64,000 nt of DNA, taken from NCBI RefSeq assembly GCF_009848685.1, contig NZ_WXTX01000003.1, positions 310,001-374,000 of the forward strand, given 5' to 3'. The first letter of the stretch is position 1; every line of letters starts with the position of its first letter. The notes under the pieces are model-generated. The model was not told the origin of the DNA and did not search any database. It worked only from the letters and a program-made list of their open reading frames with translations. Below, piece by piece: positions 1 to 64,000 of the stretch. Source of the DNA: Andreprevotia sp. IGB-42. GTDB lineage: Bacteria > Pseudomonadota > Gammaproteobacteria > Burkholderiales > Chitinibacteraceae. The translations under genes and the position numbers were made by a program.

Positions 1-488
1 GCGGAATCGATGATGGGGATGATGCGCTGGCGCAAATCGAGAGCGATATCCGCCAGCCCCAGCGCTGGCGCGAAGTTGAGCTTGCTGCCATCCTCCGCCG
101 GAGCGAGCGTGGGCGAGCCGCCAACGATCTCGATGAAATGGTCGCCGAGAAAACCATCCTGCTGCAGGATGGCCTGCGAATCGGGCTTCACCCATTTCAT
201 GTAGCGCGTTTCCACCAGCATATCGACATCAACCTTGGCCGCTTCATTGAGCGACACGGTATCCACTACACCGATCTTGAAGCCGGACAGGCGCACCTGC
301 ATGCCCGGCAGCAGCCCGGCACCATTCTCGGCCACGAAGTTGAGACGCGTCTTGGCAACAAAATAGCCCTGCCGGATACCCAGCACCACAATCAGCAGCA
401 CCATCAGGCCCAATGCCAGCATGGCAAAACTGCCTGCGCGCCACCCCAGCATGCGAAAGCGCGGATCGCTGTCTTTCAAGTACTTCAT
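1..488 (-). CDS. MCE-domain (MlaD-like) lipid transport protein, C-terminus off window
   Basis: Partial gene: it starts at the ATG at 486-488 and runs off the left edge, so 162 residues are visible. The start overlaps the stop of the preceding gene (ATGA). A single membrane anchor lies at about residues 16-38. An MCE domain follows at about 45-125, with the family pattern GAGLLPGMQVRLSGFKIG and GFLGDHFIEIVGG. MlaD-type proteins are inner-membrane-anchored hexameric rings that hand phospholipids between the inner membrane and periplasmic carriers, working with an MlaE permease and an ATPase. Both partners precede it here, although the ATPase is degenerate. Family is confident; the substrate is inferred. 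Confidence 0.85.
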   Translation of the reverse strand, partial: MKYLKDSDPRFRMLGWRAGSFAMLALGLMVLLIVVLGIRQGYFVAKTRLNFVAENGAGLLPGMQVRLSGFKIGVVDTVSLNEAAKVDVDMLVETRYMKWVKPDSQAILQQDGFLGDHFIEIVGGSPTLAPAEDGSKLNFAPALGLADIALDLRQRIIPIIDS

Positions 489-1048
489 CCTTGCTCCCGT
501 TCCATATCCTGCACAGCGGCATCGGGCAGTGCCAAGCCCGCTTCGCCCCCCGGCATCAGGAGGATCGAATGCTCGCATATCGCCTGCCAGAGGGCCGTCA
601 CCGACGGTGAGCGCTCCACCCACGCACACCAGTCTGCATCAGCAAATATATAGCGTGGCGCCAGCACCAGCGTACGCACCAGCACCAGCTCCTGCTTGCG
701 CGTGACAGCCAGGGTAGCCGGCAAGCTGTCGAGCAGCGTTCTGACTGCGTCTTCGCTCAGTTGCAGGTGCTGCAGCGCAGCCAGCACACGCGTCTCCAGT
801 TCCGGCAGCTCCGCAAGCCGGTGATACCATGCCGGCAAGATCAGGTTTTCCCACACCCGCAGGTTGCTCAGCAAGCTGGTGGTGAAATCCAGCCGGGTGG
901 CCTGCCCCGGCTTTTGGACGTGCAGCGCAGCAATGGCGTCAGCGATCAGGTCTGCATCATCCCCGGGCAGCCGATAGCGCTGCCCGATCATGCACTCGTC
1001 AAGCGCGGCCAGCAACGCATGCTGGCGGTCTAGTTGAGCAGCGACCAT
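485..1048 (-). CDS. Degenerate MlaF-like ABC ATPase (no Walker A)
   Basis: This 187-residue protein sits between the permease (19-bp overlap) and the MCE protein (ATGA overlap), where such operons carry the ABC ATPase. Residues about 58-145 follow the helical half of MlaF-type ATPases: SNLRVWENLILPAW resembles the segment after the Q-loop, and LVLVRTLVLAP resembles the helix after the signature motif. However, no Walker A P-loop is visible, the LSGGQ site reads LAVTRKQ, and the Walker B DEP site reads FADADW. It is therefore unlikely to hydrolyse ATP on its own. It could be a structural pseudo-ATPase, a decayed gene, or a partner of a full ATPase encoded elsewhere. The homology is my reading by eye. 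Confidence 0.6.
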   Translation of the reverse strand: MVAAQLDRQHALLAALDECMIGQRYRLPGDDADLIADAIAALHVQKPGQATRLDFTTSLLSNLRVWENLILPAWYHRLAELPELETRVLAALQHLQLSEDAVRTLLDSLPATLAVTRKQELVLVRTLVLAPRYIFADADWCAWVERSPSVTALWQAICEHSILLMPGGEAGLALPDAAVQDMEREQG

Positions 1049-1740
1049 GCCAGATCCAGAATGAATACAGCCAGCATCCCGCGCATCACCGCGCGGGAAG
1101 ATGCCTTGGGTATTTCCGTGACATACGGTTTGGCCTTCAGGCCCATGCGGCAGGCCACTGCAACCGCCACGAAACCAAACAGCGCCGCCTTGCCCACACA
1201 GGTCAGCAACATGCCCGGATGCAAAAAGCGGTCCAGCTGGAATACCTGATAGCCGATATCCCAGCCTGACGACAGTACAGCGCCGCCCAGCATGGCGGAC
1301 AACGCCAGGTAGAGCGCCAGCGCTGCAGACGATATCGTCATGCCCACCAGGCGTGGCGCAATCAGGTACGAAGACAGCGGTATGCCGAGCGCAGTGAGGC
1401 TGTCGAGCTCGCCGTGCGCCTTCATTGCAGCCAGTTCGCTGGCCACCGCAGATGAGGAACGCGCCACCAGCAACAGCGCGGTGAACAGGGGCGCCAGCTC
1501 GCCGAAGGTCAGCACCGCCAGCAGACGCAACGCGGCCTCCCGGCTTTGCCCATATTGATCGTGTAACTGGCTGACCACGATGCCGCCCAGTGCGAAGCCG
1601 ATCAGGACCACCAGCAGCAACGCTTCGATACCGGTGAAGTACACCTGCTTGAACAGCACGCGCCGCACCGGCGCCCGCCAGAGATCGGCAAACGTGCGTA
1701 ACAGCGAGCGATGAAATGGTTGGATGGGCGGCATTGGCAA
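1030..1740 (-). CDS. MlaE-family ABC transporter permease
   Basis: A 236-residue multi-spanning membrane protein of the MlaE/YrbE permease family. Family hallmarks are FTGIEALLLVVLIGFALGG near the N-terminus, the loop ELAAMKAHGELDSLTALGI (the conserved contact with the ATPase), and about five hydrophobic segments. It heads a three-gene operon with the degenerate ATPase and the MCE protein, which implies lipid transport across the envelope. The permease keeps its ATPase-contacting loop even though the neighbouring ATPase has lost its catalytic motifs. Confidence 0.85.
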   Translation of the reverse strand: MPMPPIQPFHRSLLRTFADLWRAPVRRVLFKQVYFTGIEALLLVVLIGFALGGIVVSQLHDQYGQSREAALRLLAVLTFGELAPLFTALLLVARSSSAVASELAAMKAHGELDSLTALGIPLSSYLIAPRLVGMTISSAALALYLALSAMLGGAVLSSGWDIGYQVFQLDRFLHPGMLLTCVGKAALFGFVAVAVACRMGLKAKPYVTEIPKASSRAVMRGMLAVFILDLAWSLLN

Positions 1741-2982
<1,242 letters not shown>

Positions 2983-3015
2983 TCACCCCGGCACGGTCCT
3001 CCCGCCGTGCGCATG

Positions 3016-3038
3016 GCCCGGATGCTTGGCATCCGGGC
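3016..3038 (+). terminator. Hairpin downstream of trxB
   Basis: A perfect 10-bp stem (GCCCGGATGC / GCATCCGGGC) with a 3-base loop lies 34 bases after the trxB stop. There is no T-tract, so intrinsic termination is uncertain. It argues against starting gspL at the upstream ATG at 3007. Confidence 0.5.
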
Positions 3039-3099
3039 TGCCCGCTGTGTCATACTTCCGCCCGATGATTGCCTGCAAGCCTACCTATTGCGACGGACC

Positions 3100-4191
3100 G
3101 TGACCGAGCCCCTTTCCGCCTCCAGTTTTCCCCGCCTTTTTGTGGTGCTGCCCGAATCGGCAGACATAGAGCAACCATTGCAATGGTTTGCACCGGACAG
3201 CAACCAGCAAGGACTTGCAGCGCTGGCTGCGCTGCCCGCCGCGATGCGCACCACGCTGCTGCTGGCACCACCACAGCTGGCAAGCTATCAGCTGACGTTG
3301 CCGCGCCGCCCGCAACACAAGCTGCTACCCCTGATACGCCATGCACTGGAAGACCGGATGCTGGTCAATACCGATACGCTGCACTTGGCCACCCGTCAGG
3401 CGCGTGACGGCGCCACACAGGTCCACGGCTGTGACAAGCATTGGCTGCGCACTTGGCAAGCCCACTGCCAGGCCGCCGGCCGCACCGTGATTGCCGGTTA
3501 CGCATTGATCGACCTGGTTCCCGCAACACAAGCATGGCGCTGGCTGCCATTGGCCGCCGGGGGCCTGCTGTTGTCGCCGGATGGTGAAGCCGCCCGGCTG
3601 GATCACGATGCCGATGCGCATGTGCTGCTACCAGACGGCGCTGCACTGCAAACACTGAGCTGGCTAGATTTGCTGCAAACGCCTCTACCCAACCCGATCG
3701 AATTGCTGCATGGCGAATTTGCCCGACGTACCGCAGTGATGGATATCGACTGGAAGCCATTGCGTCGCCTGGCCTGCTTGGGCGGCGTGCTGCTGGCTGT
3801 GCTTTACCTTGCCCAGTTGGGGCAATGGTGGCAATTGCGTTCCACCACCACGGCATTACAAAGAGAAGTACGCCAGAGTTTCGCTGCCGCGTTTCCCGGC
3901 GAGCCCATTGTTGATCCGGTGCTGCAGCTTGCGAGCAAGCTGCGTGCCGCCGGCTTGTCGCAAGATGGCGGTAGCCAGAAACTCAGTGACTGGCTGGCCC
4001 GTATCGAAGGTGCGCTCGATAGCGATATACAGCTGAGCGCACTGGATTTCCGTGATGGCGCGCTCAGGCTGACCCTGAATGGCAACGAAGCCAATAGTGC
4101 AGTCAGCAAACTGATCGCTGCCGGCTTCAATGCGGCGCTTACCAACGAAGGCGGCAAGAACGTGATTACCCTGAGCGAGAAAAGCCGATGA
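3100..4191 (+). CDS. gspL: Type II secretion system protein GspL
   Basis: GspL is a bitopic inner-membrane component of the type II secretion assembly platform. Its cytoplasmic actin-like domain binds the GspE ATPase and its periplasmic ferredoxin-like domain pairs with GspM. From the GTG start the protein has 363 residues: a cytoplasmic part to about 220, a membrane segment at about 223-244 (LACLGGVLLAVLYLAQLG), then a coiled and ferredoxin-like periplasmic part. The start is uncertain: an ATG at 3007 is also in frame but overlaps the trxB hairpin. The stop overlaps gspM (ATGA), so the two are translationally coupled. Confidence 0.8.
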   Translation: MTEPLSASSFPRLFVVLPESADIEQPLQWFAPDSNQQGLAALAALPAAMRTTLLLAPPQLASYQLTLPRRPQHKLLPLIRHALEDRMLVNTDTLHLATRQARDGATQVHGCDKHWLRTWQAHCQAAGRTVIAGYALIDLVPATQAWRWLPLAAGGLLLSPDGEAARLDHDADAHVLLPDGAALQTLSWLDLLQTPLPNPIELLHGEFARRTAVMDIDWKPLRRLACLGGVLLAVLYLAQLGQWWQLRSTTTALQREVRQSFAAAFPGEPIVDPVLQLASKLRAAGLSQDGGSQKLSDWLARIEGALDSDIQLSALDFRDGALRLTLNGNEANSAVSKLIAAGFNAALTNEGGKNVITLSEKSR

Positions 4192-4661
4192 ATGCGCTCA
4201 AGCAAACCCTGCTGACTTTCTGGCAAGCGCGCGATACGCGCGAAAGACAAATGCTGATCGCCTGTGCGTTGGTGCTGCTTGTGGCGTTCGCCTATGGCGT
4301 GCTGTGGCAACCGCTGGCCAACGCCCAGGACAAACTGAAAAGACAGCTGCCGCAGCAACAGCGCAACCTGATTGAATTGCAACAGGGCATCGCATTGTTG
4401 AAAACGCAGGGCGGCGGCAGCCAGAACAACGATGGTGACTTGCGCAGCACAGTGCAGGCGCAGTTGGACCGTTATGGCATCAAGGCGGATCTGCAAGCGC
4501 TGCCGCAGGAAAAACTCAAGCTTGCAGCCGGCCAGCTCGATGGCGCCAAGGCGCTGCAACTGATTACCGCGCTGGAGCGTGGTGCCGGCCTGCGACTCGA
4601 GGAAACACGGCTGGCCGGTGTAGCCGGACAATTGCAACTGTCCATGATCGTGGGGCGCTAA
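4188..4661 (+). CDS. gspM: Type II secretion system protein GspM
   Basis: This 157-residue protein has a short cytoplasmic N-terminus, one membrane segment at about 22-41 (LIACALVLLVAFAYGVLW), a coiled-coil-prone stretch and a small periplasmic domain. That is the standard GspM architecture. GspM stabilises GspL in the secretion platform. It starts on the ATGA overlap with gspL and is followed at once by gspN, which supports the call despite weak sequence conservation in this family. Confidence 0.8.
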   Translation: MNALKQTLLTFWQARDTRERQMLIACALVLLVAFAYGVLWQPLANAQDKLKRQLPQQQRNLIELQQGIALLKTQGGGSQNNDGDLRSTVQAQLDRYGIKADLQALPQEKLKLAAGQLDGAKALQLITALERGAGLRLEETRLAGVAGQLQLSMIVGR

Positions 4662-4662
4662 G

Positions 4663-5385
4663 GTGCGTACGAAGAAAATTCTCTGGCTGGGCGGCGTATT
4701 CCTGATGCTGTTCCTGATCGTACGCATGCCAGCCAGCCTGTTCATCGGGTTCCTGCCCAAGCCCTGGCAGGCGGGAGACGTCCGCGGCACGCTGTGGCAT
4801 GGACAAGCCGCGCAGTTTGGCGCCAATGGCCAGTTGCTGGTTTCCGACCTGCGCTGGGACTGGCAAGCTGCCGAGCTGTTGCGCGGCAAGCTTGCATGGC
4901 AGATTTCCACCCTGCACAACCAGACTACCGGGCATGCGTTGCTCGGCCTTGAACTGGGCGGGCTGAAGGCTGAAAACGTCGATGTATTGTTGCCACTGGC
5001 ACCGTTGCTGGCGCTGGATGCAAAAATGGCGCCTTTGCAGATAGGCGGCAATCTGGCAATACAGGCGAAAGCAGCCAGTGAGCATGACTGGGACGGCGTG
5101 GTATTGACGCTGAGCGATGCCCACGCAATGCTGACCCCTCAGGCCAATCCGTTTGGCAGCTACCGGGTGGATACACAGCGCAAGCCGGAGGGGATTGCCT
5201 GGAAAATGCGCCCTTTGCAGGGCATCCTGCACATCGACGGACAAGGGGTCATCAAACCCGGCGGCAAACCACAAGGGCAGTTGCATTTCGTTCCCGCCAA
5301 GGGTCAGGAAGCGCTATTTGCACCTTTGATGGCAAGCCTGGGCGGCAGCAGCGCGGGTTACACCCTGCAACTGGGTGGCCAGTAG
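4663..5385 (+). CDS. gspN: Type II secretion system protein GspN
   Basis: This 240-residue protein begins with GTG one base after the gspM stop. An N-terminal membrane anchor (about 5-26, ILWLGGVFLMLFLIVRMPAS) is followed by a periplasmic region with the GspN pattern PWQAGDVRGTLWHGQAAQ. GspN is an accessory, not always essential, component of type II secretion. The other secretion genes (gspC-K) are not in this window, so gspLMN forms a detached sub-operon. It converges with the fixJ-like gene. Confidence 0.8.
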   Translation: MRTKKILWLGGVFLMLFLIVRMPASLFIGFLPKPWQAGDVRGTLWHGQAAQFGANGQLLVSDLRWDWQAAELLRGKLAWQISTLHNQTTGHALLGLELGGLKAENVDVLLPLAPLLALDAKMAPLQIGGNLAIQAKAASEHDWDGVVLTLSDAHAMLTPQANPFGSYRVDTQRKPEGIAWKMRPLQGILHIDGQGVIKPGGKPQGQLHFVPAKGQEALFAPLMASLGGSSAGYTLQLGGQ

Positions 5386-5451
5386 CGGGGTAACCCCCTG
5401 CAAGTGCGATGAACAGCCGGGCCAGCAGGCCGCCCCGCCCTTGCAGAAACA

Positions 5452-6066
5452 TCATGCGCCGACTTTTTCCCAGTCCACATCGCGCAGCAACGCAGCAAGC
5501 TCCACGCCCGAGCGCACGCGCAGCTTGGAATAGATGCGGGCACGGTGTACTTCCACGGTCTTGATACTGATATCGAGCACATCGGCAATCTGCTTGTTGA
5601 GCCGGCCGACCAGCAGCTCGCGCAGCACGTCACGCTCGCGCGGGGTCAGGCTGGACAGCCGCTCCGCCAGGTGCTGGCGCACTTCCCAGTCACCCCGCTC
5701 GATGCGGTCCGTTTCCAGATATTGTTCTACCTTACTGACCAGTACGCGATGGTCGAACGGTTTTTCGAGGAAATCCGCAGCGCCATCCTTGATCGCCGCC
5801 ACCGCCATCGGCACATCGCCATGGCCAGTCAGAAAAAGGACAGGCGGCAGGTAACTGGCGGTTTTCAGTTCGGCAAACAGCTCCAGCCCGGTCATGCCCG
5901 TCATGCGCACATCGACCACCAGACAGCCGAAATCCGCCGGATTGGCAGCCCCCAGAAAGTCTTCCGCCGATTCGAATCCCAGGCTGGGCCAGTGGCGGGT
6001 TTCAAACAGCATGGCCAGCGAATCACGTACGGCAATATCGTCATCAATGATGGCAATGGGGCGCAT
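5452..6066 (-). CDS. FixJ-family response regulator
   Basis: A 204-residue two-domain regulator. An N-terminal receiver holds the acidic pocket DDD at 8-10, the phospho-acceptor D52 (VVDVRMTGMTG), T/S switch in LTGHGDV, and the conserved lysine in EKPFD. A LuxR-type helix-turn-helix follows at about 138-200 (LTPRERDVL, NKQIADVLDISIKTVEVHR). Its ATG overlaps the stop of the upstream sensor kinase, so the pair is co-translated. FixJ-type regulators activate transcription when phosphorylated. The targets cannot be told from the sequence. Confidence 0.9.
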   Translation of the reverse strand: MRPIAIIDDDIAVRDSLAMLFETRHWPSLGFESAEDFLGAANPADFGCLVVDVRMTGMTGLELFAELKTASYLPPVLFLTGHGDVPMAVAAIKDGAADFLEKPFDHRVLVSKVEQYLETDRIERGDWEVRQHLAERLSSLTPRERDVLRELLVGRLNKQIADVLDISIKTVEVHRARIYSKLRVRSGVELAALLRDVDWEKVGA

Positions 6067-8357
6067 CAGTATACTTCCTTCTCGGTTTTTTCAATCTTGG
6101 CCGGCAACGGTATCCGGCAAACAAAACGCAAACCGCCGCCCGGGTTGGGCTCGGCGCGTAAATGACCTTTGTGCTGTTCCAGTACCGAGCGGCAGATATT
6201 CAGGCCGATACCCATGCCCTCTGCCTTGGTACTGTAGAACGGCTGGAACAGATTGCCCGGCTCTGCCAAGCCGGGGCCGCGGTCGGCAATGCTGACTTCC
6301 AGCGCATCGCCATCGCGGACGGCGGTAACGCGGATTTCACGCTTGCCGGGCATGGTTTCCATGGCTTCGACGCCGTTCTTGAGCAGGTTGAACAATACCT
6401 GCTCCAGCATCACGCTATCGCCGACGAATACCGGCAAATCGCCCGGCAGGTCGACGATGATACGTACGTGTGCCTTGCGCGCCAGCGGCTCCAGCAGCTG
6501 CAGCGGCACCGCCAGCAAGGCATCGATCTGGCAGCGCTCCTCGCGCGGTGCGCGCTTGGCGGCAAAATCGCGGATACCGCGGATGATCTGCCCGGCACGG
6601 CGCGCCTGATCGCCAATTTTGGTGAGTACCTCGCGCGCGCGGGAAAAGGCCGGTGGCTCCGCCCCCAGCAAGCCATCGCCCGCGGCCGCATAGCTGGCAA
6701 TGGCGGCCAGCGGCTGGTTGAGCTCGTGCGCCAGGCTGGATGCCAGTTCGCCCATGCTCACCAGCCGTGCGGTGTGCTGCAACCGCTCGTTGCGGATGCG
6801 GGTTTCCTCGGCAGCCAGGCGCATCTCGGTAACGTCGGTAGCGATATCGAGCCATACCGAGCGGCCATCCACCCAATCCAGACTGCGGCGCTGCACGCTG
6901 TACCAGCGGCCATCCACCGGATCACAGCACTCGGCGTACTGGGCATCGCCCGGCAACAGCGTCAGCAGGCAATACTCGCCATCCACCGGCAGTACGAAGG
7001 TAGTGGCGTGGTGCCGGTTGCGGTACAGCAGCTGGCCGGTATGCGCATCGGTGACCGATACCGCCGCCTCCAGCCCCTCCAGCACGGCGCGCAGCTGCGA
7101 GCGCGATGCGGCCAGCGCTTCGCGCTCGCGTTTGACTTCGGTAACGTCGTACAGCGATGCCATCCAGCCGCGATGCTCGCCACGGCCGTCCACCAGCTTG
7201 GAGGCGTACAGGCGCACATCGAAGCGCTCGCCATCCTTTTTCATGAAACGCAGCTGAAAACCATTCGATGGCGACTGGCCATTGAGAATCGCCTGATACA
7301 CCGATGCACAACGCGTGAGCTCCTCCGGCGGCCAGAACGGGAATGGCGGCACCAGATTCAGCAACTCCTCGCTGCGCCAGCCCACCATCTTGCAGAAAGC
7401 GGGGTTCACGTAAATCAGCCGCCCTTCGGTATCCATGGCGCGCAAGCCGGTGATCAGCGAGTGCTCCATTGCGGCGCGGAAGCGGATTTCATCGTGCAGC
7501 GCCACTTCGGCCGCCTGCCGTTCGCGCATGCGCCGCCGCACCTGCGACAGCGCCCACAGCAACAGTGCCAGCAGCACGGCGACGGCAAACACGAGCGCCG
7601 GCAATGACCAACTGGTGGGCTGCACGCGCACGCTGGCGCGCAACGACAAGCCATGGCCGGGCGGATCGAAAGCGATCTTGCGGGTGATGGCGCCGCTGGG
7701 CTCGACGGCATCGTACGGTGCAATCACGCCGTCACGGCCATCCAGCAGCGCCAGATCGTAACGCTGCACCATCCACCACGGAATCCGCTGCTGCAATAGC
7801 TGCGGCAGCGAGTAGCTGGCCAGCACTGCCCCTTGATACACGGTGCCGTGGAAATAAGGCACGATCAGCATCGCTGCGGGCGTATCGCCTTCGATGATGT
7901 TGCTGTAGATCGGGTAACCCAACGTGGCCGCGCCATCGATGCCTTCGCGCACTGCCTGGCTATCGAGCGCCGGCAGGCGACTGGGCCGGTCGCTGTACAC
8001 CGGCAGGCCACCCATGCGGCGACCGGTGAGATCGATATGCTCGACCGCAACCAGCTCCGGGCTGGCTTTCATCAGTGCATCGGCACGGACATTGAAATCC
8101 GGCGGGCGGATGGCGCCGGCGGCCAGACCATAGGCGAGGTTTTCCAGCGCGTTCTGATTGGTTTGCAGATACAGGCGGATGCCCTGCTCCTGCCAGAGCA
8201 GATCCTGCATCATGGTATTTTCGCGCTGCACGCGAGCCTGATGCTCGGCCAGCCAGGTGTAGCCGACCAGCGCAACCAGTGTCAGCGCGATGGCGGCGTA
8301 CGCAAGCAGCCAGGGCCACTGGCCAAGATAACGGTTGAGAAGCAGCTTGATGCGCAT
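6066..8357 (-). CDS. PAS-containing sensor histidine kinase (FixL/TodS-like)
   Basis: I start this 763-residue kinase at the ATG at 8357 because the more upstream ATG would prepend 29 proline/glycine-rich residues running toward a terminator. Two membrane segments (about 16-35 and 252-271) bracket a periplasmic sensor domain of some 215 residues. Two cytoplasmic PAS domains follow (about 290-410 and 420-515), then a HisKA domain with the phospho-acceptor H544 (SLAHELNQPLAAI) and an HATPase domain (N box LLKNGVEAM, G1 DRGPGL, G2 GMGIGL). It is coupled to the FixJ-like regulator. The ligand is unknown; I see no haem-binding PAS signature I would trust. Confidence 0.88.
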   Translation of the reverse strand: MRIKLLLNRYLGQWPWLLAYAAIALTLVALVGYTWLAEHQARVQRENTMMQDLLWQEQGIRLYLQTNQNALENLAYGLAAGAIRPPDFNVRADALMKASPELVAVEHIDLTGRRMGGLPVYSDRPSRLPALDSQAVREGIDGAATLGYPIYSNIIEGDTPAAMLIVPYFHGTVYQGAVLASYSLPQLLQQRIPWWMVQRYDLALLDGRDGVIAPYDAVEPSGAITRKIAFDPPGHGLSLRASVRVQPTSWSLPALVFAVAVLLALLLWALSQVRRRMRERQAAEVALHDEIRFRAAMEHSLITGLRAMDTEGRLIYVNPAFCKMVGWRSEELLNLVPPFPFWPPEELTRCASVYQAILNGQSPSNGFQLRFMKKDGERFDVRLYASKLVDGRGEHRGWMASLYDVTEVKREREALAASRSQLRAVLEGLEAAVSVTDAHTGQLLYRNRHHATTFVLPVDGEYCLLTLLPGDAQYAECCDPVDGRWYSVQRRSLDWVDGRSVWLDIATDVTEMRLAAEETRIRNERLQHTARLVSMGELASSLAHELNQPLAAIASYAAAGDGLLGAEPPAFSRAREVLTKIGDQARRAGQIIRGIRDFAAKRAPREERCQIDALLAVPLQLLEPLARKAHVRIIVDLPGDLPVFVGDSVMLEQVLFNLLKNGVEAMETMPGKREIRVTAVRDGDALEVSIADRGPGLAEPGNLFQPFYSTKAEGMGIGLNICRSVLEQHKGHLRAEPNPGGGLRFVCRIPLPAKIEKTEKEVY

Positions 8358-8412
8358 GCTTGCAGGATAGCGCGGATGCACGCATCCACCCCATACGGAA
8401 TAACCAAGGGAT

Positions 8413-8442
8413 GAAAAAACGCCACCCGGAGGTGGCGTTTTC
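8413..8442 (-). terminator. Rho-independent terminator after the BI-1 gene
   Basis: On the minus strand a stem CGCCACC/GGTGGCG with a TCCG loop is followed by a run of six T. It lies 25 bases after the BI-1 stop and upstream of the sensor kinase. A-rich sequence on the other flank makes it potentially bidirectional. Confidence 0.8.
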
Positions 8443-8466
8443 ATTACAGCGTGTATCGCGCAGCAA

Positions 8467-9144
8467 TCAATCGCGGCGGCCGGTCAGCATCATCAGGATG
8501 TTGAGCAGGCTGACAAAGACGTTGTACACGTCCAGATACAGTTGCAGCGTGGCGCTGACATAGTTGGTCTCGCCACCGTTCACTATACGGCTTACGTCAT
8601 ACAAAATGTAGGCCGAGAAAATGATCAGTGCGACGGCGGAAATCGCCAGCGAAAGCGCCGGGATGGCGAAGAAGATATTTGCAATCGCAGCCAGGATCAC
8701 CATCACCAGACCGATGAACAGGAATTTACCCAAGAAGGAAAAATCCTTCTTGGTGATGGTCGCTACGGCCGACAGCGAAAAGAAAATCGCCGCAGTGCCA
8801 ACCGCGGCCATGGTGATCATCTCGCCGCCGTTCGAGAACTTCAACGCGACCTGCAGCATTTGCGACAGCCACAGACCCATGAAGCCGGTAAAGCCCAGCA
8901 GGATGAACACGCCAAGCGCGCTTTCCTTGGTTTTTTCAATGGCATAGAAGGAGCCGAAGGCGACAGCCATGAAAATCAGCAAGCCCATCCAGCCGGTCAT
9001 GTGGAACCCGATCGAAATCCCCAGCAATGCACCGGCAGCGGTAGGCAACATCGAGAGGGCGAGCAGCGAATAGGTGTTGCGCAGTACCTTGTTACGCTCT
9101 ACGGCCAGCGATTCGCCGCCGTAGGTGGCGGTGTTCAATTGCAT
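8467..9144 (-). CDS. Bax inhibitor-1/YccA-family membrane protein
   Basis: A 225-residue protein with seven hydrophobic segments, matching the BI-1/YccA family: MGLLIFMAVAFGSFYAIE, SALGVFILLGFTGFMGL, and the C-terminal signature YVSATLQLYLDVYNVF with LLNILMML. Bacterial members are inner-membrane proteins linked to FtsH regulation (YccA) or calcium leak (BsYetJ); the role here is not determined. The start at 9144 follows a good ribosome site (AGGAGAA, 6 bases before). The in-frame ATG at 9216 precedes that site and is unlikely. It is monocistronic, ending at a clear terminator. Confidence 0.92.
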   Translation of the reverse strand: MQLNTATYGGESLAVERNKVLRNTYSLLALSMLPTAAGALLGISIGFHMTGWMGLLIFMAVAFGSFYAIEKTKESALGVFILLGFTGFMGLWLSQMLQVALKFSNGGEMITMAAVGTAAIFFSLSAVATITKKDFSFLGKFLFIGLVMVILAAIANIFFAIPALSLAISAVALIIFSAYILYDVSRIVNGGETNYVSATLQLYLDVYNVFVSLLNILMMLTGRRD

Positions 9145-9313
9145 GAGATGTTCTCCTGAATGATGTTTGCGGTCGGTCCGCAGCAATAAGATGGCCTTGG
9201 AACGGAAAAGTTTCAAGTAGCAAACACAAGGATTTCATTCATGCGGCATTTTTCGTATCGCGTTGCAGGCCGGGCGGCGCGCAAGATGGCGCCACCGCGG
9301 CAAAAAAAATGGC

Positions 9314-9754
9314 TTACAGCTGCTGTTGGGCGTCGTCATCTGCCTGCACGGCTGCAACGTTGTCCGGTTGCGCGTCGTCGCTACTGGCAGCATGCTGATT
9401 GCCCGAGCACGGGCGATTCTGGTACACCAGCGTGCCGGTATCATCCACGCAACTGCTGATGCCCAAACTGGCCATGCGGGCTGGATCGGGCGCTGTGGCG
9501 TTGGCAATCTGCGCGTTCTCTGCGTGCTCGCCATCCGCAACCACCGGCTGCGCTGCGCCACGTACGCCTCCTACCTCGGGCAGTGCATCAAGTGCCGCCT
9601 GATCATGGATGACCGGGCGGAGAATTTCCACGGTATCGGGCATGCGTGCCTGAGTACCCGCATGATGGAACTGCGGCTGGCTGAACATCAAGGTCGATGC
9701 CACTGCGGATACTGCAAGTATGCCGGCACCCAGGCCGAAAACGGTACGTTGCAT
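9314..9754 (-). CDS. Secreted DUF4124-like hypothetical protein
   Basis: A 146-residue protein with a probable signal peptide (residues 1-25, GLGAGILAVSAVASTLMFS). The C-terminal part contains SCVDDTGTLVYQNRPCSGN, the cysteine-flanked pattern seen in DUF4124 proteins, where an aromatic strand and a closing cysteine suggest a small disulfide-bonded fold. The tail is rich in D, A and Q. Function is unknown. It stands alone between the BI-1 gene and the acyl-CoA hydratase. Confidence 0.6.
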   Translation of the reverse strand: MQRTVFGLGAGILAVSAVASTLMFSQPQFHHAGTQARMPDTVEILRPVIHDQAALDALPEVGGVRGAAQPVVADGEHAENAQIANATAPDPARMASLGISSCVDDTGTLVYQNRPCSGNQHAASSDDAQPDNVAAVQADDDAQQQL

Positions 9755-9899
9755 GGCAGGCTCCCGCTGGTTTGGATGCCCCCAATGTACGTTTCCATCC
9801 TGCTGCTGCTTAGCGGACGGGCCAGCGAAACCCTGTGCGAATCGGTACTTTCACACGCAGGCGCTTTGCGCAAGCTGCGTCGGCCAAACCCTTGCCTGC

Positions 9900-10973
9900 T
9901 CAGACGCGCGCCGCGGCCAGCATGGCTTGTGCATCAGCCTGCGCCTGCTGCAGCGTGCAGGCGCGCCAGTGCGGCAAGCCGTCACGATCGATCAGCTTGG
10001 CGCGCACACCCTCGCGGAAATCACCATGACGCAGGCAATGGCGTGCAGCGGCAATTTCCAGCACCAGCAACGCCACATCACTGACCGTGGCAGCGCACTC
10101 TGCCATCGTCCATGCCAGCGCAATGGAATGCGGCGAGCCGGCGCGGTGCTGCGCGGCGGCTTCGGCAAGCCAGGCATTGCTGCCTGCGTACGCGGACAGC
10201 CGTGCCGAAACTGCCTGCAGATCGTTGCCGGCCATCAGCGCCACCACCTCATCCTGTACGTCCGGCCACTGCGCGGACGGCAACGGGCATGGTTGCGCGC
10301 TGGAGAGCGCATTGAGCGTGCCGTGCAGCAGCAATGCATCGCCGTTGCCAGCGCCGCTCCAGGGCAGCTCGGCCAGCGTGGCCAGCAGCATTGGCCACGT
10401 ACTGGCCGCCAGCGCCGCATCTGCGGCACCCACGGCCAGTGCATCCGCGGCATTGATACGGATGCCGGACAAGGCCATCAGGCGGCCTGCACCATCGGCA
10501 AATGACTGCAGCCACAGGCTTGCCCCCACATCCGGGAACAGGCCGATGGCCACCTCCGGCATGGCCAGCATGCTGTTTTCAGTCACCACGCGATGGCTGC
10601 TGGATGCAAACAGGCCAAACCCGCCGCCCATCACCACGCCATTGCCCCATGCCAGCACCGGCTTGGGGTAGCGGCGCAGTTCCATGCACAGCGTGTATTC
10701 ATGTGCGAAGAACGCATCCGCTTCGTCGATCAGCAGCGGATCGCACATGGCGTGGTACAGCGCCTTGATATCGCCGCCGGCGCAGAAGGCGCGCTCGCCT
10801 GCGCCACGCAACAGCACGGCCACCACAGCAGGATCATCGCGCCAGCGGTCAAGCTGCTCCTGCATCGCCCACACCATGGGCAGGCTTTGCGCATTCAGGC
10901 GGGCGGGCGCGTCCAGCGTGATCACGCCGAGTGAAAAGCCGTTCTGCGCAGCGAGGGTGTCGAAATGAACCAA
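9900..10973 (-). CDS. Enoyl-CoA hydratase/isomerase family protein, probable 3-hydroxyisobutyryl-CoA hydrolase
   Basis: A 357-residue crotonase-fold enzyme. It has the oxyanion-hole segments AFCAGGDIKALY and NGVVMGGGFGLF, then MPEVAIGLFPDVGAS with the acidic residues typical of 3-hydroxyisobutyryl-CoA hydrolases. Its length fits that subfamily (about 350) rather than ordinary 260-residue hydratases. The expected reaction is hydrolysis of 3-hydroxyisobutyryl-CoA in valine catabolism. I take a TTG start at 10973, spaced 7 bases from AAGGA, because conserved sequence begins there and upstream residues look non-coding. No other valine-pathway gene is adjacent. Confidence 0.82.
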   Translation of the reverse strand: MVHFDTLAAQNGFSLGVITLDAPARLNAQSLPMVWAMQEQLDRWRDDPAVVAVLLRGAGERAFCAGGDIKALYHAMCDPLLIDEADAFFAHEYTLCMELRRYPKPVLAWGNGVVMGGGFGLFASSSHRVVTENSMLAMPEVAIGLFPDVGASLWLQSFADGAGRLMALSGIRINAADALAVGAADAALAASTWPMLLATLAELPWSGAGNGDALLLHGTLNALSSAQPCPLPSAQWPDVQDEVVALMAGNDLQAVSARLSAYAGSNAWLAEAAAQHRAGSPHSIALAWTMAECAATVSDVALLVLEIAAARHCLRHGDFREGVRAKLIDRDGLPHWRACTLQQAQADAQAMLAAARV

Positions 10974-11140
10974 AACATATTCCTTGCGGGATGGAGGACA
11001 ACCAGCGCTACTGTATCGGGCCGGCAACGCAAACGGCAGCCTAAGCTGCCGTTGCGGTCATGACGATCGGGGATGTCACCTAAGCGGTGGATTTACTGAC
11101 GGCTTCGCGGCTGAACACAGCAGCCCCGGTCACCAGGGTA

Positions 11141-12580
11141 TCAGCCGGTGCCGCCCACGGTCAGGCCACCGTCGATACGCAATGTGGGTTGCCCCACCCC
11201 CACCGGCACGCTTTGCCCTTCCTTGCCGCAGGTGCCCACGCCCGGATCCAGCGCCAGATCGTTACCCATCATCGATACACGGGTCAGCACGTCCGGGCCG
11301 TTGCCGATCAGCGTAGCGCCCTTTACCGGGTACAGCATCTTGCCATCCTCGACGTACCACGCTTCCGCTGCGGAGAACACGAACTTGCCGCTGGTGATGT
11401 CGACCTGACCGCCACCGAAGTTGATTGCATACAAGCCACGCTTCACCGATGCAAGGATCTCTGCCGGGTCTTTGTCGCCCGCCAGCATGATGGTATTGGT
11501 CATGCGTGGCATGGGCAGGTGCGCATAGCTTTCGCGCCGGCCGTTGCCGGTCAGCGCGGCGCCCATCAGCCGTGCGTTCAGACTGTCCTGCAGATAGCCC
11601 TTGAGCACGCCATCCTCGATCAGCACGGTGCGCTGCGTGGGGTTGCCTTCATCGTCGACGTTGAGCGAGCCCCGCCGATCCGGGATGGTGCCGTCATCAA
11701 TCACCGTCACACCCGGTGCAGCCACGCGCTCGCCGATACGGCCGGAGAACGCGGACGAGCCCTTGCGGTTGAAATCGCCTTCCAGCCCGTGGCCGATGGC
11801 TTCATGCAGCAGGATGCCGGGCCAGCCCGAACCCAGCACCACGGTCATCTCGCCGGCTGGCGCCGGGCGGGCGTTGAGGTTGAGCAGCGCCTGATCAACC
11901 GCTTTCCTTGCGTAATCGTGGATGATTTCATCGCTGAAATAGCCATAGTCGAAACGGCCCCCGCCACCGGCGCTGCCTTGCTCGCGCTTGCCGTTTTCCT
12001 CGACGATCACCTGTACCGACAGGCGCACCAGCGGGCGTACGTCGGCGGCGCGGTGGCCGTCGTGGCGGGCAATGAAGATCACTTCGTATTCGGATGCCAG
12101 GCTGGCCATCACCTGCACCACGCGCTTGTCGATGCTGCGCGCCGCGCGCTCCAGCTTTTCCAGCAGCGCCACCTTGGCTGCCTCGTTCAGGCTGGCCAGC
12201 GGATCAACCGGCGCGTACAGGCTGTGGCGCACGCCCCCCTTGCTGACGATGGCGGTGCCGTTGCCGCCCTGCCGGCCGATCGCGCGGGTAGCGCGCGCCG
12301 CCTCCAGCAGCGGGTTGAGGCCGATATCGTCCGAGTAGGCAAACGCGGTTTTCTCGCCCGAGATGGCGCGCACGCCCACGCCCTGGTCGATATTGAAGCT
12401 GCCGGATTTGACGATGCCCTCGTCCAGGCTCCATGCCTCGGCCCGGCTGTACTGGAAGTAAAGGTCGGCGTAGTCGAGGTCATGGCGCATCATTTCGCCA
12501 AAGACGCTTTCAAGCCGGCTCTCGTCCAGATCGAACGGCAGCAGCAGGGTTTGTTGGGCAGTGGTCAGCGGTGCGTTCAT
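11141..12580 (-). CDS. tldD: Metalloprotease TldD
   Basis: A 479-residue TldD/PmbA family protease. The zinc-binding signature [12 protein letters not shown] lies near residue 257, and the Gly-rich C-terminus ([20 protein letters not shown]) is typical. TldD partners with TldE (PmbA) to degrade unfolded peptides and process peptide precursors such as microcins. The gene is third in line after yhdP and a nitrilase-family gene, an order known from many betaproteobacteria. A 227-base gap separates it from the nitrilase gene. The partner tldE is not in the window. Confidence 0.95.
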
Positions 12581-12807
12581 GGTTATGCTTCATGGCTGGG
12601 CCCGTGCAATGCAACAGGCCGTGTAATCGGGACAGGGGCAAGGTATCGCGCACCGCGCCCCGATGCAATTCTAAAAAGACCAGAATGGAAAAAACAATGC
12701 GCCGGCGTCGCTTATCGGGCGCTCGTACGGCGGATATCCTGACTATATGAGGCTGGCGGCAATGGAAACAAGCAAACCGGCCCGATTGCGCAGTACAGGC
12801 GGGAAAA
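12581..12807. other. Gap between nitrilase and tldD
   Basis: These 227 bases carry no credible gene on either strand. No clear terminator or promoter consensus is visible. Confidence 0.4.
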
Positions 12808-13608
12808 TCACAACACCCGATGCTGCAGCGCCGGCAGCACCTTGCGCACGCGTTCGATCTGGCTGGCCTTGAGCTCCGCTGCGGCGATCCCCTCACCCTC
12901 TTCCACCAGCGCCAGCAATTCACCCCAGGGATCGGCAATCAGGCTATGACCGAAGGTGGTACGCCCGGTGGGGTGCAGGCCGCCTTGCCCTGGCGCGATC
13001 ACGAAGCACTGGTTCTCGATCGCGCGTGCGCGCAGCAGCACTTCCCAGTGCGCGCGGCCTGTGGTGGCGGTAAAGGCGGCGGGCAACACCCATGCATCGA
13101 CCTCATGTGCACGGAACAGCTCGGGAAAGCGCAAGTCGTAGCACACGGCAACGCCGATATGGCCAAACGGCGTTTCAAACGTAACCGGCGTATCGCCGCA
13201 TTCGATGGTATCGGCCTCCGCATAACGCTCGGTGCCGTTATCGAAACCGAACAGGTGGATCTTGTCGTAGCGCGCCACGCACTCGCCCTGCGGGTTGTAG
13301 ACGAGGCTGGCATTGCGCACCCGGCCCGGATCACGGGAGGTCAGCGGCAGCGTGCCGCCCACCAGCCAGATGCCATGGCGCTGCGCGGCGCCGGCCAGCA
13401 TGTGCTGGATGGGGCCGCTGCCGAATTCCTCGCGCACCGCAAGCTTGTCGGTGGCGTCCGCCCCCATGATGGCAAAGTACTCCGGCAACGCCACCAGTTG
13501 TGCACCGCCATCGGCTGCCTGCGCGATCAGCCGCGCGGCGGTGGCCAGGTTGGTGGCCACGTCGGGCGTGGAGATCATCTGGACGGCGGCGGCAGAGAAT
13601 GTCTTCAT
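12808..13608 (-). CDS. Carbon-nitrogen hydrolase (Nit1/Nit2-like amidase)
   Basis: A 266-residue nitrilase-superfamily enzyme with the Glu-Lys-Cys triad visible: E in ALPEYFAI, K in YDKIHLF, C in VAVCYDLRFPE. The Nit1/omega-amidase branch removes deaminated glutathione or alpha-ketoglutaramate, a metabolite-repair role; that assignment is from family knowledge. The start at 13608 follows GAGG by 6 bases. An ATG at 13620 overlapping the yhdP stop (ATGA) is an alternative and would also couple it to yhdP. Confidence 0.88.
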   Translation of the reverse strand: MKTFSAAAVQMISTPDVATNLATAARLIAQAADGGAQLVALPEYFAIMGADATDKLAVREEFGSGPIQHMLAGAAQRHGIWLVGGTLPLTSRDPGRVRNASLVYNPQGECVARYDKIHLFGFDNGTERYAEADTIECGDTPVTFETPFGHIGVAVCYDLRFPELFRAHEVDAWVLPAAFTATTGRAHWEVLLRARAIENQCFVIAPGQGGLHPTGRTTFGHSLIADPWGELLALVEEGEGIAAAELKASQIERVRKVLPALQHRVL

Positions 13609-13616
13609 GGGAAGCC

Positions 13617-16600
13617 TCATCGTGGGCGGACATCGCGCAGGCGATCGGTCAGCGTCTGCTTGTTGGGAGTGATCTGCGGATCACGCATGGTGCCGGTGAT
13701 ATCGTACTCATACGCCACCAGCTGGCCCAGCGGGTCTTTCAGTATCCGTTGCAGCAAAAAGGCTGCCGCGCCGGCAATCGGGTTGATCAGCGTGGTGGCA
13801 ACCGCCACCGAATCACCGATGACCGGCACGATGCGCACGCGCAGGTTCTGCGTGCCGGCCACGAAATTGGCATCGCCACGGAACAGCACCTGCGCCGCCG
13901 GCCCGCTGATGATCAGGTTTTCGGTATGCGCCTGGCCACGCTGTATGGTGGCCTCGCCGGTAATCGTATCGAACTCGAACCCTTCCGAAAACACATCGCG
14001 GAAATCGAGCTGCACACGGCGCGTCAACGATTGCAGACTGAGAATGGACAGGAAGCGCGCAGCGCCCGGCGCGATCTTGCTGAATTGCCCCGCCTGTACA
14101 TCCAGTTTGAGCGAGCCCTCCAGCGTGGAAAGATCGGGGGGAAACAGATCGCCTTCCCACGCCAGATCGCCGCTGAACTGCCCGGGCGCACGTTTCATCG
14201 TATCCGGGTAATCCAGCCGTGTCAGCAGTTTGCCCAAGCTATCGGTGCTGACGTTGAATCTGGCTTCGACGCGAGAGCGATTGGGGCGCTGCCGCCACAG
14301 GCCGGTCATGCTGAGCTTGCCATCCGGGTTGACGAGGCTGACCGAATTGAGCCGCCAGATATCGCCCTGTTGTACCGCATCGACATCCAGCTTGCCCAGT
14401 TGCCACGTCTTGTAGCGGAAATCCTCCACATGCAGATCCATCGCCGGCAACGTGTGTTGTGCCTGCGGCACCGCAGCCACGCTGCGTGGCAGCGTGGAGG
14501 GCAGGATGGTTTCGGCATCCTCGGGCAGTGGCAGCAGCAGGCGTCCGAGCGCCACCGAGAGCTTGCCACGATTCTGCCCGTTCCATGCCACCTTGCCGGT
14601 CACTTCACGGCTGGCGATATCGCCCAGCCAGCCATTGCCATCCATGCGTAATTTCAGTGCCACATCATTCAGTGCATAGCCCCAGCCCGCCAGGCGGCCG
14701 AAAGAAAGATCGGCCGATATGATGCCCGCAGCGGCATCGCCACCGGTTTTGACTTCATCGGCCAGCTTGCGCCAGCCATCCAGGTTCACTTCGCGCCAGC
14801 CACCGACCAAGGTGACGCCGGGCTGTGCCGGCGTGCCCGGCACGCGGTTCAGGCCGATCTGCCCGCTCACTGTGTTGTCGCGCTGGATGAGGAGGCCCTG
14901 CAACAATTTGTCGTAGGCGAATTCGAACTGGTTCTGTGCCTTGCTGCCGGTAATTTTCAGGCGCAACGGACGAGCGTCGGCTGGCAGCTTGCCCAGCGGC
15001 GCAGGCAGATCGAGCAGTACGCCCGTCAGCGGTGATTGCAATGCCAGTTCGAAGCTGTCCGCACCGCCGCTGAGCGTCCCCTGATATACGGCAGCACCGC
15101 GCACGCGGCTGGCCAGCGGCAACTCGAAACGCTTTGCCACCTCCGCAAGCTGCGCCTGGCCATTGAATGCGATCCGGAGCCCGCCAGTTGCATCGGTACC
15201 ACCGGCAATGCGCAAAGGGCCACCCAGCGCCTGCGCGGTGGCATCACTGATCTGCATCTGCTTCTCGGTAAAGGCCACACGCCCACGCGCATTGGCAAAC
15301 CTGGGTACGCTGGCGCCAAAGTCGAACTGGTTATCCACAAACCGATACTGACCGGCAATGCGCGCGGCCTCGATATTGGCCAGCGGCAAATCCAGCTTGA
15401 GCTGCAGATCACCATCGCCCTCGGCCTTGAGGTCACCCAGGTAGCTGTCGGTGCGCTCACGGATGGGGCTGGCTTTCAGGAAGCGCAGGAACTCGCGCGT
15501 GGGGCCGCGTGCCTGGCCATCGATCTGCAGCACAGGCGTGGTGGTATCGAGGTCCGGAATGATCGCGCTGACCGCGCTCAGCCGCGTGCCGAACAGGCCC
15601 GCATCGCGGCCATGGATTTCCATGCGCGTACCGTGAAAATCCAGCTCGCCATTGATGGCCTCGATGGCCGGCCAGCCTTCCGCGTATTTGAGCGCGGTGT
15701 CCCTGGCCTTTGCAGTAATGCGGAACAGCCCCCCCTTGTCGCCAGCAAAAGGGAAGTGCGCCAGATCACCCTTGACCACCACCTTGCCATCGTAGGCCTC
15801 GCCAGTGGTCAACGCCTGCCTGAGCCAGGCCAGCGTATCGGCACCCACCTCGCGCGGCAGGTAAGTGCTGACCCGGCTGGCACTCAATCGTGGAATTTCG
15901 CCCGTCAGGTCCAGAAAGCCGGGGCCATCAGGACTGGCGGTGTAGTGCGCGCTCAGGCTGGTGGTCACATCATCGTTCTGCAATTGCAGCCGCTTCATGT
16001 TGGCATGCCAGCCCTGCGGATCCCTTTGCCAGTCGGTATCGAACTTCAGCACCTTGAAGTTCAGGTCATCGGTAAACCAGTCTGGCGCAGCGAGGCGAAA
16101 CTGCTCGCTGGCAACCTGCAACTGGCCACCGCGCGCATCGAAGCGCAGCGACACATCCATCCCGCTTGCTGCAGGCCAGCCCGGATAACCGGCAATGCTG
16201 GCGGCTTCAACCTCGCCCTCGCCGTCAAACTGGCCCCCCTGCTTGCGCAAGCGGATCTGCTTGAGATCCCCCTTGAGGCTGAGATTGACCAAGCGCTCCT
16301 TCCACGGTGAAGGCAGCAGCGGCACGAACGCCGTCAGCGGCGCAAGCTGCCAATCGCGGGCTTCCAGCGTCCAGCCCCGGGCGGCGCCCTGTTTGTTGTC
16401 CTGTTTGAGCGTCAGGCTGCAGTCGCGGCAGAACGGCCCGGCACCGGTATCGATGCGGGTTGCCTGCAACTCGAAGCGCTGCTGACCTGCCTGCTGACGC
16501 CAGTTCATGCGGGCATCGACTTCCGCCAGTCTGATCGCGCGCCCCTGGAAATCGCCTTGCCAGTTCTTGCCCTTGAGCGCCATGCGCATCTGCTCAGCCT

Positions 16601-17450
16601 TGCCAGCGGCAAACGAGAGCGAAAACTCGCCGCCACCCTGCCCCTGCCAGGCCACCGGCCCCTGCAGTGCAGCAGGCAACCAGCGCGCCAGCCTGGTGAG
16701 GTCGAAACGGCTCATCCTGGCGTTCACCACACCGCGCCACTCCCGCCACTCGGCCACTTCGTTGCCGTACCAGTTGCCATCGACCAGCAACGGCGAAGCC
16801 AACTGGGACGGTGGCGTAACAGCCAACGAAAAACGATGCCGGCTGAACAACTTGCTGATGCTGATGCGCACATCGCTCAGCGTTTGCGGCGCCTCACCGC
16901 TGGACATGTCGTGCCAGGTGATTTCGCCGCCACTCAGCGACAGCTCGCCTTGCGCCAGTAGCCAGTCAATGAAGTGATTGTCCTTGCCGTGCCCTTCACG
17001 CAGCGCAAAACCGCCCAGATGCCACACACCCTGCTGATCACGTACCACTGCCAATCTGGGTGCGGTCAGCGCCAGTTTATGAAAATGCGGCTCGAACGCC
17101 AGTAGCGACGACCACGACACTTCCGCATCGATCGATGCCAGTTCCACAGCCACCTGGCCACCGGCATCCCTGACCGTCACACCGTCGATTTTCAGCCGCG
17201 GAAAAATGCCGGCCCAGCCCCCGGTCAGGTGCGCCACGGATAAATTGCTGCCGCTGGCTTTGGCGATGGCTGCCACGATGCCTGGCCGATACTGGTCCAG
17301 CCTGGGCAACAGGTAGAACTGCCAAACCAGCGCCAGGATCACGAAAATGGCCAGCACCGCCAGCAGTAAACGCAACAGCAGGCGTGAGTGCCAGGCAAGC
17401 ACTGCCAGGATGATCCGCCCGGCGCGACGCGCACGGCTACCGAAGGTCAT
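13617..17450 (-). CDS. yhdP: YhdP-family AsmA-like lipid transport protein
   Basis: A 1277-residue protein with one N-terminal membrane segment (about 18-45) and a very long periplasmic part rich in beta strands, ending in the AsmA-like C-terminus (ANFVAGTQNLRVRIVPVIG, then TMRDPQITPN). YhdP proteins form bridge-like tubes that carry phospholipid from the inner to the outer membrane in parallel with TamB and YdbH. Length agrees with the family (about 1270). I start at the ATG at 17450; an upstream ATG at 17537 adds 29 residues that do not look conserved. It is the first gene of the yhdP-nit-tldD operon and divergent from glnE. Confidence 0.92.
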   Translation of the reverse strand: MTFGSRARRAGRIILAVLAWHSRLLLRLLLAVLAIFVILALVWQFYLLPRLDQYRPGIVAAIAKASGSNLSVAHLTGGWAGIFPRLKIDGVTVRDAGGQVAVELASIDAEVSWSSLLAFEPHFHKLALTAPRLAVVRDQQGVWHLGGFALREGHGKDNHFIDWLLAQGELSLSGGEITWHDMSSGEAPQTLSDVRISISKLFSRHRFSLAVTPPSQLASPLLVDGNWYGNEVAEWREWRGVVNARMSRFDLTRLARWLPAALQGPVAWQGQGGGEFSLSFAAGKAEQMRMALKGKNWQGDFQGRAIRLAEVDARMNWRQQAGQQRFELQATRIDTGAGPFCRDCSLTLKQDNKQGAARGWTLEARDWQLAPLTAFVPLLPSPWKERLVNLSLKGDLKQIRLRKQGGQFDGEGEVEAASIAGYPGWPAASGMDVSLRFDARGGQLQVASEQFRLAAPDWFTDDLNFKVLKFDTDWQRDPQGWHANMKRLQLQNDDVTTSLSAHYTASPDGPGFLDLTGEIPRLSASRVSTYLPREVGADTLAWLRQALTTGEAYDGKVVVKGDLAHFPFAGDKGGLFRITAKARDTALKYAEGWPAIEAINGELDFHGTRMEIHGRDAGLFGTRLSAVSAIIPDLDTTTPVLQIDGQARGPTREFLRFLKASPIRERTDSYLGDLKAEGDGDLQLKLDLPLANIEAARIAGQYRFVDNQFDFGASVPRFANARGRVAFTEKQMQISDATAQALGGPLRIAGGTDATGGLRIAFNGQAQLAEVAKRFELPLASRVRGAAVYQGTLSGGADSFELALQSPLTGVLLDLPAPLGKLPADARPLRLKITGSKAQNQFEFAYDKLLQGLLIQRDNTVSGQIGLNRVPGTPAQPGVTLVGGWREVNLDGWRKLADEVKTGGDAAAGIISADLSFGRLAGWGYALNDVALKLRMDGNGWLGDIASREVTGKVAWNGQNRGKLSVALGRLLLPLPEDAETILPSTLPRSVAAVPQAQHTLPAMDLHVEDFRYKTWQLGKLDVDAVQQGDIWRLNSVSLVNPDGKLSMTGLWRQRPNRSRVEARFNVSTDSLGKLLTRLDYPDTMKRAPGQFSGDLAWEGDLFPPDLSTLEGSLKLDVQAGQFSKIAPGAARFLSILSLQSLTRRVQLDFRDVFSEGFEFDTITGEATIQRGQAHTENLIISGPAAQVLFRGDANFVAGTQNLRVRIVPVIGDSVAVATTLINPIAGAAAFLLQRILKDPLGQLVAYEYDITGTMRDPQITPNKQTLTDRLRDVRPR

Positions 17451-17607
17451 TGCCCTGCCTTGGCTGCGGGTAATGTCACAGGTGTTGGGTAATCGCAAAA
17501 GAAAAACATCATCGGGCAATTTGGCGCCAATCGCCACGCGGCAACCGGCCAGCTTGTGCTAGCGTGTAGTTAAGTTGCCAATTCTACCGGATTCCCCACC
17601 TTCGCTT

Positions 17608-20334
17608 ATGACCGAGTTACTGTCCACCAGCCTCGCCCCCGCCTTAGCCCATAGCCGATATCTGGAACGCCTGTTCCTGCGCGATCCGGCGCTGGCCGAT
17701 GAAACGGCAGCCCATCTCTACCACCCGTTTGCACGCTCGGAAATGGAGTTGCGCCTGCTCAAGCACCCGGCAGCCGATGAAGCCACGTTTCGCCGCCAGC
17801 TGCGCACACTGCGCCAGGCGGTAATGGCACGGCTGATTGCGCGCGAGCTCGAGGGCCTGGCCTCGCTGACCGAGGCCATGCACACCGTCAGCGATCTGGC
17901 AGAGGTAGCGGTCCAGCAGGCGCTGGCGTGGGCCATGCAACCGGAAGAGCGCATCGGCATTCCCATCGGCGAGGACAGCGGTGCTGCGCAGGAGCTGATC
18001 GTGGTCGGCATGGGCAAGCTCGGTGGTTGCGAACTGAATGTCTCCAGCGACATCGACCTGATTTTTGTCTATCCAGAAGATGGCGTCACCGATGGGCCAC
18101 GCCACATCACCAATCACGAGTATTTTGCCAAGGTCGGCAAGAAGCTGATCAACCTGATTGCCGATACCGATGAAAACGGCTTCGTGTTCCGCGTGGACAT
18201 GCGCTTGCGCCCGTTCGGCGATGCCGGCCCGCTGGCCTGCTCATTCGCCGCGCTGGAAAATTACCTGCTCACGCAGGGGCGCGAATGGGAACGCTACGCA
18301 TGGATCAAGGGCCGCGCACTGACCGGCGATGCAGAGGGGCTGATGCAGGTGGTCACCCCCTTCGTATACCGCAAGTACCTCGATTACGGCGCCTATCACT
18401 CGATGCGCGAACTGCACAGCCAGATCCGCCGCGAAGTGGAGCGCAAGGATCGCGCCGACAACATCAAGCTGGGGCCGGGTGGCATCCGCGAGATCGAGTT
18501 CATTGGCCAGGTCTTCCAGCTGATCCGCGGCGGACGCACACGCAGCCTGCAACAGCGGCCAACCCGCGCCATACTGGATGAATTGGGCCGGCTGGGCTTG
18601 CTGCCACCCGATGCGGTCAGCGAGTTGCAGGAAGCGTATGCATTCCTGCGCAACCTGGAACACCGGTTGATGTATCTGGACGACGCGCAGACGCAGAATC
18701 TGCCCGTCAATGACGAAGACAAGCGGCGCATTGCACTGAGCATGGGCTTTGCCGATTGGGCGATTTTTCTGGTGGAGCTGGAGAAACAGCGCGGCCGGGT
18801 TACCCGACATTTCGAACAAGTGTTCGTGCTGCCACCCAACCAGGACGAAAATCATCCGCAGGCGGCGCTGTGGCAGCAGATGCAGCAAAACCAGCAGGCG
18901 CAGCCTGCAGAAGACAGCGCCGAGCAGGACGCCGGCAGCAATGACCTGGGCAAGCTGGGCTATCACCAACCGGCAGAAATCCAGCGCAGGCTGACCGCAT
19001 TTGCATCCGGCAGCGCCTACCAGCAAATGCCCGACCGTTGCCGCAAGCGTGTGGATGCCATTTTGCCGCCATTGATCGAAGTAGCTGCCGGTTTCCCCAA
19101 CCCCGACGATACGCTGCTGCGCATCGTCGACCTGCTGGCGGCAATCGGCCGGCGCGAATCCTATCTGGCCTTGCTGGCCGAGCACCCGCAAACACTCAAG
19201 CGTCTGGCCGGCCTGTACAGTGCCAGCCCATGGGTATCCGATTACCTGACGCGCCATCCCATCTTGCTGGACGAATTGCTGGATGTACGCCTGCTCTACC
19301 AGAGCCCGGACTGGAAGAAACTGGGGCTGATCCTGCGCCAGGAACTGGGCGATCTGGAAGACGACGTTGAAGCCAAGATGGATTGCCTGCGGCATTTCCA
19401 GCACACACAGGTCTTCCGCCTGGTATCACAGGATCTGGCTGGTCTGTTGCCACTGGAGACACTGTCCGATCATCTGTCAGATCTGGCCGACCTGATCCTG
19501 GCAGTGACGCTGGAACAGGCGTGGCAGGAAATACCTGGCCGCCACCGGCCTATACCGCGCTTTGCGGTGATCGGCTATGGCAAGCTCGGTGGCAAGGAAC
19601 TGGGCTACGCATCGGACCTGGACCTGGTTTACCTGTACGACGACGATCACCCCAATGCCAGCGAGCTGTACGCCAGGCTGGCCAAGAAAATCGTTACCTG
19701 GCTCAGCACACTGACTGCGGCTGGCCTGCTGTACGAGATCGACCTGCGCCTGCGCCCCAATGGCGCATCGGGCTTGCTGGTTTCCAGTACCGAGGCCTTT
19801 GCCGAATACCAGCTTGAATCAGCATGGGTGTGGGAGCACCAGGCGATTACCCGGGCGCGCTACGCAGCCGGCGACAAGGAAATCGGCTCGGCCTTCGAAG
19901 CGATCCGCGAGAAAATCCTTTGCCAACCGCGCAATACGGCGGACCTTGCCAAGGCGGTGGTGGAAATGCGCCACAAGATGCTGGAAAGCCATCCCGCCCG
20001 TGCCACGGACGTCAAGCACTGCCGCGGTGGCATTATCGATATCGAGTTCATCGTGCAGTATCTGATACTTGCACATGCCAACGCCCACCCACGCATGACC
20101 GCCAACCGCGGCAATATCGCACTGCTGGGCTTTGCTGCAGAAGAAGGCTTGCTTGATCGTGCGCTGGTTGAACGCGCGCAACGCGCCTATCGCGAATTGC
20201 GCCGCCTGCAACACGCCAGCCGGCTCAATGGCAGTGCATTGGCAGCCGAGACCTTTGCGCCGCTGGCAGAGGACATGACGGCGGTTCGTACACTTTGGCA
20301 GCAGTTGTTTGCGGAAGAGGCAACAGCCCGATAA
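17608..20334 (+). CDS. glnE: Bifunctional glutamine synthetase adenylyltransferase/adenylyl-removase
   Basis: A 908-residue protein that adenylylates or de-adenylylates glutamine synthetase in response to PII and glutamine. Two nucleotidyltransferase domains are visible. The N-terminal removing domain has GMGKLGGCELNVSSDIDL near residue 134. The C-terminal transferase domain has GYGKLGGKELGYASDLDL near 655. Each is followed by a helical GlnD-PII-type segment (DIEFIVQYLILAHA at the second). Length is normal. The ATG at 17608 is preferred over an in-frame ATG at 17575. The gene ends at a strong terminator. Confidence 0.95.
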   Translation: MTELLSTSLAPALAHSRYLERLFLRDPALADETAAHLYHPFARSEMELRLLKHPAADEATFRRQLRTLRQAVMARLIARELEGLASLTEAMHTVSDLAEVAVQQALAWAMQPEERIGIPIGEDSGAAQELIVVGMGKLGGCELNVSSDIDLIFVYPEDGVTDGPRHITNHEYFAKVGKKLINLIADTDENGFVFRVDMRLRPFGDAGPLACSFAALENYLLTQGREWERYAWIKGRALTGDAEGLMQVVTPFVYRKYLDYGAYHSMRELHSQIRREVERKDRADNIKLGPGGIREIEFIGQVFQLIRGGRTRSLQQRPTRAILDELGRLGLLPPDAVSELQEAYAFLRNLEHRLMYLDDAQTQNLPVNDEDKRRIALSMGFADWAIFLVELEKQRGRVTRHFEQVFVLPPNQDENHPQAALWQQMQQNQQAQPAEDSAEQDAGSNDLGKLGYHQPAEIQRRLTAFASGSAYQQMPDRCRKRVDAILPPLIEVAAGFPNPDDTLLRIVDLLAAIGRRESYLALLAEHPQTLKRLAGLYSASPWVSDYLTRHPILLDELLDVRLLYQSPDWKKLGLILRQELGDLEDDVEAKMDCLRHFQHTQVFRLVSQDLAGLLPLETLSDHLSDLADLILAVTLEQAWQEIPGRHRPIPRFAVIGYGKLGGKELGYASDLDLVYLYDDDHPNASELYARLAKKIVTWLSTLTAAGLLYEIDLRLRPNGASGLLVSSTEAFAEYQLESAWVWEHQAITRARYAAGDKEIGSAFEAIREKILCQPRNTADLAKAVVEMRHKMLESHPARATDVKHCRGGIIDIEFIVQYLILAHANAHPRMTANRGNIALLGFAAEEGLLDRALVERAQRAYRELRRLQHASRLNGSALAAETFAPLAEDMTAVRTLWQQLFAEEATAR

Positions 20335-20354
20335 GCGGGGCTGATCCAGCATTG

Positions 20355-20381
20355 AAACGGGCCGCATCAGCGGCCCGTTTG
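20355..20381 (+). terminator. Rho-independent terminator of glnE
   Basis: A stem AAACGGGCCGC/GCGGCCCGTTT with a 4-base ATCA loop lies 20 bases after the glnE stop and runs into GTTTA. Confidence 0.85.
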
Positions 20382-20451
20382 TTTATGTCATCTCTGGCAT
20401 TACCCATTTCTGGTATTGGATAACCCCGGCAACACGTTGTCAGACTGTTGT

Positions 20452-20934
20452 TTACTCGGGAAATGCGCAGAACTCGATGCCGTCTTTTCCTTCCGGCAGA
20501 TAGGCACTCAGCCAGCTCATTTCAAGCTTGATGTGATCGATCAACGCGACCACGTGGCGCGGATCAGCATTGGTGGAAAACCAGAACTCCTTACGCCACA
20601 CACTACCCTGATCCGGATCGGAAATCTCCACGCCCGGATGCAGTTCGTCACCAGACTTGCCCCGCCGGCCGTAACCTACGGCAGCCAGCAGATCATCCAG
20701 CTCATCACCGGTTTCACTCACTTCCGCCACGAAGGCGGCCATACCGGGAGAAAGTTGCTGCAAATTTACGTACACGCGGGTATTGAGGCCCAGGCGGCGC
20801 GTGATGTCGGCAATGCAGCCGGGGCAGCGGAATGCCGCGCGGATGAGATAGGCTTCGTGCGTATCGAAGTCAGCAGCCAGCTCTGCCAATGCATGGCCAC
20901 AGCGATGAGTGAGGCTGCCCGAGAAGCGGTCCAT
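20452..20934 (-). CDS. Hypothetical protein with a CPGC motif
   Basis: A 160-residue soluble protein I do not recognise. It contains RCPGCIADITRRLG near residues 36-49, a pair of cysteines that could bind a metal or form a disulfide, and further cysteines at residue 12 and in the C-terminal EFCAFPE. No signal peptide or membrane segment is seen. It lies downstream of aspS on the same strand but beyond the aspS terminator, so it is probably transcribed separately. The ribosome site is weak. Coding is likely because of uninterrupted length and even composition. Confidence 0.6.
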   Translation of the reverse strand: MDRFSGSLTHRCGHALAELAADFDTHEAYLIRAAFRCPGCIADITRRLGLNTRVYVNLQQLSPGMAAFVAEVSETGDELDDLLAAVGYGRRGKSGDELHPGVEISDPDQGSVWRKEFWFSTNADPRHVVALIDHIKLEMSWLSAYLPEGKDGIEFCAFPE

Positions 20935-20989
20935 TACTTAAACCCGACAGGATTTTTACTTGATCTCATGGTAATGAATTAACCGGCAT

Positions 20990-21012
20990 AAGAAAAGGCG
21001 CCAACGGCGCCT
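20990..21012 (-). terminator. Rho-independent terminator of aspS
   Basis: On the minus strand the stem AGGCGCC/GGCGCCT with a 3-base loop is followed by TTTTCTTA. It lies about 57 bases past the aspS stop. Confidence 0.8.
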
Positions 21013-21068
21013 CTCCCATGTTTACAACAAATTACCGACAAGCGGCCAATTTGTGTAAGGTGTAAAAC

Positions 21069-22871
21069 CTACGCAGCAGGCTGCGTGGTGTTACGCAAAC
21101 GGATATGCAGTTCACGCAATTGCTTCTCGTCCACGGCGTTCGGTGCATTGGTCAGCAGGCACTGCGCCCGCTGGGTTTTCGGGAAGGCGATCACGTCGCG
21201 GATCGATTCAGCGCCCGTCATCAGCGTCACCAGGCGATCCAGGCCAAAGGCCAGGCCGCCATGCGGCGGTGCACCGTATTGCAGGTTATCGAGCAGGAAG
21301 CCGAACTTGTTCTGTGCTTCCTCCGCACCAATCCCCAGCGCTTCGAACACGGTGGACTGCATGTCGGCCCGGTGGATACGTACCGAACCGCCACCCATTT
21401 CCCAGCCGTTCAGCACCATGTCGTAAGCACGAGCCTTACATTTGCCCGGATCGGTCTTGAGGAACTCGATATGCTCGACCTTGGGGCTGGTGAACGGGTG
21501 GTGACACGCGTTCCAACGCTTGCCATCCTCGTCGTATTCGAACATCGGGAAATCCACCACCCACAGCGGCTTCCACGACTTGGTGAAGTAACCGCCGGCT
21601 TCGCCCTTCTCGTGGCCGATTTTCAGGCGCAGCGCGCCGATGGCTTCGTCCACCACCTTGCGCTTGTCGGCACCGAAGAAAATCATGTCGCCGTTCTGTG
21701 CACCGGTGCGCTCGATGATGGCCTTGAGCGCGTCGTTGGACAGGAACTTGACGATCGGCGCCTGCAGGCCGGAGCCCTCGGCGTTGCTGATGTTGGAGAT
21801 GTCGTTGACCTTGATGTACGCCAAGCCCTTGGCGCCATAAATGGCGACGAACTTGGTGTACTCGTCGATCAGCGAGCGGCTGAATTCGGCGCCGCCCGGT
21901 ACGCGCAGGCCCACCACGCGGCCACCTTCCATATCTGCTGCGCCGCGGAAAACCTTGAATTCCTCGGTCTTCATCAGATCGGTCAGTTCGGTAAACTTGA
22001 GGTCCACGCGCAGGTCCGGCTTGTCGGAACCGTAGTAGAACATCGCGTCGTCGTACTGCATGCGCGGGAAGTCGCCAAGATCGACGCCGATGGCTTCCTT
22101 GAACACGTGTCTGGCCATCGATTCGGTGATGCTCATGATCTCGTCCTCGTTCAGGAACGAGGTCTCGATATCGATCTGGGTGAATTCCGGCTGGCGGTCT
22201 GCACGCAGGTCCTCATCGCGGAAGCACTTGGTGATCTGGTAGTAACGGTCGAAGCCCGCCACCATCAGCAGCTGCTTGAACAGCTGTGGCGATTGCGGCA
22301 ACGCGAAGAACTGGCCGTCATGCACGCGCGAAGGCACCAGGTAATCGCGTGCGCCTTCCGGGGTGGAACGCGTCAGCATCGGCGTTTCGATGTCGATGAA
22401 GCCTTGCGCATCGAGGAAGTTGCGCACCAGCAGCGCCACCTTGTAGCGCAGGCGCAGGTTCTTCTGCATTTGCGGGCGGCGCAAATCGATCACGCGGTTG
22501 GTCAGGCGCACGTTTTCCGACAGGTTTTCATCGTCGATCTGGAACGGCGGGGTCACGGCGCTGTTGAGTACGGTGATTTCCTTGGCCAGCAACTCGATCT
22601 CGCCGGAGATCAGGTTCTTGTTGGCGGTGCCTTCCGGACGGGCGCGCACGATGCCGGTGATTTCCAGCACGAATTCCGAGCGGCTGCTGTCCGCAGTGGC
22701 AAATGCTTCCGGGGTATCCGGGTCCACCACCACCTGCACCATGCCTTCACGGTCACGCAGGTCGATGAAGATAACGCCGCCATGGTCACGGCGACGGTGG
22801 GCCCAGCCCTGAACAGTGACGGTTTGGCCCAGGAAACGGGTGTCAATCAGGCCGCAGTAATCGGTACGCAT
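21069..22871 (-). CDS. aspS: Aspartate--tRNA ligase
   Basis: A 600-residue class II aminoacyl-tRNA synthetase that charges tRNA-Asp. An N-terminal anticodon-binding OB fold (about 1-110, [20 protein letters not shown]) is followed by the catalytic core. Motif 2 is visible as [16 protein letters not shown] and motif 3 as [13 protein letters not shown] near the C-terminus, with the bacterial-type GAD insertion between. Length matches bacterial AspRS (about 590-600). It is the last gene of the fmdB-DUF502-aspS cluster; many bacteria in this group use a non-discriminating AspRS, which cannot be decided here. Confidence 0.97.
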
Positions 22872-22889
22872 GTTAAAGGCAATCCTTGC

Positions 22890-23600
22890 TCAGACATGTT
22901 CGGCGCGCGCAGGCTCGCCGGTTTCAGTGGTAGATACGGGAAGAATGATCTGGGCGCTGGCCGGGGCGTTGCCGCCCGGCGTGACAACGCCCATGGAAAT
23001 CACATACTTGAGCGCTTCATCCACGCTCATGTCCAGTTCGCGCACATCGGCCTTCCTTGCCATGAACAGGAAGCCAGAGGTGGGGTTGGGTGTGGTGGGC
23101 ACGAAAACGGAGACCAGATCGTCGGACAGCTTGGCGCTGATCTCGCCACGCGGCGAACCGGTGATGAAGCCGATCGACCAGGTACCCTGATGCGGGAACT
23201 GCACCAGCGCCGCCTTGCGGAACGCCTGGCCGGAATCGGAAAACAGCGTATCCGATACCTGCTTCACGCTGGAGTAGATGGAGCGCACGATGGGGATGCG
23301 GTTCAGCAACTGCTCGCCGATCAGCAGCAGGCGGCGGCCCAGCATGTTGCGGGCGATCACACCGGTCAGCAGCAATACCGACAATGCAAACACCAGGCCA
23401 AAGCCGGGAATATGCTGTTTGTCCTGCAGCCATGGCACATACACGGCCAGATGCTGCAGCAACCAGTAATCCGGGCGCACCGCAGACGGCAGGATGCTGC
23501 CGATCTGATCCATGGTGCCGATGATGAGCTGGATCACCCAGATGGTGATGCCCAGCGGAATCCAGATCAACAGGCCGGTAAACAGGTATTTTCTAAGCAC
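22890..23600 (-). CDS. DUF502 family membrane protein
   Basis: A 236-residue protein with two N-terminal membrane segments (LLIWIPLGITIWVIQLIIG and a second near IPGFGLVFALSVLLLTGVI) and a conserved soluble C-terminal half (RIPIVRSIYSSVKQVSDTL, GFITGSPRGE, VFVPTTPNPTSGFL). This is the DUF502 pattern; function is unknown. The start is GTG at 23600, 5 bases after AAGGA. It sits between fmdB and aspS, an arrangement conserved across betaproteobacteria that suggests shared expression. Confidence 0.9.
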   Translation of the reverse strand: MLRKYLFTGLLIWIPLGITIWVIQLIIGTMDQIGSILPSAVRPDYWLLQHLAVYVPWLQDKQHIPGFGLVFALSVLLLTGVIARNMLGRRLLLIGEQLLNRIPIVRSIYSSVKQVSDTLFSDSGQAFRKAALVQFPHQGTWSIGFITGSPRGEISAKLSDDLVSVFVPTTPNPTSGFLFMARKADVRELDMSVDEALKYVISMGVVTPGGNAPASAQIILPVSTTETGEPARAEHV

Positions 23601-23641
23601 GGATGTCCTTGGAGCGACTTGTTCTTGCGAGCTTTCAGTGG

Positions 23642-23899
23642 TTAGTGGCAAGCGCAGCCGCCACCCGGGCACGCCGGTGTGCTGCTGGAAGCAGCAGGTG
23701 CTGACGTCGCCGCAGCGCCGCCTTTGAAATCGGTTGCGTACCAGCCGGTACCCTTGAGCTGGAAGCCCGCAGCGGTAACCTGCTTCTGGTAGCCATCGGC
23801 ATGGCAGGCCGGGCATTCGGTGAGGGCAGCATCTGCGATCTTCTGCATGTGCTCGTCTGCATGACCGCAGGCTGCGCAACGATAAACATAAATCGGCAT
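23642..23899 (-). CDS. FmdB-family zinc ribbon protein
   Basis: An 85-residue protein opening with MPIYVYRCAACGHADEHMQK and a second cysteine pair in TECPACHA, which together form the zinc ribbon of FmdB/CxxC_CXXC_SSSS regulators. The tail is small and Ala/Ser/Gly-rich, ending CPGGGCACH. The start at 23899 follows GAGGAG. It is the first gene of the fmdB-DUF502-aspS cluster. FmdB proteins are proposed regulators, but the role is not established in this group. Confidence 0.9.
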   Translation of the reverse strand: MPIYVYRCAACGHADEHMQKIADAALTECPACHADGYQKQVTAAGFQLKGTGWYATDFKGGAAATSAPAASSSTPACPGGGCACH

Positions 23900-24042
23900 G
23901 GCGTGCTCCTCTTCAAAACATTCGATTATACCGGAAGCCGCCATCGCTGCGCGCTTGCGCACGCATCAGGATATTCCGCCATGAAATCAGTTGCTTCGAC
24001 CGCATCGCCGCGAACGGGTTACATGAACTTTCCGTGAAGTAC

Positions 24043-24071
24043 TTGCCTGGCGACGAGCGAATATTTACAAT
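24043..24071 (+). promoter_or_regulatory. Sigma-70-type promoter of the gbsR-cyd operon
   Basis: TTGCCT and TACAAT are separated by exactly 17 bases, ending 31 bases before the gbsR ATG. The -10 box abuts a near-palindrome, which suggests repression at this promoter. Confidence 0.65.
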
Positions 24072-24090
24072 TTTCAATAATTACTGAAAA
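24071..24090 (+). promoter_or_regulatory. 20-bp near-palindrome at the gbsR promoter, candidate operator
   Basis: TTTTCAATAATTACTGAAAA matches its own reverse complement except for one symmetric mismatch pair. It covers the expected transcription start. Its placement directly before a GbsR/MarR-type regulator suggests autoregulation, and thereby control of the bd oxidase genes. Confidence 0.5.
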
Positions 24091-24101
24091 TACAAGAACA
24101 C

Positions 24102-24653
24102 ATGAACCTTTCACCATTGAACGAGCGCTTCGTACTGCATTTCGGCGAAATGGGCAGCCGCTGGGGGGTCAATCGCACCGTCGGGCAAATCTATGCGCTG
24201 CTATTCATTTCCCCCAAACCGCTGAATGCCGACGAAATCGTCGAGCAACTGGGCATGTCACGCTCCAATGTCAGCATGGGCATGAAAGAGCTGCAGTCAT
24301 GGCGACTGGTGAAAATGGTGCATCTGGCTGGCGACCGGCGTGATTACTTCGAGACTCCCAAGGATGTGTGGGAAATCTTCCGCACGCTGGCCGAGGAAAA
24401 GCGTCGCCGCGAAATCGAACCCACGCTGTCGCTGTTGCGTGATGCATTGCTCGACACCCCCGCCAACGAGAACGAGCGCCACGCACAGGCCCGCATGCGG
24501 GAAATGCATGATCTGGTGGAGCTCGCCAGTGGCTGGTTCGACGAGGTGCACCGGCTGTCGCCCGAAACACTGGAAAACCTGATGAAGCTGGGCGCCAAAG
24601 TACAGAAAGTGCTGGGCTTTGCCGACAAGTTGCGTGGCAACAAGGACGATTAG
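24102..24653 (+). CDS. GbsR/MarR-family transcriptional regulator
   Basis: A 183-residue regulator with a winged helix at about residues 25-95 (NRTVGQIYALLF, then LNADEIVEQLGMSRSNVSMG as the helix-turn-helix, then the wing VKMVHLAGDRRDYFE). A helical C-terminal dimer region follows. This is the GbsR pattern. It lies 2 bases upstream of cydP and so is co-transcribed with the cytochrome bd genes. A palindrome overlaps its promoter. The signal is unknown; a role in controlling the oxidase is inferred from linkage. Confidence 0.85.
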   Translation: MNLSPLNERFVLHFGEMGSRWGVNRTVGQIYALLFISPKPLNADEIVEQLGMSRSNVSMGMKELQSWRLVKMVHLAGDRRDYFETPKDVWEIFRTLAEEKRRREIEPTLSLLRDALLDTPANENERHAQARMREMHDLVELASGWFDEVHRLSPETLENLMKLGAKVQKVLGFADKLRGNKDD

Positions 24654-24655
24654 CG

Positions 24656-24898
24656 ATGAACCCGCGGCGTGCTTCCCTGTTCAAGACTGGCCTGCCGCTG
24701 TGGCTGGAAATCACCCTGATCATCTGCATCAAGCTGTGCCTGCTGTGGGGCGCCAAGCAATTGTGGTTCTCGAAGCCGCTCACGCATAGCCACCAGATGT
24801 CGGTCTCGCAGGATGCCATCAGCCGGCAGATACTGGGCGTGACCACCGCATCGGCCGCTGCACACCAAACACTCAACACCCCTGGAGAAACACCATGA
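24656..24898 (+). CDS. cydP: Small cytochrome bd-associated subunit CydP
   Basis: An 80-residue protein with one membrane segment (about 15-36, LWLEITLIICIKLCLLWGAK). It matches the CydP family of putative small subunits encoded just before cydA in many betaproteobacteria. Its stop overlaps the cydA start (ATGA), so the two are coupled. Its contribution to the oxidase is not established. Confidence 0.75.
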   Translation: MNPRRASLFKTGLPLWLEITLIICIKLCLLWGAKQLWFSKPLTHSHQMSVSQDAISRQILGVTTASAAAHQTLNTPGETP

Positions 24899-26502
24899 TC
24901 CCCGCCGCCGATGTGGTGGAACTGTCGCGCCTGCAATTCGGGCTGACGGCCATGTTCCACTTCCTGTTCGTGCCGCTCACGCTGGGCCTGTCGTGGATCC
25001 TGGTGATCTGCGAATCGGTCTATGTGATGACCGGCCAGCAGGTCTACAAGGACATGACCCGCTTCTGGGGCAAGCTGTTCGGCATCAACTTTGCCATGGG
25101 CGTCACTACCGGCATCACGCTGGAATTCCAGTTCGGCACCAACTGGGCGTATTACTCGCATTACGTGGGCGATATCTTCGGCGTGCCGCTGGCCATTGAA
25201 GGATTGATGGCTTTCTTCCTGGAATCGACCTTCGTGGGGCTGTTCTTCTTCGGCTGGGATCGCCTGTCGAAGGTGCAGCATCTGTTCGTCACCTTCCTGG
25301 TGGCGCTGGGTTCCAACCTGTCGGCGTTGTGGATATTGATTGCCAACGGCTGGATGCAGAACCCGGTAGGCGCGGAGTTCAACCTGCTGACCATGCGCAT
25401 GGAACTCGTCAGCATTACCGAGGTGATTTTCAACCCGGTGGCGCAGGCCAAGTTCGTGCACACGCTGGCCGCCGGCTACGTCGCAGCATCGATGTTCGTG
25501 CTGGGGATTTCCGCGCTGTACCTGCTGAAAGCGCGTGATACCGGCTTTGCCATCCGCTCGTTCGCCGTGGCTGCCGGTTTCGGCTTGGCCTCCGTCTGTT
25601 CGGTGATCGTGCTGGGCGATGAATCGGGCTATACCACCGGGGAAGTGCAGAAGGTGAAGCTCGCCGCCATCGAGGCGGAATGGGAAACCGCACCCGCGCC
25701 CGCCGCGATCACTGCGTTCGGCATTCCCAATCAGTCGGAAGGCCGCACCGATTACGCAATCCAGATTCCCTATGTGCTGGGGCTGATCTCCACCCGCTCG
25801 ACCGACAAGCAGGTGATCGGCATCCACGATCTGAAGATCAAGCATGACCTGCAGATCCGCAGCGGGATGCTGGCCTACGATGCACTGGTCAAGCTGCGCG
25901 CCGGCAACAAGGACCCAGCGGTGCAAAAGCAGTTTGACGAGCACAAGGCGGACCTGGGCTTTGGCCTGCTGCTGAAGAAATACACGCCCAACGTGGTGGA
26001 CGCTACCGAGGCGCAGATCAAGGCCGCAACCGACGACACCATCCCGCGGGTGGCGCCACTGTTCTGGAGCTTCCGTGTGATGGTGGGCCTGGGCTTTTTG
26101 TTCCTGTTCATCTTCGGTGCATCGTTCTGGTTCCTGGCACGCAAGAACCTGGCGCCGCAGCGCTGGTTGCTCAAGCTGATCGTGTTCAGCATCCCGCTAC
26201 CGTGGGTAGCAATCTCTGCCGGCTGGTTCGTGGCCGAATATGGCCGCCAGCCGTGGACGATATCCGGCGTGTTGCCCACCTTCCTGTCTGCATCGTCGCT
26301 GGATGGCAAGCAGGTGATCTTCAGCCTGATCGGCCTGTGCACCATCTACAGCGTGCTGTTCGTGATCGAGATGTACCTGATGCAGAAATACATCCGCATG
26401 GGCCCGGCCAGCCTGCACACCGGCCGCTACCACGGCGAAACGCCGGCAGCACACCACGAGGATGCACTGGCGGCCCAATCAACCGGCCCGGCCCACGCCT
26501 GA
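24895..26502 (+). CDS. cydA: Cytochrome bd ubiquinol oxidase subunit I
   Basis: A 535-residue membrane protein that binds haems b558, b595 and d, oxidises ubiquinol and reduces oxygen to water with high affinity. Visible ligands include the N-terminal histidine in [15 protein letters not shown], the b558 histidine in [11 protein letters not shown] and the methionine in [14 protein letters not shown]. The quinol-loop motif GRQPWTI is present. The long loop between these (about residues 250-385) agrees with the E. coli-like L subfamily. A charged His/Ala tail ends the protein. Confidence 0.97.
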
Positions 26503-26512
26503 GGAGAACCAC

Positions 26513-27649
26513 ATGCCCGATTACGAAACACTCAAGCTGATCTGGTGGGGCCTCATCATCGTGCTGATGCTGGGCTTTGCGCTGACCGGCGGCTGGGACC
26601 TGGGTGTCGCCACGCTGTTGCCGTGGGTAGGCAAGACCGATGACGAACGCCGCGTGGCCATCAACACCGTCGGCCCTACCTGGGAGGGTAACCAGACCTG
26701 GCTGATCACCTTTGGCGGGGCATTGTTTGCCGCGTGGCCACTGGTGTACGCGGCGGCATTCTCGGTGCTGTACGTGGCGCTGATCTTCACGCTGTTTGCG
26801 CTGTTCCTTCGGCCGGTGGGCTTTGACTACCGCAGTAAGCTGGCCGACCCGCGCTGGCGCAATGGCTGGGATTGGGGATTATTCGTTGGCGGCATTTTCC
26901 CGTCGCTGGTGTTCGGCGTGGCAATCGGCAACCTGTTCGTCGGCCTGCCCTTCCGTTACGACGACACCATGCGGGTGAGCTACAGCGGCAGCGTCCTCGA
27001 TCTGTTCAATGTGTTCGGCGTGTATTGCGGCCTGCTGTCGGTGGCGATGTTCACGCTGCATGGCGCCACCTTCCTGTACCTGCGCAGCGATGGCGCGGTA
27101 GCAGCGCGGGCGCGGGCTGCTGCGGTGATCTTCGGGCTGCTGACCGCCTTCCTGTTTGGCCTGGGCGCGCTCCTGATCGGCGGCATGGGCGGCTATCACC
27201 TTGCCAATGCCGGTGGTGACCTCAACGGCATCATCACGCCGCTGCAGAAAACCGTCACCCGCAATGCCGCAGGCTGGTTCCTCAACTTCCTGGCGCAACC
27301 ACTGCTATGGCTGGTACCGATCGGCGGGCTGTTTGCCGCGCTGGGTGCGGCATTCGGCGCGGCCATGGGCTGGCGCTGGGCCGCGCTGGCCGGTAGCGCC
27401 ACCGCCATTACCGGCATCATCTGTACCGGGGCGATTGCGTTGTTCCCGTTCGTGCTGCCATCGAGCATCGACCCCGCTTCCAGCCTGACCTTGTGGGATG
27501 CGGTATCGAGCAAGAAAACGCTGGGCATCATGCTGGTGATGGTGGCGATCTTCGTGCCGCTGATCATGGTTTACACCAGCTGGGTGTACCGGGTAATGCG
27601 CGGCACGGTCACCATCAAGCGTATCCATACCGATACGCATAGCTACTGA
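26513..27649 (+). CDS. cydB: Cytochrome bd ubiquinol oxidase subunit II
   Basis: A 378-residue protein with about eight membrane segments and the CydB N-terminal signature ([21 protein letters not shown], then [12 protein letters not shown]). CydB pairs with CydA and contributes the proton path. It starts 10 bases after cydA, behind GAGGAG; an in-frame upstream ATG at 26462 lies inside cydA and lacks conserved sequence. The C-terminus ends in a short basic cytosolic tail. Confidence 0.97.
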
Positions 27650-27865
27650 GCGCCTGCCATGCACCCTCTAACGTTAGCCGTGGATCACCTGCATCAAAAC
27701 CCCGGCAAAGCCGGGTTCTTACCGGTTTTTGCGGGTGAAGCAGCGGCGCTCCCCTGCTTGATGCCATCTCCCCCCGCCCTCGCCGCCGCGAGGGAGCCTC
27801 GCTGCGCTCGTCAGTGGCCCGAAGGCAGCTTTGCAACCTGGATATTTGACTGAGAGGACAACACG
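27650..27865 (+). other. 216-base spacer between cydB and cydX with hairpins
   Basis: In most cyd operons cydX follows cydB within a few bases. Here a spacer holds a CCCGGC/GCCGGG hairpin (27700-27715) leading into TTCTT, a plausible attenuator or terminator, and a C/G-rich stretch GCCCTCGCCGCCGCGAGGG that can also fold. No gene is seen in it. Confidence 0.5.
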
Positions 27866-28045
27866 ATGTGGTATTTCGCCTGGATACTTGGCTTGGGGCT
27901 GGCGCTGGCATTTGGCGTGGTCAACGTGATGTGGCTGGAAAGCCAGTATGCGTTCGGCGGGCGCACCGCGGACGCCACGCAGAAACGCTTCGAGGATTAC
28001 CGCAAGAAGCGGCGCAAGAGCGCGGGCGCGAAAAAGGCAGGGTGA
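27866..28045 (+). CDS. cydX: Cytochrome bd oxidase small subunit CydX
   Basis: A 59-residue protein that starts with the CydX hallmark MWYFAWILGLGLALAFGVVN and continues MWLES, i.e. one membrane helix followed by the conserved W-x-E. The C-terminal half is basic and longer than in E. coli CydX (37 residues). It stabilises the CydAB haem site. A ribosome site GAGAGGA lies upstream. Confidence 0.92.
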   Translation: MWYFAWILGLGLALAFGVVNVMWLESQYAFGGRTADATQKRFEDYRKKRRKSAGAKKAG

Positions 28046-28097
28046 GGACCCAGCTTCCATGAGGTTGCCGCTGACCATAACGGGCCAGCGGCTACGC

Positions 28098-28580
28098 TCA
28101 CTTGGCCTTGGTACCGCCACCATCAAACGACGCGGTAACCGTTGCCATGCGCTGTTGATAGGTTTCGAAACTCATCGGCGTGGTGTTGAACAGGCTGACA
28201 TGGCCAGGCGCATGGTGGCTATCCGGCTTCCCGAAGGGATTGTCGTCGCGCAGTTCCATATCCATCGGGATCGGGGAGCCTTGTGGCAGCGTGCGGTACT
28301 TGCCCGTCAATGGCGAAGCTGCCGGATCAACCGTCAGCGACGCCCCATGCTGATGCGTGCTGGTGACCTGCCGGTTAGGGATGTCGACCGTGAAGTCCTT
28401 GCCGGCCCGCGCAGGCTTGCTGATCGGATCAGGCAAGGGGCCAAAACGGTGTACCGGTGCCGTCGTTACCTTGCCGATCTGGGTATTGGTGCGATCGCTG
28501 GGTGCGTCGTGCGGGTCATAGCGGACATGCGTGTCAGCGAGACTGAATGACACGCTTTTGCGGGGTTTCATTGCTGCCAT
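28098..28580 (-). CDS. Orphan hypothetical protein, possibly Tse2-toxin-like
   Basis: A 160-residue soluble protein without signal peptide, read against the flanking cyd operon. I do not recognise it firmly. Its second half follows the pattern of Tse2-type ADP-ribosyltransferase toxins by eye: HGASLTVDP, then a LPQGSPIPMDMEL strand, DDN, HHAPGH, and a final PMSFETYQQRM. Tse2 has GTSVF, GTDIPPDLKV, QDSYN, HYTIMP and PMYREVL in the same order. No candidate immunity gene is adjacent, which argues for either a lone effector or a non-toxic relative. The ribosome site AGGA lies 8 bases before the ATG. Confidence 0.45.
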   Translation of the reverse strand: MAAMKPRKSVSFSLADTHVRYDPHDAPSDRTNTQIGKVTTAPVHRFGPLPDPISKPARAGKDFTVDIPNRQVTSTHQHGASLTVDPAASPLTGKYRTLPQGSPIPMDMELRDDNPFGKPDSHHAPGHVSLFNTTPMSFETYQQRMATVTASFDGGGTKAK

Positions 28581-28678
28581 GGTGCCGATCCTGTGGAATG
28601 GAAGATGAGTGAATCACATCCACAGGTATCGGCAATACATCGGCATTTTTCAAGATGCACCCGCGGCGCACCTGACGT

Positions 28679-29380
28679 TTACTTGCTCAGGCTGTAGCGC
28701 ACCGGCACGTTGACCGACAATGCCACTGCCTTGCCATCCCGCTTGGCCGGATTGAAGCGCCACTTCATCACCGTGCGCCTGGCATCTTCATCCAGCCGGC
28801 TGAAACCGCTGCTGGTGAACAGCTCGGCTGAGATCGGCTTGCCCTCTTCACTGACCATCACTTTGACCACCACCGTGCCCTCTTCACCCAGGATGCGCGA
28901 TTGCGCCGGGTAGCTGCGCGGCATCGACATATAACCGGCCTGTACCGTAGGCTGGCTTGGCGTTTCCTGTACCGGCGCGGCGGGCGCTTCCGGTGCCTTG
29001 ACCGGTGCCGCCACTTCCTTCACCTCTTTCACTTCAGGTTTGGGCTTGGCGGTTTCCTCCGGGATCACCGGCGCGGTTTCGCTCTTGGGCAATTCCACCG
29101 GGGCCTTGGGCAACGGCTTGGGCGCCGGCTTTTGCGGGGCTTTTTCCACCTTGGGCTGCGGTTTGGGTTGCGGCTTGGGCTCTGGCGCCGGCTTTTCCGG
29201 TATCGCAACCGGCAACTCCACGTAGGCCAGCGTAGGCGCTTCCACCTCCGGTTCCGGTTCGCTGTGCGATGACCAGATCGCCAGCAGCAGCGCGGCATGC
29301 ACGCCGATCACCAGCGCGACAGTGCCCATGCGGGGAAGTGTGAACTGGGGAGAGGGCATTGTTGCAGTATTGAGAGTCAT
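28679..29380 (-). CDS. tonB: Energy transducer TonB
   Basis: A 233-residue periplasmic protein with one N-terminal membrane anchor (about 15-36, TVALVIGVHAALLLAIW) and a long Pro/Lys/Glu-rich spacer (about 45-135, repeats such as EPKPQPKPQPKVE). The C-terminal TonB fold has SRILGEEGTVVVKVMVS and MKWRFNPAKRDGKAV. It energises outer-membrane receptors. No exbB or exbD is adjacent. The start is uncertain: ATG 29380 lies inside a Fur-like box, and ATG 29359 is an alternative just downstream. Confidence 0.9.
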   Translation of the reverse strand: MTLNTATMPSPQFTLPRMGTVALVIGVHAALLLAIWSSHSEPEPEVEAPTLAYVELPVAIPEKPAPEPKPQPKPQPKVEKAPQKPAPKPLPKAPVELPKSETAPVIPEETAKPKPEVKEVKEVAAPVKAPEAPAAPVQETPSQPTVQAGYMSMPRSYPAQSRILGEEGTVVVKVMVSEEGKPISAELFTSSGFSRLDEDARRTVMKWRFNPAKRDGKAVALSVNVPVRYSLSK

Positions 29381-29408
29381 TCTCACATTTTAATAAGAAA
29401 GGTTCTCA
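29371..29408 (-). promoter_or_regulatory. Two Fur-like boxes at the tonB start
   Basis: TGAGAGT-C-ATTCTCA (29371-29385) is a 7-1-7 inverted repeat close to the Fur consensus, and TAAGAAA-G-GTTCTCA (29394-29408) is a second, weaker one. Both lie at or just before the start of tonB, which is commonly iron-regulated. Confidence 0.5.
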
Positions 29409-29582
29409 TCTGTAAATTGGCGTTCTGTACCAACCCGGAAGAAAACCCTGACGGCAGCGGAAAAGCCAACAAAACCTTCGGGATTGCGCCACGCTGGCCA
29501 CACCTCACTCCGCCGGCCGCACCTCGCCGGCCGCACCAAAGCATCAGCCTGGCTACCGCACAGGCCATGAACGCAGGAGCCA

Positions 29583-30944
29583 TCACAGGTTATCGGTGGT
29601 CAGTACCAGCGGCAAGGTGATTGAAATCGTCAACCCGCCACCCGGCCTGTTGCTGGCGGCAATGGTGCCACCATGGGCATGCACGGCACGCTGCGCAATC
29701 GCCAGGCCCAGCCCGTAACCGCTGCTGTTCTCGCCCACGCGAATGAACGGCTCGAAAATGCGCGCCAACTGCTCTTCCGGCACGCCGGGGCCTTCATCCA
29801 TTACCTGGATGCGGCAACGGTCCGCCACGCCGTCGCGCAGGATGCTGACCGTTACCGTCTGCCCGCTTTGCGAATAGCGCACCGCGTTGCGCACGATGTT
29901 TTCCAGCGCACGGTGCAGCAACTCGGCACGGCCATGCACCACTGCATCAGGCTGGCTGGCGGTATCACTGACCAGCGCAATGCGCACGCCGGATGCATCG
30001 GCCTCGAAGCTGGCATCGGCGACGATTTCCTCCGCCAGCTCCACCGGATCGAAATAGTCCTCCCAATCCTGCTGCGCACCGGCTTCCAGCCGCGACAGGG
30101 TAAGCAGCTCGCCCACCATCACATCCAGCCGCTGCGTTTCCCGCTCGATGCGATCCAGCGTTGCCGCCATTTTCTCCGGCTGCTGCCGCGCCAGCCCCAC
30201 TGCCACCTGCAAGCGTGCCAGTGGCGAGCGCAGTTCGTGCGATACATCGTGCAGCAACTGTTTTTGCGACGACACCAGTTGCGCCAGCCGGCCGGTCATG
30301 GTGTCGAAGTCGTGGCCGAGATCGGCAATCTCGTCGCGGCGGCTGCCGATGCGTGGCCCCACTCTTACCGTCAGATCCCCTTCCGACACCCGGTCAAACG
30401 CGCTTTTCAGCACACGGATCGGCCGCGCCAGATACCACGCCAGGAACGCACTGAACGCCAGGCTGCCCACGCCAAACCATAACAGCAACGGTAATGGCAG
30501 GCCACGCTGAGGCGGCGGGCCACGATGGGGGATATTGTCTGCCAGCACGAAGAACAGCACTGCGCCTTCAGGTGTGGGCTCGCTGATCACGCTCTGGTTG
30601 CTGACGAGGCCATCGCGCAGCACGCGCCGCGCGTCTGCCAGTGCGCCGGGTGGCACCGGCCGGTCGAACAGATCGTGATCCCCTTCGTCCACCACCAGCA
30701 GCCGGTCGCGCACGAAACGCGGCCAACCGTCGAACAGCGCCTGCAAGCCCGGGCGGCCGCCATGACGCAACGAAGTGGCTGCGGCCACCGTCATCATCGA
30801 TACCCGCCCGCCAAGCGCCACCTCGCTGGTCGCACGCTGGCGCGCCTCGCTGTAGTGATAGGAGACGGTATCCACCACCACGGTGACAATGATCAGCGTC
30901 AGCCAGAAACCCAGCAATATCTTCCAGAACAGACGCCCCATCAT
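29583..30944 (-). CDS. CpxA-like sensor histidine kinase
   Basis: A 453-residue kinase. Membrane segments at about 8-26 and 150-171 enclose a periplasmic sensor of some 120 residues. A HAMP domain follows (RPIRVLKSAFDRVSEGDLTV), then a HisKA domain with H236 (LLHDVSHELRSPLARLQV) and an HATPase domain (ENIVRNAVRYS, DEGPGVP, GYGLGLAIAQR). The start overlaps the stop of the regulator gene (ATGA). With the divergent CpxP/Spy-like gene the set looks like a Cpx envelope-stress module, but the exact orthology is inferred. Confidence 0.87.
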   Translation of the reverse strand: MMGRLFWKILLGFWLTLIIVTVVVDTVSYHYSEARQRATSEVALGGRVSMMTVAAATSLRHGGRPGLQALFDGWPRFVRDRLLVVDEGDHDLFDRPVPPGALADARRVLRDGLVSNQSVISEPTPEGAVLFFVLADNIPHRGPPPQRGLPLPLLLWFGVGSLAFSAFLAWYLARPIRVLKSAFDRVSEGDLTVRVGPRIGSRRDEIADLGHDFDTMTGRLAQLVSSQKQLLHDVSHELRSPLARLQVAVGLARQQPEKMAATLDRIERETQRLDVMVGELLTLSRLEAGAQQDWEDYFDPVELAEEIVADASFEADASGVRIALVSDTASQPDAVVHGRAELLHRALENIVRNAVRYSQSGQTVTVSILRDGVADRCRIQVMDEGPGVPEEQLARIFEPFIRVGENSSGYGLGLAIAQRAVHAHGGTIAASNRPGGGLTISITLPLVLTTDNL

Positions 30945-31624
30945 TCCCCCGCCAGCCGGTAACCCACGCCGCGTACGGTCTGGATGGGCGAGCGGCCGTC
31001 TTCGTAGCTGCCCAGTTTCTGGCGCAGATTGCTCATGTGTACGTCCACGCTGCGGTCATAGCGGGTATGCGGACGGCCCAAACCGCGCTCGCATAGCTCG
31101 TTCTTGGTCAGCACCCGGCCACCGGCTGCAACGAGGATTTCCAGCAGCTGGAATTCCGAGTTGGTAAGGTCCAGGGGTACCCCCTGCCATTCTGCGCGGC
31201 GGTATTCCGGAAACAAGGACAGTGGCCCGGCGTGCTGCGGCTGATTGGGCTCGGCGCCGCGCGTGCGCCGCAAGATGGCGCGCAGCCGTGCTACCAGCTC
31301 GCGTGGCATACAGGGTTTGGGGATGTAATCGTCGGCACCCAGCTCCAGCCCCACGATGCGGTCTATACCATCGCCCTTGGCAGTCAGCATGATCACCGGC
31401 ACCTGCGATTGCGCACGGATCTGCCGCAGCGCATCCACCCCGCCCAGCTTGGGCATCATCACATCCAGCACCACCGCGGCATAATCGCCGCTGAGGGCGG
31501 CTTTTACGCCAGCCTCACCATCGAACACCGCATCGGCATCGAACCCTTCGGTGGCCAGGTATTCAGCCTGCATGGCGCAGAGATCTGCATCGTCGTCCAC
31601 CAGCAATACGCGCGCGTTTGCCAT
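30941..31624 (-). CDS. CpxR/OmpR-family response regulator
   Basis: A 227-residue regulator with a receiver domain (acidic pocket DDD at 10-12, phospho-acceptor D54 in VVLDVMMPKLGG, switch T in IMLTAKG, K in DYIPKPC) and an OmpR-type winged helix (LDLTNSEFQLLEILV, RSVDVHMSNLRQKLG, IQTVRGVGYRL). The start at 31624 follows AAGGAG; an upstream ATG at 31660 precedes this site. It is coupled to the sensor kinase downstream and divergent from the CpxP-like gene. Confidence 0.9.
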   Translation of the reverse strand: MANARVLLVDDDADLCAMQAEYLATEGFDADAVFDGEAGVKAALSGDYAAVVLDVMMPKLGGVDALRQIRAQSQVPVIMLTAKGDGIDRIVGLELGADDYIPKPCMPRELVARLRAILRRTRGAEPNQPQHAGPLSLFPEYRRAEWQGVPLDLTNSEFQLLEILVAAGGRVLTKNELCERGLGRPHTRYDRSVDVHMSNLRQKLGSYEDGRSPIQTVRGVGYRLAGE

Positions 31625-31730
31625 TGCAATCACTCCTTTGATAGGTGGATGATCGGCCATGCGCGCGCGTGCGCCAAGCGCGCAAAGCCACCTTTTCGAA
31701 ACGATTACACTGCCCTAACCCGCGTTTACA

Positions 31731-31744
31731 TTGCACCGGTGCAA
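31731..31744. promoter_or_regulatory. Perfect 14-bp palindrome between cpxR-like and cpxP-like genes
   Basis: TTGCACCGGTGCAA reads the same on both strands. It lies 47 bases before the cpxP-like ATG in the 167-base divergent region and could be an operator for either gene. It does not resemble the tandem GTAAA boxes of CpxR. Confidence 0.4.
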
Positions 31745-31791
31745 ACTGGCTGTCATCGCAACACCAGTTGCGCAACCAGGAGCCTTGCCCC

Positions 31792-32310
31792 ATGAATGCG
31801 ATCAACCGTTTCGGCCTTGCCGCCCTGTCTGCCGCCCTGCTTGGTGGCGCCGCCCTCACCTACGCCGCTCCGGAAAAAGGCGATGTCCCACCGCCACATG
31901 GCGAACATCACCGGGATGGCCGTGGTGACCATGAACACCGCATGGGCCCGTTTGGCCTGCCACTGCGCACGCTGGATCTGACTGACCAGCAGAAAGAACA
32001 GGTAAAACAGATCAAGGAAGCGCTGAAGCCACAGTTTGAAACCAAGCGCGATGCGTTCAAGCAGCAACACCAGGCATTCGAGGCGCTGATCGAAACCCCC
32101 GATGCCGATCCGGCCAAGGTACGCGCTGCGGCAGATGCACAAGCCAAAGCTGGTGCCGAGTTGAGCGTGCTGCACGCTGAGCTGAACCAGAAAATCCTGG
32201 CGGTGCTGACCCCGGCACAGCAACAGCAGCTGCAACAGTTGCTGAAGGAAAGAAAGGATCACAAGCGTGGCCCGCGTCACGACCGTGCATCCGCCCCGGC
32301 GCAGAAGTAA
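31792..32310 (+). CDS. CpxP/Spy-family periplasmic protein
   Basis: A 172-residue protein with a signal peptide (about 1-26, GLAALSAALLGGAALTYAA) and a helical body carrying two LTxxQ motifs (LTDQQKEQ near 64 and LTPAQQQQ near 142), the signature of the Spy/CpxP family. These proteins are periplasmic chaperones; CpxP also restrains CpxA. An His-rich stretch follows the signal peptide (GEHHRDGRGDHEHR), which might bind metal. Its divergence from the CpxAR-like pair supports a regulatory link. Confidence 0.85.
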   Translation: MNAINRFGLAALSAALLGGAALTYAAPEKGDVPPPHGEHHRDGRGDHEHRMGPFGLPLRTLDLTDQQKEQVKQIKEALKPQFETKRDAFKQQHQAFEALIETPDADPAKVRAAADAQAKAGAELSVLHAELNQKILAVLTPAQQQQLQQLLKERKDHKRGPRHDRASAPAQK

Positions 32311-32325
32311 CCCCGCGCACGCAAC

Positions 32326-32351
32326 AAAAAACGCCGCTATGCGGCGTTTTT
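32326..32351. terminator. Bidirectional terminator, cpxP-like / RIO kinase
   Basis: The stem AACGCCGC/GCGGCGTT with a TAT loop is flanked by an A-run and a T-run, so it can stop transcription from both convergent genes. Confidence 0.88.
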
Positions 32352-32390
32352 CATTTGGGGCGGTAAAGCGTTGCGCCAGCACCCGCTACT

Positions 32391-33242
32391 TCAATCATCC
32401 TGCTCCAGCAACGCGCGTTGCCGCGCTGCCTCGATCTTGCGGATTTCTTCCACTTCGCGCAGCACGCCTTCCACGTCGATGGGGCCGGTATCGGCTTCCA
32501 CATGGCCAGTCAGCACCACATCCGGATGCAAAGCACCCGCCACGTACAGCCGCCAGATTTCCTTGCCGTACTGGGTATCGTTCAGCGCTGGCGCAAACTG
32601 GCCGAAGTACGTTGCCAGGTTATTCACATCCCGCGCCAGCATCTGCTCGGCATTGTTGTTGCCGGCGGCATCCACCGCCTGCGGCAAATCGATGATCACC
32701 GGGCCTTCGCCATCGACCAGGATATTGAATTCGGACAGATCACCATGGATGATGCCCGCGCACAGCATCAGCACCACCTGGCGGATCAGCTTGGCGTGGT
32801 AATCCAGCGCCATGGCCTCGGTCAGCACCACATCGTTCAGGCGCGGCGCTGCATGCCCGTCGGCATCGGTCACCAGCTCCATCAGCAACACGCCTTCAAA
32901 GCACAGATATGGCGTGGGCACACGCACCCCCGCAGCAGCCAGCCGGTGCAGCGCATCCACCTCGGCATTCTGCCATACCTCTTCCTGCATCTTGCGCCCG
33001 TAGCGGCTGCCCTTTTCCATCGCGCGCGCCTGCCGGCTGTTCTTGACCTTGCGGCCTTCCTGATAAGACGCAGCCTGGCGGAAGCTGCGCTGCTCCGCAT
33101 CCTTGTAGACCTTGGCGCAGCGGATTTCTTCGCCACAGCGCACCACGTACACGGTGGCTTCCTTGCCGCTCATCAACTGGCGCAGCACTTCATCGACAAG
33201 GCCGTCTTCGACCAGTGGTTCGATTCTTTTCGGGGTTTTCAT
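32391..33242 (-). CDS. RIO1-family protein kinase
   Basis: A 283-residue atypical kinase. The flexible-loop and ATP-binding region GKEATVYVVRCGEEIRCAKV is near residues 26-45 with its lysine, and the catalytic loop IIHGDLSEFNILV and metal motif VIIDLPQAVD follow, as in archaeal and eukaryotic RIO1. Bacterial RIO proteins have unknown substrates. The start at 33242 is where conserved sequence begins; upstream in-frame sequence is low-complexity. It converges with the cpxP-like gene. Confidence 0.87.
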   Translation of the reverse strand: MKTPKRIEPLVEDGLVDEVLRQLMSGKEATVYVVRCGEEIRCAKVYKDAEQRSFRQAASYQEGRKVKNSRQARAMEKGSRYGRKMQEEVWQNAEVDALHRLAAAGVRVPTPYLCFEGVLLMELVTDADGHAAPRLNDVVLTEAMALDYHAKLIRQVVLMLCAGIIHGDLSEFNILVDGEGPVIIDLPQAVDAAGNNNAEQMLARDVNNLATYFGQFAPALNDTQYGKEIWRLYVAGALHPDVVLTGHVEADTGPIDVEGVLREVEEIRKIEAARQRALLEQDD

Positions 33243-33307
33243 CAGTGGCTTATGAGTAGAAACAACGGGCCTGCACATGCCAGCTTTGGCGGTGCAGGGC
33301 TCGCAGT

Positions 33308-33658
33308 TTATCCCAGCTGCAGCGCCAGCAGCGCAAGCAGTGCCGGCACGGCCTGAATAAAGAATATCTTGCGGCTGACTGTGGCCGCACCGAACACGCC
33401 AGCCACCACCACGCAGGCGAGGAAAAACACCTTCACCCCGAAACCTGCCGCCCCCTGGCTCAGCCCCCATAGCAGTCCTGCTGCCAGAAAGCCGTTATAC
33501 AAGCCCTGGTTGGCCGCCAGCGCCCTGGTGGCCTCGGCAAACTCCGGCGTCAGCCGGAATACCTTGCGCCCCAGCGGCTTGGTCCACAGCACCATTTCCA
33601 GCAGCAGGAAATAGCCGTGCAACACTGCAACCAGCACGATCAGGATGGTGGCAATCAT
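33308..33658 (-). CDS. DUF1304 family membrane protein
   Basis: A 116-residue protein with four membrane segments. The DUF1304 hallmarks are present: HGYFLLLEMVLW in the first helix, then NQGLYNGFLAAGLLW. Function is unknown. The start at 33658 is chosen because the first helix begins there; the upstream in-frame ATG adds 27 hydrophilic residues. It precedes the RIO kinase gene on the same strand by 65 bases and may share its transcript. Confidence 0.88.
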   Translation of the reverse strand: MIATILIVLVAVLHGYFLLLEMVLWTKPLGRKVFRLTPEFAEATRALAANQGLYNGFLAAGLLWGLSQGAAGFGVKVFFLACVVVAGVFGAATVSRKIFFIQAVPALLALLALQLG

Positions 33659-33826
33659 CTGTTTCCCCGTTGAAACTGCAAAATCATCTGCGTGCAAACG
33701 CTTTGACGTAGCCGGACGCAATAAAGGCAGCAGGCTCATGAAGCCGACCGCCTTGTACTATGCCGCCGAATACGTGCAGCTGCCAGTAAGGTTTAGCCGC
33801 AAGTGATCAGCATTGCAACAACCTGC

Positions 33827-34339
33827 TCAGCAATCACCAACGCGCTTGGCCGTGCCCTTGCTCTTGCGGGCTTCACCATCACGCGTGTGGGTTTGCTCGA
33901 ACGTGTAGCTGGTGCGTGCGGCATCGAACTTGTACACCGCGTGGCTGCTGGACGGCTCGGGCGCAGTGCACTTGAGGTCGATGGTCAGCGTGGTCTTGTT
34001 GCTGACCGCATACTTGGGCGCGTCGCACTTGGGCTGTTCGTCTTCGTCGCGGCCACGGCGCATGCCCTGGCCCCAGCGGCTGATGCTTTCCTTGTTCAGG
34101 CACTGCGTGCGCGTCATGGTGCCGGCCTTGGCATCGAATATGGTTTTGCCGCCCGGGCCACCCTGGCCGCGGCCATCGCCAGCACGTTCCTGCATGCGGG
34201 CAATCTGCTCCTGGGTGAGCTGGGTAACGATCTGCCACTGGCCGGCAGCAGGCAACAGCGGCGGTTGTGGTGCGGTGGCAGGCGCTGCCAACGCGGGTAC
34301 AGCAAGCAGACAGACCAGCAAGGGTAATGCACGCATCAT
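33827..34339 (-). CDS. DUF3617 family periplasmic protein
   Basis: A 170-residue secreted protein with a signal peptide (about 1-19, cleavage after ALAA). The body matches DUF3617: GQWQIVTQL near the start, TRTQCLNKE with a cysteine, and a later cysteine pair (PKCDAPKY, DLKCTAP). Function is unknown. The start at 34339 follows GGAG. It lies 61 bases after the ABC permease gene on the same strand and could be part of that operon. Confidence 0.8.
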   Translation of the reverse strand: MMRALPLLVCLLAVPALAAPATAPQPPLLPAAGQWQIVTQLTQEQIARMQERAGDGRGQGGPGGKTIFDAKAGTMTRTQCLNKESISRWGQGMRRGRDEDEQPKCDAPKYAVSNKTTLTIDLKCTAPEPSSSHAVYKFDAARTSYTFEQTHTRDGEARKSKGTAKRVGDC

Positions 34340-34400
34340 TTTTCTCCGTTGGATCACAAGTGATGTAAAGCGGACCGCATGCTGCGGCCCGAAGAAATAC

Positions 34401-35626
<1,226 letters not shown>

Positions 35627-35630
<4 letters not shown>

Positions 35631-36388
35631 GGTTTTACTCCGTGCCAGCTGCGGTTCAGTACCGGCGTATCCTCAACCAGCAAGCCATCGTGAAAACGCA
35701 CCAGCCGGCGTGCGTATTGGGCGATATCCAGCTCGTGTGTCACCAGCACGATGCTGATGCCTTCGTCGTTGAGTGCGCAGAACAGGTCCATCACTTCATC
35801 GCTGGTTTTGCTGTCGAGATTGCCGGTGGGTTCATCGGCGAGAATCAGCCGGGGCTCGTTCACCAGTGCGCGGGCAATGGCCACGCGCTGCTGCTGGCCG
35901 CCGGAAATCTGGTTGGGGCGTGATTGCGCATACTTGGCCAGACCCACCTTGGCCAGCATGTCCCGCGCACGCTGGCGCCGGGTGGCGCGGTCTACGCCGG
36001 CATACACCAGCGGCAGCGCCACGTTGTCTTCCAGCGTAGCGCGCTGCAGCAGGTTGAAGCCCTGGAATACGAAGCCGATCACGCGGTTGCGCAAGCTGGC
36101 CAATGCATCGTTATCCAGTGCCTCGACATCCTGCCCGGCCAGCTCATAGCGACCACCAGTCAGATGATCCAGGCAGCCGAGGATATTCATGAAGGTGGAT
36201 TTGCCCGAGCCCGACGGGCCCATTACCGCGGCAAACTCGCCCTCACGCAAGGTGAAATCGATGCCGTGCAACACCGGCACCGGCCCCGCCTGCGTGCTAT
36301 AGGTCTTGGTCAGCCTGCTGACCGCGATCACCGCCTTGCCGTCAGGCTGCGGTGGCCGGCCGGCCTGATCTGCTTCGCGTGCCGACAT
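35627..36388 (-). CDS. MacB-like ABC transporter ATPase
   Basis: A 253-residue ATPase of the LolD/MacB class. Walker A GPSGSGKST is near residue 58, the Q-loop is in FVFQGFNLL, the signature reads ISGGQQQRVAIARAL, Walker B reads LILADEPTGNLDS, and the H-loop is in LVTHELD. The start overlaps the stop of the macA-like gene (TGATG). It powers the permease encoded next. Confidence 0.95.
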
Positions 36389-37785
36389 CAGAATCTCCGC
36401 GGCACCTGGCCGCCCTGAGCGCCCGGGCCACCTTGCTGCTGGCGGTTGCCCCCAGCGGCCTGCGCGCTTTCCGGCACGGTTTCACCGATCACCAGTTGCT
36501 GCCCCTCCTTCACCGCAGGTTCTTTCTCGTCGCGGCCCGGCAGTACTTCGGTCATCTTGCCGTCGGTAATGCCCAAGCGTACCGGGATGGCTTTGAGTTG
36601 GCCATCCGGCTGCAATACATACACGGTGCCACGCTGGCGGCCGCCCATGCGCTGGCCCTTGCCACCGCCATTCCTGCCCCATGGGCTGGATGCATTGGCC
36701 ATGCCGGATGCATTGCGCGGGCCGCCGGCAGCTTCAGTACCGCGCTCTTCGCTGCGTGCACCGGCACGTTCACCAGCACCTGCGCCTGCCCGTTCGGCAC
36801 CACGCTCACCACCAGCACGCTCTCCGCTACCAGCGCGCTTGCCCGCAGTACCACTGGCTGCTGCAGCGCCCGGCGGGCGGTAACGCAATGCGGCATTCGG
36901 CACCATCACCGCGTTATCACGGCGGGCGATTTCCACATCCACGTACGCGGTCATGCCCGGCAGCAACCGCTGGCGCGGGTTATCCACGTTGATCACCACG
37001 TCGTAGGTCACCACGTTCGACGTGGTGGTCGGGTTCAGGCGCACCTGGTGCACCACGCCCGGCAAGGTCATGTCCTGCAGTGCGTCCACGCGGAAGGTGG
37101 CTGGCAGCTCCGGCTTGATCTTGCCCAGGTCAGCCTCGGCAAAGTTGGCGTGTATCTGCATCTTGGACAGATCCTGCGCAATCTTCAGCAAGGTGGGTGT
37201 CTGGTAGCTGGCGGCCACGGTCTGGCCCACGTCCACCTGCTTGTCGATCACGATGCCCGATACCGGCGAGCGGATGATGGCGTTGCTCACGTTCACGGTA
37301 TCACGCTCCACCTGGGCTTCACCCTGCACCACGCCGGCCTTGGCCGCAGCCAGATCCGATTCGGCCTGGTCCAGTTCCTGGCGCGATACATAGTTCTGGC
37401 CGAACAGGCTGCGCATGCGCGTGGCCTGCGCGGTAGCGTATTGCAGCTTGGCGCGGGCGCTGCTCAGCGTGGCCTGGCTCTGGCGCAAGCTGGCGCGCAG
37501 CTGATCGGTATCCAGTTCCAGCAGGATCTGGCCCTCGGTGACCGCATCGTTGAAGTCCACGTTGAGCTTGCGCACGGTGCCCGATACCTGGGTGCCGACC
37601 GATACCACCAGCACCGGGTTGAGCGTGCCGGTGGCACTGACGGTCTGGATCAGTTCGCCACGGCTGACGGGTTGGGTGCGGTACTTGGCCACCGGATCGG
37701 TCTTGGGCCAGAACGCCCAAGCGGCAGCAGCGGCGATCAGCGCGGTGCCGGTCAGGCCTAGCAGGATTTTGCGGGACGATTTCAT
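36388..37785 (-). CDS. MacA-like periplasmic adaptor protein
   Basis: A 465-residue adaptor of the RND/MacA type: N-terminal membrane anchor (about 7-26), a biotinyl-lipoyl and coiled-coil hairpin section (about 50-200, ATGTLNPVLVVSVGTQVSG, SPVSGIVIDKQVDVGQTV), and beta-barrel parts. It links the inner-membrane MacB-like complex to TolC. Between residues about 305 and 385 it carries a long insert rich in Gly, Ala, Glu and Arg (repeats of GERAG/AERAG), absent from standard MacA. The C-terminus is also Gln/Gly-rich. Confidence 0.92.
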   Translation of the reverse strand: MKSSRKILLGLTGTALIAAAAAWAFWPKTDPVAKYRTQPVSRGELIQTVSATGTLNPVLVVSVGTQVSGTVRKLNVDFNDAVTEGQILLELDTDQLRASLRQSQATLSSARAKLQYATAQATRMRSLFGQNYVSRQELDQAESDLAAAKAGVVQGEAQVERDTVNVSNAIIRSPVSGIVIDKQVDVGQTVAASYQTPTLLKIAQDLSKMQIHANFAEADLGKIKPELPATFRVDALQDMTLPGVVHQVRLNPTTTSNVVTYDVVINVDNPRQRLLPGMTAYVDVEIARRDNAVMVPNAALRYRPPGAAAASGTAGKRAGSGERAGGERGAERAGAGAGERAGARSEERGTEAAGGPRNASGMANASSPWGRNGGGKGQRMGGRQRGTVYVLQPDGQLKAIPVRLGITDGKMTEVLPGRDEKEPAVKEGQQLVIGETVPESAQAAGGNRQQQGGPGAQGGQVPRRF

Positions 37786-37840
37786 TGTTTTTCTCGACGG
37801 AGGAGTCTGTTCTCGGGCTGTCTGGGTTCAGGCAGCCACA

Positions 37841-39175
37841 TCATGGATTCGGCAATTGCCACTGGCCCGGCTGGGTAGGCAACGGCCCGCCCAGTGCCCA
37901 CGCCAGCGAGGCGCGCGCGGCATACCAGTCGTAACGCGCAGCCACTTGCTGCTGCTGCGCATTGGCCAGCGTGTTCTGCGCGGCCAGTACGTCCAGCAAG
38001 GTATCGAGGCCTGCCTTGTAGCGCGTCAACGCCGCATCGGATGCCTTGGCGGCGGTTTCCGCCACCACATTGGCTGCGGTCAGCGTATCGAGCGCGGAAC
38101 GCATGGTGTAGAACGCCTGCCAGGCATCGTTTTCGGCATCCTGGCGGGCGGCTTCCAGTTGCGCGGCAGTGGCATCGCGTTGCGCTTCCGCCTGTACGTT
38201 GCGCGCGGCAATCGCACCCCCCAGATCGAACGGAATGCTTAGCGAAAAACCGATACTGCCAGTACTGCGGTTATCGCCATCCGGCAGGTTGCGGTTCAGC
38301 CCCAAGCCGGCAGACAGGCTCAGTTTGGGCTTGCCATCCGCGCTGCGCGCGGCCACGTTGGCATTGGCTGCCGCCAGGCTGGCCAGCGCGGCACGCACCT
38401 CCGGGCGATCACGCACGGCGGCAGTCATCAGGCTGTCCAGCCGTGATTCGGGCAATGGCAGATCGGGCAAGGTGACGGGCAGCTCGGCCAGCACCGGCAG
38501 TTGCGTGGGCGGCAGGCCCATGGCCTTGGCCAGTGCCCCCTTGCTGGTGGCCAGGTCGTTGACTGCACGGGTCTTGTTCAAAGTGGCTTGCGCCAGCGTG
38601 GCGCGTGCCTGCAGCACATCCAGTGGTGTGGCGGTACCGGCAAAAGAGCGTTTTTCGGCCGCATCGAAACTGGCCTGCGCGGATGCCTCGGCAGCGCGGT
38701 AGGCGTCGATCTGCTTGGCGGCCTTGCCCACATTGAAATACGCACGCGCGGTATCGATCCACACCGTGGCCAGCGTGCCATCCAGCCCGGCACGGCTGGC
38801 ATCGAGCAATGCACGCGCCTGATCCAGTTGCGCGCTGCGCTGGCCAAAATCGAACAGCACGTAGGAAAGGTTCAGGCTGGCGCCTGCGGCGGTATTGCCA
38901 TCGCCCAGATTGCTCTGGCTGCGGTTCAGCGATGCGCCGGCAGAAAGATCCGGCACAAACGCCGCCTGGGCGATATCCACTCCGGCGGATTGCTGGCGCA
39001 ACTGCGCCCACGCGGCGCGGGTTTGCGGTTGGTGGCACAGCGCGTAATCGAGCGATGCGGCAAGGTTCATCGGGCTGGCGGGCACCGCATCACCGCATGG
39101 CGGCTGGCTGTCGATGGCGAAGGCCGGCAGTGCCACGAAGGCCAAGCTGGCAAGGGAAAGTCTGAGCTGGAACAT
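37841..39175 (-). CDS. TolC-family outer membrane efflux protein
   Basis: A 444-residue protein with a signal peptide (about 1-20, SLASLAFVALPAFA) and two tandem TolC repeats of long helices (SLDYALCHQPQTRAAW; RPEVRAALASLAAANANV). It forms the outer-membrane duct of the exporter encoded downstream. It is first in the tolC-macA-ATPase-permease operon, 55 bases before the adaptor gene. Confidence 0.92.
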   Translation of the reverse strand: MFQLRLSLASLAFVALPAFAIDSQPPCGDAVPASPMNLAASLDYALCHQPQTRAAWAQLRQQSAGVDIAQAAFVPDLSAGASLNRSQSNLGDGNTAAGASLNLSYVLFDFGQRSAQLDQARALLDASRAGLDGTLATVWIDTARAYFNVGKAAKQIDAYRAAEASAQASFDAAEKRSFAGTATPLDVLQARATLAQATLNKTRAVNDLATSKGALAKAMGLPPTQLPVLAELPVTLPDLPLPESRLDSLMTAAVRDRPEVRAALASLAAANANVAARSADGKPKLSLSAGLGLNRNLPDGDNRSTGSIGFSLSIPFDLGGAIAARNVQAEAQRDATAAQLEAARQDAENDAWQAFYTMRSALDTLTAANVVAETAAKASDAALTRYKAGLDTLLDVLAAQNTLANAQQQQVAARYDWYAARASLAWALGGPLPTQPGQWQLPNP

Positions 39176-39351
39176 GGATCGCTTCTGGTGTCTGGTTCAG
39201 CCTGCGGAGACCGTCGCTACCGCCAGGCAAAGGCCGGTGAACGCACGATCTGATGCGATGAGTATGCCGAACAGGTGTGTAAATCGGGGTTAGTGCAATG
39301 TAATGGTTTCGTAAATGCCCGCACTGGCCTGCGCCTGCGGCGGAAGCCGCA

Positions 39352-40947
39352 TCAGTACACATCCCGGCGATAACGGCCGGCCGCGATCAGGTCGGCCACG
39401 CCGTCATCCCCCAGCAAACCGGTCAGCACCGCATTCACCGCTGGCGCCATGCCGGTGGCGCTGCCGCACACATAGATGGCCGCACCATCGGCCAGCCATG
39501 CGCTGACCTCGACGGCGGCTGCGCGCAGCACGTCCTGTACGTAGATGCGCGCCGGCTGATCGCGGGAGAACGCGGTATCCAGCCGCGCCAGCACGCCTTG
39601 TTGCTGCCATTGCTGCAGTTCGGTGCGGAAATAGAAATCCGCATCGGCGTTGCGCTCGCCAAAAATCAGCCAGTTGCGGGTATTGCCCGCAGCGGCGCGA
39701 GCTTTCAGATGCGCGTACAGGCCGGCAATACCGGTACCGTTGCCGATGAGGATCAGTGGTACCTGACTGGCCGGCGGATGAAAGCCGCGGTTTTCACGGA
39801 TGCGCAGCGCAATGTCCGCACCCGGCGGCGCGCATTCGGTCAGCCAGCCCGATCCCGCCCCCAGCCTGCCATCAGGGTGGCGGGCCTGGCGGACCAGCAG
39901 TTCCAGCTTGCCGTCCTTCGGCAGCGACGCGATCGAATACTCGCGGTGCGCCAGTGGCTTGAGTGCAGCCAGCAGCGCCCCCGCTGCCAGGCCGCGCAGC
40001 GCAGCAATAGCGGCCTGATCATGTGGCAACAAACGATCAGCCAGCGCAGCAGCCATCGGCGTGCCATCGTCCAGCAATGTTGCTGCGGCCAGGCCCAACT
40101 CAGCCAGCAATGCCGCTACCACGGCGGGCGGGTTGCGCGGGCCGATCTCGGCAATATCGCCAGCCTGCCAATGCACGGCGGGATCGGTACTGGTCAGCGC
40201 CAGCCGGTAGGTGGCGGCACCGGCGCTGCCCGGGTTGAACAGCTCGCGCTCGGCCAGTTGCCAGTTGCGGTAATGCGGCGCGCTCCAGTCGACCATGTCG
40301 CTACTGCCGGCCAGCAAGCCCAGTTGCTGCTGCCAGTGGCGCAACGCGCCTTCATCACCGTTATCCACATCCACGCGATCGAACAAGGGCTGTGCATGCG
40401 CGTGCACCAGCCAGCCTTCCACCGCGCGACCAAAGCTGCAGAAGTGGTCATAGCTGCTGTCACCCAGCGCCAGCACGCCGTACTCCAGCCCTGCCAGCGT
40501 GGCCGTGGCCTGCATCTGGTGCCGTACGAAGTGTACAGCGCTGTCCGGCGCATCGCCCTCGCCGGTGGTACTGACGATGAACAATGCCCGGCGGAAATGC
40601 GCCAGCATCGCGCCATCCAGTTGCGCAAACGACACCGGCTGCGCTGCCACGCCGGCCGATTGCAACGCCAGCTGCGTTTGCGCCGCCAGGTATTCGCCAT
40701 AGCCGGTCTGGCTGGCATACGCAATCAGCACCGCGCCGGCATCGTCACCCGCCACCGGCAATACGGCACGCGTTTTGCGCCGGTGCTGCCAGGTGGTCCA
40801 GCTGCAAAACAGCAGGTAAAGCGCTCCAACCAGCGCGGCGCCGGTGGCACGCGCCGGTGCGGGGCCCAACGCTGCATGGCTGGGCGCGGCCAGAAAAAAC
40901 AAAGGCAGCACCAGGCTGCGTAGCGATATGGACATGGATGCGGACAT
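39352..40947 (-). CDS. Membrane-anchored flavodoxin/FAD reductase (sulfite reductase flavoprotein-like)
   Basis: About 531 residues. Two N-terminal hydrophobic segments (LRSLVLPLFFLAAPS and ATGAALVGALYLLFCSW) precede a flavodoxin domain (about 75-215, IAYASQTGYGEYLAAQTQ; LGDSSYDHFCSFG). A FAD- and NADPH-binding reductase domain follows, with REYSIASLP, IGNGTGIAGLYAHL and the C-terminal YVCGSATGMAPAVNAVL. It should pass electrons from NADPH through FAD and FMN to the membrane. As the last gene of the PepSY-DUF2271-DUF4198-apbE operon, it is the likely electron source for periplasmic ferric-siderophore reduction. The start is uncertain between ATGs at 40947 and 40935. Confidence 0.85.
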   Translation of the reverse strand: MSASMSISLRSLVLPLFFLAAPSHAALGPAPARATGAALVGALYLLFCSWTTWQHRRKTRAVLPVAGDDAGAVLIAYASQTGYGEYLAAQTQLALQSAGVAAQPVSFAQLDGAMLAHFRRALFIVSTTGEGDAPDSAVHFVRHQMQATATLAGLEYGVLALGDSSYDHFCSFGRAVEGWLVHAHAQPLFDRVDVDNGDEGALRHWQQQLGLLAGSSDMVDWSAPHYRNWQLAERELFNPGSAGAATYRLALTSTDPAVHWQAGDIAEIGPRNPPAVVAALLAELGLAAATLLDDGTPMAAALADRLLPHDQAAIAALRGLAAGALLAALKPLAHREYSIASLPKDGKLELLVRQARHPDGRLGAGSGWLTECAPPGADIALRIRENRGFHPPASQVPLILIGNGTGIAGLYAHLKARAAAGNTRNWLIFGERNADADFYFRTELQQWQQQGVLARLDTAFSRDQPARIYVQDVLRAAAVEVSAWLADGAAIYVCGSATGMAPAVNAVLTGLLGDDGVADLIAAGRYRRDVY

Positions 40948-40954
40948 CAAGCGT

Positions 40955-41953
40955 TTACTCAAGCAGCGCAGCCAGCGCCGGGGTCAGGTACTCGGTGTGG
41001 CCATGCGCAACTTGGCTGACAAACAGCGCGGCAATGCCGTTGCGTTCAGCCAGCGCACCGCCTGCTGCCATACCCAGCACGATCAGCGCGGTCGCCCAGG
41101 CATCGGCCAGCATGCAATCGGCGTGCAATACGGTAACCGATGCCGGTGCATCCAGCACCGGCTGACCGGTATTCGGGTCCAGCGTATGCGCATAGCAGCG
41201 GCCTTCGTGTGCAAACATCCGCCGGTAATCACCGGATGTCGCCACCGCCCGCCCGTGCAGGGCCACGATGCTTTCGCTTATCTCGCTACCGGGCGGGCTT
41301 TCCAGCGCCACCCACCACGGCTGCGCATCGGGCTTCATGCCATGACCGGCCAGCTCGCCACCCACTTCCACCAAGTAATTGCTGATACCGTTGCTGCGCA
41401 ACCATGCGGCCACGCGGTCAACACCATAACCCTTGGCAATGCCGGAAAAATCCAGATACACACCACCGGGCTGGCGCACCGCCTGCGTTACGGTATCGAC
41501 TTGCACCTTCTGCCAGCCACAGCACGCGCGCGCAGCAGCAAGTGCTGCCGCGTCCGGCGGTGCATTGCGCGCACCATCCGGCCCGAAGCCCCACAGGTTG
41601 ACCAGCGGCCCGACCGTCGGATCAAACGCGCCATCGCTGAGCGCGGCAATCTGCAACGCCGTACCCAGCACCTTGAAGCACGCTGCAGGCAGCGTATGCC
41701 AGCTGCCAGCGGGCGACGCATTGAAACGGCTCAGGTCCGAATCGGCACGCCAGGTGCTCATTTGCGCCACCACCAGATCCAGCTCGGCCTCGATGCCGGC
41801 ACGCACTGCGCCCAGCGGCAAATTGGCCGGCCCCACCAGCTTGACCGACCAAGTCGTGCCCATGGTTTGCCCGGCCAGCAGGTGAACCTGCCCGGCCGGC
41901 AAACGCGGGGGCAGCGCCGCGAGGGTGGGCGGAATCAGTACGCGGCGCATCAT
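40955..41953 (-). CDS. apbE: FAD:protein FMN transferase
   Basis: A 332-residue ApbE enzyme that attaches FMN through a phosphoester to Thr/Ser of exported target proteins. Family motifs are QTMGTTWSVKLVG near residue 29, WRADSDLSRFN, DGAFDPTVGPLVNLWGFG, YLDFSGIAKGYGVD, and the HTLDPNTGQPV with the metal-site Asp in ADAWATAL. The N-terminus lacks a convincing signal peptide or lipobox, although ApbE normally acts in the periplasm. The DUF2271 protein in the same operon carries a flavinylation motif and is the obvious substrate. It starts 3 bases after the DUF4198 gene. Confidence 0.93.
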   Translation of the reverse strand: MMRRVLIPPTLAALPPRLPAGQVHLLAGQTMGTTWSVKLVGPANLPLGAVRAGIEAELDLVVAQMSTWRADSDLSRFNASPAGSWHTLPAACFKVLGTALQIAALSDGAFDPTVGPLVNLWGFGPDGARNAPPDAAALAAARACCGWQKVQVDTVTQAVRQPGGVYLDFSGIAKGYGVDRVAAWLRSNGISNYLVEVGGELAGHGMKPDAQPWWVALESPPGSEISESIVALHGRAVATSGDYRRMFAHEGRCYAHTLDPNTGQPVLDAPASVTVLHADCMLADAWATALIVLGMAAGGALAERNGIAALFVSQVAHGHTEYLTPALAALLE

Positions 41954-41956
41954 CGT

Positions 41957-42757
41957 TTACTGCGGCAGCACTTCCAGCGTGGCGGTGTAGGCAAGACTGC
42001 GTTCCTTGGCAGCCTTCACCGTGACCTTGCTGTCTTTGATATCCGCATCCAGCCAGTAGACACCGGCCTGCGGCCACTTGATGGTGACCTTGCCATCCTT
42101 GCCGGTAGTCAGTTTGATTTCGTCCAGCTGGTTGCGATAGCGCGTCTGGCCGCGCACCAGCACTACTTCCACGCCCTCTGCCGGCTTGCCGTCGACATTG
42201 AACTGGAACACGGCCGGCTCACCCGTGACCAGGTCATTCGGGTGCGTGACCGGGATCAACTCCAGGCCCTTGCCCGTAGCCTTGATCGCACTGGGCGCGC
42301 CCACGGTCACGAAGGTTTCCAGCCGGCTGGCCGATTCGGATACCTGCAGATCGGCCGCATCGGCCGGCACTTCCTTGGCAAAGGCTTCGGCGGTGCCCAT
42401 CCAGCGCTTGGGCTGGCCATCCACCTTCCAGTTGGCGCGCACGCCTTCACGCACCAGCTCCATGCGATAGGTGCCTTTTTGCTCGAGCTTGACGTCGAAC
42501 GTGGTACGCAACTCGCCCTTGGTGACCGATACCGGGCTGAGCTTGCTGTTGTCCGGCGCCAGGATCACCAGTTGGTCGATCTGCAGCGGGCGATGGTCGG
42601 CAACGAACGGCTTGGTGGATGCGCCACCATCCACGGTCACGAACTGCGGCGTAGCCAGCACGGTGCTGGAGGGCAGCAGCCATACATTGTGCGCATGCGC
42701 AGCGGTAGCAGCCAGCACGCACAGTGCGGCGGCCAGGGCTTTAAGCGGGCTTTTCAT
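41957..42757 (-). CDS. DUF4198 periplasmic protein
   Basis: A 266-residue exported protein: signal peptide about 1-22 (LAAALCVLAATAAHA) followed at once by HNVWLLPSSTVL, the N-terminal signature of DUF4198, where the histidine may bind a metal. Beta-sandwich-type strands follow (VFQFNVDGKPAEGVEVVLV, VTIKWPQAGVYWLDA). DUF4198 proteins are often encoded next to PepSY and metal-uptake genes, but the role is not known. It sits between the DUF2271 and apbE genes. Confidence 0.87.
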   Translation of the reverse strand: MKSPLKALAAALCVLAATAAHAHNVWLLPSSTVLATPQFVTVDGGASTKPFVADHRPLQIDQLVILAPDNSKLSPVSVTKGELRTTFDVKLEQKGTYRMELVREGVRANWKVDGQPKRWMGTAEAFAKEVPADAADLQVSESASRLETFVTVGAPSAIKATGKGLELIPVTHPNDLVTGEPAVFQFNVDGKPAEGVEVVLVRGQTRYRNQLDEIKLTTGKDGKVTIKWPQAGVYWLDADIKDSKVTVKAAKERSLAYTATLEVLPQ

Positions 42758-42815
42758 GTGAGTCTTCCTTGATGTGGTTTTGAATCAGGAAACGTCTTGT
42801 GTATGTGGCTGCGGA

Positions 42816-43337
42816 TCAGGGCTTCAGATCGACAGTCACGGCGCCAAGCTCATGCTGGCCCTGGATCTTGGCGGTATCGGCCTTCTTGGGCGGCCAGCTG
42901 AACGGCACGCGCACCAGCTCGCGGCCACCACCTTCGCGCGCGGCTTCAACCGCCAGGTTGTAGTCGCCGGCTGGCAGCTTGGCCAACGTGGCCTTGTCGA
43001 TGTTGAGCGCGTGCTCGCCTACCGGGCGGGTTGCACCGGAAACACCATCCAGCGGCATCTGCAGATCACGGCCGCCCTTGCGCCACCACTGGCGCAAATC
43101 CTGCAGCCATTTGGTGCCCGGCTCCGCGCCCTTCTTGTTCACGTCGTACAGCACTGCCAGATTGGCAGCCACGCTCTGGTCGGCGCGCTCGATCCACGCG
43201 GCCACATACGGGCGGTGGTACTCGGCCACGGTCAAACGCGGAATCTCAATCTTCACACCCAGATCGGCCGCAATGCCGTGGCCGGCAAACGCACCGGCAA
43301 TCAGGCCCGGCAACAGGGCGGGAATCGACTTACGCAT
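42816..43337 (-). CDS. DUF2271 protein with ApbE flavinylation motif
   Basis: A 173-residue exported protein with a signal peptide (about 1-23, cleavage after GIAA). It has the DUF2271 pattern, including RPYVAAWIER and KWLQDLRQWWRKGG. Residues D97-G-V-S-G-A-T103 match the ApbE target motif D-x-x-(S/T)-G-A-(T/S), so T103 is a likely site of covalent FMN. Together with apbE in the same operon, this makes it a probable periplasmic flavoprotein electron carrier. It lies 13 bases after the PepSY gene. Confidence 0.85.
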   Translation of the reverse strand: MRKSIPALLPGLIAGAFAGHGIAADLGVKIEIPRLTVAEYHRPYVAAWIERADQSVAANLAVLYDVNKKGAEPGTKWLQDLRQWWRKGGRDLQMPLDGVSGATRPVGEHALNIDKATLAKLPAGDYNLAVEAAREGGGRELVRVPFSWPPKKADTAKIQGQHELGAVTVDLKP

Positions 43338-43349
43338 ACATCACCTCGA

Positions 43350-43976
43350 TTAATGAATGAACAGGATGGCCAGTATCAGCGGCAACACCAGGCCCAGCCC
43401 CACCAGCGGCCAGGTTGCCGGGCGGTTGCCGGCGTGCAGATGCAGCAGAAACAGGCCCGTGATACAGAACACCAGCGCGGTCACGGCAAAAACGTCCAGA
43501 AACCAGCTCCAGGCGCTGCCGGTATGGCGGCCCTTGTGCAGGTCATTGAAGTAGGACACCCAGCCCCGGTCGCTCAATTCGTAGTTCACGTCGCCACTGG
43601 CGCGATCTATGGTCAGCCACGCATCACCACCGGGGCGGGGCAGCGATACATACACTTCATCGGCAGACCACTCCCCCTTGGCGTCCGCAGCCTCCACGGC
43701 AAGGTGCTGCACCAGCCAACTGGCCACCGGCGGCGGCAAGGTGGCCTTGTCGGCCGGCGGCGCCGCACCCAGCAGTCGCTGCAGCTGCGCCGGCAGCACC
43801 GCATTCTTCTTGGTGACCACCGGCTTGGCTTCGATATGCGCGGCGTTATTGAGCGTGAGCCCGGTGGCGGCAAACAGCAGCATACCCACCAAGCAGGCCG
43901 CCGAGCTGATCCAGTGCCAGCGATGCAGGTGCTTTAACCAGAACCCCCGGTTTTTTTGATCCGGCTGCTTTTTCAT
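43350..43976 (-). CDS. PepSY-associated membrane protein (putative ferric-siderophore reductase)
   Basis: A 208-residue protein with three membrane segments: after LKHLHRWHWISSAACLVGMLLF near residue 15-40, and two at the C-terminus (FLDVFAVTALVFCITGLFLL, LVGLGLVLPLILAILF). The histidine-rich LHRWHW and the later NDLHKGRH and HLHAGN could bind haem, as in PepSY inner-membrane reductases such as FoxB/FpvG. The periplasmic loop holds the PepSY-like part. It is the first gene of the reductase operon and divergent from the siderophore receptor. Confidence 0.85.
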   Translation of the reverse strand: MKKQPDQKNRGFWLKHLHRWHWISSAACLVGMLLFAATGLTLNNAAHIEAKPVVTKKNAVLPAQLQRLLGAAPPADKATLPPPVASWLVQHLAVEAADAKGEWSADEVYVSLPRPGGDAWLTIDRASGDVNYELSDRGWVSYFNDLHKGRHTGSAWSWFLDVFAVTALVFCITGLFLLHLHAGNRPATWPLVGLGLVLPLILAILFIH

Positions 43977-44010
43977 AGATACAAAGCTTAAGCTCGGGCG
44001 GTGAAATTAC

Positions 44011-44025
44011 TTACCATTTTGGTAA
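44011..44025. promoter_or_regulatory. Inverted repeat upstream of the PepSY operon
   Basis: TTACCA-TTT-TGGTAA is a perfect 6-bp inverted repeat 34 bases before the PepSY start, inside flanking AATT-rich sequence. It is placed where an operator or leader hairpin would act. Confidence 0.35.
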
Positions 44026-44055
44026 TTTAATTTCCAGCCACAAGCAAGAGTTAAT

Positions 44056-44074
44056 GAGAACATGACGCATTCTC
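44056..44074 (-). promoter_or_regulatory. Weak Fur-like site upstream of the PepSY operon
   Basis: GAGAACATGACGCATTCTC is a 19-bp imperfect inverted repeat sharing about 11 of 19 positions with the Fur consensus. It lies 80 bases before the PepSY start. Confidence 0.35.
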
Positions 44075-44285
44075 TCACAAAAACAACAATGCCATTGCTT
44101 TGCACATTTGCACAGCAATGCGAGCCTCCAAGGTAGGCACTACAGAAATTCCGCCCATTCACAAATCTGGAATACGTTTCAACATCATGAATAAGAACAA
44201 AAATGTTTAATAGAAATGATCAGCATGGTCGATGAGAACAGCGTATGCCATGCGGGAGATTGTGTGGCTTTTACAACAAAGCAAA

Positions 44286-44326
44286 TGATAATTATTCTTG
44301 TTTGAATTGTAAAATTTGCTTACAAT
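44286..44326 (+). promoter_or_regulatory. Fur box and sigma-70 promoter of the siderophore receptor
   Basis: TGATAAT-T-ATTCTTG (44286-44300) fits the 7-1-7 Fur box. A -35 box TTGTTT (44298-44303) and -10 box TACAAT (44321-44326) are spaced by 17 bases. The Fur site covers the -35 box, so iron-replete Fur should block the promoter. Confidence 0.7.
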
Positions 44327-44606
44327 GCGTCCGGTTAGATGCCTATTTCGAAAGAAAAGCGTTAAAAGCCCGCTTTTCCTGACTTCCCTCCGCATGCCAC
44401 GCATTCTTTCTGGCGGGTTGTAGTGAAAACGTGACGGAAAAATGGCAAGCAGACATGCAATACGGGGCAACCCGGCTTATCACCGACCAGATCAGTTAAT
44501 GCACTGCCAGCCGGCCACAAGCCAAGCCAGCGCCCGTGCAGCCCGTTTGATTGGGTACCGGTGTGAGAAAAACAGATTCAGTACAACAACCTGGAGCATT
44601 ACCGAG

Positions 44607-46961
44607 ATGGCCCACATCAAGAGCCGCAAGCATCAAGAATTGCCACGACTGCGTACCTCCGTCGCGGCAACGGCCTTTGCACTCGCGCTGCCGGCTGCTG
44701 GTGCCTACGCAGCAGACGCAACCCTGCCCACCGTGGAAGTCACCGCCGATGCAGCACCCGCACCCTACGTGGTCGAAAAGGTACAATCGCCCAAATACAC
44801 CGAACCGCTGCGCGATACCCCCAAAACCATCACCGTCATCAGCAAGGAACTGATCGAAGATCAGGGCCTGCTGTCGCTGCGTGACATTCTCAGCACTGTC
44901 CCAGGCATTACCTTCGGCGCGGGTGAAGGGGGCAGCGGATATGGCGATAACATCAACATCCGCGGTTTCTCCGGCAGCAACGACATCACCATCGACGGCA
45001 TGCGTGACAGCGCGCAGTACACCCGTTCGGACCCGTTCAATCTGGAACAGCTTGAAATCACCAAGGGTTCCAACTCCACCGTGAGCGGTGCTGGCTCGGT
45101 AGGCGGCAACATCAACCTGGTGAGCAAAAGCCCGAAGCTGGAAGACAGCAAGATCATCACCGCCGGTATCGGCAGCGACAGCTATTACCGCGCCACGGCT
45201 GATCTGAACCGCGTGCTGGGTGAAAGCACAGCATTGCGTATCAACCTGATGGGCCACAAGAACGACGTACCGGGCCGCGATGTTGAAAACAACCAGCGCT
45301 GGGGTTTTGCCCCATCGATCGCGTTTGGCCTCGGCACCAGCACCCGCACCACGCTGAGCTACTTCCATCAGGAAGACGAAAGCATTCCCCAATTTGGCGT
45401 GCCGTTCCGCGGCAACAAGGTGGTACCGGGCGTTGACCGTGCGCAGTACTACGGTTTCGAGAACGTCGATACCCAGGAAAGCACCACCGATTCGCTTACG
45501 GGCCTGATCGAGCATGACTTCAGCGACAAGGTGAAGCTGCGCAACCAGACACGGCTGAGCAAGACCTCGCAGTTCACCATCACCGACGGCCCGGAAGGCC
45601 GCATGTGCTTTACCGTTGGCCAGCCGCCGCTTGGCACCACGGTCAGCGCTACCAATCCGGTTTGTTCGGCTGCGGAACTTTCCAAGTACAGCCCGTCGTT
45701 CACCCCTTCGGGTGGTTCGCGCGGCAACGTGCGTGATACCGAAAATACCATGTTCGCCAACCAGACCGACGTGACCTGGAACTTCAAGACCGGTTCCATC
45801 GAACACGATCTGGTGACCGGCCTTGCCATCACGCATGAAGGTTACGAAGTCAGCAGCAGCCAGGAATTTGCCAACGCCAATGGCACCAACGTGGTGATCC
45901 CGACCACCAGCCTGTATCACCCGAACACCATCTACAGCGGCCCGCGTTTCCGCCGCCTGAACAGCCGCGTGGATTCGACTGTCGATAACCTCGCTGCTTA
46001 CGTGTTCGATACCGTCAAGTTCAGCGAACAATGGATGGTGAACGGTGGCCTGCGTTGGGAATACAACGATACCGAATCGACCACCTACAACGTCGGCACA
46101 GCCACCGCAGGCGCCAATGCCGGCAAGGTGCTGGGCGCGTACGCACCGGCCAAGCAGACCGACCGCATGCTGTCGTATCAGGCTGGCCTGGTGTACAAAC
46201 CGGTTGAAGCGGGCAGCATCTATGTGTCGTATGCCAACTCGCAAACACCGTCCAAATCCACTGTCAATGGTACTTGCACCGCGGCTGGCACCAGCAGCAC
46301 CACCACCGGCTTCACTTGCTCGGTAGATCCGGAAAAAGCCGAGACTTACGAGCTGGGTAGCAAGTGGTCCGTCCTGGACAACAAGCTGGAACTGACCGGC
46401 GCGCTGTTCCGCACCGAACGCACCAACTACAAGGTGGCTTCCAGTGACCCGGCGATTCCGGATCAGCAACTGGACGGCAAGAGCCGCGTACAGGGCCTGG
46501 AACTGGGTGTTGCCGGCCTGATCACCAAGAACTGGTCGGTCTTCGCCAACTACTCGTACATGCAAAGCGAGGTGCTGCAGAGCGTTTCCAATGGCGTGAA
46601 GGCCAAGAGTGGCGATCCGGTTGCCGGCGACCCGCTGACCAACGTGCCCGAGCATGCATTCAGCCTGTGGACCACGTACGACCTGCCACAAGGCGTGCAA
46701 CTGGGCTACGGCGCAACCTATCAGGGCAGCGTGTACCTGAACCAGCACTCGGCCACCTACAAGACCGGCCCGCTGGATGAGCTGCCGGGCTACTGGGTGC
46801 ATCGTGCGATGGCCAGCTACAAGGTCAACCGTAACCTGAACGTGCGCTTCACCGTCAACAACCTGTTCGACGAGCTGTACTACACCCGTCCGCGTGGTTC
46901 GGGCTGGGCGACACCGGGCGATGCCCGCAGCTATGTGCTCGATGCAACCTACAAGTTCTAA
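44607..46961 (+). CDS. TonB-dependent siderophore receptor (Fiu-like, catecholate type)
   Basis: A 784-residue outer-membrane receptor. A signal peptide ends near AYAADA; a TonB box (TLPTVEVTAD) follows. The plug domain (DTPKTITVISKELIEDQG, LRDILSTVPGITFG, NINIRGF, ITIDGMRD, LEQLEITKGSNS) leads into a 22-strand barrel ending with a C-terminal aromatic (DATYKF). The pattern fits catecholate receptors such as Fiu. The start at 44607 is chosen because the signal peptide begins there. A Fur-box promoter lies 280 bases upstream, so the leader is long. piuC follows, as it does beside fiu homologues elsewhere. Confidence 0.93.
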   Translation: MAHIKSRKHQELPRLRTSVAATAFALALPAAGAYAADATLPTVEVTADAAPAPYVVEKVQSPKYTEPLRDTPKTITVISKELIEDQGLLSLRDILSTVPGITFGAGEGGSGYGDNINIRGFSGSNDITIDGMRDSAQYTRSDPFNLEQLEITKGSNSTVSGAGSVGGNINLVSKSPKLEDSKIITAGIGSDSYYRATADLNRVLGESTALRINLMGHKNDVPGRDVENNQRWGFAPSIAFGLGTSTRTTLSYFHQEDESIPQFGVPFRGNKVVPGVDRAQYYGFENVDTQESTTDSLTGLIEHDFSDKVKLRNQTRLSKTSQFTITDGPEGRMCFTVGQPPLGTTVSATNPVCSAAELSKYSPSFTPSGGSRGNVRDTENTMFANQTDVTWNFKTGSIEHDLVTGLAITHEGYEVSSSQEFANANGTNVVIPTTSLYHPNTIYSGPRFRRLNSRVDSTVDNLAAYVFDTVKFSEQWMVNGGLRWEYNDTESTTYNVGTATAGANAGKVLGAYAPAKQTDRMLSYQAGLVYKPVEAGSIYVSYANSQTPSKSTVNGTCTAAGTSSTTTGFTCSVDPEKAETYELGSKWSVLDNKLELTGALFRTERTNYKVASSDPAIPDQQLDGKSRVQGLELGVAGLITKNWSVFANYSYMQSEVLQSVSNGVKAKSGDPVAGDPLTNVPEHAFSLWTTYDLPQGVQLGYGATYQGSVYLNQHSATYKTGPLDELPGYWVHRAMASYKVNRNLNVRFTVNNLFDELYYTRPRGSGWATPGDARSYVLDATYKF

Positions 46962-46986
46962 GCACGCCGGTTGATACCCGCTGCAG

Positions 46987-47014
46987 GGCCATGTTGATCC
47001 CGATCAACGTGGCC
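46987..47014. promoter_or_regulatory. 28-base inverted repeat containing a perfect FNR/ANR box
   Basis: The core TTGAT-CCCG-ATCAA (46994-47007) is an exact FNR-type site, and the arms extend it to a 12-bp stem (GGCCA.GTTGAT / ATCAAC.TGGCC). It lies 146 bases before piuC. It could be a regulator site or simply a stable hairpin in the receptor 3' end. Confidence 0.5.
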
Positions 47015-47044
47015 TGCCAGCCGGGTGCTAACCTTGCACTACCC

Positions 47045-47068
47045 GGCCCCGCCGTCACTGGCGGGGCC
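47045..47068 (+). terminator. Rho-independent terminator of the siderophore receptor gene
   Basis: The stem GGCCCCGCC/GGCGGGGCC with a 6-base loop is followed by TTTGCATTTT. It separates the receptor gene from piuC. Confidence 0.8.
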
Positions 47069-47152
47069 TTTGCATTTTCCTGCAGGCTTGCGCACCATGC
47101 GTGACCTGTTCCCCATACAGATGCCGTTGATTTTCAGCCAAGGACGCTGCCC

Positions 47153-47833
47153 ATGATGTTGCATATCCCGGAAGTACTTACACGCGAACAGGTGGCGCAT
47201 TTCCGCCGCGTGCTGGATGGCGCAGACTGGGTCAACGGCAAGGTCACCGCTGGTCACCAGTCAGCGCGTGTGAAGAAAAACCAGCAGTTGCCCGATGGCT
47301 CGCCACTGGCCGTCGAGCTGGGCGGCATCATCGAGGCGGCGCTGGCCAAGGACGCGCTGTTCATTTCCGCCGCATTGCCGCAAAAGCTGATCCCGCCGCT
47401 ATTCAACCGCTATGAAGTGGGCGAAGGCTTCGGCAACCATGTGGACAATGCCATCCGCGAAAGCCGCGGCAACCGCGACCGCGTGCGCACCGACATGTCG
47501 TGCACGCTGTTTTTCTCCGATCCGGATGAGTACGATGGTGGCGAGCTGGTGGTGGAAGACCTGTATGGCGCACATGAAGTGAAACTGCCTGCCGGTGACC
47601 TGATCCTCTACCCATCAACCAGCCTGCATCGCGTTGAGCCCATCACGCGTGGCGCGCGGGTTGCATCGTTCTTCTGGGTACAAAGCATGATCCGCAACGA
47701 CTGGCAGCGCACCATGCTGTTCAACCTGGATACCACCATCCAGAAGCTGCGCATCAAGGGGGGCGAGAGCGATGAAGTCGTGGCGCTGACCAGCCACTAT
47801 CACAACCTGCTGCGCATGTGGGCCGAGCTCTGA
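47153..47833 (+). CDS. piuC: PKHD-type 2-oxoglutarate/Fe(II) hydroxylase PiuC
   Basis: A 226-residue dioxygenase with the HxD...H iron site: HVD in [13 protein letters not shown] and the distal histidine in [13 protein letters not shown], where the following arginine binds 2-oxoglutarate. The N-terminal pattern [21 protein letters not shown] and the C-terminal [12 protein letters not shown] are typical of PiuC. The family is regularly found beside iron-siderophore receptors such as PiuA/Fiu; its substrate is not known. Start at either of two adjacent ATGs (47153, 47156). Confidence 0.93.
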
Positions 47834-47882
47834 TCTGCCCATAGCCAGGCACCACCAGCCACACCATCCACAAGCCAAGCCC

Positions 47883-47903
47883 CCTGTTGCTTACCGCAAC
47901 AGG
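47883..47903 (+). terminator. Hairpin after piuC
   Basis: CCTGTTGC-TTACC-GCAACAGG is a perfect 8-bp stem 50 bases after the piuC stop. No T-run follows, so termination is uncertain. Confidence 0.45.
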
Positions 47904-47984
47904 CACATCAGGCCGGGATAGCCCGCATTGTGGCCGCTTGCGCCGCATGGTTAGCTTGGCGTCCCCGTTTGCCAGCAATCCGAT

Positions 47985-48593
47985 ATGTTCAGCATCTTTT
48001 TCAAAGGCATGGCGCTGACCGCCAGCCTGATCATGGCCATCGGCGCACAGAATGCATTCGTGCTGCGCCAGGGCATTACCCACCGCCACATGTTCCTGAC
48101 CGCCCTTACCTGTTCGCTATGCGATCTGGTGCTGATGAGTGCCGGTGTGGCCGGCATGGGCCACCTGCTGGCCGCCGCACCGGGGCTGCAGCGCTGGATG
48201 GCGCTGGCCGGCGCCGTGTTCGTGCTGTGGTATGGGCTGATGGCATTGAAGAAAGCCATTCACCCCGGCGTACTGGCACCGGAAGCCACGCAAGGCATTG
48301 CCAACCCTAAGGCGGTAGTGCTGGCAGCGCTGGGCTTCTCGCTGCTCAACCCGCATTCGATCCTCGATACCGTCGTACTGGTGGGCAGCGTGGGCGCACA
48401 GCAGCCACTGGCGGAGCGGCCGTTGTTCCTCGCCGGTGCGGTCAGTTTTTCCTTCATCTGGTTCTTTGCATTGGCCTTCGGCGCCAGCAAGCTCACTCCG
48501 TTGTTCAAGAAGCCGGTGGCATGGCGCATTCTGGACATCCTGATCGCCATCATGATGTTCGCCATTGCCTGGAGCCTGATCAAGCTGGTTTGA
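47985..48593 (+). CDS. LysE/ArgO-family amino acid exporter
   Basis: A 202-residue membrane protein with about six segments. The LysE-family N-terminus is clear (GMALTASLIMAIGAQNAFVLRQG), followed by LCDLVLMSAGVAGMG and ALGFSLLNPHSILDTVVLVG. The AQNAFVLRQG and LNPHxxLDT motifs are those of ArgO/LysE arginine-lysine exporters. The substrate is therefore probably basic amino acids, but it is not proven by sequence. No linked ArgP/LysG regulator is seen. Confidence 0.88.
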   Translation: MFSIFFKGMALTASLIMAIGAQNAFVLRQGITHRHMFLTALTCSLCDLVLMSAGVAGMGHLLAAAPGLQRWMALAGAVFVLWYGLMALKKAIHPGVLAPEATQGIANPKAVVLAALGFSLLNPHSILDTVVLVGSVGAQQPLAERPLFLAGAVSFSFIWFFALAFGASKLTPLFKKPVAWRILDILIAIMMFAIAWSLIKLV

Positions 48594-48731
48594 CCTTCAT
48601 TACCCACATCGCCCGCCGATGCAGGTTGAACGCCTTATTGGCGAGCCCGGCGCGGCCAGCCTACGATGAACGGAAACCACGGCCACGTTTTGCAGCGGGG
48701 CCGGTCAACACGGGGCATTGGGGGACAAAGC

Positions 48732-50345
48732 ATGAATATCGGCCAGAAACTCGGCGCATTGATTGCAGTTGCGATCGCCGCATTGCTGGTGGTGGGCACC
48801 ACCGCCATCATCAAGTTCAACCAGACTGCGGCCAGCGTGGATTTCATGTCCAGCGTGGCGGTGGAAGGACTGGTGCTGGTGCACAAGATCAACAACGCCT
48901 ACAAGGTGGAGCAGATCGTCACCAATCAGTACCTTACCGAGCAAGACCCCGCCAAGCAGGAAAAACTCGCAGCCGGGATTGCCGAGCAACGCGGGCGGCT
49001 GGCAGAGGCCATGAAGGGCTACGGCAGCTCGGTGGCGGAGGAAAGCGACCGCAAGAATTTCGAGGATTTCAGCGCCCGCATCGGGGAATTCAACCAGATT
49101 TTCGAGCAGGTGCGCAAAACCGCCAAGGATGGCGATGCCACTGGCGCGCATGCGCTGATGATCGGCCAGGGACGCAACGCAGCCATTGCCGCTGAAGCCG
49201 CGCTGCAGAAACTCACTGCTTATAACGTGGATGGCGCGCACACGCAGGTTGCGCTGGTAAAAGAAGGCCAGAGCGCCGCCAGGGTGCAACTGATCGTGGT
49301 GATGGTAGTTGCCTTGCTGGTACTGCTGGTGTTCGGCGTGATCCTGTATCGCTCGATCAGCGGCCCGCTGCAGGACATGCAGCGCATCGTCAGCCAGATC
49401 GAAACCAGCCTCGACTTCACCCAGCGCGTGCCAGTGCGCAGCAACGATGAAATCGGCAATACCGTTAGCGCCTTCAACCGCTTGCTGGAGCGCATGCAGC
49501 AAAGCCTGAAGGAAATCTCCCGGCGTATCGGCAATGTCACCGGTGCCGCCGGCGAGATGAGCCGTTCCGCGCGCGAGATGTCCGACAATGCCGGCCACAC
49601 CAGCGAGGCATCCAGCAGCATGGCGGCGACGGTGGAAGAAGTGACCACCAGCATCAACCACATCGCCGAGCGCAGCAACGAAGCCGATGAGCTGGCACGC
49701 AACTCCGGCCAGCAGGCACGCGCCGGTGCCGGGGTGATCGACACCACGGTTGCCCGCATCGATGGCATTGCCGGCACCGTGCGTGGCGCGGCCGAGCAGA
49801 TCAGCCTGCTGCGCGAGCAAAGCGCCAACATCAATGCGGTGGTCAACACCATCAAGGAAATTGCTGACCAGACCAATCTGCTGGCGCTCAATGCCGCCAT
49901 CGAAGCTGCCCGTGCCGGCGAGCTGGGGCGTGGTTTTGCGGTGGTGGCCGACGAAGTGCGCAAGCTGGCCGAGCGCACCACGCAATCCACGCAGGAAATC
50001 GCCACCACCATCATCAGCATCCAGGACAGCGCCGGCCGCGCAGTCAGCAGCATGGAACAAGTGGTGGAGCAGGTCGGCCAGGGCGTCGAGCAGGCGCGCG
50101 CTGCAGGCGAGGCCATCGCGGCCATCCGCAACAGCTCGACAGAAGTGGTGGAACGGGTCGGCGACATCAGCGGTGCCATCCGCGAGCAAAGCGCCGCCAG
50201 CACCAATATCGCCCACCTGGTAGAGCGCATTGCCCAGATGAGCGAGGAAAGCAGCGCCGCTGCACAGCGCACGGCAGGATCGGCCAGCAACCTTGATCAG
50301 CTGGCGGTGGAAATGCAGCGCGAAGTGGCCCGCTACCGGCTTTGA
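48732..50345 (+). CDS. Methyl-accepting chemotaxis protein
   Basis: A 537-residue chemoreceptor. Two membrane segments (about 9-30 and 190-213) flank a periplasmic four-helix-bundle sensor of some 155 residues. A HAMP domain ([18 protein letters not shown]) and a long signalling coiled coil follow. The hairpin tip reads [20 protein letters not shown] with [18 protein letters not shown], which binds CheA and CheW. No C-terminal CheR/CheB-tethering pentapeptide is present. The ATG at 48732 is preferred over an upstream in-frame ATG at 48666. The ligand is unknown. Confidence 0.93.
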
Positions 50346-50365
50346 CCCTGCGACGGCTTGCAGAA

Positions 50366-50465
50366 CCTGCCCGATAAACAGGCTGCGCCATCAAACGTAG
50401 CTCTTTCAAGGGCTTGTGATACTTGCCCACAGCTTGTGTACAGATGCCTCCCCATTTTGTGGGGG
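50366..50465 (+). repeat. Structured intergenic element, copy A
   Basis: First of five related intergenic copies. Order: hairpin GCCCGATAAACAGGC (50369-50383); TTCAAGGGCTTG; box 1 TTGCCCACA (50423-50431); box 2 TTGTGTACA (50434-50442), 11 bp later; then a CCTCCCC...TGTGGGGG hairpin. The 21-base core with both boxes is identical in copy D. It lies just after the chemoreceptor gene. Confidence 0.75.
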
Positions 50466-50664
50466 CGATTGTGGGCATTTTCACATGCAGTAGCGGCACG
50501 CATGCGCTCACACTGGGCCTTGCTGCACGGGCAAACGGGTGCCATACCTGTTGCCGCGCAGCCGGTACACGTTCAGCGCACCGTTCCATCTCTGCAGCTC
50601 AAATCATCAGGAAATGAGCCAGAATAAAAAATTGCACCGCTGCACGCACGCTTAGGAGTCCCGT

Positions 50665-51024
50665 ATGCCACTCAGACACGACCCCGCTTCCGCCAACTTG
50701 GGCCTGCAACCTTGCCGCATCATGGACGACAGTACGGACCCGGCCACCATTGTCGGCTACACCATCGTCGATACCGAAGGGCCGCTGATCCCCTACCGCA
50801 ATTACGATTCGGAAGCGGAAGCGCTGCTGGCCATCGATGCCGAAGGCAAGGAACCAGCCCGATCGGATGATGGTTCTGCCGAAGACGACGAAGGCCTGGC
50901 CGAAGAAGATGCGCTGGCGGAAGAGGCCGAATTGCGTGAAGAAGACGTGCTGGCCGAAGAGGCTGCACTGGCGCTGGAAGACGGGCTGGATGACGAAGAA
51001 CGTTACCTGAACCCGCGCTCCTGA
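50665..51024 (+). CDS. Small highly acidic hypothetical protein
   Basis: A 119-residue protein behind a good ribosome site (GGAG, 6-7 bases before the ATG). Residues 1-60 look like a small folded domain (IVGYTIVDTEGPLIPYRNY). Residues about 65-112 are dominated by Glu, Asp, Ala and Leu with a loose repeat EEDALAEEAELREEDVLAEE, likely helical or disordered. No signal peptide or membrane segment is seen and I do not recognise a family. Structured repeat copies A and B flank the gene. Confidence 0.65.
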   Translation: MPLRHDPASANLGLQPCRIMDDSTDPATIVGYTIVDTEGPLIPYRNYDSEAEALLAIDAEGKEPARSDDGSAEDDEGLAEEDALAEEAELREEDVLAEEAALALEDGLDDEERYLNPRS

Positions 51025-51074
51025 ACTCATGCGCCTTTAAGTGCTGCCCCGATGCGCACGGGGCAGCACGCCAT

Positions 51075-51175
51075 ACCTGCCCAAAGAACAGGCACTGCTG
51101 TTGGCGCCTGCTGCTTCAAGGGTTTAGCGCACTTGTCCACAGCTTATCTACAGGCCGCCCCCCATGGTTTGGGGA
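51075..51175 (+). repeat. Structured intergenic element, copy B
   Basis: Same order as copy A: hairpin GCCCAAAGAACAGGC (51079-51093); TTCAAGGGTTTA; box 1 TTGTCCACA (51133-51141); box 2 TTATCTACA (51144-51152), 11 bp later; C-rich/G-rich hairpin ending TTTGGGGAG. It lies 50 bases after the acidic gene. Confidence 0.75.
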
Positions 51176-51245
51176 GAAGCCGGGCGCGATCTGCAGCAAA
51201 CGGTATATACGCTGCAAACCGCAATTCTCCTTGCTTGTCCTGCAA

Positions 51246-51347
51246 TGGCGCCCAAAATTTGGTCACGCCAGGCAAACCCTGCCTGCTCAATGGCTTGCGC
51301 CACTTATCCACAATTTATCGACAGTCCCATCCCCGTGACATGGGGAT
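51246..51347 (+). repeat. Structured intergenic element, copy C
   Basis: Upstream part GCGCCCAAAATTTGGTC; spaced CTCAATGGCTTG; box 1 TTATCCACA (51304-51312), an exact E. coli-type DnaA box; box 2 TTATCGACA (51315-51323); hairpin ATCCCC...GGGGAT (51329-51347). Confidence 0.7.
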
Positions 51348-51380
51348 AGTACAAACGCATATCAAGTAACCCTTGGCTAC

Positions 51381-51481
51381 CATCGCCCAAAAAAGAGGCA
51401 TCGATACAAACTGTTTATACTTCAATGACTTGAAGTGGTTGCCCACAGCTTGTGTACAGCACCCTCCCCACCTTGTGGGGA
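51381..51481 (+). repeat. Structured intergenic element, copy D
   Basis: Hairpin GCCCAAAAAAGAGGC (51385-51399); TTCAATGACTTG; box 1 TTGCCCACA (51439-51447); box 2 TTGTGTACA (51450-51458); hairpin CCCTCCCCACCTTGTGGGGA. The box core is identical to copy A. Confidence 0.75.
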
Positions 51482-51538
51482 TGAGCATGCCTTTTATACA
51501 CAGCGCTACCGGACAACGCTGCTGCCCAGCCCACCTGC

Positions 51539-52570
51539 TCAGTACTGCACAACCTGCCCGGGCTGCGCCAGCGCTGCCGTCCACACCCGCATATCCTGCC
51601 ACGCCTGTGCAAACGGGCTTGCAGTTGCCGTCCCTGTAGCAATGGCCTGCCGGAAAGCCAGGAACTCGGCCGCATAGCCAAAATCATCACTGCGATGGTC
51701 TTCCTCGATACAGCTGCCATCGGCACCATGCAGCAGCAATGTGTGGCCGTCGAACTGCGCGCTACCGCGCTCGGCCAGCAGCAACAGCCGGAAGCCGGCC
51801 TGCCCCACTGCGGCAAAATAGAGGTCCAGCGTGCCGTTTGCACCGTTGCGGGTAGTGAACTGCAGGCTGGCGCCATCCCAAGCGCCCAGATGCGTAGCGG
51901 CCTTGCTGGTCAGCAGGCGGGCCTCGGCAATATCGCCCAGCAACAGTTGCACGCCAGCGCTGTAATGCACCCCCGCATCCAGCAACAAACCACCGGGAAA
52001 AGCCGCATCGGTGCGCCAGCCGCTGGCAATATAGCGGTTGTCCGCCAGCATGTGGTTGGCTGCCTGCCAGTGCAGCGCATACACGCGCCCGGCCACGCCT
52101 GAATCCAGCCATGCCTTGATGCGCAACAATGCGCTGCTGTAGCGGATGTTCTCTGCCACCATGGTGACAAGCTGCGGGTGTGCTGCGGCCAGCGCCAGCA
52201 TCTGTAGCGCTTCGTCGCCATTGGCAGCCAGCGGCTTTTCCACCAGCACATGCTTGCCGGCCGCCAGCGCGATGCGGCTGATCTGCAGGTTTTCGGTAGC
52301 AGGCAAAGCCACCAGCACCGCATCCAGCCCGGGATGATCGAGAAAATCCGCCCAGCCGGTATAACAGGGCAATGTGACAGGGCCACCGGTTTCCGCCACA
52401 TGGCTGGCAAACGCCTGCACGTTTTCCATGGTGCGGCCACACAGCGCCACCAGCGTGATCTGCTCCTGCAGTTGCCGCAAAGCAGGCCAGTGCAGCTCGC
52501 GCGCGGCCACCCCGGTACCGATCAGACCCAGCCGCAGCGGCCGCCCCTCGTTTGCCATCACCTGCGCCAT
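51539..52570 (-). CDS. Gfo/Idh/MocA-family oxidoreductase
   Basis: A 343-residue NAD(P)-dependent oxidoreductase. An N-terminal Rossmann fold has LRLGLIGTGVAARELHWPAL near residue 12 and the family hallmark KHVLVEKPLAAN near 108. The C-terminal dimerisation domain has the active-site region GGLLLDAGVHYSAGVQLLLG. Substrates of this family are usually sugars or inositols; none is indicated here. The start at 52570 follows AAGGAG. Structured repeat copies lie on both sides (D downstream, E upstream). Confidence 0.9.
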   Translation of the reverse strand: MAQVMANEGRPLRLGLIGTGVAARELHWPALRQLQEQITLVALCGRTMENVQAFASHVAETGGPVTLPCYTGWADFLDHPGLDAVLVALPATENLQISRIALAAGKHVLVEKPLAANGDEALQMLALAAAHPQLVTMVAENIRYSSALLRIKAWLDSGVAGRVYALHWQAANHMLADNRYIASGWRTDAAFPGGLLLDAGVHYSAGVQLLLGDIAEARLLTSKAATHLGAWDGASLQFTTRNGANGTLDLYFAAVGQAGFRLLLLAERGSAQFDGHTLLLHGADGSCIEEDHRSDDFGYAAEFLAFRQAIATGTATASPFAQAWQDMRVWTAALAQPGQVVQY

Positions 52571-52631
52571 GTTGCTCCTTGCCGTGCAGTACGCTGCACG
52601 AAAACCGACCATGCCAGCCCCAGCCTTCCGG

Positions 52632-52694
52632 CTCAGGCACTTGCCAGACTTATCCACAACTTCTGCCCAGCCCCCTCCCCGCGCGCCTGGGAGA
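52632..52694 (+). repeat. Structured intergenic element, copy E (divergent)
   Basis: The weakest copy. It keeps box 1 TTATCCACA (52650-52658), an exact DnaA box, an altered box 2 TTCTGCCCA (52661-52669) at the same 11-bp step, and CCCCCTCCCC...CTGGGAGA. The upstream hairpin of copies A, B and D is not clear. It lies between the oxidoreductase and GST genes. Confidence 0.55.
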
Positions 52695-52743
52695 AATGAC
52701 CTGCTGCACGATGCAACCAGCATGCAGCTGCATACCCTCTGCA

Positions 52744-53382
52744 TCAATATACCGGCTCGCCCAGCCCTTCGCGTGCGAGCGCCCGCTGTACTGCCGGCCG
52801 TGCATGCACACGCGCCAGGTAAGCGGCAAAATGCGGCAATGCTTTGGCGGGGCGATGCATATTGCGCGTCCAGCGCGCCAGCATGAACAGATAGGGGTCC
52901 AGAATGCTGTATTCGATCCCCAGCAGCCAGCTGCGGCCATCCGCCAGTGTGTTTTCCAGCAGATCGATCATTGCTTCGATCCGTTTTTCCGCATGCAGGC
53001 AAACCTGGCTGACGGCGGCTTCATCGTCGGCCAGCCGTTCCGGGTAGAAGTAACACAGCAGTTCGGCCTGCAGCGTATTGGTGAGATACATCAACCATTT
53101 GTAGCATTGCGCGCGGGCTATGCTGCCCACGGCAGGCACCAGCGCCGCTGCGGGGTGGCAATCGGCCAGGTGCAAGCAGATGGCGGCGGTTTCGAACAAC
53201 ACCAGATCGCCATCCACCAGCACCGGAATGCGCCCACTGGGATTGAGCCGCAGATAGGCCGGTTGCTTGTGGGCGGCGGCAGCGCGATCAACCAGCAGCA
53301 GCTCGAAGGACACACCGATTTCCTCCAGCAGCATATGCGGTGCCAGATTGGCATTGCCCGGATAGTAATAGAGTTGGTACAA
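52744..53382 (-). CDS. Glutathione S-transferase family protein
   Basis: About 212 residues with a thioredoxin-like N-terminal domain (YQLYYYPGNANLAPHMLLEE, then LRLNPSGRIPVLVDGD and LFETAAICLHLAD) and a helical C-terminal domain. The GST pattern with SxAIxxYL-type site is recognisable as TAAICLHLAD. The substrate is unknown. I take a TTG start at 53382, 6 bases after GAGG, because conserved sequence begins there; an ATG at 53457 is an alternative. It is divergent from srkA. Confidence 0.85.
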   Translation of the reverse strand: MYQLYYYPGNANLAPHMLLEEIGVSFELLLVDRAAAAHKQPAYLRLNPSGRIPVLVDGDLVLFETAAICLHLADCHPAAALVPAVGSIARAQCYKWLMYLTNTLQAELLCYFYPERLADDEAAVSQVCLHAEKRIEAMIDLLENTLADGRSWLLGIEYSILDPYLFMLARWTRNMHRPAKALPHFAAYLARVHARPAVQRALAREGLGEPVY

Positions 53383-53497
53383 GCTGAGCCTCGCTGCGGG
53401 CAAGCAAAGGCCGATCTTGCCACGCGTTGCTGGCCTTCCCAAGATACAGTCGATCATCAGCCGCGTCCGCACAGCGGCCGGCGGGTACAATCAGCAC

Positions 53498-54484
53498 ATG
53501 ACACCTGCCCCGTACGCCCAGCTCACCCCGGATTGCATCATGGATGCCGTCGATGCCAGTGGCCACCGCTGCGATGGCCGCCTGTTGGCACTCAACAGTT
53601 TTGAAAATCGCGTTTACCAGGTGGGGCAGGAAGAAGGCCCCGCACTGATCGCCAAATTCTACCGGCCCGGCCGCTGGAGCAATGCCGCCATTGCGGAAGA
53701 ACACACGTTCACGCTGGCACTGGCCGCAGCCGAAATCCCCGCCGTAGCACCGCTCGCCATCAACGGGCAAACCCTGCAGGAGCATGAGGGCTATCGCTTT
53801 GCACTGTTCGAGCGGCGTGGCGGCCGCGCGCCGGAGCTGGATGATCCGGACGTGCTGGAATGGATAGGCCGCTTCATCGGCCGTATCCACGCGGTGGGCG
53901 CAGCCCAGCCCTTCACCCAGCGGCTGACGCTGGACATCGCCACCTGGGGCACTGCACCACGTGATTTCGTGCTGGCCAACCATTTTGTGCCGCCGGATCT
54001 GCTCGCCAACTACACCGCCACCGTGGAGGGCGCGCTGGATGGGGTGCGTGCTGCCTATGCGCGTGCCGGCAACGTCAAGACCTTGCGCCTGCATGGCGAT
54101 TGCCATCCCGGCAACATCATGTGGACCGATGCCGGCCCGCATTTTGTCGATCTGGACGATTGCTGCAGCGGGCCCGCCATCCAGGACCTGTGGATGCTAC
54201 TGGGCGGCGACCGTGACGAAATGCGCAGCAAGCTGGCCAGCGTGCTGGCCGGTTACGAGGACTTCATGGATTTCGATGCGCGCGAGCTGCATCTGATCGA
54301 GGCGCTGCGCACGCTGCGGCTGATCCATTACAGCGCGTGGCTGGCCCGCCGCTGGGAAGATCCGGCCTTCCCGGCTGCCTTCCCGTGGTTCGGCACCGCC
54401 AGCTACTGGCAGGAGCAGATCGTCACGCTGTCCGATCAGGTGGAACGCATGACGGAGCCGCCACTGTGGCAGGGCAATTACTGA
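53498..54484 (+). CDS. srkA: Stress response kinase A (YihE family)
   Basis: A 328-residue Ser/Thr kinase of the YihE/SrkA family. The N-terminal lobe has LNSFENRVYQVGQEEG and IAKFYRPGRWS with the conserved lysine. The catalytic loop is LHGDCHPGNIMW and the metal motif FVDLDDCCSGPA. In E. coli this kinase counters programmed cell death during oxidative and envelope stress. The ATG at 53498 starts conserved sequence; an upstream ATG at 53417 adds 27 residues that overlap the divergent gene. Confidence 0.93.
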   Translation: MTPAPYAQLTPDCIMDAVDASGHRCDGRLLALNSFENRVYQVGQEEGPALIAKFYRPGRWSNAAIAEEHTFTLALAAAEIPAVAPLAINGQTLQEHEGYRFALFERRGGRAPELDDPDVLEWIGRFIGRIHAVGAAQPFTQRLTLDIATWGTAPRDFVLANHFVPPDLLANYTATVEGALDGVRAAYARAGNVKTLRLHGDCHPGNIMWTDAGPHFVDLDDCCSGPAIQDLWMLLGGDRDEMRSKLASVLAGYEDFMDFDARELHLIEALRTLRLIHYSAWLARRWEDPAFPAAFPWFGTASYWQEQIVTLSDQVERMTEPPLWQGNY

Positions 54485-54624
54485 CAGCCCCCGGTCGCAT
54501 GCCGCTGGCACAGGCAGCCCGGCCCTCGTCGTTGCAGCCAGGCCAAAGGCATGATCAGCACCGCAGGCAGCGTCTATAACAACGGTATGGGAATGCCGTG
54601 TGTGGCATCGATACAGGTAAATGC

Positions 54625-55353
54625 ATGAAATGCTGCTGGCTTGCTGCACTGATCCTGTTGACCTGCGCATGGGCCGCTGCCGCGCCGGGGTTGCGCGTGG
54701 GCTTCGGGACCAACAAGCCGCCCTATGTGTTCGAAGCCACGCAAAGCGGGCTGGAGGTCGATATCGTCGCGGCAGCGAGCCGGCTGGCCGGCTTCGAGAT
54801 CAAGCCCACGTTTGCGCCGATGGAACGGCTGCACGTGATGTATGCAGCCGGGCAGCTGGATGCGATTGCTACCACCAACCCGCAGGCAGGAGAAAAGGGC
54901 TTCTTTTCGCAGCCCTATGTCACCTACCACAATATGGCGGCGGCATTGACCGCGCGGCGCTACACCATCCGCAGCATTGCCGATCTGGCAGGCTATTCGG
55001 TCAGCGCTTTCCAGCGCGCACACGTGCTGCTGGGGCCGGCATTCCGCCGCATGGCGGAAGAGAATCCCAGCTACCGCGAAGAGGCACAGCAGGTGGTGCG
55101 CAACCTGCTGTTACTGTCCGGCCGGGTAGATGTAATCGTTGGTGACCGGCGCATCATCAATTACTTCATGCGCGACATCCCGGCGCAGGTCGACATCCGC
55201 CAGGCCATCACCTGGTACGAGATTTTTCCTGCCACCGAGTACCAGATGGTGTTCCGCAACCAGGAACAGCGGGATCGCTTCGATACCGGCCTGGCTGCGA
55301 TGCGCAAACGGGGCGACTACCAGCTTGTCGAGAAGAAATATCAGGACTTCTGA
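54625..55353 (+). CDS. Periplasmic substrate-binding protein (SBP family 3-like)
   Basis: A 242-residue exported protein with a signal peptide (about 1-20, LAALILLTCAWAAAAPG) and a family 3 bilobal fold: LRVGFGTNKPPYVFEATQSG, LEVDIVAAASRLAGFE, and VDVIVGDRRIINYFM. Such proteins bind amino acids or similar small ligands. No ABC permease or ATPase gene is adjacent, so it could be an orphan sensor-type protein. Its 3' end overlaps the end of tilS by 13 bases, tail to tail. Confidence 0.85.
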   Translation: MKCCWLAALILLTCAWAAAAPGLRVGFGTNKPPYVFEATQSGLEVDIVAAASRLAGFEIKPTFAPMERLHVMYAAGQLDAIATTNPQAGEKGFFSQPYVTYHNMAAALTARRYTIRSIADLAGYSVSAFQRAHVLLGPAFRRMAEENPSYREEAQQVVRNLLLLSGRVDVIVGDRRIINYFMRDIPAQVDIRQAITWYEIFPATEYQMVFRNQEQRDRFDTGLAAMRKRGDYQLVEKKYQDF

Positions 55354-56687
55354 GCTGCCGGCGTGGCTGGATCATCGATAGTCCAGATAGGCACCACGCC
55401 ATCTGCCACTGCGAATGCTGCTGCCACACCCAGGCCGGGCACCGCAGCGAGTTCGCCATCGATATACAGCAGCGGCGTGGCCGCGCGTAGCCACGGCGGC
55501 ACATGGCGTTCCTGAAACAGCGTTTTCATCTGCCGGCTGGGCCCACCCGCATGCAGCCGCAATGCCTCGCTGCCCTGCCGTGGCCGCAACATCAGCGCAG
55601 CACGGCGCAGCAACCCGGCATCCAGACCGCCAGCCTGATGCTGCCAGCCCAAACAACCGCTCCAGCCCGGCAATGCGCCAACCGTATCTGCAGTGATTGC
55701 CAGCGCCGGACCGGGCAACAGACTGGCCGGCGTAACGTGCAGCTGCTGGCGGTAGCGGCGGATGGCCCGCTCACGCCACACCAGCGCGGGCTGGCCATCC
55801 GCTGGTGCATCCAGCTGCGATAGCCATTCATCGAATGCCCGGGTATCGAGCACCACGCCGTGCTGCTTCAGCCAGCCACGCAATGCATGGTTGCGGCGCA
55901 GCGGGCTGAAACCGGCGGCTGCGGCCAGATCGAACACGCAGCCTTGCACGCAGCGCAGCAGATCATCGGCCAGCACTTCATCCAGCAGCGCTTGCGCCTC
56001 GGCGGCATGCCGTGCCACGCGCACCAGCGCCGTTTCAACCGCCGGGAACGATTCAGCCAGCACCGGCAACGCCCGATGTCGCAGGAAATTGCGGCGGAAA
56101 TGCAGGTTTTCGTTACTCTCGTCGTCGATCCAGCGCAGGCCGTGCGCGGCAGCATACGCAGCCAGCTCGGCACGGCCAAAGCGCAGCAGCGGCCGCAACA
56201 AGGCCAGATCGCTGCGCAGTGCGCGCTGTACGGGCACGCCAGCAAGGCCGGCCAGGCCGCTACCACGCAATACATTGAACAACACCGTTTCGCCCTGATC
56301 GCCGCGGTGATGCGCCAGCAGCAATACATCGGCCTGCACCGCTTCGAACACTGCGTAGCGCGCCGCACGGGCCGCCGCTTCGACACCCTTGCCGTCGTCA
56401 TGCGCCACCTGCACCCGCTGCACCGACAGCGGCACGCCCAGGCTAGCCGCCACGGCCGCACATGCTGCCGCCCAATGATCTGCATTCGGCGAAAGGCCGT
56501 GATGCACATGCACCGCGCTCAGCGTACAGCCAGTGCGGTCACGTATCGCGGCAGCAAGATGCAACAAAACAGTTGAATCGAGCCCGCCCGAATAGCCGAC
56601 GCATACGCGCAGCGGCGGCGCACAAACAAAACGGCCGAGGCTCGCCTCGACCGTCCGGAGCAGATCAGCAGCGTTCACGATGCGCAA
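55341..56687 (-). CDS. tilS: tRNA(Ile)-lysidine synthase
   Basis: A 448-residue N-type ATP pyrophosphatase that converts cytidine 34 of the minor tRNA-Ile to lysidine, so that AUA is read as isoleucine. The PP-loop VGYSGGLDSTVLLHLA is near residue 30, with HHGLSPNADHWA and LAHHRGDQGETVLFNVLRGSG further on, all diagnostic. The TilS C-terminal domain follows. The start codon is TTG at 56687, directly after the accA stop; GTG at 56678 is an alternative. The two genes are co-transcribed. Confidence 0.93.
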   Translation of the reverse strand: MRIVNAADLLRTVEASLGRFVCAPPLRVCVGYSGGLDSTVLLHLAAAIRDRTGCTLSAVHVHHGLSPNADHWAAACAAVAASLGVPLSVQRVQVAHDDGKGVEAAARAARYAVFEAVQADVLLLAHHRGDQGETVLFNVLRGSGLAGLAGVPVQRALRSDLALLRPLLRFGRAELAAYAAAHGLRWIDDESNENLHFRRNFLRHRALPVLAESFPAVETALVRVARHAAEAQALLDEVLADDLLRCVQGCVFDLAAAAGFSPLRRNHALRGWLKQHGVVLDTRAFDEWLSQLDAPADGQPALVWRERAIRRYRQQLHVTPASLLPGPALAITADTVGALPGWSGCLGWQHQAGGLDAGLLRRAALMLRPRQGSEALRLHAGGPSRQMKTLFQERHVPPWLRAATPLLYIDGELAAVPGLGVAAAFAVADGVVPIWTIDDPATPAAQKS

Positions 56688-57656
56688 TCAGTGAACGGCC
56701 ACTTCCTTGAATTTTCCGTAAGCCATCAGGCGCTCGAACCGGTCGGTCAGCAACTGGTCGACCGATTTCTCCTGCAAGCCCTTGAGCGCATCGGCAATCG
56801 ATTTTTTCATCGCCACCATCATTTGCGCATGGTTGCGGTGCGCGCCGCCCACCGGCTCGTTTACCACCTTGTCCACCAAGCCCAGTGTTTTCAGGCGCGT
56901 GGCGGTAATACCCATCGCTTCGGCAGCATCCGATGCCTTCTCGGCGGTTTTCCACAAGATGGATGCACAGCCTTCCGGTGAAATCACCGAATAAGTCGAG
57001 TACTGCAGCATCTGCACGATATCGCCTACGGCAATCGCCAGCGCGCCACCGGAACCGCCCTCACCGATCACCGTGGTGAGGATGGGTACGCGCAACTTGG
57101 TCATTTCAAACAGGTTGCGCCCGATCGCTTCGGACTGACCACGCTCTTCCGCGCCGATGCCCGGATAAGCACCGGGGGTATCGACGAAAGTGAGCACCGG
57201 CAAATTGAATTTCTCGGCCAGCTTCATCAGGCGCAGCGCCTTGCGGTAGCCTTCCGGGCGCGGCATGCCGAAATTGCGGTAGATTTTTTCCTTGGTATCA
57301 CGGCCTTTCTGGTGGCCGATCACCATCACGCTCTGGCCGTTGAAGCGCGCCATGCCGCCAACGATGGCCGCATCGTCCGCATAGCTGCGATCGCCATGCA
57401 ATTCTTCGAAATCAGTAAACAATGCGCCCAGGTAATCGAGCGTGTACGGGCGCTGCGGGTGCCGTGCCACCTGCGAAATCTGCGAGGCGGTGAGCTTGGC
57501 GTAGATGGTCTTGGTCAGTTCCTGGCTTTTCTTTTCCAGGTGGCCGATTTCAACGGAAATGTCGACGGCTGAATCATCCTGCACGAAGCGCAGTTCTTCG
57601 ATTTTGTTTTCCAGCTCTGCAATCGGCTGTTCGAAATCAAGAAACGTGGTTTTCAT
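56688..57656 (-). CDS. accA: Acetyl-CoA carboxylase carboxyltransferase subunit alpha
   Basis: A 322-residue carboxyltransferase subunit that, with AccD, moves the carboxyl from biotin to acetyl-CoA in fatty acid synthesis. Diagnostic segments are [40 protein letters not shown] and [11 protein letters not shown]. The N-terminal coiled segment ([14 protein letters not shown]) is also typical. Length is normal. It is followed without a gap by tilS. Confidence 0.97.
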
Positions 57657-57851
57657 CAAGCTTTACCTCTGGAGCGCATGGCTGCGCCGGCAGCGTGCGC
57701 ATAGGCGCAACACTGACGCAGCAACGCGGCAAATACTGGCTGTGCCGGCCGGGGCCGACACGCGGAATCGCGCAATCATACAGCAAGCCCGCGGGTGTCC
57801 AAAGACGCCCTTACAAGCGATCGTTTGATCCGGCTTTCAGCCAGTGGCGCA

Positions 57852-58274
57852 TCAAGCCCCGTTGCGGAACACGATATCCGCATGCAGCCCTATCTTCTGC
57901 AGGCCCTTGCGGGTTTTGGTATTCAGGATGATGGGCGCCACGGTATTGGCGGAAATGCTGTTCTTGCTTTCATCACGCTTGGCCAGGGTCAGCAGCAGGA
58001 TGGCATCTTCCGGCTTGTCGAGGCCCAGCAACGCGGTTTCCTCGTCATTCAGCTCGATCTGGTAATTGATGCCCAGCAGCTCTGCCTGCACCACGCTGAA
58101 TGCGACTTCGGCATCATCGAGCGACTGCAGCCACAGCACGGTCGGGTTGGGCTTATCCTCATGCAACAGCTTGTAGCGCGTCAGCGATTCAAAGCCGGGC
58201 AAGCCACGCGGAAAGGTCAGCACGGTATCCGGGTCCACTTCGATATCACCAAAACGGGTATGCACGATCTGCAT
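57852..58274 (-). CDS. fliW: Flagellar assembly factor FliW
   Basis: A 140-residue protein with the FliW pattern: RFGDIEVDPDTVLTFPRGLPGFE at the N-terminus and LLGLDKPEDAILLLTL in the middle. FliW binds flagellin and antagonises CsrA, which links flagellin synthesis to export; in some betaproteobacteria its role is less clear. No csrA lies nearby. The start at 58274 follows GGAG; an in-frame ATG 4 codons earlier overlaps that site. It is divergent from flgM. Confidence 0.92.
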   Translation of the reverse strand: MQIVHTRFGDIEVDPDTVLTFPRGLPGFESLTRYKLLHEDKPNPTVLWLQSLDDAEVAFSVVQAELLGINYQIELNDEETALLGLDKPEDAILLLTLAKRDESKNSISANTVAPIILNTKTRKGLQKIGLHADIVFRNGA

Positions 58275-58401
58275 GAATGTCTCCATATAATCCAGTGTTT
58301 GAATGCCTCGAAAGGCTCTTGCAGCATAGCCCAGCTTGCTGCTTCACCCTAGCCCGTGGCTACCGCAACAGCGCGCGTTCTAACATAAAGCGCTGATTTG
58401 C

Positions 58402-58428
58402 TAAAGTTTTCGCAGCCATTGTCGATAA
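58402..58428 (+). promoter_or_regulatory. Sigma-28 (FliA) promoter of flgMN
   Basis: TAAAGTTT, then exactly 11 bases, then GTCGATAA: one mismatch to the FliA consensus TAAAGTTT-N11-GCCGATAA. It lies about 70 bases before the flgM start. Confidence 0.8.
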
Positions 58429-58498
58429 TGGGCATAATAGAGATAAGTTTGCTGTGTATCCGCCTCGGGGTAAACAGCTTGGCGACAGGAATCTAACC

Positions 58499-58786
58499 AT
58501 GAAAATCGATCAAGCGGGTAAAACGCTTTCCCAGCCGCTGGGTCGGAGTGGGGAACGCACCGTCACCTCAAACAAGCGCAGCGATACCGGCAGCGTGGAT
58601 GACAGTGTGACCATCAATCCGGCAGCTGCGCAGCTTGGCAAGCTCGATGGCGGCAACACCCAGGTGTTCGACAACGACCGCGTGCAGGCGTTGCGCCAAG
58701 CTATTTCCGAAGGCCGTTTCACTGTACGCACCGACGTGATTGCCGACCGGTTGATCGACAGCGTCAAGGAACTCCTGGGCAAGTAA
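58499..58786 (+). CDS. flgM: Anti-sigma-28 factor FlgM
   Basis: A 95-residue protein with a polar, unstructured N-terminal half and a helical C-terminal half (DNDRVQALRQAISEGRFTVRTDVIADRLI) that holds FliA inactive until FlgM is exported through the hook-basal body. Length and layout match the family. The ATG at 58499 follows AGGA. A FliA promoter upstream gives the usual feedback loop. flgN begins 3 bases after its stop. Confidence 0.92.
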   Translation: MKIDQAGKTLSQPLGRSGERTVTSNKRSDTGSVDDSVTINPAAAQLGKLDGGNTQVFDNDRVQALRQAISEGRFTVRTDVIADRLIDSVKELLGK

Positions 58787-58789
58787 GTT

Positions 58790-59275
58790 GTGAGCAACAC
58801 CCCCGACACGCCAACCTATCCCCTGCTTTTATCGCTGGTGCAGACCGCGCATGCCGCGCTGGACCAGCTGTTGCAGCTGTTGCTGCAAGAACAGAACCTG
58901 CTTACCCACAACCAGATCGACCAGCTGGCAGCGCTCAGCCTGCAGAAGCACCAGGCTGCCAGCGTGGCTGAAACCGCCGGTGAGCGCCTGCAAACCGCAC
59001 TGCAATCGATCGGCGTGGACAATGATATCGATGTCGCCGCCTGGTTTACCCGATATGCACCGGAATCACTGGAAGCCTGGCAGCAACTGCGCGAAACCGC
59101 CCGGCAAGCCGCGCTATACAATCGCAGCAATGGCCAGTTGATCGAAACACGCCGGCAGTTGCTGGATCAGTTCGTCACACAACTGGCCAGCGCCCGTGGC
59201 GATTCGCTGTCGTACTCCAAAGCCGGGCAACTGCGTGGCGGCTCGGGCGGCAGCCTCAGCCGCGACAAGATCTGA
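58790..59275 (+). CDS. flgN: Flagellar export chaperone FlgN
   Basis: A 161-residue helical protein that starts with GTG 3 bases after the flgM stop. The FlgN pattern is visible in LLQEQNLLTHNQIDQLAAL near residue 28 and in NRSNGQLIETRRQLLDQ near 112. FlgN escorts the hook-junction proteins FlgK and FlgL to the export gate. Its C-terminal tail is Gly/Ser-rich. Position next to flgM supports the call. Confidence 0.88.
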   Translation: MSNTPDTPTYPLLLSLVQTAHAALDQLLQLLLQEQNLLTHNQIDQLAALSLQKHQAASVAETAGERLQTALQSIGVDNDIDVAAWFTRYAPESLEAWQQLRETARQAALYNRSNGQLIETRRQLLDQFVTQLASARGDSLSYSKAGQLRGGSGGSLSRDKI

Positions 59276-59340
59276 TCCCGGCTCCGGGCCACGGCATCAC
59301 GCAACGATCCGGATGCCGCATGGCGCTCATCAAGTAGCGC

Positions 59341-59901
59341 TCAGTTCTCTGCAAACAGTGTCGCGCCGCCCTGGTAGCGGCTGGCAAAATAAGCCAATCC
59401 CATCGATTCCACCCTGACCTTGCCATTGGTTGACGGCGCATGGATGAACTTGCCATCGCCCAGATAGATACCCACGTGCGAGTAGGGCTTGCCGCTGGTA
59501 TTGAAGAACACCAAGTCACCAGCCTGCAACCCCTGCCCGTTCACCGGGCGCGCCAGCCGCGCCATTTCTGCGGCGTTATGCGGCAGATCGATATCCAGCG
59601 CACTCTTGTATACAAACCGCACCAGGCCGCTGCAATCGAGGCCCGCTTCCGGGTTCTTGCCACCAAACTGGTAACCCACATCCAGCAGGCCCAGCGCGTA
59701 CAGCACCACTTCCTGCCGGTCCTTGCTGTCGACCTGCAGTTTGGCAATTGCATTGCGGTTGGGATTGGTGGCCTTGCCGGTTTTCTTCGCCGGCGGCGCG
59801 GTACTGCAGCCAGCCAGCCAGCCGCATAGCAAGGCAGCGGCAAGCAGCACAGGCCAGGTCATGCGCGGCGCACGCACCGGGATGGCATGCGCATGCATCA
59901 T
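59341..59901 (-). CDS. NlpC/P60 family peptidoglycan hydrolase lipoprotein
   Basis: A 186-residue cysteine peptidase that cleaves peptide stems in peptidoglycan. A signal peptide ends in a lipobox (CGWLAGCSTAPP), so it should be lipid-anchored. The NlpC/P60 domain begins near residue 65 and shows the catalytic cysteine in LDCSGLVRFVY and histidine in SHVGIYLG, with a third polar residue in FIHAPS. The start overlaps the stop of fliJ (ATGATG), which ties it to the flagellar operon. An alternative ATG at 59862 lacks a ribosome site. Confidence 0.9.
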   Translation of the reverse strand: MMHAHAIPVRAPRMTWPVLLAAALLCGWLAGCSTAPPAKKTGKATNPNRNAIAKLQVDSKDRQEVVLYALGLLDVGYQFGGKNPEAGLDCSGLVRFVYKSALDIDLPHNAAEMARLARPVNGQGLQAGDLVFFNTSGKPYSHVGIYLGDGKFIHAPSTNGKVRVESMGLAYFASRYQGGATLFAEN

Positions 59902-60329
59902 GATTCACGCCTGCGTGAATTGAATTCGTCCAGCAAGTTCTGCTCCCGCTTCAGTTCTTTCAGTTGTTCCGCGGTCAGGTGGCGATGCTCCAGCGCTTCG
60001 AACGCCTTCACTTTCTTTTCGCAATCGAACCACACCTGTTTCAGCCGTTCGTACTCGCCATGCAACCGTTGTACTTCACGGCTCTGGTTATCCGCCGCCT
60101 GATCGAGCTTGGCAAGAAACAGCTGGAAATCACGCCACTGGATCATCGTCATGCCGCCCTCTGCACCCTGCGCCAGCCGGGCACGGTATTCCTGCCGGTA
60201 TACGTTCACCTGCTCCAGCTTGCCCTGCGCGCTTTGCCAGGCGGCTTGCGCAGCCTGCATGTCGCGCGCGGCATCCTCGCGTGATTCACGCGCCAGATCC
60301 AGCAGGAAGGCAAAACGAAATGCAGCCAA
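59898..60329 (-). CDS. fliJ: Flagellar export protein FliJ
   Basis: A 143-residue, nearly all-helical protein with the FliJ N-terminus (AAFRFAFLLDLARESREDAARD) and coiled-coil heptads to the end. FliJ escorts export substrates and inserts into the FliI hexamer like a rotary stalk. The start is TTG at 60329, 6 bases after GGGAG. It follows fliI by 25 bases in the usual order. Confidence 0.87.
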   Translation of the reverse strand: MAAFRFAFLLDLARESREDAARDMQAAQAAWQSAQGKLEQVNVYRQEYRARLAQGAEGGMTMIQWRDFQLFLAKLDQAADNQSREVQRLHGEYERLKQVWFDCEKKVKAFEALEHRHLTAEQLKELKREQNLLDEFNSRRRES

Positions 60330-60354
60330 TCGGCACTCCCGTCAGGTGTTCACG

Positions 60355-61755
60355 TCAGCCAAACAGCGCGGCCAGTTTCATTCTGGCACCATCGTAGGAT
60401 TCCCGTTCATTGATGCCCTGCTGCAAAAACGCCTCCAGCGCCGGGAAACGCCGGATGGCATCGTCCAGCACCGGGTCGGAACCGGGCACGTAGGCACCCA
60501 CGCTGATCAGGTCGCGGCTGCGCTGGTAACGCGACCACAGGTACTTGAAGCGGCGCGTCAGATCGTATTCTTCCTTGCTGATGATGTCGTGCATCACACG
60601 GGAAATCGATGCCTCGATATCGATTGCCGGGTAATGGCCTGATTCCGCCAGCTGGCGCGACAACACGAAGTGCCCATCAAGAATGGCCCGCGCATTGTCG
60701 GCAATCGGATCCTGCTGGTCGTCTCCCTCGGACAACACGGTGTAGAACGCGGTAATCGAGCCGCCACCTTCGCGGCCATTGCCGGCACGCTCCACCAGTT
60801 GCGGCAGCCGTGCAAATACGGACGGCGGATAGCCCTTGGTGGCCGGTGGCTCGCCCACCGCCAGCGCAATCTCCCGCTGCGCCATTGCATAGCGCGTCAG
60901 CGAATCCATGATCAGCAATACGTTCTTGCCTTCGTTGCGGAAATACTCGGCAATACTGGTGGCGTAGGCAGCGCCATACAGGCGCAGCAACGGCGGCGTA
61001 TCGGCCGGCGCGGCCACCACCACCGAGCGTGCACGCCCTTCGTCGCCAAGAATGTTCTCGATGAAGTCCTTCACTTCGCGGCCACGCTCGCCGATCAGGC
61101 CCACCACCACTACATCGGCGGTGGTATAGCGCGCCATCATGCCCAGCAATACCGACTTGCCCACGCCGGAGCCGGCAAACAGCCCCAGCCGCTGGCCGCG
61201 GCCTACGGTGAGCATGCTATTGATCGCTCGCACACCCACATCCATCACATCGCGCACCGGCTCGCGGTCCATCGGGTTATATGGGCGGGCAAACAGCGGC
61301 ATGTAGCCGGCGATATCGAGCTTGCCCTTGCCATCGAGCGGGCGGCCAAGACCATCGAGGATACGCCCCAGCAAGCCCCAGCCCACCGGCACTTGCCGGC
61401 CGTGGTCTTCCTGGCGACGCTGCTGCGCGCGGGATTTGCCGTACTCTGGCACCCAGGCGGCCACGTCCTCGTGCGGAATCACCGCGGCGCCTGGCTCGAC
61501 GCCATACACCTCGGCAATCGGCATCAGGAACAACCGTTCTTCCTGGAAGCCCACTACCACGGCTTCCACCGGGTGACCGCTGGCGGTCATCACTTCACAC
61601 GATGCCCCCACCGGCAGCTTGAGGCCCACGGCTTCCAGCACCAGGCCGGATACACGGGTCAGCCGGCCGCGCGGCAACCACGGGCGAATATGCTGAACAG
61701 CTTCAGCGCTGTCGGCTAGGTATTGCCGGGTACGATCGAGCAGGTCATTCATCAT
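60355..61755 (-). CDS. fliI: Flagellum-specific ATP synthase FliI
   Basis: A 466-residue export ATPase, homologous to the F1 beta subunit. Walker [16 protein letters not shown] has its lysine at 200; Walker B is in [18 protein letters not shown]; the conserved [18 protein letters not shown] follows. It energises the flagellar type III export gate. The N-terminal domain carries a short basic insert at about 106-125 ([14 protein letters not shown]). The start lies inside the 3' end of fliH (11-bp overlap). Confidence 0.95.
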
Positions 61756-62767
61756 CGGGTTGCGCAGCAGCAGGCTGGGCTGGCGCGGCGGCCGGCGCCT
61801 GATTCGCTGCAACAACCTCTGCGCCTTCGGCTGGCGGTGGCGCTGCCGATGCATGCGTTTGTACTGGCGCGGGTTGCGCGGCTGGCTGGGCATCCGGCTG
61901 CGCCGGCATCGACTCCGTTGGTGCGGCTTCAGGGGCCACAGCTTCCTGCGGCGCAGCAGCGGACGGCGTAGGCGCTGCCGCGGGCAAACTGGCCGGAATC
62001 GGCGCATTCCACGCCAGATCGGCACGCTTGTCGCGCCCCAGCACGCGCAGCTGCGTGGCCCAGCGCGTTGCCAGCGACATATCCAGCTGTGAGGACGGGG
62101 TTTCGATACGGCTGCCACCACGGGCCAATTGCGGGTCTGGCAGCAAACGCCATACATCGCTGGGCAATTCCGCTTCCAGCAATGCGCCCAGCGCGGTCAG
62201 GTCTTCCGGGTTGAGGTACAGTCGCGATGGCGCACGCGCCAGTGGCAGGCTGGCAATCGCATCGCGGATTACCGGCAACACATTGAGCGGGTCCGCTTCC
62301 ACCTGCGTACGGGTCAGCTGCCGGGCCAGCACCAATGCCAGATCCAGTACCGATTCCGCTATGCCCGCTTCGCTATCCGCGCTCAATGCACTCAGGCCCT
62401 GCATCAGCTCGCCCAGCCTGGCCATCTCGTCCTCGGCCACCAGCCGCCCCTGTTCGAGGCCGGCATCAAAGCCTTCGCGGTGCGCCTGCCGGCGTATTCC
62501 CTCCAGCTCCTCCGCCGTTGGCAGCGGCACCGCATCGACAGGAATCTCTTCGACTTCCGGCACAACGGGTTCTGCCCATACCACCTCGGGCTCGGCCGCT
62601 ACCACTTCCGGCGGCAACTCGGGCTCGACAACAGCTTGTTCCACCTTGGGCACAAGCGCGCGTGCAGCACGGGTGCTCTTGGCATCCTCGTTGATCGCTG
62701 CCAGTTCCCAGCGCTCCCAGGCAGTAGTTTGTTCGCGCGGAATGACGCGCTGATTCGGACCTGCCAC
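61745..62767 (-). CDS. fliH: Flagellar assembly protein FliH with long C-terminal tail
   Basis: A 340-residue protein. Residues about 80-250 carry the FliH pattern ([20 protein letters not shown] with GxxxG-like spacing; [26 protein letters not shown]). FliH regulates FliI and docks it at the C-ring. The N-terminus (30-85) is acidic and Pro/Val-rich. Beyond residue 256 an Ala/Pro/Gln-rich tail of about 85 residues is added, absent from typical FliH proteins of 220-260 residues. It starts 11 bases after fliG. Confidence 0.9.
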
Positions 62768-62778
62768 GATGTATCGCC

Positions 62779-63786
62779 TTATTCAACCAGCCCTTCGTCA
62801 CCCTTGCCGCCGAGTACGATTTGGCCTTCATCGGCAAGACGCCGCACAATCTTGAGGATTTCCTTCTGCTCGGATTCGACTTCCGACAACTTGACCGGGC
62901 CCTTGGCCTCCAGGTCGTCGCGCAGCATCTCCGCAGCCCGCTGCGACATGTTCTTGAAGATCTTGTCGCGCAACGCCTGGCTGGTGCCCTTGAGCGCCAC
63001 CACCAGTGAATCGGACTGGATCTCACGCAGCAGCAACTGGATGCCACGGTCGTCGATATCCAGCACATTGTCGAAGGTGAACATCTTGTCCTGGATCTTC
63101 TGCGCCAGTTCCGGATCGTATTCGCGCACGTTGGCAATGGCCGATGCTTCCACCACACCCCCCATGAAGTTGAGGATGTCGGCGGCCATCTGCACCCCAC
63201 CCATCGCGCTCTTCTTCACGCGGTCCGAGCCCGACAGCAGTTGCGTCAGCACGTCGTTCAGCTCCTTCAGCGCCGCTGGCTGCACGCCTTCCAGCGTGGC
63301 AATCCGCAGCACCACGTCGTTGCGCAAGCGTTCAACGAATTGCGCCATGATTTCGGACGACTGATCCGGCTCCAGGTGCACCAGGATAGTGGCAATGATC
63401 TGCGGGTGTTCGTTCTTGATGAGTTCGGCCACTGCGGCCGAATCCATCCATTTGAGCGATTCGATGCCGTTATTGTCATTACCTTGCAGGATGCGATCGA
63501 GCAGGTTTGCAGCCTTGTCGGTACCCAAGGCCTTGGTCAGCACCGAGCGGATATACTCGTCTGCAGCGCCGAGGTTGGCGCGATTCTGCGTGGACGAGAG
63601 GAAATCGCCCAGCACGCTATCGACTTCCTCACGCTTGACGTTGTTCATGCTGGCCATCTCGAAGCCCAGCTTCTGCACTTCCTTGGGACCGAGATACTTG
63701 AATACTTCGACGGCGGCATCTTCCCCGAGCGTCATCAACAGGATGGCGGCCTTGCGCACGCCCTCTTCGTTCATTGCGGCTGCCAT
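62779..63786 (-). CDS. fliG: Flagellar motor switch protein FliG
   Basis: A 335-residue rotor protein of the C-ring. The N-terminal domain binds FliF (EGVRKAAILLMTLGEDAAVEVFKYL). The middle has the EHPQ motif (IKNEHPQIIATILVHL). The C-terminal torque domain has FTFDNVLDIDDRGIQLLLRE with the charged residues that face MotA. Length is normal. The start at 63786 follows GGAGG. It is followed by fliH in the same operon. Confidence 0.96.
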   Translation of the reverse strand: MAAAMNEEGVRKAAILLMTLGEDAAVEVFKYLGPKEVQKLGFEMASMNNVKREEVDSVLGDFLSSTQNRANLGAADEYIRSVLTKALGTDKAANLLDRILQGNDNNGIESLKWMDSAAVAELIKNEHPQIIATILVHLEPDQSSEIMAQFVERLRNDVVLRIATLEGVQPAALKELNDVLTQLLSGSDRVKKSAMGGVQMAADILNFMGGVVEASAIANVREYDPELAQKIQDKMFTFDNVLDIDDRGIQLLLREIQSDSLVVALKGTSQALRDKIFKNMSQRAAEMLRDDLEAKGPVKLSEVESEQKEILKIVRRLADEGQIVLGGKGDEGLVE

Positions 63787-63801
63787 ATTGCCACCTCCGG
63801 C

Positions 63802-64000
63802 TTACGCCACCTTGTTGGGATTGCCGCTGTCTTCTGCCTGAGACATCCATTCGCGCATGATGGTTGCAACCATGCGCGGATCGTTCTTGGCGATTTCCTT
63901 GGCCTGTTGCAGCAGATCGGCAAATGCCGATGCACGGGCCGAATCGCTTTCTTCCTGCGCGGCCTTGAGCGCTGCAGCCACCGAGCCTTCTTCGTCCAGC
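63802..64000 (-). CDS. fliF: Flagellar M-ring protein FliF, C-terminal end only
   Basis: The last 65 residues of a gene that begins beyond the right edge. The visible part is acidic, then shows KEIAKNDPRMVATIMREWMS, the conserved FliF tail that binds FliG. The stop lies 15 bases before the fliG start, which gives the canonical fliF-fliG-fliH-fliI-fliJ order. Confidence 0.88.
   Translation of the reverse strand, partial: LDEEGSVAAALKAAQEESDSARASAFADLLQQAKEIAKNDPRMVATIMREWMSQAEDSGNPNKVA

Follow-up and report, generated by a model that had tools for sequence, protein, structure and literature searches.

A clustered 102-bp intergenic element in Andreprevotia sp. IGB-42 with the layout of a putative DARS2-type DnaA-reactivating site

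The five copies and their binding sites

The window considered here is a 64,000-nucleotide stretch of the Andreprevotia sp. IGB-42 genome that carries, between its genes, five copies of a 102-bp repeat. As the initial annotation had described, all five are present on the + strand and intergenic, and they lie in register as matches of the R1/R2 models at 50368..50469 (copy A), 51078..51179 (copy B), 51249..51350 (copy C), 51384..51485 (copy D) and 52595..52696 (copy E). Copy E, previously placed at about 52632, is the same element but truly starts 37 bp further upstream, so that the five copies align end to end; degeneracy is greatest in its Fis-like and IHF-like parts, and it has a positional counterpart by synteny in A. 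lacus and A. chitinilytica. The 21-base core reported for copies A and D is indeed common to both (TTGCCCACAGCTTGTGTACAG). When the window was scanned for the DnaA-box core pattern with up to three mismatches, five matches were found, every one of them exact; among 100 shuffled windows searched at the same tolerance the mean was 1.05 matches, and five were reached in a single shuffle. Across the whole 4.7 Mb genome, with at most one mismatch, the pattern gave five hits, all in this cluster, and a reversed control pattern gave none. The observation of a five-copy element is confirmed.

Read from 5' to 3', each copy presents a Fis-like 15-mer, an A/T tract, an IHF-like core, a strong DnaA box (box 1), and then boxes III, II and an inverted box I. 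The DnaA character of what had been called paired boxes is supported by the sequence, although there are four positions per copy and not two. On the + strand throughout, these sites fall in copy A at 50369-50383 (Fis-like), 50404-50416 (IHF-like), 50423-50431 (box 1), 50434-50442 (III), 50446-50454 (II) and 50460-50468 (inverted I), and in copy B, in the same order, at 51079-51093, 51114-51126, 51133-51141, 51144-51152, 51156-51164 and 51170-51178. Copy C has its Fis-like site at 51250-51264, where it fits GnnYAnnnnnTRnnC, its IHF-like site at 51285-51297, box 1 (TTATCCACA) at 51304-51312, box III at 51315-51323, box II at 51327-51335 and inverted box I at 51341-51349. The corresponding positions in copy D are 51385-51399, 51420-51432, 51439-51447, 51450-51458, 51462-51470 and 51476-51484, and those in copy E are 52596-52610, 52631-52643, 52650-52658 (box 1, again TTATCCACA), 52661-52669, 52673-52681 and 52687-52695.

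Individual sites within the window vary in quality. Counted by hand, the Fis pattern is exact in one of the five copies, with one mismatch in two and two mismatches in the other two, and the strict IHF consensus WATCAANNNNTTR is met with one to three mismatches in each copy. The IHF site H' of phage lambda has an A-tract, and WATCARNNNNTTR is a variant of the IHF site. Boxes II and I of the window are weak, as in CCCTCCCCA and TTCTCCCCA.

Site spacing was examined family-wide by aligning the best 150 of 222 model matches, 144 of which could be anchored on box 1 (79 from the window's own family and 65 from other families). DnaA-box matches peak at +11, +23 and, inverted, at +37 in the 79 own-family copies, and the same three peaks recur in the 65 other-family copies, which lie outside the model-building set; these peaks and those of the Fis and IHF patterns are not independent of the model, since the copies were found with it. 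The own-family peak at box II reaches 4.47 of 9, barely above an offset in the A/T run inside the Fis-like site (4.25). Beyond the IHF-like site, away from the core, no clear DnaA-box peak was seen among positions of the same copy, and that A/T-run offset is the best forward one there. An exact Fis pattern occurs at -54 in 37 of the 79 own-family copies (next-best offset, 4) and in 14 of the 65 others (next-best, 6); with one mismatch allowed, the count in other families (40/65) is hardly above that at another offset (36/65). A relaxed IHF core, CARNNNNTTR, chosen after the alignment had been seen, stands at -16 in 66/79 own-family and 52/65 other-family copies (next-best offset, 3 in each), and the strict consensus with at most one mismatch is present in 16/79 and 7/65, respectively. 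A three-box core with opposed boxes II and I at fixed spacing is therefore a family-wide feature, with boxes II and I degenerate in the window itself, and an IHF-like followed by a Fis-like site beyond that core is likewise seen across the family at the level of sequence.

The genome encodes the proteins that such sites would require. It carries dusB-fis, ihfA, ihfB and hda; IhfA and IhfB score over their NCBIfam cut-offs, and Fis, whose gene adjoins dusB, scores just under two of them (116.5 bits against 122, and 97.3 against 99). Both host partners of a DARS2-type site, IHF and Fis, are thus accounted for.

Distribution, chromosomal position and orientation

In total the genome has seven copies, confined to two places 44 kb apart, the five-copy cluster and a two-copy cluster. 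Two other Andreprevotia species have two and three copies in the same gene neighbourhood, copy E is conserved above its intergenic flanks across three species, and at what is seemingly one locus the copy number is two here and eight in A. lacus. A model of the copies (E<=1e-4) finds matches in 42 of the 43 genomes from the family Chitinibacteraceae. In 16 genomes of the family there are from two to ten copies each, all of them having a strong DnaA box and, for the most part, an IHF-like core. The refined model R2, built on 81 selected copies and not on every match, reaches 72 of 300 genomes in the order at E<=1e-5, against 5 of 369 across the class; 36 of 95 genomes of the order give a single match only, and absences in searches of more than 40 genomes are not firm, because stricter filters apply there. 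An exact pattern search across 60 relatives returned no matches, probably because the second boxes of relatives are variant, and copies were later found by the covariance model. In several genera the clusters sit in differing gene contexts and the element persists.

Chromosomal position is not fixed. The best clusters of 13 anchored genomes lie between 0.24 and 0.99 of the replichore, ten of them between 0.3 and 0.62 (positions measured from dnaA, with genome sizes partly rounded and two of the genomes split between contigs), and the nearest of 33 sites in these genomes is 0.56 Mb from dnaA, so that a datA-like location near oriC is not found. An origin of replication is rejected: over the 64 kb, 14 of 15 sliding windows have a negative GC skew, the skew does not switch at 50-53 kb, and no sites lie beside dnaA in the 13 genomes.

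By GC skew, the element is directed against the replication fork at 30 of 30 own-family loci (in one, L063, the skew is only -0.002) and at 15 of 30 loci in other families, a count that covers 60 of 62 sources, L157 (no match) and L154 (both strands) being excluded and several genomes giving two loci. By position relative to dnaA, 27 of 33 sites are directed against the fork (25 of 27 once six flagged near the terminus are set aside), as are 12 of 13 main clusters, the exception being at the terminus. Orientation against the fork is therefore rejected as a general rule, given the count in the other families.

Candidate functions

The site order, the fixed spacing, the conservation, the confinement to clusters and the likeness to E. 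coli DARS can all be read from the sequences themselves, and the core layout is supported as nearer to DARS than to datA or oriC. The explanation that we consider reasonably probable is that the repeat is a compact, clustered DARS2-type DnaA-reactivating element, its function being putative. Of the earlier proposals, a family of small structured RNAs in tandem is extremely unlikely. The hairpin-like ends of same-strand copies, and the folding of a single A. chitinilytica copy well below its shuffles (z -3.71), speak for it; the other nine of ten lie within about 2 sd of their shuffles, the lowest being copy D (z -1.99), and the predicted terminal stem hardly varies over ten copies, with two-sided change in one of six pairs, in one sequence. 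For two stems drawn by hand, the second helix one column off, no covariation above shuffles was found. The search of relatives proposed earlier did yield copies but not covariation, and the lack of covariation weakens no reading other than the RNA one. The element has no match in Rfam, no promoter-like sites occur in the window's cluster and no terminator-like sites at the copies, and the conserved blocks fall on protein-site consensus. The supposed hairpins fit palindromic protein sites, and the behaviour of the stems is not that of RNA stems. Nor did inspection by eye reveal CRISPR spacers or the attC core consensus of integrons, and gene order is conserved across species.

That the copies are a mobile or non-autonomous repeat carrying DnaA boxes by chance is very unlikely: copy number does vary at seemingly one locus, and clusters in several genera have differing gene contexts, but seven copies in two places of 4.7 Mb are not dispersed, no terminal repeats or target duplications were noticed by eye, and copy E keeps one place in three species. 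A dispersed mobile repeat is rejected on that confinement; with regard to a repeat family of this lineage, the locus is kept within the genus and the element extends beyond genus and family. Fis and IHF belong to the general nucleoid proteins, and the window copies are all intergenic, which would suit a protein-binding array outside replication control, such as a promoter array regulated by DnaA, IHF and Fis or a nucleoid-organizing site. This is quite unlikely, as the element stays while neighbouring genes change between several genera, the cluster lacks promoter-like sites, and the spacing of the DARS core would be left unexplained. The main rival is a datA-like cluster whose copies would either titrate DnaA or, together with IHF, stimulate the hydrolysis of DnaA-bound ATP, and so delay initiation; the DnaA part of the titration locus proposed earlier stands by sequence. 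The copy numbers within the family, with their strong DnaA boxes and frequent IHF-like cores, favour it, as do published accounts in which datA consists of DnaA boxes and one IHF site at critical spacing (PMC10380432; PMC4585315) and untimely initiation is repressed by DnaA-box clusters in Bacillus subtilis and Streptomyces (PMC5742627). It is nevertheless rather unlikely, since the datA segment matches the III-II-I arrangement poorly (best 11.9, against 22.8 for DARS1), R2 matches that segment around single boxes only, minimal datA is described without a Fis site, and datA lies near oriC, whereas no site lay within 0.56 Mb of dnaA in the 13 anchored genomes.

If the repeat is a DARS2-type element, each 102-bp copy would act as an assembly platform for Fis, IHF and several DnaA molecules. 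IHF and Fis would bend the DNA and aid the loading of ADP-DnaA, head-to-head contact of DnaA on boxes II and I would release ADP, and the freed DnaA could then bind ATP and become competent to start replication; the five-copy cluster, with the two-copy cluster 44 kb away, would give a larger capacity for DnaA recharging. A layout like that of E. coli DARS in several nearby copies suggests multi-copy control of replication timing. A broader proposal, offered tentatively as a possibility, is that in Chitinibacteraceae, as in several further families of the order, DnaA is under the control of arrays of two to ten self-contained 102-bp DARS2 modules per genome (Fis, IHF and DnaA), with copy number a tunable dial for ATP-DnaA and, in Chitinibacteraceae, direction tied to fork travel, so that passage of the fork would reset the array.

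The DARS mechanism was established in E. coli, which has one DARS1 locus and one DARS2 locus, the latter about 455 bp long; the original paper is reportedly that of Fujimitsu in 2009. A literature search, partly blurred by the matching of 'datA' to 'data', found no report of DARS or of DnaA-box clusters that were multi-copy or came from betaproteobacteria. Three papers state, respectively, that the spacing of DARS2 is retained in beta- or gamma-proteobacteria proximal to E. coli (PMC5742627), that Fis and the DARS2 core are specific to gamma relatives (PMC4245941) and that many proteobacteria have conserved DARS-like sequences (PMC10380432). In view of these, solitary DARS of some betaproteobacteria may already be in print. 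If the reading is correct, the 102-bp module would be a natural minimal DARS for study, multi-copy control of the DARS type would reach families of betaproteobacteria, and the two and eight copies at seemingly one locus in two Andreprevotia species would form a natural series of copy numbers; whether ATP-DnaA supply sets initiation timing would become testable by changing copy number.

Comparison with DARS1, DARS2 and datA

A III-II-I matrix built from 136 distinct copies was used to scan both strands of 222,003 bases of E. coli K-12 that include the DARS1, DARS2, datA and oriC regions. The best site in these bases is at the DARS1 locus (813,107-813,141; 20.95 bits) and the second at the DARS2 locus (2,969,135-2,969,169; 18.57 bits), followed closely by an unrelated third site (17.89); the sixth is a further site in the DARS2 intergenic region. 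Among 96 spacings tried, gaps of 3 and 5 bp rank first at DARS1 and second at DARS2, a 1/5 spacing outscoring 3/5 in the DARS2 region, and in the datA segment 3/5 is also best but low (11.9). R2 aligns without gaps to the DARS1 and DARS2 segments, its single hits in E. coli being weak (7-9 bits).

DARS2 shares with the element a three-box core in which III, II and inverted I are set 3 and 5 bp apart, the E. coli segment presumably being the published DARS2 core. The order Fis-IHF-III-II-I on one strand is common to both by our own scan, in keeping with the core-IBS-FBS order in PMC4245941, and both are intergenic and far from oriC (PMC4245941; PMC8682772). DARS2 differs in its length of about 455 bp, its three additional DnaA boxes and its single locus, whereas here the copies are 102 bp long and clustered; between IHF and box III it has a weaker same-strand box (TTATTCAGA) where this element has a strong one. 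DARS1, the top match of the matrix and first at 3/5 spacing, is described as 101 bp with minimal accessory regions, further regulatory regions being a property of DARS2 (PMC5742627; PMC8682772). datA, in which the IHF site lies between essential DnaA boxes, resembles the element in having several DnaA boxes and an IHF site whose spacing is important, and in that titration is possible; it differs in its weak III-II-I match, in its proximity to oriC and in its minimal form, described in PMC10380432 as a single IHF site together with four DnaA boxes and without a Fis site. The chromosomal DnaA-box clusters that restrain initiation in B. subtilis and Streptomyces coelicolor, as described in PMC5742627, share with this element the clustering of DnaA boxes on the chromosome.

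The repeated element and its distribution

The element is a 102-bp repeat whose five copies in the window lie at 50368-50469 (A), 51078-51179 (B), 51249-51350 (C), 51384-51485 (D) and 52595-52696 (E), all intergenic and on the + strand, as the initial annotation had described. Their neighbors are a chemotaxis receptor gene (48666-50345), a GFO/IDH/MocA-type oxidoreductase gene (about 51542-52573, - strand) and a GST gene. Between copies A and B lies a 119-aa ORF (50665-51024), very acidic, without a Pfam match and without a match in the 12 other family genomes searched, possibly an orphan gene. Searching the 4.7-Mb genome with the 21-base pattern TTRYCCACARYTTNTNNNCAG and tolerating one mismatch gives five matches and no more, all on the + strand of the window cluster; the reversed control gives none, and no exact match occurs in 60 relatives. 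A second cluster of two copies, found with R2 (a sequence-only model built on 81 copies of the family), lies outside the window, 44 kb from the first.

Andreprevotia is placed by NCBI in the Neisseriales, Chitinibacteraceae. The gene order chemotaxis receptor-oxidoreductase-APH-type kinase-tilS-accA recurs in A. lacus and A. chitinilytica, from which the GST gene is missing; the receptor/oxidoreductase gap carries one element copy in the former and two in the latter, and each has one further copy before the oxidoreductase gene, the counterpart of copy E. When the copy-E loci of the three species are compared in 20-bp bins, each bin between -60 and +39 has 9-15 of its 20 positions invariant, against 2-9 in bins beyond that range, where the 9 falls within the oxidoreductase gene. 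Pairwise identity among the ten genus copies is 45-73%. An eight-copy cluster in A. lacus lies near the marker gene (82.97% identity) of the two-copy cluster; this is apparently one orthologous locus, with eight copies in A. lacus (L064 6851-8126) and two in the window's species (L063 8444-8657). By eye, A. lacus locus L015 also shows a stretch of ~250 bp (about 5676-5925) with inverted ends (GGGCCTGTTAACACTTATTTC...) between an element copy and the oxidoreductase gene, which looks like a small non-autonomous insertion, and, where the acidic ORF would be, a different reading frame (about 6220-7005) that an in-frame stop seems to interrupt.

The proposal that a model built from the copies be used to seek others in relatives did turn up copies in the family and the order. 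R1, a covariance model from the ten genus copies, matched 43 of 43 family genomes at E<=0.05 (weakest best match E 0.014, with rough calibration) and 42 at <=1e-4, and R2 gave 2 to 10 matches in each of the 16 family genomes tested. Clusters within about 4 kb of a related oxidoreductase gene occur in Silvimonas terrae (five matches), S. amylolytica (five, including a doubtful one at E 0.18) and Amantichitinum ursilacus (four). With R2, 95 genomes of the 300 in the order, as delimited by genome search, gave a match at E<=1e-4 (10 of them own-family; at least two matches in 59, a single match in 36), 72 at <=1e-5 and 41 at <=1e-10, the last from nine families and with at least two matches in 39. 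Across the class, 5 of 369 genomes matched at E<=1e-5; two, the own genome among them, are from the order. Each of the remaining three has a single match (G411:C33:16564, G510:C288:2458, G678:C40:20824), possibly a single-copy DARS2-like site.

Anatomy of the element

The strong DnaA box served as anchor (offset 0) for 144 copies, 79 from the own family and 65 from other families; the latter were unused in building R2, yet all copies were found by a model and the peaks are therefore not independent of it. Further DnaA-box peaks lie at forward +11, forward +23 and inverted +37, scoring 5.59, 4.47 and 6.2 of 9 in the own family against mean backgrounds over offsets of 2.35 forward (sd 0.85) and 2.14 reverse (sd 0.75), although the +23 peak barely exceeds an A/T-run offset at -45 (4.25). 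The same three are top in the other families (5.32, 4.82 and 5.77). The Fis pattern GnnYAnnnnnTRnnC, from the cited portion of PMC4245941, occurs exactly at -54 in 37/79 own-family copies (at most 4 at any other offset) and 14/65 others (at most 6). With one mismatch the counts are 66/79 (next 39) and 40/65 (next 36), which makes the Fis-like site distinct within the own family but weak outside it. An A/T-rich tract follows at about -32 to -29. The IHF core CARNNNNTTR, a consensus relaxed after the alignment was inspected, stands at -16 in 66/79 and 52/65 copies (at most 3 at other offsets), whereas only 16/79 and 7/65 come within one mismatch of the full consensus WATCAANNNNTTR.

The two hairpins of the initial annotation are present, but as the Fis-like palindrome and the head-to-head pair of boxes II and I, not as RNA stems. 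The suggestion of a small structured RNA family is rejected: hand-drawn stems (the second helix one column off) show no covariation, and RNAalifold on the ten genus copies retains the terminal stem alone, nearly invariant, with two-sided change in 1/6 pairs, in one sequence. Folding is unremarkable in nine copies (z -1.99 to 1.96; the tenth -3.71), the window gives no Rfam hit at gathering scores, and a search of 50300-52800 yielded no promoter-like site and two terminator-like sites, both within the oxidoreductase gene.

Position, direction and host proteins

Thirteen genomes were anchored on dnaA; their best clusters are 0.56-1.74 Mb away from it (0.24-0.99 of the replichore), 12 of them oriented toward dnaA and the thirteenth located at the terminus. 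By local GC skew, all 30 own-family loci, the window included, have that same direction, and only 15 of 30 other-family loci do, which suggests a trait of the lineage rather than a general rule. Every examined locus of three other order families (f13, f27 and f51; L134, L136, L137, L139, L141-L143, L146, L149-L152, L161) is opposite, as are single loci of two more (L148, L155). The skew does not switch sign at the window cluster, which argues against a replication origin there. By eye, the rpmH-dnaA gap (L022, G000:C3) has only one perfect DnaA box, so the true oriC of genome G000 may lie elsewhere.

The own genome encodes dnaA, ihfA and ihfB (both above cut-offs), an HU-like gene, hda (above one of its cut-offs) and a dusB-fis pair, whose 84-aa Fis scores 116.5 and 97.3 bits against cut-offs of 122 and 99.

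Comparison with DARS and datA

R2 aligns gaplessly with the E. coli DARS1 region over 33 positions (8.9 bits, the top match of that search) and with the DARS2 region over 34 (7.3 bits, the second match; the top one, at 8.8 bits, falls in another part of that intergenic region), at coordinates agreeing with the 0.81 and 2.97 Mb given in the cited section of PMC5742627. Both segments read III, 3 bp, II, 5 bp, inverted I, the spacing of the element. A III-II-I matrix from 136 distinct copies, scanned over both strands of 222,003 E. coli bases, gives its highest score to DARS1 (20.95 bits), followed by DARS2 (18.57), which leads the third-ranked and unrelated site (17.89) by only a small margin. 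A site scan orders DARS2, on the core strand, as Fis, IHF, weak DnaA box, III, II, I, in agreement with the core-IBS-FBS order in the cited portion of PMC4245941, from which we infer the identity of the core segment. The DARS2 intergenic region also holds a second core-like arrangement of head-to-head boxes, which scores on both strands (L099 3440-3486; E. coli 2,969,439-2,969,485).

The main rival reading is that the element titrates DnaA or inactivates it as datA, a locus of DnaA boxes and IHF, does. When spacing was left free (96 combinations), 3/5 was best at datA, though low-scoring, best at DARS1, second at DARS2 (1/5 being better there) and 53rd at oriC. The main weakness of the DARS2 reading is that boxes II and I and the Fis and IHF sites are degenerate in the window's own copies; other genera have more canonical versions. 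On sequence layout, the DARS2 mechanism is nevertheless the best supported. The cited parts of PMC4245941, PMC8682772, PMC10380432 and PMC5742627 describe, for E. coli, IHF- and Fis-assisted loading of ADP-DnaA, ADP release and return of ATP-DnaA. By analogy, IHF and Fis would help ADP-DnaA load on the head-to-head core, ADP would be released there, and DnaA would be returned as ATP-DnaA, multiple copies presumably giving more capacity or robustness. The element resembles DARS in its arrangement of sites and is regarded as a putative DARS.
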